Positions 1-35,087 of a stretch of DNA of 35,087 nucleotides are shown piece after piece. The notes below the pieces were generated by a model. It had not been told where the DNA came from, did no database searches, and saw only the letters and a program-made list of their open reading frames with translations. The stretch is from Gallionella sp. Its GTDB lineage: Bacteria > Pseudomonadota > Gammaproteobacteria > Burkholderiales > Gallionellaceae. The DNA lies in NCBI GenBank assembly GCA_025350705.1, contig JANXXH010000074.1:1-35087 (forward strand), read 5' to 3'. The position numbers and the translations under genes were made by a program. Each line of letters opens with the position of its first letter. Position 1 is the first letter of the stretch.

Positions 1-67
1 GTAGCCCCACGCTCAAATAGTCGGACATTCGAACATGCCCTCCCAGCTCCGCCGCTTTCCCCGCCAT
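1..67 (-). CDS. IS4-family transposase, N-terminal fragment (cut by window edge)
   Basis: An ATG at 67-65 opens a frame that runs off the left edge after 22 codons. The peptide reads MAGKAAELGG then HVRMSDYLSVGL. The pattern 'hRhSDYhSVGhL' at the very N-terminus is what I associate with IS4-type transposases (Nterm_IS4 domain). The catalytic DDE region would lie outside the window. The element's end should fall between here and the toxin remnant at 176, but I cannot place an inverted repeat with only one end visible. Identification rests on about 20 residues, so it is tentative. Confidence 0.45.
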   Translation of the reverse strand, partial: MAGKAAELGGHVRMSDYLSVGL

Positions 68-175
68 GATTTGCCCCCGGTATGATTTGCGTACCGGTGA
101 ATTGTAATGGGAATTTCGTTAAGTGAACAGCATTGGGGACAGGCCACGGTTTCATAATTGATCTGTGAAGGACAG

Positions 176-466
176 TTATGCCCGATCAATCCAGTAGTTC
201 GGCTCTCTGTGCTGGTGCGCCACCGCAATCACGTAAATATGGTCGCTTTCTACCGAGTACAGCAATTTATAAGGGAACCGGCTTAATGTCAGCCGACTGA
301 TCTCGCCCCGCTCTATTTGACACGACAAGGGCCACGCTTAAATACGCGAAAGGGCATCACGTATTTCTCCGCGAAATTGGCTACCGAGTTGGGGAACTTG
401 CTGGTTGTAATAACGTTCGGCCTCTTCAAATTCCTGCTGTGCTTCTGGCGAGAAGACCACCCGCAT
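176..466 (-). pseudogene. RelE/ParE-family toxin with in-frame stop
   Basis: The 97-codon frame starts with ATG at 466-464, overlapping the antitoxin stop by one base (TGATG). It reads MRVVFSPEAQQEFEEAERYY near the start and ends with [18 protein letters not shown], the usual C-terminus of RelE/ParE ribonuclease or gyrase toxins of the addiction-module type. Codon 43 (340-338) is TAA where relatives have a sense codon (pattern 'ALxRIxAWP'); CAA to TAA would be a single-base change. Everything on both sides stays in one frame. The toxin is therefore probably truncated to 42 residues and inactive, while its antitoxin remains open. I saw no restart codon that would give a plausible toxin. Confidence 0.8.
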
Positions 467-672
467 CAGAATTTCCCGAAGATCTCTTCTGCCGGTATGC
501 CTTTAACTTTGCCTGCACGATTGGCGGCAAGTCGCTTCTCCGCTTCTTCGAGCCAAACACGGTCAATTACAGGGTCTGGTTTATCGAGGCTATGCAAAAT
601 TTGGTCAACCAAGTCAAAACGTTCTGCGGGATCGAGCTTTAATGCCTGTGCGACGATTTCCTGTTTTCCCAT
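466..672 (-). CDS. addiction-module antitoxin (Unstab_antitox family)
   Basis: 68 residues from the ATG at 672-670, chosen over the upstream in-frame Met because family members begin at 'MGKQEIVxxALKLDPxER'. Sequence features are the N-terminal helix 'ALKLDPAERFDLVDQIL' and the C-terminal 'WLEEAEKRLAANRAGKVKGI' with 'PAEEIF', all typical of the small antitoxin (Pfam 'putative addiction module component') paired with RelE/ParE-like toxins. It should neutralise the toxin by direct binding and autoregulate the pair. It overlaps the toxin gene by one base, implying translational coupling. The partner toxin carries a stop codon, so this antitoxin may now be an orphan. Confidence 0.85.
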   Translation of the reverse strand: MGKQEIVAQALKLDPAERFDLVDQILHSLDKPDPVIDRVWLEEAEKRLAANRAGKVKGIPAEEIFGKF

Positions 673-733
673 GACAATCTCCTTCAATGCAAACTTTGTG
701 TATCTTAACCCCAAAATTATCAGGGTTCATTTT

Positions 734-1073
734 TCACCCAAGGCGACCGATAGTGCGCTTCTTCTGCTCCAGTGATGTCATGAGTTCGCAGATGTCTGCG
801 ACTACCTCGCACTGCATGGCTGCCATGCTTGATTGTTTGCGGTCGTAACTTGCGACCTCAAACTTGAAACCCAGCGAGTCATCTTTGCACAAATGTTGCC
901 TGACCCCTTTGCCCTGCGGTTCGGAAAGTTTTTTGATTGTGAAATTATCGTCAAGATAGCCTCGCTTGTTAGCCACAACGTCTTTGGTGGCAGGATGGGA
1001 AGCACATCCTCCAATAACAAAATCGTCAGCACAGAGAACCAGAAAAATCCAACACTCTTTCCAAATGTCATCA
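734..1073 (-). pseudogene. frameshifted lipoprotein remnant with ORF6N-like tail
   Basis: A good ribosome site (GGGAGG) precedes ATG at 1073, giving MTFGKSVGFFWFSVLTILLL, a signal-peptide-like start. The next frame continues GGCASHPATKDVVANKRGYL, a convincing lipobox (L-x-G-C type), so a single missing base near 1013 splits one lipoprotein gene. The downstream 80-codon frame ends 'ICELMTSLEQKKRTIG', which resembles the C-terminal tail of ORF6N-domain proteins ('IRELMTPPEPKKRxIGF') and the tail of the small gene at 5512-5775. The body between is not recognised. I read this as a decayed locus, possibly two fused remnants; the ORF6N part is inference from a short match. Confidence 0.45.
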
Positions 1074-1126
1074 ATCCTCCCGTTTTGTTAATTGAAATTT
1101 AACGAGGTTGGGTCAAATTACTTTTG

Positions 1127-1225
1127 TCATCCGGCACCATGCGCGCGTTGTTTCTCCAAAACCACCAGCGCGATGCCGCCAAGTATAGCAACAGTCGACA
1201 ATACCAGGCGCGGTCTCAGCGCCTC
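1127..1225 (-). pseudogene. EamA/DMT transporter 3'-end remnant (copy A)
   Basis: Read on the minus strand, this stretch gives 'LVLSTVAILGGIALVVLEKQ' followed by RAHGAG and a stop at 1129-1127. It matches the last 30 residues of the intact EamA transporter at 16689-17546, whose end reads LLLSSIAILGGIALVILEKQ. No start codon or upstream transporter sequence accompanies it. It ends about 10 bp from the stop codon of the GGDEF-EAL gene at 1235. Two further copies lie at 3573-3760 and 5816-5945. Confidence 0.8.
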
Positions 1226-1234
1226 ATAGTCCGT

Positions 1235-3565
1235 TCAACCCTGCCTTAGCATGGCCTCAAATTCTTCGATCGGTACCGGCTTGCCAAACAGATAACCCTG
1301 GTGGCGATGGCAGCCGCTCTCGATAAGAAATTGTCTTTGCTCCTCGGTCTCTACCCCTTCGGCAATGACATCCAGCTTGAAGCTTTGTGCTATCGCAATG
1401 ATGGTACGCACAATTTCCTTATCGCTGGTGTCGACTGTGATGTCGCGCACGAATGACTGATCGATCTTGAGTTGGTCAAGCGGCAGCTGTTTGAGGTATT
1501 GCAAGGATGAATAGCCAGTGCCGAAATCATCCAACGAGAACTGGACGCCGAGCTCATTCAATGCGTTCATGGTCAAGATGGTTTCCTCCATCTTCTCCAG
1601 CAACACGGTTTCGGTCAATTCCAGCTTGAGCAGCTTCGGGTTGACGCCATGACGTTGTATGTTGGCGTGCACTTGAGCCACGAATTCAGCCATGCAAAAT
1701 TCCTGGGCACACACGTTCACCGCCAGGACGAGGTCACGTGTCAGCGCATTTTTCTCCCACGCCTTGAGCTGGGCACAGGCCGACTCCAACACCCATTGTC
1801 CGATCGGGAGGATCAGCCCGTTCTCTTCCGCCAGTGGAATAAATTGTCCGGGTAAAATCATTCCACGCTCAGGGTGATCCCAGCGTATCAATGCTTCCGC
1901 GCCCAATGGGCGGCGCGAACTGTCCACCTGCACCTGGTAGTACAACCGGAATTGCCGATGCTCGAGTGCCTTGCGCAGCTCTCGTTCCATGGATACGCGT
2001 TCGTTGATGGCCTTCTGCATCTGCGGGTCAAAGAAGTACAGCGTGTCGCGACCGAGTTTTTTGGCATGGTACATCGCGATGTCGGCCTGCTTCATCAACT
2101 CTTCCATCGAGGATTGATGGTTAATGAAGAGTGTCGCGCCGATGCTGGTAGTGGTGCGGTAATCGTATTCGGCCAGTTGGCAGGGCTGGCTGAGGAGGGA
2201 CAGGATCTTCTTGCCGATGAGTTCGACCTGCACTCCCGCTTCAAATTTATGTTCGCTGAGGTTCTCCAGTACCACCACGAATTCGTCGCCGCCCAGGCGC
2301 GCGACGGTGTCGCCTTCACGCACACACTGCTCGAGACGATTTGCGACTTGTCGCAGCAGCAGGTCGCCGATGTCATGACCGAGGGTGTCGTTGAGTGCCT
2401 TGAAATTGTCCAGGTCGATGATCAGCACGCCGCCATACCGCTTGTTGCGTGCACTGACAGCCAATGCCTGATGCAGTCTATCCATCAACATGCGGCGATT
2501 GGGGAGTCCCGTGAGTGAATCGTAATAGGCCAGATGCTTGATCTGTTCCTCTGCCGCTTTGCGCTCTGTGATGTCGAAATGCGAGCCGACATAGTGAGTG
2601 ACGATCCCGTCATCCTGCTTGACCGCGGATATGGTGAGCCATTTGGGATAGACTTCGCCATTCTTGCGCCTGTCCCAAATCTCACCTTGCCATTTTCCGG
2701 TCCGGGCTATGATTTCCCACATCTCACGGTAGAAGTCCGCATCGTGGCGGCCGGACTTGAGGATGCGCGGCGTCTGGCCCACGGCTTCCACGGCTGTATA
2801 GCCCGTGGTGTCGATAAAGGCCTGGTTCACCCTGAGGATCACCCCGTTTGCATCGGTGACCATCAATCCTTCCTGCGCCTCGAAAGCGCTGGCGGCGATA
2901 CGGAGGTCGGCTTCGGTCGCACGCTTTTCCTCGCTGAACGCATATGACACCAGCAGGTAAAGGCCGGCTGAAGCGCATCCCATGTTGAGCAGGTAGAAGA
3001 TGTTCCTGGCCAGCTCCGGCAAGAGGGTGGCGTGAGCCGCGACATAGTCGTCGATCAGCACGGATATCACGATCAGCAGGAAATACGCGAAGAACCATTT
3101 CAGTGCCGCACGCTTCTCAAGATACATCAGCGCCGCGATGGGCGAGAAGATCGCCCAAATCATCACCATGCTGCCGGCGGAAAAACCGCCCAGCGACCAC
3201 ATCAGCAGGAACGGCAACAGCAGCACAAGAACCAATTGGATGTATTGTATGAACTGCGTCTTCTTGGTCTTGAAGAAATAGATGAGGCTGAGCGCCGAGA
3301 TGATCGCGTAGGACATCGGTATCGAGCCGGAGAGAAAATGACCCAGCAGAAAGTAGATCGATCCCCAGATGAATGCAGCCACACCAACGATCAAAGGGAC
3401 CAGGGTCAATGCCACTTTTTTTAGCCGCAAATCGGCATCGTCTGTTGGGAGAAACCCAAGCTCGACAATTCGAACCAGCCAATTTTTTGGAGCAAACACC
3501 AATATTTTCCCCAAATTTAATATCGATAGCTGGCAACAAATAGCCAACCTGATCGATAGTAACAA
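1235..3565 (-). CDS. membrane-bound PAS-GGDEF-EAL c-di-GMP enzyme
   Basis: 776 residues. Residues about 50-210 hold five or six membrane helices (a MASE-like sensor region). A PAS domain follows (about 222-335, ending GSHFDITERKAAEE), then GGDEF (about 345-505) and EAL (about 530-770). The cyclase motif is intact (RLGGDEF, 425-429) with an RxxD inhibitory site five residues before it (REGD, 416-419). The EAL domain keeps EALIRW (557-562), ELTET, DDFGTGYSSL, DQLKIDQSF and AEGVETEEQ, so it should hydrolyse c-di-GMP; both activities are possible. NVCAQEF replaces the usual NVSARQF. The true start may lie downstream of the first Met, since the first 20 residues look atypical. Its C-terminal half is closely related to the gene at 5963-9046. 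Confidence 0.93.
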   Translation of the reverse strand: MLLSIRLAICCQLSILNLGKILVFAPKNWLVRIVELGFLPTDDADLRLKKVALTLVPLIVGVAAFIWGSIYFLLGHFLSGSIPMSYAIISALSLIYFFKTKKTQFIQYIQLVLVLLLPFLLMWSLGGFSAGSMVMIWAIFSPIAALMYLEKRAALKWFFAYFLLIVISVLIDDYVAAHATLLPELARNIFYLLNMGCASAGLYLLVSYAFSEEKRATEADLRIAASAFEAQEGLMVTDANGVILRVNQAFIDTTGYTAVEAVGQTPRILKSGRHDADFYREMWEIIARTGKWQGEIWDRRKNGEVYPKWLTISAVKQDDGIVTHYVGSHFDITERKAAEEQIKHLAYYDSLTGLPNRRMLMDRLHQALAVSARNKRYGGVLIIDLDNFKALNDTLGHDIGDLLLRQVANRLEQCVREGDTVARLGGDEFVVVLENLSEHKFEAGVQVELIGKKILSLLSQPCQLAEYDYRTTTSIGATLFINHQSSMEELMKQADIAMYHAKKLGRDTLYFFDPQMQKAINERVSMERELRKALEHRQFRLYYQVQVDSSRRPLGAEALIRWDHPERGMILPGQFIPLAEENGLILPIGQWVLESACAQLKAWEKNALTRDLVLAVNVCAQEFCMAEFVAQVHANIQRHGVNPKLLKLELTETVLLEKMEETILTMNALNELGVQFSLDDFGTGYSSLQYLKQLPLDQLKIDQSFVRDITVDTSDKEIVRTIIAIAQSFKLDVIAEGVETEEQRQFLIESGCHRHQGYLFGKPVPIEEFEAMLRQG

Positions 3566-3572
3566 CTACTTG

Positions 3573-3760
3573 TCAGCGGGCGACATTCTCCTTCCGCTTC
3601 TCCAGTATCACCAGCGCGATGCCACCAAGTATAGCAACAGACGACAGTACCAGGCGCAGCGTCAGGGGCTCGCCGTGGAATACGATGCCAACCATGGCCG
3701 CAATCCTGGCCGCAGCCTTGGCAGCTTTAAACACCGGCAATGCCGTTTACCAAATAGCGG
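3573..3760 (-). pseudogene. EamA/DMT transporter 3'-end remnant (copy B)
   Basis: The longest of three remnants. On the minus strand it reads IW-stop-TALPVFKAAKAA, then after a loss of about 8 codons GIVFHGEPLTLRLVLSSV, then AILGGIALVILEKRKENVAR and a stop at 3575-3573. The intact gene at 16689-17546 reads IWYTALPALKATKAA and FFLGETLTIRLLLSSI at the same places. A TAA has replaced the Tyr codon. The homology begins within about 8 bp of the chemoreceptor stop codon (3768-3766), so the remnant occupies nearly the whole gap between the chemoreceptor and the GGDEF-EAL gene. Confidence 0.88.
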
Positions 3761-3765
3761 AATTA

Positions 3766-5481
3766 CTAGAATTCTTTCCAATCACCGTCCTTGTCAGGTT
3801 TGGCTTTTGCAAGTTTCTGAGTTGCAATTGGCAAGGCTGATGAAGCAGGCTTGATCCTGTTTTGTGAGATGACCCTTTTGGCTGCTGATTGGGCATCTGA
3901 ACGTGACAACATCCTGACTGCCTCCAGTTTGAACGCGCTGACTTCTCGCAGCAGGGCTTGCGCCTGATCTTGCATGGATTCGGCGGCAGCGGCAGATTCT
4001 TTTACCAGCGCGGCATTCTGTTGGGTTACTTCGTCCATCTGGACAATCGCGGTATTCACTTGTTCGATGCTCGTGCTTTGTTCTCTGGTTGTAGCAGAAA
4101 TATCCTTCATCAACGATGCGACCAACTGCACCGAGGTGACAACATCGCTTATCGTATCGGCCGCATCCTTCACTTGCTCCGATCCGACAGTCACATTTGC
4201 CATTGAGCCGCCAATCAATTGCTTGATCTCCTTGGCCGCAGCGGCAGAACGTTGCGCAAGATTGCGCACTTCGCTGGCGACTACTGCAAAACCACGGCCC
4301 TGTTCACCGGCGCGCGCTGCTTCGACGGCAGCGTTCAAGGCCAGAATGTTGGTCTGAAAAGCAATTCCATCTATTACGCTGATGATGTCCCCGATCTTCT
4401 TCGAGGATTCATTGATGGATGTCATGGTCGCCACCAATTTTTCTACCGCCACACCGCTTTGTTCCGCGACATCGCAGCTGCCTTGCGCAAGTTGATATGC
4501 ATGCCTGACACTTTCAGCATTCTGGCGCACTGCCGAGAGGAGTTCTTGCATGCTGCTTGCTGTCTCTTCCAAACTGGAGGCCTGCTCTTCGGTCCGTTGC
4601 GACAGGTCTGCGTTGCCGGAAGCGATCTCTTGCGATGAAGTGGTAATGGTTTCGGTGGTGTTGCGTATATTGGCGACGATGCTGGAGAGCTTGTAGATCA
4701 TGTCCTTGACGGCAAACAACATGCTACTGGTGTCATTAGCCTTGATGCTTACCTCAATCGTCAGGTCGCCCTCCGCCACGCCTTTGACCACTTCAGCCGC
4801 ATAAGCCGGTTCTCCACCCATTTTCCCCAAGACGTTGCGAGTGATCCATGCAGCAAAAAAGGCAGCGCTTAATGATGCGACCAAACCGCCGATGATCATC
4901 ATGCTAAAAGTCGATTGGGCTTTGCCCGCAAAGCTGGCGCTATTGTTGTGTGCCTGTGTGATCTGTTGCTCGCGAAACATTGCCAATTGATTGGCGATGG
5001 ATTCGCCGAATTTGAAAAACTCAACCGTTCCGTTGGAACCATCCATCTGTTGATCACCGGCCACGGTACTGCGATTGAGGTACGCGTCCGCCATCGCTTT
5101 ACCACTGGCGTAAAAGCGATTGAAGCCTGCTTCGATCGCTTCGATTTGTTTCAGGTTTTGTTCGTCATTATTCACTCGTAACAGCTGCTTATACTTTCCC
5201 GCATCATCCAAAAAGCGTTTGGCCGAATCTTCGGCGTTCTTATAACCTTCCCGGTTGGGAGAGGCGGAGACAGCGGTCAGATATAGCTGAACTTCCAGGC
5301 GACTAAAGATCATTTCATCCACCAATAGAATATTGGGCAAAGTAATCTCATCACCTTGCTTGGCATCCCGTGTGAGATGTGAGAGTGAAACGCCGACCAC
5401 CAGAAAAGTGGCTGCGTACATCACCACCACAACAGTAACGGAAATGATCATCCGCATGCTGACACCTAAGTTACCAAGCAT
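3766..5481 (-). CDS. methyl-accepting chemotaxis protein (MCP-1)
   Basis: 571 residues. TM1 is at about 11-34, a periplasmic helical sensor region at 35-190, TM2 at about 192-214, a HAMP-like segment at 215-270, and the cytoplasmic signalling domain follows. The methylation helix region [18 protein letters not shown] (299-316) and the CheA/CheW-binding hairpin [18 protein letters not shown] (395-412) are intact. The last residues, DGDWKEF, fit the xWxxF docking pentapeptide for the methyltransferase CheR, after a flexible linker of about 40 residues. The ligand cannot be predicted. It sits between two c-di-GMP genes on the same strand, but no chemotaxis kinase or CheY gene is nearby. The GTG/TTG alternatives were not preferred; the ATG at 5481 gives a normal N-terminus. 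Confidence 0.95.
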
Positions 5482-5511
5482 GACAACCTCGAGTCAAAAA
5501 GTTAAAGGGTT

Positions 5512-5775
5512 TCATTTATTCTCCCAAGGCGCAGCCGATGGGCGCCTCTTCCTTGGTTCCAGAGGTGTCATGAGTTCGCGGAGGGCTTCGGTGTTGCATT
5601 TGACTGCCCGAACCAGAACCCGAGGTTCAACTTGATTCAATTCAGCCAAGTGCATACTGCGCATGATTTTTTGCCCGCGAACGCGAATAAGAAACATCCG
5701 CGATTCGATGCGCTCTACAGACGCAATCAACTTCTTGGCGATTGTTGTTTGAGCCACCAGCTTCTTGTCAGCCAT
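5512..5775 (-). pseudogene. ORF6N-domain protein remnant (internal deletion)
   Basis: 87 codons behind a good ribosome site (AAGGGGAGAGGCG then ATG). Residues about 20-60 resemble the ORF6N domain core (IESRMFLIR then RGQKIM, HLAELNQVEPRVLVRAVKCN), found in phage and mobile-element regulatory proteins. The sequence then jumps directly to ALRELMTPLEPRKRRPSAAP, which is the far C-terminal tail in full-length relatives, so roughly 100 residues appear deleted in frame. The frame is still open and could make a small protein, but I consider it a relic. A similar tail occurs at 734-976, next to the equivalent GGDEF-EAL gene. Confidence 0.5.
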
Positions 5776-5815
5776 CGCCTCTCCCCTTCCTGCGGCATTC
5801 TACACAATTATGGTC

Positions 5816-5945
5816 GCTTCTAAAGTATCACCAGCGCGATTCCACCAAGTATAACAACAGACGACAATACCAGGCGCAGTGTCAGCGGCTCGCCGGGGAA
5901 TACGATGCCGCCTAGCGTAATCCAGAGAGGTGGGTTCATCAAAGA
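5816..5945 (-). pseudogene. EamA/DMT transporter 3'-end remnant (copy C)
   Basis: The minus strand reads MNPPLWITLGGIVFPGEPLT, then LRLVLSSVVILGGIALVIL and a TAG where the intact gene continues with EKQK. It shares the wording GEPLTLRLVLSSV with copy B rather than GETLTIRLLLSSI of the intact gene at 16689-17546, so the copies are closer to each other than to it. It lies about 20 bp beyond the stop codon of the frameshifted GGDEF-EAL gene (5963), in the same relative position that copy A has to the first GGDEF-EAL gene. Confidence 0.8.
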
Positions 5946-5962
5946 TCACTGCAAGCGGCAGT

Positions 5963-8900
5963 TCAACCCTGCCTTAGTAGCACCTCAAGCTGCACTATCG
6001 GTATCGGCTTGCTGAATAAATACCCCTGGAAGTGTGTGCAGCCATTGTCCAGAAGGATTTGCCGTTGTTCTTCCGTCTCGACCCCTTCGGCAATGACATC
6101 CAGATTCAGGCTTTGTGCTATGGCAATGATGGTGCGCACTATCGCCTTATCGCTGCCATCTGAAGTTACATCGCGGATGAACGACTGGTCTATCTTGAGC
6201 TGATCGAGTGGCAGCCGTTTGAGGTATTGCAAGGATGAATAGCCGGTGCCAAAATCGTCCAGTGAGAACTGGACGCCGATTTCATTCAATGCGTTCATGG
6301 TCGCTACAGTATCTTCGATGTTTTCCAGCAACAGGCTTTCGGTCAGTTCCAGTTTTAGCAGTGCAGGTTTGATGGCATGGCGTTGCGCGACAGCTTGCAC
6401 TTGAGATACGAAATCAGACTGACGGAATTGCCGGGCACTGACGTTCACTGCCATTACTAGATGACTTGTCTGTGCCTCAAGCTGCCAAGCCTTGAGCTGT
6501 GCGCAGGCCGTTTCCAGCACCCATTGCCCGATGGGCACGATCAGCCCGGTTTCTTCCGCCAGCGAGATGAAGTGGCCGGGGAACACCAAACCGCGTTCGG
6601 GGTGATTCCAGCGTAGCAATGCCTCCGCACCCAAAATTTGATAAGAACTTCCCACCTGGATCTGGTAATACAACTGGAATTGTTGCTTATCGAGCGCTTT
6701 GCGTAATTCAGTTTCGAGAGCGGCGTGGGCGTTGATGGAGTCCTGCATCGCCGGGTCGAAGAATCGCAGCCTGTTGCGACCGGCTTTTTTGGCCTGATAC
6801 ATGGCGATATCGGCTTGTTTCAACAGCTCTTCAGTCGATTGAAGCTGGTCAGTGAACAGCGTGACGCCGATGCTGGGAGTACCGGTGTAGCTGTGTTCAT
6901 CTAGCAGGTAAGGCTGGTTGAGCGATACGAGGATTTTCTCGCCGACGGCTTCCGCCTGTGCAGCGGCTTCAAGAGCCTGTGCGCTCAAGTCTCCCAGCAT
7001 CACTACGAATTCATCACCGCCCAGACGGGCCACGGTATCACCCTCGCGCACACAGGACTCAAGCCGTTGAGCCACCTGTTTCAGCAACACATCACCGATG
7101 TCATGGCCGAGGGTGTCGTTAAGCGTCTTGAAATTATCCAGGTCGATGAATAGCAGCGCACCTTTCTGGCCGCTGCGCGAGTTGGATGCCAAAGCCTGCT
7201 GCAGTCTGTCCAAAAGCAGTCGCCGGTTAGGCAGTCGGGAGAGTGAGTCATAGAAGGCCAGACTCTTGATCTCTTCTTCCGCAGCCTTGCGCTCGGTGAT
7301 ATCGATAAAGGTCACCACCGCGCCTTCGAGACGCCCGTTGTGATAGATGGGATGCGACCAGTATTCCACCGGAAAGCTGCTGCCATCGGCGCGCCAGTGT
7401 ACTTCGTCGTCTGCATGTGCCGGTTTGCCCTCAAGTGTCGACAGGCGAACGCCGCATTCCTCCTTCGGATAAGGCCTGCCGTCAGGATAGGTGTGGTGTA
7501 TCAGCGCGTGCACACCCTTGCCGATCATATCTTCCTTGTACTCGTAACCCAGCATGCGCAGACAGGCCGGATTGACGAAGGTGCAGATACCCTTGGTGTC
7601 CACACCATAGATGCCTTCTGCGGTGGAATTGAGCAATATTCCATACTGTTCCTGTTGTTCCAGGCGCTCTGCCTCGGCACGAACCTTGGCTTCACGCAGT
7701 TGCTGCACATTCAGCGCGAAGGCCGCCTCGCGCGCCAGCCCATCGATGAGGGCAATCTCGCGTACCGAATAAGAGTGCGGCTCAACATGCGTCACCGCCA
7801 TCAACACACCGATCACATTTTCGTCCAGTTGCATAGGTGCAGCGATCGCCGAACGGATGTTGAAATGCTCCCTCATCATTTGGCTCACGCGAGGGTCGTC
7901 ACGGCAATTTTCAACTGCAACAGTCTGGTGATGATAGAAGGCCCAGACCGCAAGAGATGTCTCGTCCAGGTTAAGGCGGTAGTGCCCTCCGGGCGATAGT
8001 CGGATCCGGTTTGCGCGACGCCGACCAATTGGTTTGTCTCCTTGTCGTATATGATCACGAACGCTTGTGCCGCATTTGTCGCCTTGCAACAAAGCTCCAC
8101 CACCTGCTGAAAGACTGCGGCAGTGCCAACCTCGCCGCCGGCGCTGCGCAACAACCGGTTGTTGACATTCATGATCTCCGCTTGCAACCACTGCCTTTCC
8201 AGCAAGGTCCGATAGTCCGCAGTGAGCACGCCGATCTCGTCGGTGGAGCGTCCACGTAACTCGGCGATGCGCGCTTCGGGCAAAAGTTGGGCTGCGCCGA
8301 TCAATGCCTGCAGCGGACTGAGCGATTGCGCAAAACTGTGGGCGAAGATCAGGCTGCCGCCGATGGCCAGCGCCTCGAGCAGCAACCAGACGCCAAAGGT
8401 CTCGAAGCTGAAGTAGCCGGTGCGTGTCCAGTAGTATTGCACCAACATTGTGTCGATGAGCAGTGGCACCAGTGCGCCAATCAGGAACACCTTGGTACGG
8501 ATGGCCAAGATGGGGCGTGAAAGTGACATGGTGCCCAGCGCCTGACCGAACAGGTCGAAGATCCGGAAGAAGATCGGCAAGCCGACGATGATGGAAACAA
8601 TGAGCGCGACCAGTTCGATGCGGAACCAGTCATAGGCTGTCGCCACGAAACCGGTGTATATCTCGGCAGCCAGGATCACCGACGCGGGCGCAACGGCCAG
8701 ATAGATCAGGAACGTGACCCAGAAGACTAGGGGAAAGCGGCGCACCGCCCGCTGGGCACTCTCGGGGCTACATCCTGGCTTGCCGTCGAGCCAGTCGGCC
8801 AGCGGCTGCATCTGACGCGGCAAGAACCAAACCGAGAAGGCGAGCCAACCCAGAATTATAGAGCGGCTCCAGTGGAGTAGTGAGAATACCGATCATATGC

Positions 8901-9046
8901 GTTGGCTGCATCACGCCGATCAGCAGGATGAAACCAAGGCCGAACACCGGCGGGATATTCCATGTATGGAATATCAACCAGCGCAACCGGCGCAGCAGTT
9001 TCTTGCCGCTAATCAGTCCTTCGCTCGTATGCCCGGCGACGGTCAC
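5963..9046 (-). pseudogene. GAF-PAS-GGDEF-EAL gene with two frameshifts
   Basis: Three overlapping frames (8768-9046, 7885-about 8870, 5963-8191) together make one protein of about 1,027 residues: an N-terminal membrane region with several helices, a linker, a GAF domain, PAS, GGDEF and EAL. Frameshift 1 is an extra base in the AATTAT run near 8854-8859: removing it joins TTPLEPLY to ILGWLAFSVWFLPRQ. Frameshift 2 is a missing base near 7984-7987: restoring one C (minus strand) joins TGSDYRPEG to HYRLNLDETSLAVW inside the GAF domain. The downstream part still encodes REGD, GGDEF, EALLRW and DDFGTGYSSL, so a 5'-truncated enzyme could survive only if translation restarts. Sequencing error is the alternative explanation for either site. 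Confidence 0.8.
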
Positions 9047-9198
9047 ATCATTCTCCCGATAACTTCCGACTCGCTGATCGACTTCGCGCCTTAGTCTGTC
9101 CTTCAGTTCCGTTTCGTCTATATTTTATATCGTAGCTCATTTCAAGTTCAGCCACGTCTGTGCATCCGTTGTGCAGCCACTTATGCCAACTTTTTATC

Positions 9199-9651
9199 TT
9201 ACATCTTCGGCGGCCAGTTGTGCGATTCCTTCTGGCAATCCTTGCACCATGCATAGAGCGCTTCATACATCACCATGCCGTGCTTGAGCATCTCATGGTC
9301 ATCCGGAAAGATGCGGGACAGACCCAGCGAGATCGCATACACCCCGGCCGACTGGAGAGTGAGGTCCAGCCTTGAGGTATCCGCTCCTCTGACGATCTCG
9401 GCAAGCTGTTGCAATGCAGGATCAGTGAGCTGGTATTTTTTCAGGAACGCATCAAAGCTGCATAACTCCCCTGCGTGGGAGAATTCGACGCCGGGAATGT
9501 CGTAGGGGATGGCACCGGTCTCGTTCGCTACCCGCAGCACGTCACCGCTGGGCACGTACAGAAATTCCGGATCCTTGTCGATGAATTTCGCGATCAGCCA
9601 GGGACAGGCGATGCGGTCGATCTTGGGACGTTCACGTGTGACCCATTTCAT
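9199..9651 (-). CDS. ChrB C-terminal-domain chromate resistance protein
   Basis: 150 residues matching the ChrB C-terminal (Chrome_Resist) domain throughout: 'WVTRERPKIDRIACPWLIAK' at the start, FIDKDPEFLYVP, then EFSHAGELCSFDAFLKKY and the conserved 'GLSRIFPDDHEMLKHGMVMY' block. Full-length ChrB proteins are about 300 residues with an N-terminal regulatory half; this is the stand-alone C-terminal form. Family members are linked to chromate sensing or resistance, though the biochemical role of the isolated domain is unclear. It lies 35 bp downstream of a DUF3147 membrane gene, likely one operon. No ChrA chromate exporter is in the window. Confidence 0.85.
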   Translation of the reverse strand: MKWVTRERPKIDRIACPWLIAKFIDKDPEFLYVPSGDVLRVANETGAIPYDIPGVEFSHAGELCSFDAFLKKYQLTDPALQQLAEIVRGADTSRLDLTLQSAGVYAISLGLSRIFPDDHEMLKHGMVMYEALYAWCKDCQKESHNWPPKM

Positions 9652-9686
9652 GATTGGTCTCCTCGAGTATTTTTGCGACTCTTACA

Positions 9687-10037
9687 TTAGAGCAACTCTA
9701 TGCCGAAGCGGCGCACCGCGAGTGCGAACAGGCCAAAGCAAACCACGGTGATGACGATGCAGGCCAACAACGTTGGCCAGAAACCGATGCGCGGCAACAG
9801 TGCCGGAAAAGCGAGAAACATCGGCAACGTCGGGACTACGTACCAGAATGTGTACCACGCGTGATTGGCGATCTTTTCCTGTGGCTGGTTCTCGACGTAC
9901 AGCCAGATCAGCGCCAGCACGGTTACCAGAGGCAGCGCCGCAACAAAGCCGCCGAGCTTGTCGCTGCGCTTCGCCAGCTCGGATACCAGCACGACCACTG
10001 CGGCAGTCAGAAAATATTTAGTGATGATCCAGGTCAT
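9687..10037 (-). CDS. DUF3147 family membrane protein
   Basis: 116 residues with four predicted membrane helices and no signal peptide. The N-terminus MTWIITKYFLTAAVVVLVSE, then LAKRSDKLGGFVAALPLVTV and IWLYVENQ match my memory of the DUF3147 family, small inner-membrane proteins of unknown function. The ATG at 10037 is preceded by a GGGGGGAAG purine run on the minus strand, a strong ribosome site. It is followed after 35 bp by the ChrB-domain gene. A candidate sigma-70 promoter lies 230 bp upstream (10268-10296). Confidence 0.75.
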   Translation of the reverse strand: MTWIITKYFLTAAVVVLVSELAKRSDKLGGFVAALPLVTVLALIWLYVENQPQEKIANHAWYTFWYVVPTLPMFLAFPALLPRIGFWPTLLACIVITVVCFGLFALAVRRFGIELL

Positions 10038-10508
10038 GACTTCCCCCCGGAGATTATCGACAATGGAAAAAACATCTTTGCATTTTCCCTCCCGACCAAA
10101 CGAGTTTACTTACTGAAACAAACTCGATCAAGGCCTGGCTACCCCAAAAAATAAAAATTACAATCATGCCAATTCAGGCAGTGGACGAAGGAAACATCTT
10201 GGTGGATATCATGGTCTTGAGCTTGTTGTCCACGCCCTTCACTGTAACGGGAGAAGTCGCGAGGGGAAGAATAGGAAATTCAACCGCACAAGTCAACACA
10301 ACTCGCGCATTTATTCACATCAATCCGGCTTCCATCGTCAAAGCTATACTGAATCCGCGCCGCGCTGGCTCCCTTGGCAAGCATTTATCGCGTCAACACC
10401 GAAAGTACCGAATCAATTTTTTCATCCAATTGGTAAACCCCATCTATATTTGACCCCTCCGCTTTCGGTTGATGCTACCTTGATTCATTGACAGGGGGTA
10501 TCGATTAA
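10038..10508. other. intergenic region between ChrB operon and IS5 element
   Basis: About 470 bp without a convincing gene. The 95-codon plus-strand frame at 10166-10453 resembles nothing I know. The minus strand carries the candidate promoter at 10268-10296 and a short frame at about 10174-10250 (VKGVDNKLKTMISTK then a stop) that faintly recalls the end of a BON domain, too short to call. The right end, 10488-10493, holds TTGACA, interpreted below as a -35 element cut from its -10 by the IS. Confidence 0.5.
10268..10296 (-). promoter_or_regulatory. candidate sigma-70 promoter for the DUF3147-ChrB operon
   Basis: Minus strand: TTGACT (10296-10291), a 17-bp spacer, then TATTCT (10273-10268). 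Orientation and spacing suit transcription toward the DUF3147 gene at 10037, giving a leader of about 220 nt. Based on consensus only. Confidence 0.45.
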
Positions 10509-11679
10509 GGAAGGTCTGAATAAGTAACAACAAATGAGAACGACGAGTGCACATTCTGCTGTGGGAATTCGAATTGGCCGGAAATTACCCTGGCAAGGGT
10601 CATTTCGCCGGTCATTCCGGTCGATTTTCTGCTCATCAGACGCACCTCTCCTGCGGAAGCCGTAACAGATGCCGTCGCGCCATGAACAGATTCGCCAGCG
10701 CCGCCACGACGAACAGGCGATGGCCGTTCTTCACCATGCCGCGATAGTTGACCTTGGCAAAACCAAAGATGCGTTTGATGATGAGAAAAGCATGTTCAAC
10801 CTTGGCACGCACACGCGACTTCCTGCTGTTCTTCTCCCGTTCCCGTTCGCCGAGTCCATGGTTGCGAAAGCCCTTCTGGTTGGTGAAGTCACGCGCCTTC
10901 GGTGCGGCCTGAGCGATCAACTCCTTTTGGCTGGAATAGGCAGAATCGCCATACACCCGTTGCTCGTTGCCGTGCAGCAGTTGCGGGATGGCGTGTTTGT
11001 CGTGCACATTGGCAGGTGTGGCGACCACCGAGTGGATCAGCTTGGTCTTGCTGTCCACACCGATGTGCGCCTTCATGCCGAAGTACCACTGATTGCCCTT
11101 CTTGGTCTGGTGCATCTCCGGGTCGCGCGCATAGCTCTGATTCTTGGTCGAGGACGGCGCATTGATGATCGTCGCGTCGACGACAGTGCCGGTCGCAACC
11201 GCAAGCCCCTGGGTTTGCAGATGTCGGCCAACTTCCTCGAACAGGCGCTGCCCCATTCCGTGTTGTTCCAACAGATGGCGGAACTTGCACACCGTGGTTT
11301 CGTCCGGCGCCCCCTCCCGCCCCAGATCGATGCCGACGAATTCGCGCATGGACAGGGAATCATAGAGGGCTTCTTCCACCGCAGGGTCGGAGAGGTTGAA
11401 CCAGTTCTGGAGGAAGTAGATGCGCAACATGCGCTCAAGGCCAACAGGCGGGCGTCCGTTTCCGGCTTTGGGGTAGACCGGTTCGATCAGGGCACACAGG
11501 GCAGACCATGGCACTACCCGATCCATCTCGGACAGAAACGCCGCGCGTCGCGTCGTCTTGCTGTAGCGGTCAAAGCTGCCTGCAGAGAGTGTTGTTTGTT
11601 TCATCGTTCTGCTCCGTTTGTTCGATCTTCGCTTCTGACATCATGAAACGAAATCGTTCAGGACTTAATCAGAGATTCC
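10509..11679 (-). mobile_element. IS5-family insertion sequence, 1171 bp
   Basis: Left end GGAAGGTCTGAATAAGT (10509-10525) and the inverted right end GGAATCTCTGATTAAGT (minus strand, 11679-11663) match at 14 of 17 bases. The element is flanked by TTAA at 10505-10508 and 11680-11683, a 4-bp target duplication as usual for the IS5 group. It contains one intact transposase gene on the minus strand. Clean ends, an open frame and a preserved target duplication suggest a fairly recent insertion. Confidence 0.92.
10636..11604 (-). CDS. IS5-family transposase
   Basis: 322 residues, the normal length for the IS5 group. The N-terminal helical region (MKQTTLSAGSFDRYSKTTRR) is followed by the DDE core: first Asp in 'TGTVVDATIINAPSS', second in 'RVYGDSAYSSQ', Glu in 'RAKVEHAFLIIKRIFG'. 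YFGMKAHIGVDSKTKLIHSV is the conserved block between them. The start at 11604 has a GGAG ribosome site. No frameshift or stop is seen, so the enzyme is probably active. Its large plus-strand shadow frame was ignored. Confidence 0.97.
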   Translation of the reverse strand: MKQTTLSAGSFDRYSKTTRRAAFLSEMDRVVPWSALCALIEPVYPKAGNGRPPVGLERMLRIYFLQNWFNLSDPAVEEALYDSLSMREFVGIDLGREGAPDETTVCKFRHLLEQHGMGQRLFEEVGRHLQTQGLAVATGTVVDATIINAPSSTKNQSYARDPEMHQTKKGNQWYFGMKAHIGVDSKTKLIHSVVATPANVHDKHAIPQLLHGNEQRVYGDSAYSSQKELIAQAAPKARDFTNQKGFRNHGLGEREREKNSRKSRVRAKVEHAFLIIKRIFGFAKVNYRGMVKNGHRLFVVAALANLFMARRHLLRLPQERCV

Positions 11680-11719
11680 TTAACATAGGATTCTTCGGAC
11701 TATCAATGGTGCACGCTAA

Positions 11720-12919
11720 ATGTTGAAGCTTACACACAAGTCCAGGGGCCGACACTTCCTGCAAATCCCCGGCCCTACCAACGTACCCGATCGCGTGCTC
11801 AAGGCCATAGACAACCCGACCATCGACCATCGCGGACCCGAGTTCCAGACTATCGGCAAAAAAGTGCTCTCCGACATCAGGAAAATTTTCCAGACGGAAG
11901 GCCCGGTGATCATTTATGGCGCGTCGGGCACCGGCGCCTGGGAAGCGGCTCTGGTCAACACCTTGTCGCCGGGCGACAAGGTGTTGATGTACGAGACCGG
12001 CCACTTTGCAACATTGTGGAAAAGGTTGTCCGAACGCATGGGCCTCGATACCGAATTTCTCCCCGGTGACTGGCGACATGGCGTGGATGTTGCGCAGATA
12101 GCGGCGCGCCTGGAACAGGACAGCAAGCACCAGATCAAGGCCGTGTGCGTAGTGCATAACGAGACCTCCACCGGCGTGACCTCGGACATTGTGGCAGTGC
12201 GCCGCGCTATCGATCACGCCAGACATCCGGCCCTGCTGATGGTGGATGCGATCTCTTCCCTGGCCTCCACCGATTACCGGCACGATGAGTGGGGAGTCGA
12301 TGTCTCCGTATCTGGCTCGCAGAAAGGCCTGATGCTGCCCCCCGGCTTGGCATTCAATGCGCTCAGCAAAAAAGCGCTAGCCGCGTCCAAATCCGCGAAG
12401 CTGCCAAAATCCTACTGGACGTGGGACGATATGCTCGAGTCCAACAAGAACGGCTTCTGGCCCTATACGCCGCCGACCAACCTGCTCTACGGCCTCTCCG
12501 AAGCATGCGACATGTTGCTGGAGGAGGGTTTGGCAAATGTCTTTGCACGCCATGAGCATTACGCCGAAGCCACCCGGCGCGCCGTCCGGGCCTGGGGTTT
12601 GGAGATTTTATGTGCGGATCCGGCCTCATACAGCTCCACTCTCACGGCCGTACTGATGCCGCCGGGTCACGATGCTGACAAATTTCGCAAAATCGTTCTC
12701 GACAACTTCGACATGTCGCTGGGCACCGGTCTGGCCAAGCTCGCCGGCAAGGTGTTCCGCATCGGCCACCTCGGCGACTTCAACGAGCTGACGCTGATGG
12801 GTACGCTCGCCGGTGTGGAGATGGGACTGGCGCTGGCCGGCGTCCCGCATCAACCGGGCGGCGTGTCGGCAGCGATGGACTATCTGGTCGGCGTTGCCGG
12901 CAAGCGCAACGCGGCGTGA
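11720..12919 (+). CDS. class V PLP aminotransferase (serine- or aspartate-glyoxylate type)
   Basis: 399 residues covering the whole class V fold. Visible are the substrate/PLP N-terminal motif QIPGPTNVPDRVL, GASGTGAWEAALVNTLSPGD, HNETSTGV, the cofactor Asp in LLMVDAISSLAS, and the Schiff-base lysine in SVSGSQKGLMLPPGL. The C-terminal FRIGHLGDFNEL matches alanine/serine-glyoxylate aminotransferases and the related aspartate-glyoxylate enzyme BhcA, so it should transfer an amino group to glyoxylate; the donor cannot be fixed from sequence. It leads an apparent operon with a tripartite tricarboxylate transporter and a GlcG-like protein, which suggests use of an imported small carboxylate. No clear ribosome site precedes ATG 11720. 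The IS5 element ends 40 bp upstream. Confidence 0.9.
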   Translation: MLKLTHKSRGRHFLQIPGPTNVPDRVLKAIDNPTIDHRGPEFQTIGKKVLSDIRKIFQTEGPVIIYGASGTGAWEAALVNTLSPGDKVLMYETGHFATLWKRLSERMGLDTEFLPGDWRHGVDVAQIAARLEQDSKHQIKAVCVVHNETSTGVTSDIVAVRRAIDHARHPALLMVDAISSLASTDYRHDEWGVDVSVSGSQKGLMLPPGLAFNALSKKALAASKSAKLPKSYWTWDDMLESNKNGFWPYTPPTNLLYGLSEACDMLLEEGLANVFARHEHYAEATRRAVRAWGLEILCADPASYSSTLTAVLMPPGHDADKFRKIVLDNFDMSLGTGLAKLAGKVFRIGHLGDFNELTLMGTLAGVEMGLALAGVPHQPGGVSAAMDYLVGVAGKRNAA

Positions 12920-13020
12920 CAAAAAAGTGATTAACAATATTTATTTGAGCTGGACACTTTTGTAATGAGCTGTTGGGGTATTGGAAACTACGACTTGTAA
13001 ACTTATTGGGGGAGAAAATA

Positions 13021-14046
13021 ATGAGATTGACTATGTTTAAATCATTCAACAAGTTTTGCCTGCGGCCGCTCAGCGGCGCGCTCTTGCTCTGCGCCATCGC
13101 GGCACCCGCACTGGCCGATTGGGAGCCCACCAAAACGGTGGAGATCATCGTTCCTGCAGGGGCCGGCGGCGCTGCGGACCAGATGGCGCGGACGATACAG
13201 GGCATCGTCGTGAAGCATCAGCTGATGAAGCAGCCTATGATGGTCATCAACAAGTCCGGTTCGAGTGGTGCCGAGGGAATCATGGACGTCAAGGATGCCA
13301 AAGGCGATCCCCACAAGCTGATGGCGGCGTTCTCCGCGATATACACACTGCCGGTCGCAGTCAACCTGCCGTTCAACTGGCGCGACCTGAATCCGGTGGC
13401 GATGATCGCGCTGGATGAATTCCTGCTTTGGGTCAATGCCGAAACGCCTTACAAGACGCCGAAGGAATACCTCGCCGCGGTGAAAGCCGCGCCTCCCGAT
13501 ACTTTCAAGATGGGCGGCACCGGCTCGAAGCGCGAGGACCAGATCATTACCGTCGCGCTCGATAAGGTCGCAGGCACGAAATTCACCTACATTCCCTACA
13601 AGAGCGGAGCCGAGGCGGCGACCCAGCTGGTGGGCAAGCACATCGAGTCCAACGTGAACAACCCCAGCGAAAACATTGCCCAGTGGCGTGCCGGCGAAGT
13701 GCGCGCGCTGTGTGTGTTCTCCGCTCAACACATGGTTTACAAGGACAAGATCACCGCCGACCAGTCGTGGGCGGATATCCCCACCTGCAAGGAGTCCGGT
13801 GTCGATGTGGAATACCAGATGCTGCGCGGCTTCTTCATCCCCGGCGGGACTACCAAGGAGCAGGTTGCGTATTATGTCGACTTGCTGAAGAAGGTGACTG
13901 CCACTGCGGATTGGAAAGAATATATCTCCAAGCAGGCTCTCAAGGACGTTTTCCTGACCGGGCCGGAATTCGTCAAGTTTCTCGAGAAGGATGAGGCTTT
14001 CAACACCAAACTGATGAACGAAGCCGGATTCGCGCACAAGGAATAA
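13021..14046 (+). CDS. tctC: TctC-type tripartite tricarboxylate transporter substrate-binding protein
   Basis: 341 residues from ATG 13021, chosen because GGGGGAGA lies just upstream; an earlier in-frame Met at 12973 lacks such a site. The signal peptide runs to about residue 33 (cleavage after AAPALA), then mature DWEPTKTVEIIVPAGAGGAA, the typical N-terminal strand and substrate-loop motif of the Bug/TctC family (PAGxGGxxD). GGTGSKREDQI and IPYKSGAEAATQLVGKHI are the other family blocks. It should bind a carboxylate in the periplasm and deliver it to TctAB, encoded directly downstream. The Asp expected to contact the ligand is present in GGAADQM. The ligand is unknown. Confidence 0.93.
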   Translation: MRLTMFKSFNKFCLRPLSGALLLCAIAAPALADWEPTKTVEIIVPAGAGGAADQMARTIQGIVVKHQLMKQPMMVINKSGSSGAEGIMDVKDAKGDPHKLMAAFSAIYTLPVAVNLPFNWRDLNPVAMIALDEFLLWVNAETPYKTPKEYLAAVKAAPPDTFKMGGTGSKREDQIITVALDKVAGTKFTYIPYKSGAEAATQLVGKHIESNVNNPSENIAQWRAGEVRALCVFSAQHMVYKDKITADQSWADIPTCKESGVDVEYQMLRGFFIPGGTTKEQVAYYVDLLKKVTATADWKEYISKQALKDVFLTGPEFVKFLEKDEAFNTKLMNEAGFAHKE

Positions 14047-14073
14047 TAACGGCGCCAGCCGGGGAGATGGAGC

Positions 14074-14583
14074 ATGGAACAGAAGCAGGACGGCCCTTCG
14101 GGCGGCGGACTGTCCCACAGCACGGCAGAGGCCATCGCATCGGTGTGCATATTCGCCATCGGCGTGGTGATGATCGTTTCCAATTACAGGATCGGCGCGG
14201 GCTGGGCCAGTGACGGTCCGCAGTCGGGATATTTTCCGTTGCGCATCGGGGTGATACTCTGCCTCGCCAGCCTTGCGGTGCTGTTCAGGTCGGTGTTCGG
14301 CAAGCAGCGCGATCGCGGGATATTCGTCACCTGGCAAAAACTCAGGCCGGTGTTGCTGGTATTGCTGCCCACCGCGGTGTTTGTGCTGGCGATCAAATTT
14401 ATCGGCATCTATGTCGCCTCCACGCTGTTCATCGCTGCCTTCATGCGCGTGATGGACAAGAGCATCTGGTGGAAAATACTGCTGGTCAGTATTGGCGTGA
14501 ATGTGCTGCTGTTCTGGATGTTCGAGATACAGTTCAAGGTGCCGTTGCCCAAGGGGCCGCTCGAAGCCCTGCTCGGCTACTGA
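14074..14583 (+). CDS. tctB: TctB-type small membrane subunit
   Basis: 169 residues with four membrane helices separated by a charged central loop (KQRDRGIFVTWQKLRP), the layout of TctB. It starts at ATG 14074 behind GGGGAGATGGAGC and sits 27 bp after tctC and 25 bp before tctA. TctB is the small, poorly conserved membrane partner of TctA; its assignment here depends mostly on position, size and topology, supported by the typical 'GxGxxxDGPQSGYFPLRIG' near the first helix pair. Confidence 0.9.
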   Translation: MEQKQDGPSGGGLSHSTAEAIASVCIFAIGVVMIVSNYRIGAGWASDGPQSGYFPLRIGVILCLASLAVLFRSVFGKQRDRGIFVTWQKLRPVLLVLLPTAVFVLAIKFIGIYVASTLFIAAFMRVMDKSIWWKILLVSIGVNVLLFWMFEIQFKVPLPKGPLEALLGY

Positions 14584-14608
14584 CACTTACACCCAAGCGA
14601 ACCTCATC

Positions 14609-16126
14609 ATGAATGAACTGGATGCATTGTTTCACGGGTTTGCGATTGCGCTGACCTGGTACAACATCGGCATGATGGTGATCGGCATCGTGCTGGGCAT
14701 CATCATCGGCGTGTTGCCCGGTCTGGGCGGACCGAATGGCGTGGCGATCCTGCTGCCGCTCACTTTCACGATGCCGCCCACTTCGGCGATCATCATGCTC
14801 TCCTGCATCTATTGGGGTTCGCTGTTCGCCGGTGCGATCACCTCGGTACTGTTCAACATTCCCGGCGAGACCCACTCGGTGGCCACGACCTTCGACGGTT
14901 ATCCGCTGGCCCAACAGGGGCGCGCCGGAGAGGCGCTGACCGCATCCTTTACCGGATCATTCTTCGGCGCACTGGTGGCCGTGCTGCTGATCACCTTCCT
15001 CGCGCCGCTGGTGGCGAAGTTCGCGCTGAAATTCGGACCCCCGGAATTCTTCGCGGTGTTTCTGCTCACCTTCTGCAGCTTCGTCGGTACCGGCAAGGAT
15101 CCTTTCAAGTCCATCATCTCGATGATGCTGGGCTTCGGCCTGGCGGCGATCGGCATGGACATCGTGAGCGGCGAGTTGCGCATGACGTTCGGTTGGTCGG
15201 AACTGCTGCGCGGCATCGATTTTCTGGTCGTGGTGATCGGGTTGTTCGGCCTGGGCGAAATACTGTTCAGCATGGAAGATGGTCTGGCCTTCGAGGGCAA
15301 GAGCGCCAAGATCAACACCAAAGTAGTGCTGGAGACCTGGAAAAAATTGCCGAAGTATTGGCTCACGCTGATCCGCAGCGCGGCCATCGGCTGCTGGATG
15401 GGGATCACCCCCGGCGGCGCCACTGCCGCCTCGTTCATGGGCTATGGCATCGCCAAGCGCTTCTCGCCCGATGGTGACAAGTTCGGCACCGGTCAACTGG
15501 AAGGTGTCATCGCCCCGGAGACCGCCGCGCATGCATCCGGCACTGCGGCGCTGCTGCCGATGCTGGCGCTGGGCATACCCGGCTCGGCCACCGCCGCAGT
15601 GCTGCTGGGCGGGCTGATGATCTGGGGGCTGCAGCCGGGGCCGCTGCTGTTCGTCGAACAAAAGGAATTTGTCTGGGGCCTGATCGCCAGCATGTATTTG
15701 TCCAACATCGCCGGCCTGATCATTGTTCTGAGCACGGTGCCATTGTTCGCGGCGATCCTGCGCATCCCTTTTGCCATCATCGCACCGGTCATCATCGTGG
15801 TCTGCGCGATCGGAGCCTACACCGTGCACGGCGCCATGCTCGACATCTGGTTCATGCTGCTGTTTGGCATCGCTGGGTATGTGCTGAAGAAACTGGATTA
15901 CCCGCTCGCGCCGCTGGTGCTGTCACTGGTACTGGGCGACCGAGCCGAAGTCGCGTTTCGCCAGACCATGATGGGCAGCAAGGGTGGGCTGGGCGTGTTC
16001 TGGTCTAACTGGCTGGTCGGCACCATCACCACCTTGGCGCTGGTCATGCTGTTCTGGCCGGTACTGGCTTTTGCCTGGCGCAAACTCCGCCGGTCGCAGA
16101 ACGGCGCAGCTGGCAGCACCACGTAA
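14609..16126 (+). CDS. tctA: TctA-type large membrane permease
   Basis: 505 residues from ATG 14609. A longer in-frame extension from 14501 overlaps tctB and is rejected. It begins MNELDALFHGFAIALTWYNI and shows the two conserved TctA motifs: IGVLPGLGGPNGVAILLPLT near the N-terminus, and GIPGSATAAVLLGGLMIWGL in the second half. WMGITPGGATAASFMGYGIA and the EGVIAPETAAHASGTAALLP block are also family hallmarks. About twelve hydrophobic segments are visible. It forms the sodium- or proton-coupled permease with TctB, receiving substrate from TctC. Confidence 0.96.
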   Translation: MNELDALFHGFAIALTWYNIGMMVIGIVLGIIIGVLPGLGGPNGVAILLPLTFTMPPTSAIIMLSCIYWGSLFAGAITSVLFNIPGETHSVATTFDGYPLAQQGRAGEALTASFTGSFFGALVAVLLITFLAPLVAKFALKFGPPEFFAVFLLTFCSFVGTGKDPFKSIISMMLGFGLAAIGMDIVSGELRMTFGWSELLRGIDFLVVVIGLFGLGEILFSMEDGLAFEGKSAKINTKVVLETWKKLPKYWLTLIRSAAIGCWMGITPGGATAASFMGYGIAKRFSPDGDKFGTGQLEGVIAPETAAHASGTAALLPMLALGIPGSATAAVLLGGLMIWGLQPGPLLFVEQKEFVWGLIASMYLSNIAGLIIVLSTVPLFAAILRIPFAIIAPVIIVVCAIGAYTVHGAMLDIWFMLLFGIAGYVLKKLDYPLAPLVLSLVLGDRAEVAFRQTMMGSKGGLGVFWSNWLVGTITTLALVMLFWPVLAFAWRKLRRSQNGAAGSTT

Positions 16127-16142
16127 TTAAGGGGGAAGTAAA

Positions 16143-16586
16143 ATGAGCAAAGCACAACCCGGATTGCGACTGACCAGCAAGATCTGCCTGAACCTTGCAG
16201 TGGTCAAGGCAATTGCCGCTGCTGCCGAAGAGGAAGCCATCAACAACAACTGGAAAGTGAGCATCGCCATCGTCGACGATGGCGCCAACCTGCTCTATCT
16301 GCTGCGCCTGGACGGCGCACACATCGCCAGCGCCGATGTCGCGCATGGCAAGGCCAGAACTGCGATGCGCTATAAACGTTCGTCCAGGGCACTGGAAGAA
16401 GCGGTGGCCGGCGGCCGCACTGCACTGGTTGCGGTGGAGGGGATCACACCTTTGCAAGGAGCTGTGCCTATCGTCCACGAGGGCGACATCATCGGAGCCA
16501 TCGGTGTATCTGGAGTGCTTCCTGCACAGGACGAGCAAATCGCGACTGCCGGCGCGAACATGCTGGTGAAACTGCTGGGGCCATAG
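16143..16586 (+). CDS. GlcG/HbpS-like protein
   Basis: 147 residues, full length for the GlcG/HbpS (DUF336) family. Blocks seen: NLAVVKAIAAAAEEEAI, 'VSIAIVDDGANLLYLLRLDG', IASADVAHGKARTA and the C-terminal GAIGVSG. It starts 17 bp after tctA with AGGGGGAAG before ATG, so it is almost certainly co-transcribed. There is no signal peptide. Family members accompany glycolate and other hydroxyacid utilisation genes or bind haem; the exact function is not settled. Together with the class V aminotransferase this points to C2/C3 carboxylate metabolism. Confidence 0.88.
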   Translation: MSKAQPGLRLTSKICLNLAVVKAIAAAAEEEAINNNWKVSIAIVDDGANLLYLLRLDGAHIASADVAHGKARTAMRYKRSSRALEEAVAGGRTALVAVEGITPLQGAVPIVHEGDIIGAIGVSGVLPAQDEQIATAGANMLVKLLGP

Positions 16587-16688
16587 ACAAACTGGCTCTG
16601 CGCACCCGTCTTACCAAGGCAACGCAACAACAGATCAGCGCAGCGCCAAGTCTTGCATGGCAAGCATGATCATGCACCTTACTTTTTC

Positions 16689-17546
16689 TCATCGCGTGCC
16701 ATTCGCTTTCTGCTTCTCCAGTATCACCAGCGCGATGCCGCCGAGTATGGCTATGGACGACAATAGCAGGCGTATTGTCAAGGTCTCTCCGAGAAAGAAG
16801 ATGCCGCCCAGCGCCGCAATGACCGGGACACTGAGTTGCACTGTCGCAGCCTTGGTGGCTTTCAACGCCGGTAATGCTGTGTACCAAATAGCGTAGCCGA
16901 TCCCGGAAGCCAGCGCGCCCGATGCAACTGCGTACCCTACTCCGGCACTATCCAGCGAGGTGCGGGCCATCATCAAGACATTCAAAGCTGCCGCGATAGG
17001 AACTGCACGCAGGAAATTCCCAGCTGTTACCCTGGTGGGATCACCACCTAATTTTTTTCCACGTAATGAATAGATGCCCCATGCGACACCGGCACCCAAC
17101 ATCAACAACGAGCCAATCACCGGCGGAGCAGAAAGCCCCGGTAGCAGAAGTCCGACCAGTCCCGCGAGCGCGAGCACAAGGCCGACCAGTTGCAATCTGT
17201 GCAGACGTTCACCGGCCCAGATGCCGTGGCCGATCATGGTTGCCTGTACAGCGCTAAACAGCAGCAGCGCACCTGTTGCCGCAGGCAGGCTGACATAGGA
17301 AAAAGAAAAACCCGCCGCATAAGCAAACAATGCGAATGCCGATAGCCAGTTGCCTTTGCCGACCGCTGAGCCGCGACTGATGCGCACGACCAGCCAGAGC
17401 ATCAGCGCGCCGGAGATCAAGCGTATCGTGGTGAAGCTGGCCGCATCGATGCTGGTGTGCTTGAGTGCGGCGCGGCACAACAGTGAGTTGCCAGCGAAGG
17501 CGATCATCGCCAGTGTCGTCAGGATGATCAAACGTGGATGGGGCAT
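16689..17546 (-). CDS. EamA/DMT-superfamily transporter
   Basis: 285 residues with ten membrane helices and two EamA repeats. AFAGNSLLCRAALKHTSIDA near the start and IWYTALPALKATKAATVQLS in the second half are typical. These proteins export or import metabolites such as amino acids; the substrate cannot be told from sequence. The last 60 residues match three intergenic remnants at 1127-1225, 3573-3760 and 5816-5945. It converges with the GlcG-like gene and is followed by an MFS gene upstream on the same strand (43 bp gap), so the two transporters may be co-transcribed. Confidence 0.93.
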   Translation of the reverse strand: MPHPRLIILTTLAMIAFAGNSLLCRAALKHTSIDAASFTTIRLISGALMLWLVVRISRGSAVGKGNWLSAFALFAYAAGFSFSYVSLPAATGALLLFSAVQATMIGHGIWAGERLHRLQLVGLVLALAGLVGLLLPGLSAPPVIGSLLMLGAGVAWGIYSLRGKKLGGDPTRVTAGNFLRAVPIAAALNVLMMARTSLDSAGVGYAVASGALASGIGYAIWYTALPALKATKAATVQLSVPVIAALGGIFFLGETLTIRLLLSSIAILGGIALVILEKQKANGTR

Positions 17547-17588
17547 CGGTCTGTTCCTTCACTGGCAGAGTGGCGTGATGATCTCACA

Positions 17589-18788
17589 TCAATGCAATTG
17601 ATGCAGATGGAGCTTGCGCAACTTGGGTGCGAGAAAGGCCGTGGTCGCGACGATGGCCAGTGTCATGGTTCCGCCAAATACGACTGATGGAATCAAACCC
17701 ATCAACCGAGCGGCCACGCCGGATTCGAATGCGCCCAGTTCGTTGGACGAGCCGATGAAGATGCCGTTGATGGAAGCGACGCGGCCGCGCATCGAATCGG
17801 GTGTAGACAACTGCATGATGGTGGTGCGCATCACCACGGACACTCCGTCGCAGACGCCGGATAACATCAGCAACAGCGCCGCACACCAGAAGCAGGCGGT
17901 GAAGGCGAATGCGATGATGCAGATGCCAAACCCGGCAACGGCCGCAAGCAGCCAGCGTCCCGCATGTTTGTTCAGCGGGTAACGGGAGAGAATGATGCCG
18001 ATCACAATAGCACCGATGGCCGGTGAGGCGCGCAAGATGCCCAGGCCTTCGGGACCGTAATGGAATATTTCCTGCACGAAAGCAGGCAACATCGCGACAG
18101 CACCGCCGAACAGCACGGCAAACATATCCAGCGCCTGTGCGCCGAGAATGATCTGGTTGCTGAACACAAAGCGCAAACTTTCTCCGATACTGGAGAACAT
18201 CGCTGATGATTTTGCCGACGGCGGCTCGGTGACGCGCAATGACTGCAATGTGATAGCCGCACTTAATGCCAAAGCCGCCGATACTGCATAGGCGGTTGTC
18301 ATGTTGGCCCAGCCAACCAGCACGCCACCCAGTGCGGGGCCGACTACCAATCCCAACTGGAACACCGAACTGCCGATTCCTGCGGCGCGGGCATATTGGT
18401 CGCGCGGCAATACCAACGCGAAGAGTGCGTTATACGATGGACTGATGAAAGCGCGCGCCACACCGCCGCAGGCGATAGCACCGTATATCCACAACGATGG
18501 ATAGGCCGGCGCCATGACAGTGGTTGCCACCAATACCAAGGCATTCAAGCCAGTCAACAAAGCGGCCAGCACACCGAACATGCGCCGCGAATGATGATCG
18601 ATCGCATAACCGGCAAACAGCGCGCAGCAAAAATATGGAATGACTTCAGCAAGCCCGATCAGGCCGAGTGCCAGCGCATCGTGCGTCAGTTCATAGATAT
18701 GCCACCCGACCACCACCACGATGATCTGGTAGGCCAGAACGACTTGTATACGAAAAGCCAGTAGCGTGAGAAAGCTGCGGTTGCGCAT
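17589..18788 (-). CDS. MFS transporter (EntS-like, MFS_3)
   Basis: 399 residues and about twelve membrane helices. The loop 2-3 motif is seen as GYAIDHHSRRMF and the second-half counterpart as 'DSMRGRVASINGIFIGSSNE', which is characteristic of EntS-like exporters. GLVVGPALGGVLVG is the helix-5 antiporter-type signature. The likely role is proton-driven export of a small molecule, such as a siderophore or drug; the substrate is unknown. ATG at 18788 follows a remnant gene by 20 bp. It is upstream of the EamA gene on the same strand. Confidence 0.93.
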   Translation of the reverse strand: MRNRSFLTLLAFRIQVVLAYQIIVVVVGWHIYELTHDALALGLIGLAEVIPYFCCALFAGYAIDHHSRRMFGVLAALLTGLNALVLVATTVMAPAYPSLWIYGAIACGGVARAFISPSYNALFALVLPRDQYARAAGIGSSVFQLGLVVGPALGGVLVGWANMTTAYAVSAALALSAAITLQSLRVTEPPSAKSSAMFSSIGESLRFVFSNQIILGAQALDMFAVLFGGAVAMLPAFVQEIFHYGPEGLGILRASPAIGAIVIGIILSRYPLNKHAGRWLLAAVAGFGICIIAFAFTACFWCAALLLMLSGVCDGVSVVMRTTIMQLSTPDSMRGRVASINGIFIGSSNELGAFESGVAARLMGLIPSVVFGGTMTLAIVATTAFLAPKLRKLHLHQLH

Positions 18789-18807
18789 TGGGCTGGCGTT
18801 ACTGCGT

Positions 18808-19284
18808 TCACATTCCTAATGAAGCCTGAAGCTGGGAGGTGTCGATTGGCTTATGCAGTACAGGCCATTCGCACTCTGTCGCGTTCTTGATGAATGCAGT
18901 TGAAGTGTCACCGGTGATCAGCACGGCACGGATCGGCCCATCGATCAGTACCTGCATGCGCCGTGCAAATTGGTCAGATGTACCGTGATAAGACGCGGTC
19001 GCCTGGCTCCCCTTGTAATAGCTGACATATATGCCCGGAACAAGCTTGAATAGATCCGGAATCTTGCGAAAACCGGAAGCCACGATCATCTCCCGGTCGA
19101 TCACCGTCATCGCACTGGGTGCTTCGGACAGCGGTTGCGACAAGCGTGAAGCCGTGAGCAAGACAGGGAATTCCTGAAGGTAAGCTTGCTCGCTTGAATA
19201 GTCGGCTGCGCTGGCCTTATGTGCAGTCACGCCCATAATCAAAGCAGCTATCAATTGCCCATGTTGGAACAGCCTCGTCTTCAT
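18808..19284 (-). pseudogene. fused remnant: TonB-receptor N-terminus joined to receiver C-terminus
   Basis: 158 codons from ATG 19284. Residues 1-27 are a signal peptide (AHKASAADYS at the cleavage region). Residues 40-116 match the plug domain of TonB-dependent receptors: VLLTASRLSQPLSEAPSAMT, VIDREMI, GFRKIPDLFKLVPGIYV, RRMQVLIDG. At about residue 117 (near 18936) the match switches in frame to PIRAVLITGDTSTAF then WPVLHKPIDTSQLQASLG, the C-terminal end of a receiver domain as found at the end of hybrid sensor kinases. The beta-barrel and most of a downstream kinase would have been removed by one deletion. The reading frame is open, but no functional product is expected. Confidence 0.8.
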
Positions 19285-19448
19285 TTTCAGATTCCTTATT
19301 TCCTGCTGTAGCTTGAGTGCAGCTAATATGCTTCTCAATATATCGTATATATAACGCCAACTGTTAGCTGCCTGAGGCTTTGTCTGGCACACAGTTATGG
19401 GAGTTATAAGGAATATGTATCTTGAGCATCACGCGCTTTTCGGCTTTA

Positions 19449-19475
19449 GTTAGCCGACACTCAGAGGCGGCTAAC
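19449..19475. repeat. inverted repeat, 8-bp arms
   Basis: GTTAGCCG (19449-19456) and CGGCTAAC (19468-19475) are perfect complements around an 11-base loop. It lies between the acyltransferase stop at 19560 and the TonB-receptor remnant, so it could end acyltransferase transcription on the minus strand. No T-run follows, so an intrinsic terminator is not shown. Confidence 0.4.
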
Positions 19476-19559
19476 TCCTCAGGAAAAATAATACATGGCA
19501 GAATGTCGTTAAGGAGTTTTGCCCGGCAGGACAAGTAAGCTAAGCAGACATGTAGTTAA

Positions 19560-20612
19560 CTAGCCCAAGAGCCTTCTTTTCAGCGTGTTCAAATGAAGCC
19601 CAGTTTCAATGTATTGATAACTTAAATGCGATATGGCGATAATTATCAGCGAAGCCATCAGCAACACTAGCAATTCTTCAGTCGCGCTATCCGGATTACC
19701 AATGTAGTGAAGCAAAACACCAATCACAAGAGTGTGCGACAGGTAAGTAGAGTATGAAATATCACCGAGATATCTTAAAAATCTGAAAGCATTAACTTTG
19801 ATCCTAAATAATATTGACTCGAAACATAGCGCAGACCCTATAAACAGGAATGCCAGCAAAGGCCTTGTTTCGCTCCCTCCGATTTGAATCGGCTTAACGA
19901 ACAGTTGACCATTCACGAGCATTATTACGCCCAGGACGAACAAGGTGATGCCAAGCACATACAGTATACGGGGGCTGATGCTCTTCAATCTTATGTATGC
20001 ATAGCCGAGCACTATCCCATATACATATACATATGCATACAGCAGTTTTTGGGATAACAACATTCCGAATATCCATTGCTGAGGCCACATAAGTGGAAGC
20101 GAAAGCAAAGTCAAAGTGCAAGCAATAAAGAAAAATCTTCCAAAGAACAAGATGCACAAGCTTAGCAGGACATAAAAAAACATTTCAAAGCTAAGTGTCC
20201 AACCAACTGTCAGCAACGGAAAATATCCGACCCCGGAAGGATTCCTAGACAATGTAAAAATCAGGGATGAAAACAGGGTGGTCATATTCCAACCCGTATA
20301 TGAAAATTCCTTGATATATATCAAAGAAAGTATTGCCATCAAGAATGTGTAAAGCCAATAGGCAGGCACGATTCTTAAAAAGCGCCTTACGAAAAACTCT
20401 TTTGCGCTGCACATCCTGTTCGACAATGAATAAACCAAGATGAAGCCACTGATCACGAAAAATATGTCCACGCCAAAATGCCCCAACCAGCCGTAATTTT
20501 CCCAGCCTTGACTTACTAAATGGCGGGTGGGGAGAAACTGCATGTAGTGTGAAAAGACTACCAACCAAGCCGCTACCGCTCTTAGTATCTGGATGGATAA
20601 CAATGAGTTCAT
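19560..20612 (-). CDS. acyltransferase 3 (OafA/YrhL-type) membrane protein
   Basis: 350 residues from ATG 20612; the longer frame to 20660 needs a TTG start. About ten membrane helices. The catalytic His is in AAWLVVFSHYMQF, followed by the family motifs FGVDIFFVISGFILVYSL and FFVRRFLRIVPAYWLY; the C-terminal RYLGDISYSTYLSHTLVIG is also typical. Such enzymes O-acetylate or acylate sugars of LPS, capsule or other surface glycans. Base composition is clearly AT-richer than the neighbours, and the gene stands alone without other glycan genes, which suggests horizontal transfer. Confidence 0.92.
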   Translation of the reverse strand: MNSLLSIQILRAVAAWLVVFSHYMQFLPTRHLVSQGWENYGWLGHFGVDIFFVISGFILVYSLSNRMCSAKEFFVRRFLRIVPAYWLYTFLMAILSLIYIKEFSYTGWNMTTLFSSLIFTLSRNPSGVGYFPLLTVGWTLSFEMFFYVLLSLCILFFGRFFFIACTLTLLSLPLMWPQQWIFGMLLSQKLLYAYVYVYGIVLGYAYIRLKSISPRILYVLGITLFVLGVIMLVNGQLFVKPIQIGGSETRPLLAFLFIGSALCFESILFRIKVNAFRFLRYLGDISYSTYLSHTLVIGVLLHYIGNPDSATEELLVLLMASLIIIAISHLSYQYIETGLHLNTLKRRLLG

Positions 20613-20757
20613 GCTGAATAGTACTTCGTGTGGCGAAGAGCCCGACACTCTGCCAACCAACCTGAGCGGCGGCGAATAAGCGCAGGGCGAATCACATTAT
20701 GATGTATAAATGCTCCGCCAATTTGATGACTTTCCGTGCAAACGGCGGAACAGAGAA

Positions 20758-21012
20758 CTACGATAGTTGCAACTGAGCCTTGGATTTTCTGCCTGGTGCT
20801 GCCGGAGGGATATATCCGGTGATCCGGCAACGTATTCCCTCGATCTTCTTGCCCTTCTCGAATCTGATCGAGTGGCAAGTCATAATCTCTCTTTTGGCGG
20901 AGAGTTCTGATAATTGGAGGCGCACCTTGGCAAGCGAAGTACCTGTGGCTAAAGCGATCTCCGAATCGAGACGCTCACCGTGCGTTTTCAGATATTGCAA
21001 AATTTCATTCAT
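20758..21012 (-). CDS. small winged-helix-like protein of unknown role
   Basis: 84 residues from ATG 21012; the longer frame to 21090 has an unconvincing N-terminus. The pattern 'MNEILQYLKTHGERLDSEIA' then LATGTSLAKVRLQLSELSAK is that of a helix-turn-helix or winged-helix fold, with REIMTCHSIRFEKGKKIEGI as a possible wing strand. The tail is basic (PGRKSKAQLQL). I cannot name a family; a small DNA-binding regulator is a reasonable guess. It is flanked by the acyltransferase and the thioredoxin gene on the same strand but with gaps of more than 100 bp. Confidence 0.6.
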   Translation of the reverse strand: MNEILQYLKTHGERLDSEIALATGTSLAKVRLQLSELSAKREIMTCHSIRFEKGKKIEGIRCRITGYIPPAAPGRKSKAQLQLS

Positions 21013-21130
21013 GGATTTATTACCGGAAAAAGTACGGGGATGCTCTGTATTATATACCAACACCCCTGCCACCCACAAATATGCGCTCAAACACCCCGTA
21101 CATTGCTGTTTGCGGCACGAAGCCGCTAAC

Positions 21131-21646
21131 CTAAAGTTTTAACTTGATGTGAAACGCTTTACCAATCGCATCTACGACAGCCGGGCTATCCCACTCGTAT
21201 GCCCCTCTAGCCTTTTCGAGCACTCGACCATGAGCGTCTACCAGAATGGTCAGCGGAATCGTATTGGCGCCCAGCATGTTTTCCAGGAATACTTTGCTAT
21301 CGAGAAAATTCTCAAACGAGATTTTTGATTTCTTGATGAATGCCGCCGCCGCATTGCCATCATCGTCGGTCGATATCCCGATCACATTGAACTGCTTTCC
21401 ACCATAGCGGCGCGCAAGCCTTTCCAGAGAGCCCATCTCCGCCCGGCAAGGGCCGCACCAGCTTGCCCATACATTGATGATCAACGGCTTGCCCTTGTAG
21501 TCAGAAAACTTTTTCGTCTGCCCGGCGAGTCCCTGCAACGTTGCCTCGCGCAGGTAACCACCGATCTCGACCTCGCCGGGTGTACTTGCAAATGCAGTTG
21601 AAGAAGTGATTGATCCCAGAAACAAACCCAGAAGAATTGCTCGCAT
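21131..21646 (-). CDS. TlpA/ResA-like periplasmic thioredoxin
   Basis: 171 residues with an N-terminal signal peptide (MRAILLGLFLGSITSSTAFA). The thioredoxin fold shows PLIINVWASWCGPCRAEM, containing the WCGPC active site, the typical ISTDDDG step, and the cis-proline in ANTIPLTILVD. These proteins reduce or oxidise disulfides in the periplasm, in many cases apocytochrome c haem-site cysteines. That role would suit a genome with many c-type cytochromes, including seven genes within 8 kb, but no maturation genes adjoin it. Full length for the family. Confidence 0.92.
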   Translation of the reverse strand: MRAILLGLFLGSITSSTAFASTPGEVEIGGYLREATLQGLAGQTKKFSDYKGKPLIINVWASWCGPCRAEMGSLERLARRYGGKQFNVIGISTDDDGNAAAAFIKKSKISFENFLDSKVFLENMLGANTIPLTILVDAHGRVLEKARGAYEWDSPAVVDAIGKAFHIKLKL

Positions 21647-21704
21647 GTATATCCCAACAGTGTAGTTGAACCGATTTCGAATACTTGCAGTCTGCTACTC
21701 AATC

Positions 21705-21738
21705 AAAAGGGCCAGGTTAAGCTAACCCTGGCCCTTTT
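21705..21738. terminator. bidirectional intrinsic terminator
   Basis: Two near-complementary arms, AAAAGGGCCAGGTTA (21705-21719) and TAACCCTGGCCCTTTT (21723-21738), form a hairpin with one bulged base and a 3-base loop. T-runs close both sides. It lies between the thioredoxin start region and the Cache gene's end, so it mainly serves the Cache gene (minus strand). Confidence 0.8.
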
Positions 21739-21800
21739 ATCCCGCTACATAAAAGACGTTCAGTCTAGTCCGATTTGCGCGGAGTCCGTTGCGCAGGCAC

Positions 21801-22268
21801 TCAGCGTTTATAGATACCTCCGCAGACAACGGTGTCATCCAGCCGCTCGCAGTACATCGATTTCGGCGCGACCTTCTTGGTCACCGGGTCGGTGAATTTG
21901 TATTCCTGCCAGAAGTTCGGCTTGGACTTTCCCAGTTCGACGCGCTCGCGTACAAACTCCTTGCCGTCCACATCTTTGAGGTCGATCAGGTTCTTGCCAA
22001 CCATCTTCTCGTTTGCGCCGTGGGCATGCACCACACCATCCAGGCCATAAACGACGAGATAAAGATCACGGTCGGTGAATCGCCCTTGCTTGTTTGTGAT
22101 TTCCGCGTAACCCTTGTCCTTGCCGTTTGCCTTGATGAACGCCACACCCTTCTTCACCATCGCCTGCGCTTCGTCCGCCGTGGCAAACTCACCTTTGCTG
22201 GCAGCAAAGGCCGCCGTCGACACAATCACCGCAACAACTGCACTTGCAATCCGCCATCCGCTTTTCAT
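21801..22268 (-). CDS. periplasmic single-Cache-domain protein
   Basis: 155 residues: a signal peptide to about residue 22 (VSTAAFAASKG), then one Cache_2-like domain. Diagnostic stretches are 'ATADEAQAMVKKGVAFIK', DLYLVVYGLDGVVHAHGANE, MVGKNLIDLKDVDGKEFV and FWQEYKFTDPVTKKVAPKSM. It contains no transmembrane helix or output domain, so it would be a soluble periplasmic ligand-binding protein. It is divergent from MCP-2 (22681) with a shared 412-bp control region. Free Cache proteins near chemoreceptors may present ligand to them; that link is inference. Confidence 0.88.
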   Translation of the reverse strand: MKSGWRIASAVVAVIVSTAAFAASKGEFATADEAQAMVKKGVAFIKANGKDKGYAEITNKQGRFTDRDLYLVVYGLDGVVHAHGANEKMVGKNLIDLKDVDGKEFVRERVELGKSKPNFWQEYKFTDPVTKKVAPKSMYCERLDDTVVCGGIYKR

Positions 22269-22680
22269 GATCTGTTTTCCTTTTCGTTAGTTAAAGTTTC
22301 AGAACTACTTTCATGAGTCTTCGCCAGATACGGAGTCGAAAACACTCTTCCTCTCAATAACCCCATCATAATCATGTGGGCTATGAATAAACGCGAATGC
22401 ACTCTAACAGCAAAACAATTCTTTTGTAAATGAAAATGGTTCTGGCTATAATTTAAGATGAGCGAGCCGGTCTAGTACAAATTTGTTAGTATTAAAAGCA
22501 GCAATATTTTTTAGCTATAACATTTGCAAGGAAACATAACGCATGAAATTTTTGGAGGAAAACAGATTTGCAGTTATATTTCTCTGCACTCCCTGTAAAA
22601 CATGAACGAGGAATTAACAAGGAGCTTTGCAACGACTTGATTTGACAAACTCAACCTTCAGAGAAGCATGGAGATAGATT
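22269..22680. other. divergent control region between Cache protein and MCP-2
   Basis: 412 bp, AT-rich, no gene seen. It contains the candidate MCP-2 promoter at 22424-22452 and a second AT-rich stretch with AGCTATAACATTT near 22513. The 5' leader of MCP-2 would be about 220 nt. No riboswitch fold was recognised. The Cache gene start at 22268 has GGAAAA upstream on the minus strand. Confidence 0.5.
22424..22452 (+). promoter_or_regulatory. candidate sigma-70 promoter upstream of MCP-2
   Basis: TTGTAA (22424-22429), a 17-bp spacer and a perfect TATAAT (22447-22452) on the plus strand. It points to MCP-2 at 22681. No sigma-28 flagellar-type sequence was noticed in the region. Confidence 0.5.
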
Positions 22681-24363
22681 ATGAAAATCTGGCACAAAAT
22701 CATGGTAGCACCGGGGTTAACTATCCTGTTCCTGATGATGTTGGGAGTGATCTCTTACGGTGTGCTGTCATATCAAAATTCCACATTGACCGAGCTTTTC
22801 AACAACCGTTTCGCTAATTATCAGATCGCCTCCGGTTCCGCGCAGGATATCAGCGAGGTGCATTCCAATGTGTACCGATTGTTTACCTGGCTAGGCAACC
22901 TCAAAGAGGACAAGATCAATCAACTGACGGCTGAACAAAAATCCAAGATTGACGCTGTGACTCAGAACATGTCCCGGTTCGTGAGTCATCCCGATATAGA
23001 TGCAGACGAAAGAAAGATAGCCGAAACCATTATTGAAAAACTTGGCAAATACAAGAAGGACGTGGATACAGCGATCGACCTGAGTATAATCGACTTCAAT
23101 ACGGGCATGAGCGCGATGCAGGGCGCTGACAGTGATTTTCAGATCATGATCAAGGAGTTCGATGAACTGGTTGCGCTCGAGCAACGCCTGGCGCAGAAAA
23201 ACTACGAAAGTGCCAATGCTGCTTTCGTCAAGGCAGTAGTGGCAATGCTCACCGTCCTGGTGTTCGCGGTGGGAATATCGGTCGGCATATCTCTTTTCAT
23301 GAGCCGGAAGATCGTCCGCCAGATCGGGGGCGAACTTGATTACGCAGCCGGAGTGATACGCCAGGTATCTGAAGGTGATCTCACCGTCGTGGTCGAAACC
23401 AAGGCAAAGGACCGCTCGAGCTTGCTGTTTGATTTGAAGCGCATGAGCAATAGCCTCACCGACATCGTCACCGATGTGCGCAACAACACAGACTCCATCA
23501 CCGCCGCATCCCGTGAGATCGCCAAAGGCAACGCCGACCTGTCATCACGCACCGAAGAGCAAGCCTCCAGCCTGGAAGAAACCGCTTCAAGCATGGAAGA
23601 ACTGACCGCGACCGTGAAGCAGAACAGCGAGCACGCCAAACAGGCCAATCAACTGGCGGCCAATGCTTCAGACGTGGCGGTCAAAGGAGGATTAGCGGTG
23701 AATGAGGTGGTGCAGACCATGGCCTCGATCAGCGATAGCTCGAAGAAGATCGTCGACATCATCAGCGTCATCGAAGGCATCGCCTTCCAGACCAACATCC
23801 TGGCGTTGAATGCCGCCGTGGAAGCGGCGCGTGCCGGCGAGCAGGGACGTGGCTTCGCGGTGGTGGCATCTGAGGTGCGCAATCTGGCGCAACGTTCGGC
23901 AGCGGCGGCCAAGGAGATCAAGACTCTGATCGGCGACTCGGTGGATAAAGTGGATATCGGCGCCAAACAAGTAGACCAAGCCGGGGCAACTATGGGTGAG
24001 GTCGTCGCCGCAGTCAAACGTGTCACCGACATCATGGCCGAGATTTCCGCCGCATCCGACGAGCAGAGCACGGGCATCGAACAGGTCAATCGGGCGATCA
24101 CTCAGATGGACGATGTGACGCAGCAGAATGCCGCACTGGTGGAAGAAGCGGCGGCAACGGCCGAATCAATGAAGGATCAAGCGGTCAGCCTGTTGGAAGC
24201 AGTGAGCATATTCAAGTTGAGCGAGGCTCGGGGAGAAGGCACGCGGACTGCCAACAAGCCGGCAATTGTCCCTGCGGAAGCGACTACGGTGACACCGCTC
24301 AGAAAAGAACGGAAATTGATCAGGGCCAATCAAGACGATGACGGCGACTGGAAAGAGTTTTAA
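22681..24363 (+). CDS. methyl-accepting chemotaxis protein (MCP-2)
   Basis: 560 residues. TM1 is at about 8-30, a periplasmic four-helix-bundle sensor domain at 31-182 (4HB_MCP-like, rich in charged helices), TM2 at 183-207, a HAMP-like segment to about 262, then the signalling domain. The methylation region [20 protein letters not shown] and the hairpin [18 protein letters not shown] are intact. The C-terminus DDDGDWKEF carries the same CheR-docking pentapeptide as MCP-1, with a linker in between. It starts at ATG 22681 behind a GGAG site. The ligand is unknown; a soluble Cache protein is encoded divergently. Confidence 0.96.
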
Positions 24364-24405
24364 ATCTGCCGGTCTTGTTGCGGTCAGAATCCTGGTTGGC
24401 TTGCC

Positions 24406-24972
24406 TCAGCTCTTGGGGCAAACCAGCATCGACAGCCAATCTCCTGACGAGTCCGGCACGATATAAAAATATTTGGCTGGCTGCGGTGTCTCGGATTTGG
24501 CGACGCTGCCGTTTTTTCGGTACTTGATGATAGTAAGCGGCGCTATGCGCTTACCCTTGCAATCAATCTCGAAGTATGTGGCAGTGATGGCTTGCAGGCC
24601 TGCCTTATTCGCAATAATCTCGTCGCTTACCATGGTAGCTAATGCGTCCTGTGTTGCAAGGTCATTAGACTGCGTGCGTTTAATCGACTCCAACTTTAAA
24701 TAATTAGGTATATACCCGCTTGCGATTTTGCGGGCGGAATCTTCTATTACCTGTTCCCGCTCCCTGCCGTTGAAATATTTCTTGATAGTTTTTTCGGGAA
24801 TATTCTTGACCCACATACGCACAGTGTCCTTGTCAGGATATTGAATACCCTCGGCATCAAAAAAGGAAGCCTTGTCTTTGCCTACAAGACCCGCATATTG
24901 CCAGTCGGCTGCATATGCTCCAGATAGAGGAAGCAGAAGAAATATGGCAGACAATGTTCGGACGCAAATCAT
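24406..24972 (-). CDS. secreted surface-adhesin-E-like protein
   Basis: 188 residues from ATG 24972, where a signal peptide follows directly (MICVRTLSAIFLLLPLSGAY, cleavage after AYA). The mature part begins ADWQYAGLVGKDKASFFDAE, then GIQYPDKDTVRMWVKNI, a pattern I associate with the surface-adhesin protein E domain family: Trp near the start, aromatic-Asp-x-x-[ST/GI] and V-[RM]-W-V-K strands. The second half is less typical and includes two cysteines (IDCKGK, MLVCPKS) that could form a disulfide. Its role is unknown. It converges with MCP-2. Confidence 0.6.
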   Translation of the reverse strand: MICVRTLSAIFLLLPLSGAYAADWQYAGLVGKDKASFFDAEGIQYPDKDTVRMWVKNIPEKTIKKYFNGREREQVIEDSARKIASGYIPNYLKLESIKRTQSNDLATQDALATMVSDEIIANKAGLQAITATYFEIDCKGKRIAPLTIIKYRKNGSVAKSETPQPAKYFYIVPDSSGDWLSMLVCPKS

Positions 24973-25183
24973 AACCAATCTCCCGTTCTCACCGCAAGGC
25001 CGATGAGTTCCAATTAAAAAATAAAGCATTATTAATTCCCTTGCTTCACGGTTGGTGCATAATTAACCAAACGTTCAATATTTTGCGAATTGTGCCAAAA
25101 TAATCAAGCTAGCCAGAAGCTCGTGCACAGCAGCGTATGGTGCACTCAGTCAAATAATACAACAATGACATGAGGAGAATGAG

Positions 25184-25888
25184 ATGTTTTACTTTAAACG
25201 CATCATTACCGCCTGCCTCGCGTTGGTAGCTCTGCTTACGCACACGACGGCAGTCGCAGAAATTAGTAACCTGGCATCGCAACAACCTTCATCCCAGGAG
25301 ACACCCCCGAATCAATCTGTGAATGAAACCAAATTACGCATCGGTCCCGGTGACCCTGTCGCTGGCAAGAGCAAGGCCGAGTTGTGCTTTGGCTGCCATG
25401 GTGAAGACGGCAACAGCACATCCCCCGAGTTTCCCAAGCTTGCCGGTCAATACGGAATATACATCGCAAAACAGATCCGTAATTTCCAGGCCACTACCCG
25501 CACTCACCAAGTCATGAGCGCTATGGCAGCAGCCGTCATCGACGAAGATCTGGCCGATATCGCCGCTTATTTTGCCAGCCAGCCGATGATGAAAGGAGCC
25601 AGCCCTTCCAGCAACAAGATTGGAAAGAAACTGTTTGAAAATGATGATCTGCCCAGAATGATGGTTCGCTGCAACAATTGCCACGGCACAACAGGCAAGG
25701 GACAAAACCCCGGCAACCCGGTGTATCCCGTGATAGGCGGGCAACACAAGGATTACTTGCTCGGTCAATTGATAAACTTCAGAAAAGGCGCCCGCAACAA
25801 CAGCCCGAGCGGCGTGATGAATACAATCGTGCACAGATTGAGCGATGCCGAACTTGAGGCATTGGCAGATTACATTTCCGGACTATAA
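25184..25888 (+). CDS. diheme cytochrome c (c4-like), copy A
   Basis: 234 residues: signal peptide (cleavage about residue 25, TTAVAEI), a Gln/Pro/Ser-rich linker, then two class I cytochrome domains. Haem sites are CFGCH (68-72) and CNNCH (163-167). The Met ligands are plausible in the 'MSAMAAAV' and SGVMNTIV regions. The plan with LAGQYGIYIAKQIRNFQ and IGGQHKDYLLGQLINF is that of cytochrome c4, a periplasmic electron carrier to terminal oxidases or from metal-oxidation systems. It is a close paralogue of the gene at 26766; the more divergent gene at 25981 lies between them. Confidence 0.93.
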   Translation: MFYFKRIITACLALVALLTHTTAVAEISNLASQQPSSQETPPNQSVNETKLRIGPGDPVAGKSKAELCFGCHGEDGNSTSPEFPKLAGQYGIYIAKQIRNFQATTRTHQVMSAMAAAVIDEDLADIAAYFASQPMMKGASPSSNKIGKKLFENDDLPRMMVRCNNCHGTTGKGQNPGNPVYPVIGGQHKDYLLGQLINFRKGARNNSPSGVMNTIVHRLSDAELEALADYISGL

Positions 25889-25980
25889 CCAAACATCCCG
25901 AATGAAGCCGCGCCTTCATCATGAACTCAGCCTTTAATTTCGGAAGAACCCATATTATCAGGAACACACAGGGGGATAAA

Positions 25981-26700
25981 ATGCTTAAATCAACTTTCAT
26001 GTTTTTGTCATGGCTGATGCTGTCCGCCGTCACGCTGCAATCCCAAGCCGTTTTTGCTGTTGATGCACCTGCGAACCTTCGTGCGGATGCCGCCAATGGT
26101 CAAACTATCTACAATGAAGGCAAAGGTGATGCGACTTCTTGCGGTGGTTGTCATGGAGAAAAAGCGTTGGGTATGGACGCCATGGGTGCGCCGCGTCTGG
26201 CAAATATCGGCCAGATATATGTCATCAAACAACTCATTGACTATGCCGAAGGCAAGCGCGCCGATGCTGGAGCGGGCGCGGCAATGAATGACATTGCCAA
26301 GGCGCTGAGCGAGCAGGATCGCCGAGATTTGGCTGCTTATCTGGACTCGTTAGAATATGCAACGGAGCCGTCCGACCTCAAATCACTCGCCGCCGACGGT
26401 GGCAAAATCGGCGACCCGAACAAGGGAAAGATCATCATGACTAAAGGGGTCAAACCCCTGGTTCCGGCATGCCATGATTGTCACGGGTTTAGCGGGCGCG
26501 CCCCGAATATCCCGGCAATTCACCATCAGAAATATGTATATCTGGTCAATCAGTTGAATAGTTTTCGCGCTGGCAGCAGGGCAAACGATCAGGCGGTGTA
26601 TAAAGTCGGAATAATGCGCGGGATCGCAAAAAAGCTCACCGAAGAGAACATCGCAGATATTGCCGCGTACCTGTCTACTATTACCGATCTGACACCATGA
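25981..26700 (+). CDS. diheme cytochrome c (c4-like), divergent copy B
   Basis: 239 residues from ATG 25981 (GGGGGATAAA upstream); the in-frame Met at 25921 gives a poorer signal peptide. Signal peptide to about 27. Haem sites are CGGCH (54-58) and CHDCH (164-168). Both half-domains keep the c4 helix pattern (QIYVIKQLIDYAEGKRAD; QKYVYLVNQLNSFRAGSRAN), but identity to copies A and C is low. The spacing and Met-rich loops differ (AAMNDIAK, KVGIMRGIAK). It is probably a periplasmic electron carrier with a different potential or partner. Confidence 0.9.
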   Translation: MLKSTFMFLSWLMLSAVTLQSQAVFAVDAPANLRADAANGQTIYNEGKGDATSCGGCHGEKALGMDAMGAPRLANIGQIYVIKQLIDYAEGKRADAGAGAAMNDIAKALSEQDRRDLAAYLDSLEYATEPSDLKSLAADGGKIGDPNKGKIIMTKGVKPLVPACHDCHGFSGRAPNIPAIHHQKYVYLVNQLNSFRAGSRANDQAVYKVGIMRGIAKKLTEENIADIAAYLSTITDLTP

Positions 26701-26765
26701 ACTAGTTCTAATTTGCACGCCTCGACAAAGCGTATTCGTGCAGCTAGTAACTTGAGGAGAATGAC

Positions 26766-27422
26766 ATGACTTTCATCAAAATCCACACAGCGGTCTGCTT
26801 GACAATGGCCGTTCTGCTTGCCGCTCCATCCGCGTTTGCTGCAAGCGCCAATACGAATATGCTCAAGCGCCATACCGGCAGCGGCGACCCGGTCGCCGGC
26901 AAAGAGAAATCGCAGATCTGCCAAGGTTGCCATGGCATGGACGGTAACAGCACCGATGAGATGATTCCCAAGCTTGCAGGGCAATACGATGAATACATCG
27001 CAAAACAGATGCGCAATTATCAGGCTGGAACACGCTCGCACGAAATCATGAACGGTATGGCAGCACCCCTCAGCGACAAGGATCTGGGCGACATTTCAGC
27101 TTACTTCGCCAATCAACCAATCATGAAAGGGAACGGATCGACGACCAATGAGATAGGAAAAAAAATATTCTTAAAGGGCAACATCACTCAAATGGTGATG
27201 GCTTGTGCCTATTGTCACGGCGCTACGGGCAAAGGCCTTGATCCCTCAACGGCGATGTACCCTGTGATTGGCGGTCAACATAAGGCTTATCTGTTGAAGC
27301 AACTCAAGGATTTTCGTGAGGGTAACCGCATGAACAGCCCGAACGCCGCGATGAACAAGACCCTCAAGGCGCTAAGTGATTCTGAACTAGAGGCATTGGC
27401 CGGATATATTTCCGAGCAGTGA
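26766..27422 (+). CDS. diheme cytochrome c (c4-like), copy C
   Basis: 218 residues, signal peptide to about 26 (PSAFAASA). Haem sites are CQGCH (52-56) and CAYCH (147-151). The sequence DPVAGKEKSQ, DGNSTDEMIPKLAGQYDEYI and YFANQPIMKG parallels copy A closely, including the segment GDPVAGK before haem 1. ATG 26766 follows GAGGAGAATGAC, nearly identical to the ribosome site of copy A (GAGGAGAATGAG), supporting a gene-level duplication. Likely function is periplasmic electron transfer. Confidence 0.94.
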   Translation: MTFIKIHTAVCLTMAVLLAAPSAFAASANTNMLKRHTGSGDPVAGKEKSQICQGCHGMDGNSTDEMIPKLAGQYDEYIAKQMRNYQAGTRSHEIMNGMAAPLSDKDLGDISAYFANQPIMKGNGSTTNEIGKKIFLKGNITQMVMACAYCHGATGKGLDPSTAMYPVIGGQHKAYLLKQLKDFREGNRMNSPNAAMNKTLKALSDSELEALAGYISEQ

Positions 27423-27458
27423 CCCTATGAATTAGCCCCGATAGGTGAACTTGGCGCG

Positions 27459-27495
27459 CTGGTAACCGCGCCGGATTATCCGGCGCGGTTACCAG
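27459..27495. terminator. perfect 16-bp hairpin between convergent cytochrome operons
   Basis: Arms 27459-27474 and 27480-27495 are perfectly complementary (starting CTGGTAACC, centre GCGCCGG) with the 5-base loop ATTAT. It sits 37 bp after copy C and 33 bp before the end of the convergent minus-strand cytochrome gene. No T-run follows on either side, so it may be a factor-assisted terminator or 3'-end stabiliser serving both operons. Confidence 0.65.
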
Positions 27496-27527
27496 GCACT
27501 ACTCACAGGTGAATCAAGCAAGAAATC

Positions 27528-27848
27528 TTATTTGGCCAAACCTGCGATATATTCCGACATAGCCTTGATCTCGGCCTCATTCGCACCCATACCCTTGGCC
27601 GGCATCTTGCCCATCTTCCAGTCAAACGCACCACCCTTGGTGATATTCGCGTCGAGCTTGCTTACTGCGTCCTTATCACCCTTGTATTTTGCGGCAATAT
27701 CCATGTATGACGGCCCCATCTTTTTCTTGTCGACGTCATGGCATGCGCCGCATTTTGCTTTGCCTGTAGCCGGCATTTCAGCTGCCAATGCGGTTCCCGC
27801 CACCATCAAACTTGCTGCGATAAACATTCCAGTTATGACTGATTTCAT
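27528..27848 (-). CDS. monoheme class I cytochrome c (c551/c552-like)
   Basis: 106 residues from ATG 27848, behind a strong AAAAGGAGAA site; the longer frame to 27971 lacks a signal start. Signal peptide MKSVITGMFIAASLMVAGTA (cleavage after LAA). Single haem site CGACH, with the distal Met in FDWKMGKMPAKGMGANEAEI. Size and the Pro-rich loop before the axial Met fit c551/c8-type electron carriers. It is the last gene of the minus-strand redox operon; a soluble periplasmic acceptor or donor for the membrane complex is a natural role by position. Confidence 0.93.
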   Translation of the reverse strand: MKSVITGMFIAASLMVAGTALAAEMPATGKAKCGACHDVDKKKMGPSYMDIAAKYKGDKDAVSKLDANITKGGAFDWKMGKMPAKGMGANEAEIKAMSEYIAGLAK

Positions 27849-27967
27849 TTTTTCTCCTTTTGGTTGATGAATAAAGATGCTTCTTGCTACAAGTGATAAT
27901 TTTTGACAGTACTGCTCTTCTCCATGAACATCATGCTCGCCGATAACCGGCGCACTCTTCAATTGAA

Positions 27968-28204
27968 TCATCCATCCAATTTTCGCGGAAGATGGGCACG
28001 CAAGTGACGAAGTGTCTCCGCCAAAATGGAATAGCGATCAAAGAACTCTTGGGTATGTTTCATATCCTCTCCTTTACTGGTAGCTTCACCGCCTCCTGCT
28101 TTAAGCATGACCATGCGCAAGGCGTCGGTCAACTGATTGTGAAATTTGGAAACTTCCTCATCTGAGGAAAATGCCAACATTGTATTTTTTGAGTTGTATT
28201 TCAT
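27968..28204 (-). CDS. 78-residue hypothetical protein in redox operon
   Basis: No family recognised. No signal peptide, haem site or membrane helix; the sequence is helical and charged (SSDEEVSKFHNQLTDALRMV; TQEFFDRYSILAETLRHLRA). The ATG at 28204 has AGGATA just upstream. It lies between the tetraheme and monoheme cytochrome genes on the same strand (87 and 119 bp gaps), so it is probably co-transcribed. A cytoplasmic helper or small regulator is possible but unsupported. Confidence 0.6.
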   Translation of the reverse strand: MKYNSKNTMLAFSSDEEVSKFHNQLTDALRMVMLKAGGGEATSKGEDMKHTQEFFDRYSILAETLRHLRAHLPRKLDG

Positions 28205-28290
28205 TATCCTGATTTTGCGCAGTGATTATCCGGTTAAGCCACATTAATGTTGTGAAACCAAACTTGCTTGCATGCCCATTTGATGTTGCT

Positions 28291-29127
28291 CTAGTGCTCA
28301 CCATCCCCGACTCGTTCATAGTTGGCATTTTTCATTCCCCTTGGCAGAGCAGGCGGTGGTTCTGGTTTGAGCCGGTTAAATCTGGTTGCCTGGACGGTAT
28401 GCGGGTTATGACATTCAGTGCATACCCACCATCTCTTCTTGCCGCCCGTGGCCCATGAGCCGATTCTTTTCCCGTGCACCCCTTTCCGCCAGTCAATGTA
28501 ATTCTCGCCATGGCAACTGCCGCATAATTTTTGGGGTTGGTTGAAACTAAACTCGGTTCCTTGTCGATCAACCAGTCTGTTGCGGTTCGTTGCGCTGTGG
28601 CAATTTAGACACCACAATGCCCCGTGCCCGTGCATCAACTTGAGTGAGTTCTCAACGATGTCCTGATGCATCCCGATCAACCTTGGCTTGTTGCCCTTCG
28701 GGAATGGCACCATTTTGCCGTCATGGCATGTCTTGCATCCGTTGGGTCCCATATTGAAATACTGTAGCTGAGGCTCTCTCGGTTTCACAACGGCATTGGC
28801 AAAATCGCCGCGCGTATCATCGGTTATTTCCGGCATCTCGCCCATCGGTATCGTCCCGTAAAATGGATCTCCCCACCATAGAACAGCACCAGTTGTTTGC
28901 GAGCATTTCACATTTGGATATCCATACTTTGAATCGACACTTTCGACCCCGGTAACGGATGAGTAGCCTATTCTGCTTTCAAAGCAGTCTGTCACGGGCT
29001 GCGTACTCTTTATCTCAGCAGGCTTTTCTTCCGCAGAGTATGCGATGCCATACGTGCTCAACCCGCCAACCAGGAAACCGCACAGGACAAGTACAACTAT
29101 TTTTGACGATTTATGCAGGCTATCCAT
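28291..29127 (-). CDS. tetraheme periplasmic c-type cytochrome
   Basis: 278 residues from ATG 29127 (GGAGATATTTGAA upstream). A hydrophobic N-terminus (residues 8-30, IVVLVLCGFLVGGLSTYGIA) is a signal peptide or membrane anchor. Four CXXCH sites: CKTCH (131-135), CLNCH (173-177), CGSCH (202-206), CTECH (236-240). Extra histidines (HQD, HGHGALW, GVHGKR, NPHTV) can supply distal ligands. The ending 'WVCTECHNPHTVQATRF' then a Pro-rich tail is common in cytochromes paired with NrfD/FeS modules. It follows the NrfD gene by 25 bp. It should connect the membrane module to soluble cytochromes. Confidence 0.93.
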   Translation of the reverse strand: MDSLHKSSKIVVLVLCGFLVGGLSTYGIAYSAEEKPAEIKSTQPVTDCFESRIGYSSVTGVESVDSKYGYPNVKCSQTTGAVLWWGDPFYGTIPMGEMPEITDDTRGDFANAVVKPREPQLQYFNMGPNGCKTCHDGKMVPFPKGNKPRLIGMHQDIVENSLKLMHGHGALWCLNCHSATNRNRLVDRQGTEFSFNQPQKLCGSCHGENYIDWRKGVHGKRIGSWATGGKKRWWVCTECHNPHTVQATRFNRLKPEPPPALPRGMKNANYERVGDGEH

Positions 29128-29152
29128 TTCAAATATCTCCTTAAGCTCCGTT

Positions 29153-30388
29153 CTACGAAGAAGCCGACGCCTTCTCATGACTCACTTCGCCAGTCAATAT
29201 GCCGATCGCTCCTTTTAGAATAAGCGTCAAGAACAGGAACCCGAGGGCCCAGACAAACAGCACGTTGAAAAACTCGATGAGGGTCACGTGGTATTCCGCA
29301 TATTCTCCAAGCGGGGTAGGGCTAAAAGCGGGAAACACAAGAATCATGGGCTTCTCTATCAGGATCGCGAAGAACACCACGAAACACACCATGGGAAGCA
29401 GACGGTCATAGCTATGTCTGACCTTGCGGAAGAGAAGCGCAACAAAACTGGCCACTAACGCCCCAATCGTCCCCCAAAACCATGGCACGTACATATTGAG
29501 TCCGTTGTGGCCGAACATGTTGTATTTCAGCGAGTCGGCGTGCTCGGTGCTCGGATAAAGCAGCGTAAAGAACTCGGCAGCGAATACCAGCATCAGGATA
29601 CCGAGGCTCCAGGCAATGATCGTGGTCATCAAATCGATGACGGGATCACCGATCTCCAGCCTGGTATATTTTCGGGCTAGCAGGAATATCAGGACGACCA
29701 ATGCCGGCCCCGAAGCACCTGCCATCGTCAGAAAAGCAAAGGGCAGAACTGCGGTCGCCCACATACCTACCCTGGCATTGCTGGCGAGCACGAAAGCCGT
29801 GACGATGTGGATCAGCGGACCCCATGCAATGGCCAGAAACACAATCGGCCTGAACCATATTGCCAGTTGTTTTTCATGAAACGTGCCGACATATTTTTTG
29901 AAAAGGATATAACTGACACCGATGAGATTCAGAAGCAGATAGACGTTCAGAACGATCGTGTCGTAAGCGAGCATCGAATTGGGAAAGTTCATGAAGCCGA
30001 TTCCGGGAATGATATGCCAGGTTCTGTCCGGCCTTCCCATGTGAAACAGGACGAAGGTGATACCTGTCGCAACAAAGACCATTGCGACGATCTCGCCCAT
30101 CACGGCAAGCTCCTTCATATCCTTGCGATGATAAAAATAGCCGGGGGCAACGACCAGCACTGCCGCCGCCGCGACATGTGCCGTAAAGACGAAGTTGGCA
30201 AAAAACGCTTCCAGCGTGACCTGGTCGGTCGCTCCGGTCACGATCAGCCCCTGGGTAAATTGGATGTATGCCGTGTAGGAGCCGACCAGGATGAAAAATG
30301 CCAGGAACAGGAGCCATGCGTAGTACATCCGCCCGCCTTTTATGGCATACGAACCGAAATCCATTGCGAAAGACAAAGCAGTATTCAT
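29153..30388 (-). CDS. NrfD/PsrC-type quinone-interacting membrane subunit
   Basis: 411 residues, about ten membrane helices, no signal peptide. The NrfD-family features include an N-terminal 'YYAWLLFLAFFILVGSYTAY', the helix with FHMGRPDRTWHIIPGIGFMN (Asp/Arg near the predicted quinol site) and the conserved MILVFPAFSPTPLGEYAEYH. This protein class exchanges electrons with the quinone pool and pairs with a four-cluster ferredoxin. Here the ferredoxin gene ends 9 bp upstream. The total length is at the upper end for this family, comparable with the longer forms found in Hmc/Dsr/Cbc-type complexes. Confidence 0.92.
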   Translation of the reverse strand: MNTALSFAMDFGSYAIKGGRMYYAWLLFLAFFILVGSYTAYIQFTQGLIVTGATDQVTLEAFFANFVFTAHVAAAAVLVVAPGYFYHRKDMKELAVMGEIVAMVFVATGITFVLFHMGRPDRTWHIIPGIGFMNFPNSMLAYDTIVLNVYLLLNLIGVSYILFKKYVGTFHEKQLAIWFRPIVFLAIAWGPLIHIVTAFVLASNARVGMWATAVLPFAFLTMAGASGPALVVLIFLLARKYTRLEIGDPVIDLMTTIIAWSLGILMLVFAAEFFTLLYPSTEHADSLKYNMFGHNGLNMYVPWFWGTIGALVASFVALLFRKVRHSYDRLLPMVCFVVFFAILIEKPMILVFPAFSPTPLGEYAEYHVTLIEFFNVLFVWALGFLFLTLILKGAIGILTGEVSHEKASASS

Positions 30389-30397
30389 TTCGTGACC

Positions 30398-31459
30398 TCA
30401 GCCTATGTAATAAAAGAATTTGGGATAAGTGCCATACTCTTCCTTGAACCTGAAGACGCGCTTGGTGGCCAGCACTCTCCTGACGTCGCTCTCGGGATCG
30501 AGAAGATTGCCGAATTTCCTGGCGCCCACCGGACAAGCCTCCAGACAGGCAGGATTCCTGCCCTCCCTCGTTCTCTGCACGCAGAAGGTGCATTTCTCCA
30601 TCACGCCCCGCATGCGCGGCCGGTTACCAAAATAGTGGGTCTTGGGATTCATCTCCTCGGCAGGAAGGTTGGGCTCACCCCAGTTGAATCGCCTGGCATG
30701 GTAAGGACAGGCAAGCTGACACATGCGGCAGCCGATGCACCAGTTGTAATCGATCAGGACCACACCCGCATGATCCCTGAAGGTTGCCCTCACCGGGCAA
30801 GCTTTGACGCAGGGTGGCTTCTCGCACTGCTGGCACTGGACCGGCACATAGAAAAAGTCCTTGTCAGGCACCAGGTCGTCGTTGTAGTAATTCTGTGCAT
30901 CCTCGGTGGAAAAACCGGCAGTTTTGTAGGCGTTCCCGCCAACCTGGACGCCGTAATCGCCGAACTCGCTCTGCTCAGGATATCCCTTGTCCAATTGTTC
31001 TGTGGTAAAGGAAATATTCCCTTTGGGCATTTTCATCACCTGTATCCATTGAACCTCGGGATCATGGCGTGACTGGTTATTTTCCTTCACACAGGCATGA
31101 ACGCAGCGCCTGCATCCGATGCATTTCGAAATATCGAGGGCATAACCGAACAGAACCCCTTCCGGAGCAGGCACATCAGAAACCGTCGTTTTCTTCCCGT
31201 ATTGTGCGGAATACCGCTTTTCCAGCCGCGCAATGGCCTGCTTTTTTTCCTCATCTGACATCAGTATGAAATGTCCTTGAAAAAACTCCGCAACGGTTAC
31301 ATCGGCATCTGGATTGGCAGGGTCGACAGCAGCCTCTGCTGACGCAGGTGCCGCCACAAGCGCCGCCACGCTCGAAGCACACACATTCTTCAGAAATTCG
31401 CGGCGGCCTTGTTGTAGATCATCCGCCTCATTCGATTCCTTGATTTTTTCTTTTGACAT
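30398..31459 (-). CDS. Tat-exported four-cluster [4Fe-4S] ferredoxin subunit (NrfC/DsrO/HybA-like)
   Basis: 353 residues from ATG 31459 (GGAGGCAGTG upstream). The twin-arginine signal RREFLKN at about 19-25 is followed by an Ala-rich segment, so the mature protein faces the periplasm. Cysteine sets CIGCRRCVHAC, CQQCEKPPCVKACP, CIGCRMCQLACP and CTFC...CLEACP predict four [4Fe-4S] clusters. It lies 9 bp before nrfD. Between the signal and the first cluster it carries FILMSDEEKKQAIARLEKRY, a motif shared with the small Tat protein next door. No molybdopterin subunit is adjacent, so electrons probably pass to the tetraheme cytochrome. Confidence 0.93.
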   Translation of the reverse strand: MSKEKIKESNEADDLQQGRREFLKNVCASSVAALVAAPASAEAAVDPANPDADVTVAEFFQGHFILMSDEEKKQAIARLEKRYSAQYGKKTTVSDVPAPEGVLFGYALDISKCIGCRRCVHACVKENNQSRHDPEVQWIQVMKMPKGNISFTTEQLDKGYPEQSEFGDYGVQVGGNAYKTAGFSTEDAQNYYNDDLVPDKDFFYVPVQCQQCEKPPCVKACPVRATFRDHAGVVLIDYNWCIGCRMCQLACPYHARRFNWGEPNLPAEEMNPKTHYFGNRPRMRGVMEKCTFCVQRTREGRNPACLEACPVGARKFGNLLDPESDVRRVLATKRVFRFKEEYGTYPKFFYYIG

Positions 31460-31495
31460 CACTGCCTCCAACAACAGATATTAGGTAACCAAAAA

Positions 31496-31756
31496 CTATG
31501 CGATCTCCTGGTAATGACAATTCAGCAGCTCATCAAGCCGCTGTTTTTTTTCATCGTCCGTCATAACGATCAGTTGATTCCCCGTTACCGCCTTTTCCTG
31601 CCATGCAACATCAGCTGCGTACTTTGCACTTGCGTCGTTATTCGATGCAGAGGACCCGGATATCAAGGTCTTCGTGTAACCAGCCGCCGCAACAACACCA
31701 GCTGCCGCAACCGTCTTCTTGAGAAATGACCGCCTGGAATTTTCTTCCTTGATCAT
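31496..31756 (-). CDS. small Tat-signal protein (ferredoxin N-terminus look-alike)
   Basis: 86 residues from ATG 31756 (AGAGGTGGGC upstream); longer starts are weaker. It has a Tat motif, SRRSFLKKTVAAAGVVAAAG, then a linker, then LIVMTDDEKKQRLDELLNCH at the C-terminus. Both parts match the first 90 residues of the adjoining ferredoxin gene (RREFLKN; LMSDEEKKQ), so it may be a partial duplicate or a true small subunit; small Tat proteins accompany formate dehydrogenase-type operons. It contains one Cys and no haem motif. It lies 36 bp before the ferredoxin gene and 50 bp after the response regulator. Confidence 0.75.
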   Translation of the reverse strand: MIKEENSRRSFLKKTVAAAGVVAAAGYTKTLISGSSASNNDASAKYAADVAWQEKAVTGNQLIVMTDDEKKQRLDELLNCHYQEIA

Positions 31757-31806
31757 GCCCACCTCTTGTATGTGCTTATGCATCGGTTTCTCCAAAATTA
31801 TCGCGG

Positions 31807-32199
31807 TTAATCAGACAGCTTGTTATCCATGAAACCGACTTTATTCCAATTCACAAACACTTCGCGAACCTGCATGAACTGGAAGGACTTGTCGAAGAAA
31901 TAGTCGGCATTGGCGCGTTTGCAGGCGTCCACGTAAAGCTCGCCGTTGCAGTTGGTCAACACCATGACTTTGATTTCGGGATGGTGTTTTTTGACATTCT
32001 TCAGAACGGCAACCCCCGTTCCGGATTGCAGGTTGAGATCGAGGATCACGACATCGGGCAGCAGCGCATTGATCTGTTCGATCGCACCCGCTTCGTCCGC
32101 CGCATAACCGGCTATCCTGGCATCGTGAAACTCAGACAACATGGAGCGCAGGCTTTCGCGCATCGCTTCTGAATCTTCCGCAATAAACACATTCATCAT
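31807..32199 (-). CDS. receiver-only response regulator
   Basis: 130 residues, a single CheY-like receiver with no output domain. The acidic pair is in FIAEDSEAM, the phospho-Asp is D54 in VVILDLNLQSGTG, the Thr is in VMVLTNC and the Lys in FFDKSF. The tail after the last helix (FVNWNKVGFMDNKLSD) is short. It is the first gene of the minus-strand redox operon, 50 bp before the Tat gene. The cognate histidine kinase is not in the window. A stand-alone receiver leading an electron-transfer operon suggests phospho-dependent control or crosstalk. Confidence 0.92.
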   Translation of the reverse strand: MMNVFIAEDSEAMRESLRSMLSEFHDARIAGYAADEAGAIEQINALLPDVVILDLNLQSGTGVAVLKNVKKHHPEIKVMVLTNCNGELYVDACKRANADYFFDKSFQFMQVREVFVNWNKVGFMDNKLSD

Positions 32200-32572
32200 T
32201 TCGCCTCATTACGCTTATCGGTTTGCAAAATCGATGTGCGAATTATGTTTCCTCACTCATGCAGGCGGTAGCGAGGTTTGTCCTAAAATGATGTAGGTGG
32301 CAGGCAGAAGTTGCTGTCAGTGTTTGTCTGACATGTTCCGGCAGTAGGACGAATTCTGGTAGATTGGACTGAAAGCCGATGCGCTACCCTAAGTAGTTTT
32401 GGGCTAGGCGTTCAGTCAAAAGGTTGGGAAATTTGGTACATCAAACAGGTGTGCTAATAGTGCGCGTTTTTAAGACTATAGTTGTCTGACCGCTATGGGG
32501 CGGCATATATAATGTCATGGTATTCTGCTCGGTGCCAATAACGGATCTCAGCGTCGATGCCTGTCATTTCGC
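32200..32572. other. intergenic region upstream of the redox operon
   Basis: 373 bp without a gene. It holds an inverted repeat TGTCAG-7-CTGACA (32315-32333), a candidate plus-strand promoter at 32485-32513 (TTGTCT, 18 bp, TATATA) that points at the 3' end of the PsiE gene with only a 26-codon frame after it, and TACCCTAAGTAGTTTTGGGC near 32384. The operator for the redox operon is expected here but I cannot name a binder. The response-regulator start has GAGGCG at a good distance. Confidence 0.4.
32315..32333. repeat. inverted repeat TGTCAG-N7-CTGACA
   Basis: Perfect 6-bp arms, 32315-32320 and 32328-32333, about 120 bp upstream of the redox operon. Size and symmetry suit a dimeric regulator or a weak hairpin. 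No binder is known. Confidence 0.35.
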
Positions 32573-33031
32573 TTACTCTTCAATACCGGGTTCATGAACT
32601 GCCTGGGGATCGCTAACTAGTTTATAGACGACTCCAATCACTAGCAGAGCAGCCAGCAATAACCCATAGTGGGTTGGATTAAAGCCTGATTCAGCTCCAT
32701 TGGGATTGCTGACTATTTGCACGGGCTGTACAATCATTTCGCGAATCACTGAGATCATTGCAACCTCTACAAAGACGCGCACGTAGATACGGCCAGTTTG
32801 CAGGTAGTTCATCTCCGCCGAGATCAAAGTTGATAGTGTCCACAGAATGAAAAGTGATCCCAATGCATGAAAAAATCCATTTGCTGCATTCCCTGCATGC
32901 CAGGCGTCGACCGATTTCAATCCAAAATCCCATATAACCATCACACACGCAACACCTAGCGCCAACGCGAGCAGCACATGAATGAGTTGGTTGAATTTTT
33001 TCATACCCAAAATAAGTTGCTTATCCAACAT
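32573..33031 (-). CDS. PsiE-like membrane protein
   Basis: 152 residues from ATG 33031 (GGAACGTG upstream); the longer frame to 33076 is less likely. Four membrane helices, with 'LHALGSLFILWTLSTLISAE'-type (FHALGSLFILW) and 'RIYVRVFVEVAMISVIREMI' stretches typical of the phosphate-starvation-inducible PsiE family. The role in the cell is not known. It is monocistronic here and divergent from the VOC gene. Confidence 0.8.
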   Translation of the reverse strand: MLDKQLILGMKKFNQLIHVLLALALGVACVMVIWDFGLKSVDAWHAGNAANGFFHALGSLFILWTLSTLISAEMNYLQTGRIYVRVFVEVAMISVIREMIVQPVQIVSNPNGAESGFNPTHYGLLLAALLVIGVVYKLVSDPQAVHEPGIEE

Positions 33032-33485
33032 CACGTTCCTTTCGAAAATACTTTTCTGATACTCAAAATGATGCACATAATCCCATATTCAGGCAATGGA
33101 GGATAACATGAGCTGCAATTCGCAGCTTTCGGGCATCGAATTGGACGCGATGACAATTATCTATGTGTCACTGTGTGAACTGTATGAAGGGCTGCTTTCC
33201 GGCTGTTAATATGGCATCATGAACTACCGTTCCGTGTCAAAACCGGAACTTCAACAAACATAAGGTTAGATTGCCGTGCTCTTGATTTCAAAAGTCAACG
33301 ACAGCCGATTCTTGTTGTTATAAAGGCATCTGGACAAAAATGACACTTCTTCCGGAAAAAGAAGCTTGGTAAAGGGGCTAGGCCTTCCGAATGTTAATAT
33401 GGCACCATGATGTGCCGAGGTGCGCGGGAAAGAGACATTCCAGAATATTCATTCTTCCAGTATAAACAACACCGAGGAGGCCACA
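33032..33485. other. divergent intergenic region with direct repeat
   Basis: 454 bp between the divergent PsiE and VOC genes. It contains the direct repeat listed at 33204-33410 and a CTTCTTCCGGAAAAAGAAG imperfect hairpin near 33348-33366. No gene is seen; the short frames lack ribosome sites and family resemblance. Confidence 0.45.
33204..33410 (+). repeat. 19-bp direct repeat, two copies 188 bp apart
   Basis: TGTTAATATGGCATCATGA (33204-33222) and TGTTAATATGGCACCATGA (33392-33410) differ at one base; flanks share a weaker CTTCCG just before. The copies stand in the control region of the PsiE and VOC genes. They could be operators, or parts of a decayed duplicated segment. Confidence 0.6.
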
Positions 33486-34466
33486 ATGCATCCGCAACAT
33501 TTTTCAAGCTTGCTTGGCTCAATCTCACATAATATTTGGCTGCGAAGGATACCGTCCGATTTAGCCAAACATATTTGTAGACAAGGATTATTCGTCTTGC
33601 TTCTCTGTCTTGAGGGTGCATCGCTGGTCACGGCTTCACCACTCCAACTGCCCGCGATCGTTGAACCCGCCAGCCAAGAGCATCACGTTGGAAAAGTGAT
33701 TTTTGTTGAACTGGTGACGCCCGATCTCGCCGCCACAAAGCAGTTCTATACCGGTTTGTTTGGCTGGACATTTCGTGATATTCAGGGGGGTGGGATAGAG
33801 TACGCCGAGGCATCTCTCGACGGTCATCCGGTCGCGGGTTTGGTTCACAAAGATTTACCTATAGGTGAACATCGGCACCCGCGCTGGCTGAGTTTTATCG
33901 CCGTGCGTGACGTAGATAAGGCAAAAGAGATTGCGTTACAACACGGTGCGAAGGTGCTCTTTGAGCCGCATTACATTCCTAATCGTGGCAGGGAAGCAGT
34001 CTTTGCGGATCCTCAGGGGGCAATTTTTGCAGTGCTTGCTTCAAGTAGTGGCGATCCACCCGACGACCTTGTCGTACCCGGAGATTGGATTTGGAGTTCG
34101 CTAATCACGATAGATCCGGACACTGACGCCGCTTTCTATCAGAAGCTTTTTGACTATGAGGTTTTCGATCTGCCAGATGATGATGGCGGCCAGCATCTCT
34201 TGCTAGCATCAGACAACTATGCTCGTTCAAGCGTGAATACATTGCCTGCTAATAGGCCTAACTTACATCCACACTGGCTCAATTACATACACGTCGAAGA
34301 TGCAGTTAAGATGACTGCAAAAGTTGTAGAGCTTGGTGGCCGGGTGCTGGTCGAGCCGCGCCTTGACCGACACGGCTCCAAGGTCGCGGTAGTTGCCGAC
34401 CCTTTGGGGACACCCTTTGGACTGCTTGAATGGCCGGATAATGAGGGTAAAGAGGTGAAAGAGTGA
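33486..34466 (+). CDS. secreted two-domain VOC (glyoxalase-like) protein
   Basis: 326 residues from ATG 33486, chosen for the CGAGGAGGCC ribosome site. An N-terminal hydrophobic stretch (LFVLLLCLEGASLVTASP) looks like an export signal, though late (about residues 32-50). Two VOC domains follow: GKVIFVELVTPDLAATKQFY to about residue 190, and 'WSSLITIDPDTDAAFYQKLF' to the end. Repeated blocks 'REAVFADPQGAIFAVL' and 'VAVVADPLGTPFGLLEWP' mark each half. Metal ligands are not certain. The enzyme activity is unknown; similar double VOC proteins are annotated as glyoxalase/bleomycin-resistance-like. Its stop overlaps the next start (GTGA). Confidence 0.85.
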   Translation: MHPQHFSSLLGSISHNIWLRRIPSDLAKHICRQGLFVLLLCLEGASLVTASPLQLPAIVEPASQEHHVGKVIFVELVTPDLAATKQFYTGLFGWTFRDIQGGGIEYAEASLDGHPVAGLVHKDLPIGEHRHPRWLSFIAVRDVDKAKEIALQHGAKVLFEPHYIPNRGREAVFADPQGAIFAVLASSSGDPPDDLVVPGDWIWSSLITIDPDTDAAFYQKLFDYEVFDLPDDDGGQHLLLASDNYARSSVNTLPANRPNLHPHWLNYIHVEDAVKMTAKVVELGGRVLVEPRLDRHGSKVAVVADPLGTPFGLLEWPDNEGKEVKE

Positions 34467-34936
34467 AAATATTACTCTTACCTTGCTCGCCGTTTGCTTT
34501 AGTGATTTGGCTCTTCGCCATAGAGTTATCAGGCTGTGCCGGAACTGATGAAGGAAACCGGTATTGGTCTGGCCCTGGCCCCTGGAGGTATTACCCCGAA
34601 CCATACGTTCCCTATTATGGTGGATGGGGTCCAACTTACCTAATAGGACCGTTTCGCGATGGTGGCTATCGCCTGCCTCCTGGTGGTGAGCATCGTCCAC
34701 CTCCTGGTGGCGACCATCGTCCTCCTCAGGGTGGTGACCATCGTCCAGATCAGGATGACGTCCATCGCCCGCCTCAGGGAGGCGACCATCCTCCGACTAA
34801 TGGGGGTGATCATCGTCAAACACAGGGCGACGATCACCCTCATCCACCCACATACAAACCTGCGCCTCGAACTCGCCCGATACCGTCTATTCCGTCTCAT
34901 CGGCGTCCCAAGCGCTCTCGAATTCAAGAGAGATAA
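34463..34936 (+). CDS. repeat-containing lipoprotein
   Basis: 157 residues starting at GTG 34463, overlapping the VOC stop by 3 bases (GTGA), so translation is probably coupled. A lipobox (AIELSGC, Cys 25) predicts an outer- or inner-membrane lipoprotein. A Tyr/Pro/Gly-rich stretch (residues 33-65) is followed by seven 8-residue repeats (72-127) of consensus PPQGGDHR, then a basic Pro-rich tail. The His/Asp-rich repeats could bind metal, but this is only suggested by composition. I know no family for it. Confidence 0.75.
   Translation: MKILLLPCSPFALVIWLFAIELSGCAGTDEGNRYWSGPGPWRYYPEPYVPYYGGWGPTYLIGPFRDGGYRLPPGGEHRPPPGGDHRPPQGGDHRPDQDDVHRPPQGGDHPPTNGGDHRQTQGDDHPHPPTYKPAPRTRPIPSIPSHRRPKRSRIQER
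34676..34843 (+). repeat. 24-bp coding tandem repeat, seven units
   Basis: In-frame units encode PPGGEHRP, PPGGDHRP, PQGGDHRP, DQDDVHRP, PQGGDHPP, TNGGDHRQ and TQGDDHPH. Early units are best conserved; later ones diverge, implying repeat expansion followed by drift. Exact multiples of 24 keep the frame when the copy number changes. Confidence 0.85.
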
Positions 34937-35007
34937 AATACGTCTAGTGGACTTCCCAGACTTCAGTAGACATTTGATAATGTCGAAAAAGGAATGGAGT
35001 AAGTCAA

Positions 35008-35087
35008 ATGAAAAATGCCCGCTATACAGCAGAATTTAAGGCTGAAGCAATCAAACAAATCACCGAACGTGGTCACGGTGTCCTTGA
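35008..35087 (+). CDS. IS3-family transposase OrfA, N-terminal fragment (cut by window edge)
   Basis: 26 codons to the right edge. The start MKNARYTAEFKAEAIKQITE then RGHGVLD is the N-terminal helix-turn-helix region of IS3-family OrfA proteins (HTH_Tnp_1 type, 'YTxEFKxEAVKQVxERGH'). GGAGT lies 8 bp upstream of ATG 35008. The left inverted repeat of the element probably lies within 34936-34990 but cannot be confirmed with one end. Confidence 0.85.
   Translation, partial: MKNARYTAEFKAEAIKQITERGHGVL

Follow-up and report, generated by a model that had tools for sequence, protein, structure and literature searches.

What is the task of an operon that joins a quinone-linked membrane subunit to a ferredoxin and periplasmic cytochromes, is headed by a lone receiver and has no catalytic subunit? 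The operon lies in a stretch of 35,087 nucleotides (the window) from Gallionella sp., a relative of iron oxidisers, and all seven of its open reading frames are on the minus strand, in the order first described. A stand-alone receiver of 130 residues (31807..32199; PF00072, 66.5 bits) that retains Asp54, Thr82 and Lys104 is followed by a small Tat protein of 95 residues (31496..31783) with a TIGR01409 Tat signal and a C-terminal L-M-T/S-x-x-E-K motif, and by a Tat ferredoxin homologous to DsrO with four [4Fe-4S] sites (30398..31459; several Fer4 models; NCBIfam DsrO 180.8 bits, cut-off 200). Next come an NrfD-type membrane subunit homologous to DsrP (29153..30388; PF03916, 70.8 bits; DsrP 239.1 bits, cut-off 350) and a periplasmic tetraheme cytochrome c of 278 residues (28291..29127; PF14522/PF09699) with four CxxCH motifs (CKTCH, CLNCH, CGSCH and CTECH). 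A 78-residue protein of unknown fold, U78 (27968..28204), and a monoheme cytochrome c of 106 residues (27528..27848; PF00034) complete the operon. The gene order, the motifs and the lack of a catalytic subunit given in an earlier note on this DNA were borne out by the reading frames and family scans of the window.

With ribosome-binding sites judged by eye, the small Tat protein starts at ATG 31783 (95 residues is a common length among its homologues), the ferredoxin at ATG 31459, the tetraheme cytochrome at ATG 29127 and the monoheme cytochrome at ATG 27848. From the chosen starts, the gaps are 23 nt (receiver to small Tat), 36 nt (small Tat to ferredoxin), 9 nt (ferredoxin to NrfD), 25 nt (NrfD to tetraheme), 86 nt (tetraheme to U78) and 119 nt (U78 to monoheme). 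An Rfam scan of the window gave no match at gathering, and a promoter scan of the operon region found four sigma-70-like sites against 6.1 expected.

The ferredoxin, NrfD and tetraheme genes form a widespread core. It was found in 285 related stretches among the genome contigs searched, the best 80 of which are the 80 loci counted below, and in 74 of 395 genomes of one sampled phylum. Among loci found through the tetraheme cytochrome, order and strand are the same in all 71 that carry the three genes, an arrangement beyond chance. The 16 cluster cysteines of the ferredoxin are conserved throughout a hand-chosen set of 36 module sequences. The tetraheme cytochrome has 869 homologues at E <= 0.001 (120 of them listed) and two extra cysteines, C48 and C75, invariant across 22 sequences; a PDB search with its profile gave a best E of 0.013. 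For the NrfD protein, 14 hydropathy windows, combined by eye into 10, indicate about 10 membrane segments, and a PDB sequence search returned no match at E <= 1. In a tree of 36 module proteins, 14 of 27 reductive DsrP loci, nine hand-picked oxidative DsrP proteins and three ActC rows, without the published DsrPh, the module forms a clade of its own (support 91/88; branch recovered in 90% of 200 bootstrap trees). This clade adjoins reductive DsrP (100/100), far from both the ActC and the oxidative DsrP of the same genome.

The small Tat gene directly precedes the ferredoxin gene in the window and stands as a gene of its own in 53 of the 71 loci whose ferredoxin is untruncated. Its profile also matches the window ferredoxin at residues 7-91 (27.6 bits). 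By these sequence comparisons, the small Tat protein is a part of the core and a homologue of the ferredoxin's own leader. It is a free copy of that leader, probably serving as an uncleaved anchor or an assembly piece. This relationship accounts for the small protein to which other authors assign no known function, provided that the gene is the same; among the 120 matches listed (of 136), which are mostly unnamed, no cable-bacterium name occurs.

The closest likeness is to a locus already in print. As given in the accessible parts of two papers, the DsrOhPh-tetrahaem locus (TMH1-DsrOhPh-tetrahaem, 'pACIII') occurs in cable bacteria and some Beta/Gammaproteobacteria, and its authors suggest that the locus of cable bacteria passes electrons from quinone to the periplasm, the function being unproven (PMC13047784, PMC11976967). 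Both loci carry a DsrO homologue with a Tat signal and four clusters, an adjacent tetraheme cytochrome, a small protein and a DsrP homologue near the reductive clade, and both stand apart from the canonical dsr genes. The small protein may differ: here it is a Tat protein, and the published locus, whose gene order was deduced from its name, has TMH1, a single-helix protein called unique to cable bacteria in the part of the source available (PMC13047784). The published tetraheme cytochrome is described there as having four hemes that are all His-His ligated, and the predicted structure of the window cytochrome has a pLDDT of 33.7, too low to support any pattern of heme ligation. The window adds the receiver, U78 and the monoheme cytochrome, and its ends are common to another NrfD operon. 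To judge by gene content and homology, the window core matches the printed locus and hence is not a private combination, so the earlier note's view of an unrecognised combination is not supported for the core and its small protein. Of the two parts that the note had named in this combination, the small Tat protein proved common in the family, and the receiver is lineage-specific, present in one of the 80 loci.

Other known systems fit less well. DsrMKJOP likewise has a c-type cytochrome alongside its O and P homologues, and the likeness to DsrJOP proposed earlier is upheld. However, the DsrJ cytochrome is triheme according to the accessible part of the source (PMC8076601), in place of which the window has a tetraheme, and there is no DsrM or DsrK among the neighbouring reading frames scanned or read. 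DsrMKJOP was rejected on these missing neighbours, the separate clade and the DsrP and DsrO scores given above. Two relatives, L102 (359.7 bits) and G040 (358.3 bits), exceed the DsrP cut-off without DsrMK beside them, so annotators should not infer a Dsr complex from a DsrP call by itself. Alternative complex III (ACIII, Act) resembles the window in its NrfD fold, clusters, multiheme cytochrome and proposed quinol:cytochrome c role, but the operon has one NrfD and no ActB1-like protein, and ACIII was rejected because ActC is a distant branch in the tree. QrcABCD was compared by model scores only and rejected (QrcC 154.8 of 400 bits, QrcD 21.4 of 570), both below the window's DsrO and DsrP scores; of the wider comparison proposed in the earlier note, the tree was run against DsrP, with ActC added. 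CbcSTU of Geobacter, likened here by description only, also combines a multiheme cytochrome, a ferredoxin and an NrfD protein without a catalytic subunit.

These comparisons suggest, with a probability of about 0.6, that the operon encodes a DsrOhPh-tetrahaem type of membrane complex, acting as a quinol:cytochrome c oxidoreductase that lacks a catalytic subunit, which is consistent with the conduit between quinone and soluble cytochromes put forward in the earlier note. NrfD would oxidise quinol on its periplasmic side, possibly moving charge as it does so, and electrons would pass through the four ferredoxin clusters and the tetraheme cytochrome to monoheme, and perhaps diheme, cytochromes of the periplasm. 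Three diheme c4/PdsA-like cytochromes (25184..27422; PF00034, PdsA-like below cut-off) are encoded on the plus strand, convergent with the operon; the first and third share 36% and 33% identity with the fused hexaheme cytochrome belonging to the alternative operon described below. They do not adjoin the module in its closest relatives and are possible partners only. U78 has no Pfam or NCBIfam match; its predicted structure, a beta hairpin and two helices (pLDDT 72.4), gave no match at E <= 0.001 in a fold search against the PDB. It occurs in 12 of the 80 loci: in three it follows the tetraheme gene, and in nine it precedes the small Tat gene.

The outer genes of the operon also occur around another core. 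Receiver orthologues 78-87% identical head a different NrfD operon in five sister genomes (G014, G028, G047, G050 and G051), all without the window's core; receiver to NrfD lie on a single contig in four of them and are split over two contigs in G051. A further orthologue (71%) is found in G089/L025, and each of the seven receivers in the family with an identity of 71% or more heads an NrfD operon, two with the window's core and five with the other. A monoheme cytochrome 66-70% identical closes the alternative operon in G014, G028, G047 and G050. At the DNA level, the window matches G050 at 85% over 782 columns (31769-32537) and G028 at 90% over 534 columns (31845-32378), matches that take in the upstream, presumed promoter, region (32200..32537, minus strand); DNA homology between the two operons is confined to both ends. 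The receiver and the monoheme cytochrome are thus a frame around either of two NrfD cores. The alternative operon (same family, L224-L228) likewise has the receiver and upstream DNA first and the monoheme cytochrome last, but begins its core with a fused cytochrome with 6 CxxCH, and its ferredoxin and NrfD are 34% (249 columns) and 24% (122 columns) identical to those of the window. The gene maps come from a greedy picker of reading frames that misses overlapping genes, and an antisense frame hides the alternative ferredoxin in L224 and L225. Slit_1321-1324 of Sideroxydans ES-1 was dropped as the alternative operon since its content, as listed in the accessible parts of the sources, differs: a cytochrome b, an extracellular protein, a monoheme and a diheme (PMC10734462, PMC8788666).

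That one frame surrounds two distantly related NrfD sets suggests a single job, exchange with that monoheme cytochrome. The alternative NrfD occurs in 27 of 158 family genomes and in none of the ten that carry the window's core, a non-overlap expected by chance with p 0.14 and not significant. The receiver may tune the operon's output to a phosphorylation signal. Its standing as a regular part of the operon, foreseen in the earlier note, is supported by the sister operons and by regulators near the module elsewhere, with a histidine kinase family in 8 of 81 sequences and a sigma-54 regulator family in 11 of 81 (family scans cover the L102 members only). Of 68 loci, 11 have a sigma-54 promoter motif upstream, against 0.1 expected in shuffles, and none was found in the window. 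That the receiver and the monoheme cytochrome lie beside the core by chance is very unlikely. The rarity of the receiver among the related loci would fit such a reading, as would the receiver tree, in which the two receivers heading the window's core were neither grouped nor their grouping rejected (AU p 0.22), a result compatible with movement of either the frame or the core. Against it stand the seven of seven receivers heading NrfD operons, with NrfD on the same contig in four of the five other-core cases, and the DNA homology that marks both ends of the frame.

The direction of flow is a further point, as the same complex could run backwards, from periplasmic cytochromes charged by sulfur or iron to the quinone pool; this is possible but doubtful. 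Low-potential multihemes suit ubiquinone reduction, and it counts against the preferred reading that low-potential clusters and hemes could push electrons into a ubiquinone pool. The genome also has dsrA (by model) and ACIII genes (by eye), and dsrA is present in every one of the 15 genomes searched whose ferredoxin is at least 74% identical. However, the last gene of the operon encodes a class I monoheme cytochrome, a class usually of high potential, and the neighbours of the module elsewhere favour quinol oxidation: bc1-type genes in 7 of the 80 loci (by eye) and, directly upstream in three (L100, L102, L103), a DmsA-like reductase set in which a second ferredoxin and a TorD-like protein accompany a large Tat protein of the molybdopterin type. 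These three sets are the basis for regarding the operon as the membrane portion of a respiratory reductase with a molybdenum subunit encoded at another site, which is improbable at just 3 of 80 loci; the molybdopterin-type protein of L102, the one scanned, reaches 616 bits with TIGR02166 (cut-off 777.7). None of the five PF00384 proteins in the window's genome is an orphan, each being assigned to another system from sequences and neighbours read by eye (assembly 87% complete), and no molybdoenzyme partner was found in this genome, in keeping with the earlier note. The genome's other three NrfD proteins adjoin rDsr, ACIII and SoeABC genes (names by eye, dsrA by model), the act locus being separate, on contig C40 (by eye).

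An auxiliary role in reverse Dsr sulfur oxidation, in which the complex would exchange electrons with DsrJOP or replace it, would agree with the DsrO/DsrP homology and with the distribution of dsrA, but is unlikely. In the family, dsrA passes the cut-off in each of the nine genomes whose ferredoxin orthologue is 79-100% identical (G029 being split over two contigs) versus 76 of 149 others (Fisher p 0.003, uncorrected for phylogeny); soxB has no such link (3 of 9 orthologue genomes, 56 of 158 overall). Yet p becomes 0.017 when G040 (60% ferredoxin, no dsrA over cut-off) is included, and dsrA is absent from L046 (69% ferredoxin), the next relative of the clade. In a wider sample of module genomes, 50 hand-chosen of the 80 loci with six genomes common to the 15-genome set, 24 have dsrA and 26 lack it, including 16 of 16 titled Deltaproteobacteria. 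Moreover, the genome keeps its own dsrAB, with dsrA and a DsrO/DsrP-like pair on C83 and the window operon on C141, and the module NrfD is nearer to reductive DsrP than to the C83 DsrP.

For the preferred quinol:cytochrome c oxidoreductase, several observations count on the other side: an ACIII is already present in the same genome, most related loci lack U78 and lack a similar monoheme cytochrome (the latter found in 7 of 80, at the operon tail in two), and a wider search in another phylum found the reverse order, tetraheme before ferredoxin and without the small Tat gene, in 16 of 30 loci. In the literature searched, largely without subscription papers, no paper showing this locus was found beyond the two on cable bacteria, no biochemical test of any member, and no earlier account of the core membership and leader homology of the small Tat protein, of the receiver-monoheme frame or of the co-occurrence of dsrA with the core.

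The core is thus widespread and in print without a proven function. For some Gallionellaceae, it is tentatively proposed, at less than even odds, that a regulated slot, with promoter and receiver at one end and the monoheme cytochrome at the other, takes either of two distantly related NrfD electron-transfer cores. Working alongside bc1 and ACIII, both would do the same quinol:cytochrome c oxidoreductase job with no catalytic subunit, and the ferredoxin's detachable Tat leader would serve the complex as a tag for docking or assembly. The shared frame leads to a testable prediction, namely that both NrfD cores, under one receiver and promoter region, would feed the same monoheme cytochrome.

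The seven genes lie on the minus strand from 32199 to 27528 of the window (contig C141 of a 2.69 Mb assembly in 161 contigs, 87% complete) and, as the earlier note had described, share one strand in the order receiver, small Tat protein, Tat ferredoxin, NrfD, tetraheme cytochrome, a 78-residue protein (U78), and monoheme cytochrome. The nearest NCBIfam models are DsrO for the ferredoxin (180.8 bits, below the cut-off of 200) and DsrP for the NrfD protein (239.1 bits, below the cut-off of 350). The tetraheme cytochrome has two extra invariant cysteines that could serve as ligands or form a disulfide. We infer the role of the receiver from gene position. Elsewhere in the window are a membrane protein of the PsiE family (32573-33028; PF06146, 66 bits), encoded upstream of the operon, a transposase-like ORF (10636-11604) that by eye looks like an IS5 member, and a short ORF (18808-19392), possibly a gene remnant, that by eye resembles a TonB-dependent receptor at its start and a receiver/kinase fragment at its end.

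The earlier note did not recognize this combination, yet its core of ferredoxin, NrfD, and tetraheme cytochrome, together with a small protein, is already in print as a known but uncharacterised locus. Excerpts of PMC13047784 report this set from cable bacteria under the name TMH1-DsrOhPh-tetrahaem, note relatives in Beta- and Gammaproteobacteria, and give sulfur metabolism as absent from 5 of the 16 genomes checked there; an excerpt of PMC11976967 names the locus a candidate alternative complex III. A tetraheme profile search of genome_contigs gave 285 related stretches, and among the best 80 of these, ferredoxin, NrfD, and tetraheme genes kept one strand and order in all 71 loci having all three, with the small Tat gene before an untruncated ferredoxin in 53 of the 71. 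In a sample of another phylum, a ferredoxin profile matched 74 of 395 genomes at E ≤ 1e-70; among 30 loci fetched, the small Tat gene precedes the ferredoxin in 14, and the other 16 (L196-L211) lack it. These 16 form a second module type, in which a tetraheme-like gene of shorter length comes first, followed by ferredoxin and NrfD.

The comparison with DsrP proposed in the earlier note was made in an NrfD tree of 65 rows (36 module, 3 second type, 14 reductive DsrP, 9 oxidative DsrP, and 3 ActC; two long end branches, L046 and L178, were flagged). A branch with support 91/88, recovered in 90% of 200 bootstrap trees, separates the module NrfD proteins from all other rows, and they lie next to reductive DsrP, thus reproducing the published placement with rows of our own choosing that exclude the published sequences. 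The second-type rows branch with reductive DsrP (93/80), and the window genome's own DsrP-like and ActC proteins form long separate branches. Ten module rows lack the small Tat gene and form a single clade (98/95), so one loss suffices.

The small Tat profile also matches the window ferredoxin, within its N-terminal 91 residues (27.6 bits), and in most loci its top matches after the small Tat protein itself are the ferredoxins; DsrO proteins match more weakly (best 14.3 bits), and one second-type ferredoxin scores 18.9 bits. Both the leader and the small Tat protein contain the Tat motif together with an L-M-[ST]-x-x-E-K stretch. In the family genome G040 (L142:8641-9432), a protein encoded immediately ahead of the true ferredoxin gene joins a leader copy (71% identical over 104 residues) to repeat-like, by eye Sel1-like, sequence. 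Together these point to the leader being a detachable part.

A link to sulfur metabolism is clade-bound, and its counts ignore phylogeny: of 158 family genomes, 85 have a dsrA above the cut-off, as do 9/9 of those with a ferredoxin orthologue of 79-100% (15/15 with six non-family genomes at ≥ 74% added); G040 (60%) has no dsrA over the cut-off. Searches for dsrA found none in L046 (69%), or in 26 of 50 sampled module genomes, among them all 16 titled Deltaproteobacteria, and soxB showed no link with the ferredoxin orthologue in family genomes.

Other module neighborhoods vary. In L100, L102, and L103, a DmsA-like molybdopterin protein, a second ferredoxin, and a TorD-like protein lie directly upstream, and kinase and sigma-54 regulator genes downstream; L102 and L103 also have a 5-heme cytochrome. 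In 11 of 68 loci (L069-L071, L073, L075, L076, L078, L079, L083, L084, and L089; 0.1 expected in shuffles), a sigma-54-like promoter motif is found 120-190 bases upstream of the module. Eleven loci (L063, L067, L068, L075, L077, L079, L083, L084, L089, L091, and L096) have a nearby UbiE/MenG-like methyltransferase family (134.6 of 158.35 bits in L075, the one scanned), perhaps for quinone modification.

The closest family receivers (78-87% identical; G014, G028, G047, G050, and G051) all occur without the window's core. They head an apparently undescribed operon (L226:4791-8867, also L224, L225, L227, and L228) of receiver, fused cytochrome (6 CxxCH, as in G028), Tat ferredoxin (present in G028, G047, and G051, there cut by the contig end), another NrfD (27/158 family genomes), and monoheme cytochrome. 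The latter, 66-70% identical to the window's, follows NrfD in the four genomes that have the operon on one contig; in G051, a contig other than the receiver's carries the NrfD gene and a 62% cytochrome. Upstream of the receiver, L226, L227, and L228 encode a kinase and a LuxR-type regulator (families scanned in L226); L025 has a similar pair ~3.3 kb ahead of its receiver. DNA alignments matched window positions 31769-32537 (85%) and 27516-27875 (73%) in G050, and 31845-32378 (90%) and 27487-27874 (77%) in G028, with no further match reported between these end blocks. G089 shares receiver and core with the window (80.5% over 4053 columns). The window receiver is nearer receivers of the alternative operon (87%) than that of G089 (71%), whereas among the rows compared the window's core is nearest that of G089. 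This suggests that cores were exchanged while the frame was kept, although a tree of 12 receivers does not prove it.

The fused cytochrome shows weak similarity to the tetraheme (25% over 121 columns, E 2e-5) and matches the window's first and third diheme cytochromes well (36% and 33%), a Rosetta-stone hint that the convergent diheme genes (25184-27422, plus strand) may be partners; that they do not adjoin the module in its closest relatives speaks against this. In the excerpts, PMC13047784 and PMC11976967 both propose electron transfer from quinone to periplasm. Flow in the opposite direction seems less likely, these being odds on direction between readings that overlap. The best-supported reading, with a probability of about 0.6, is that the module would act as a quinol:cytochrome c oxidoreductase that lacks a catalytic subunit.
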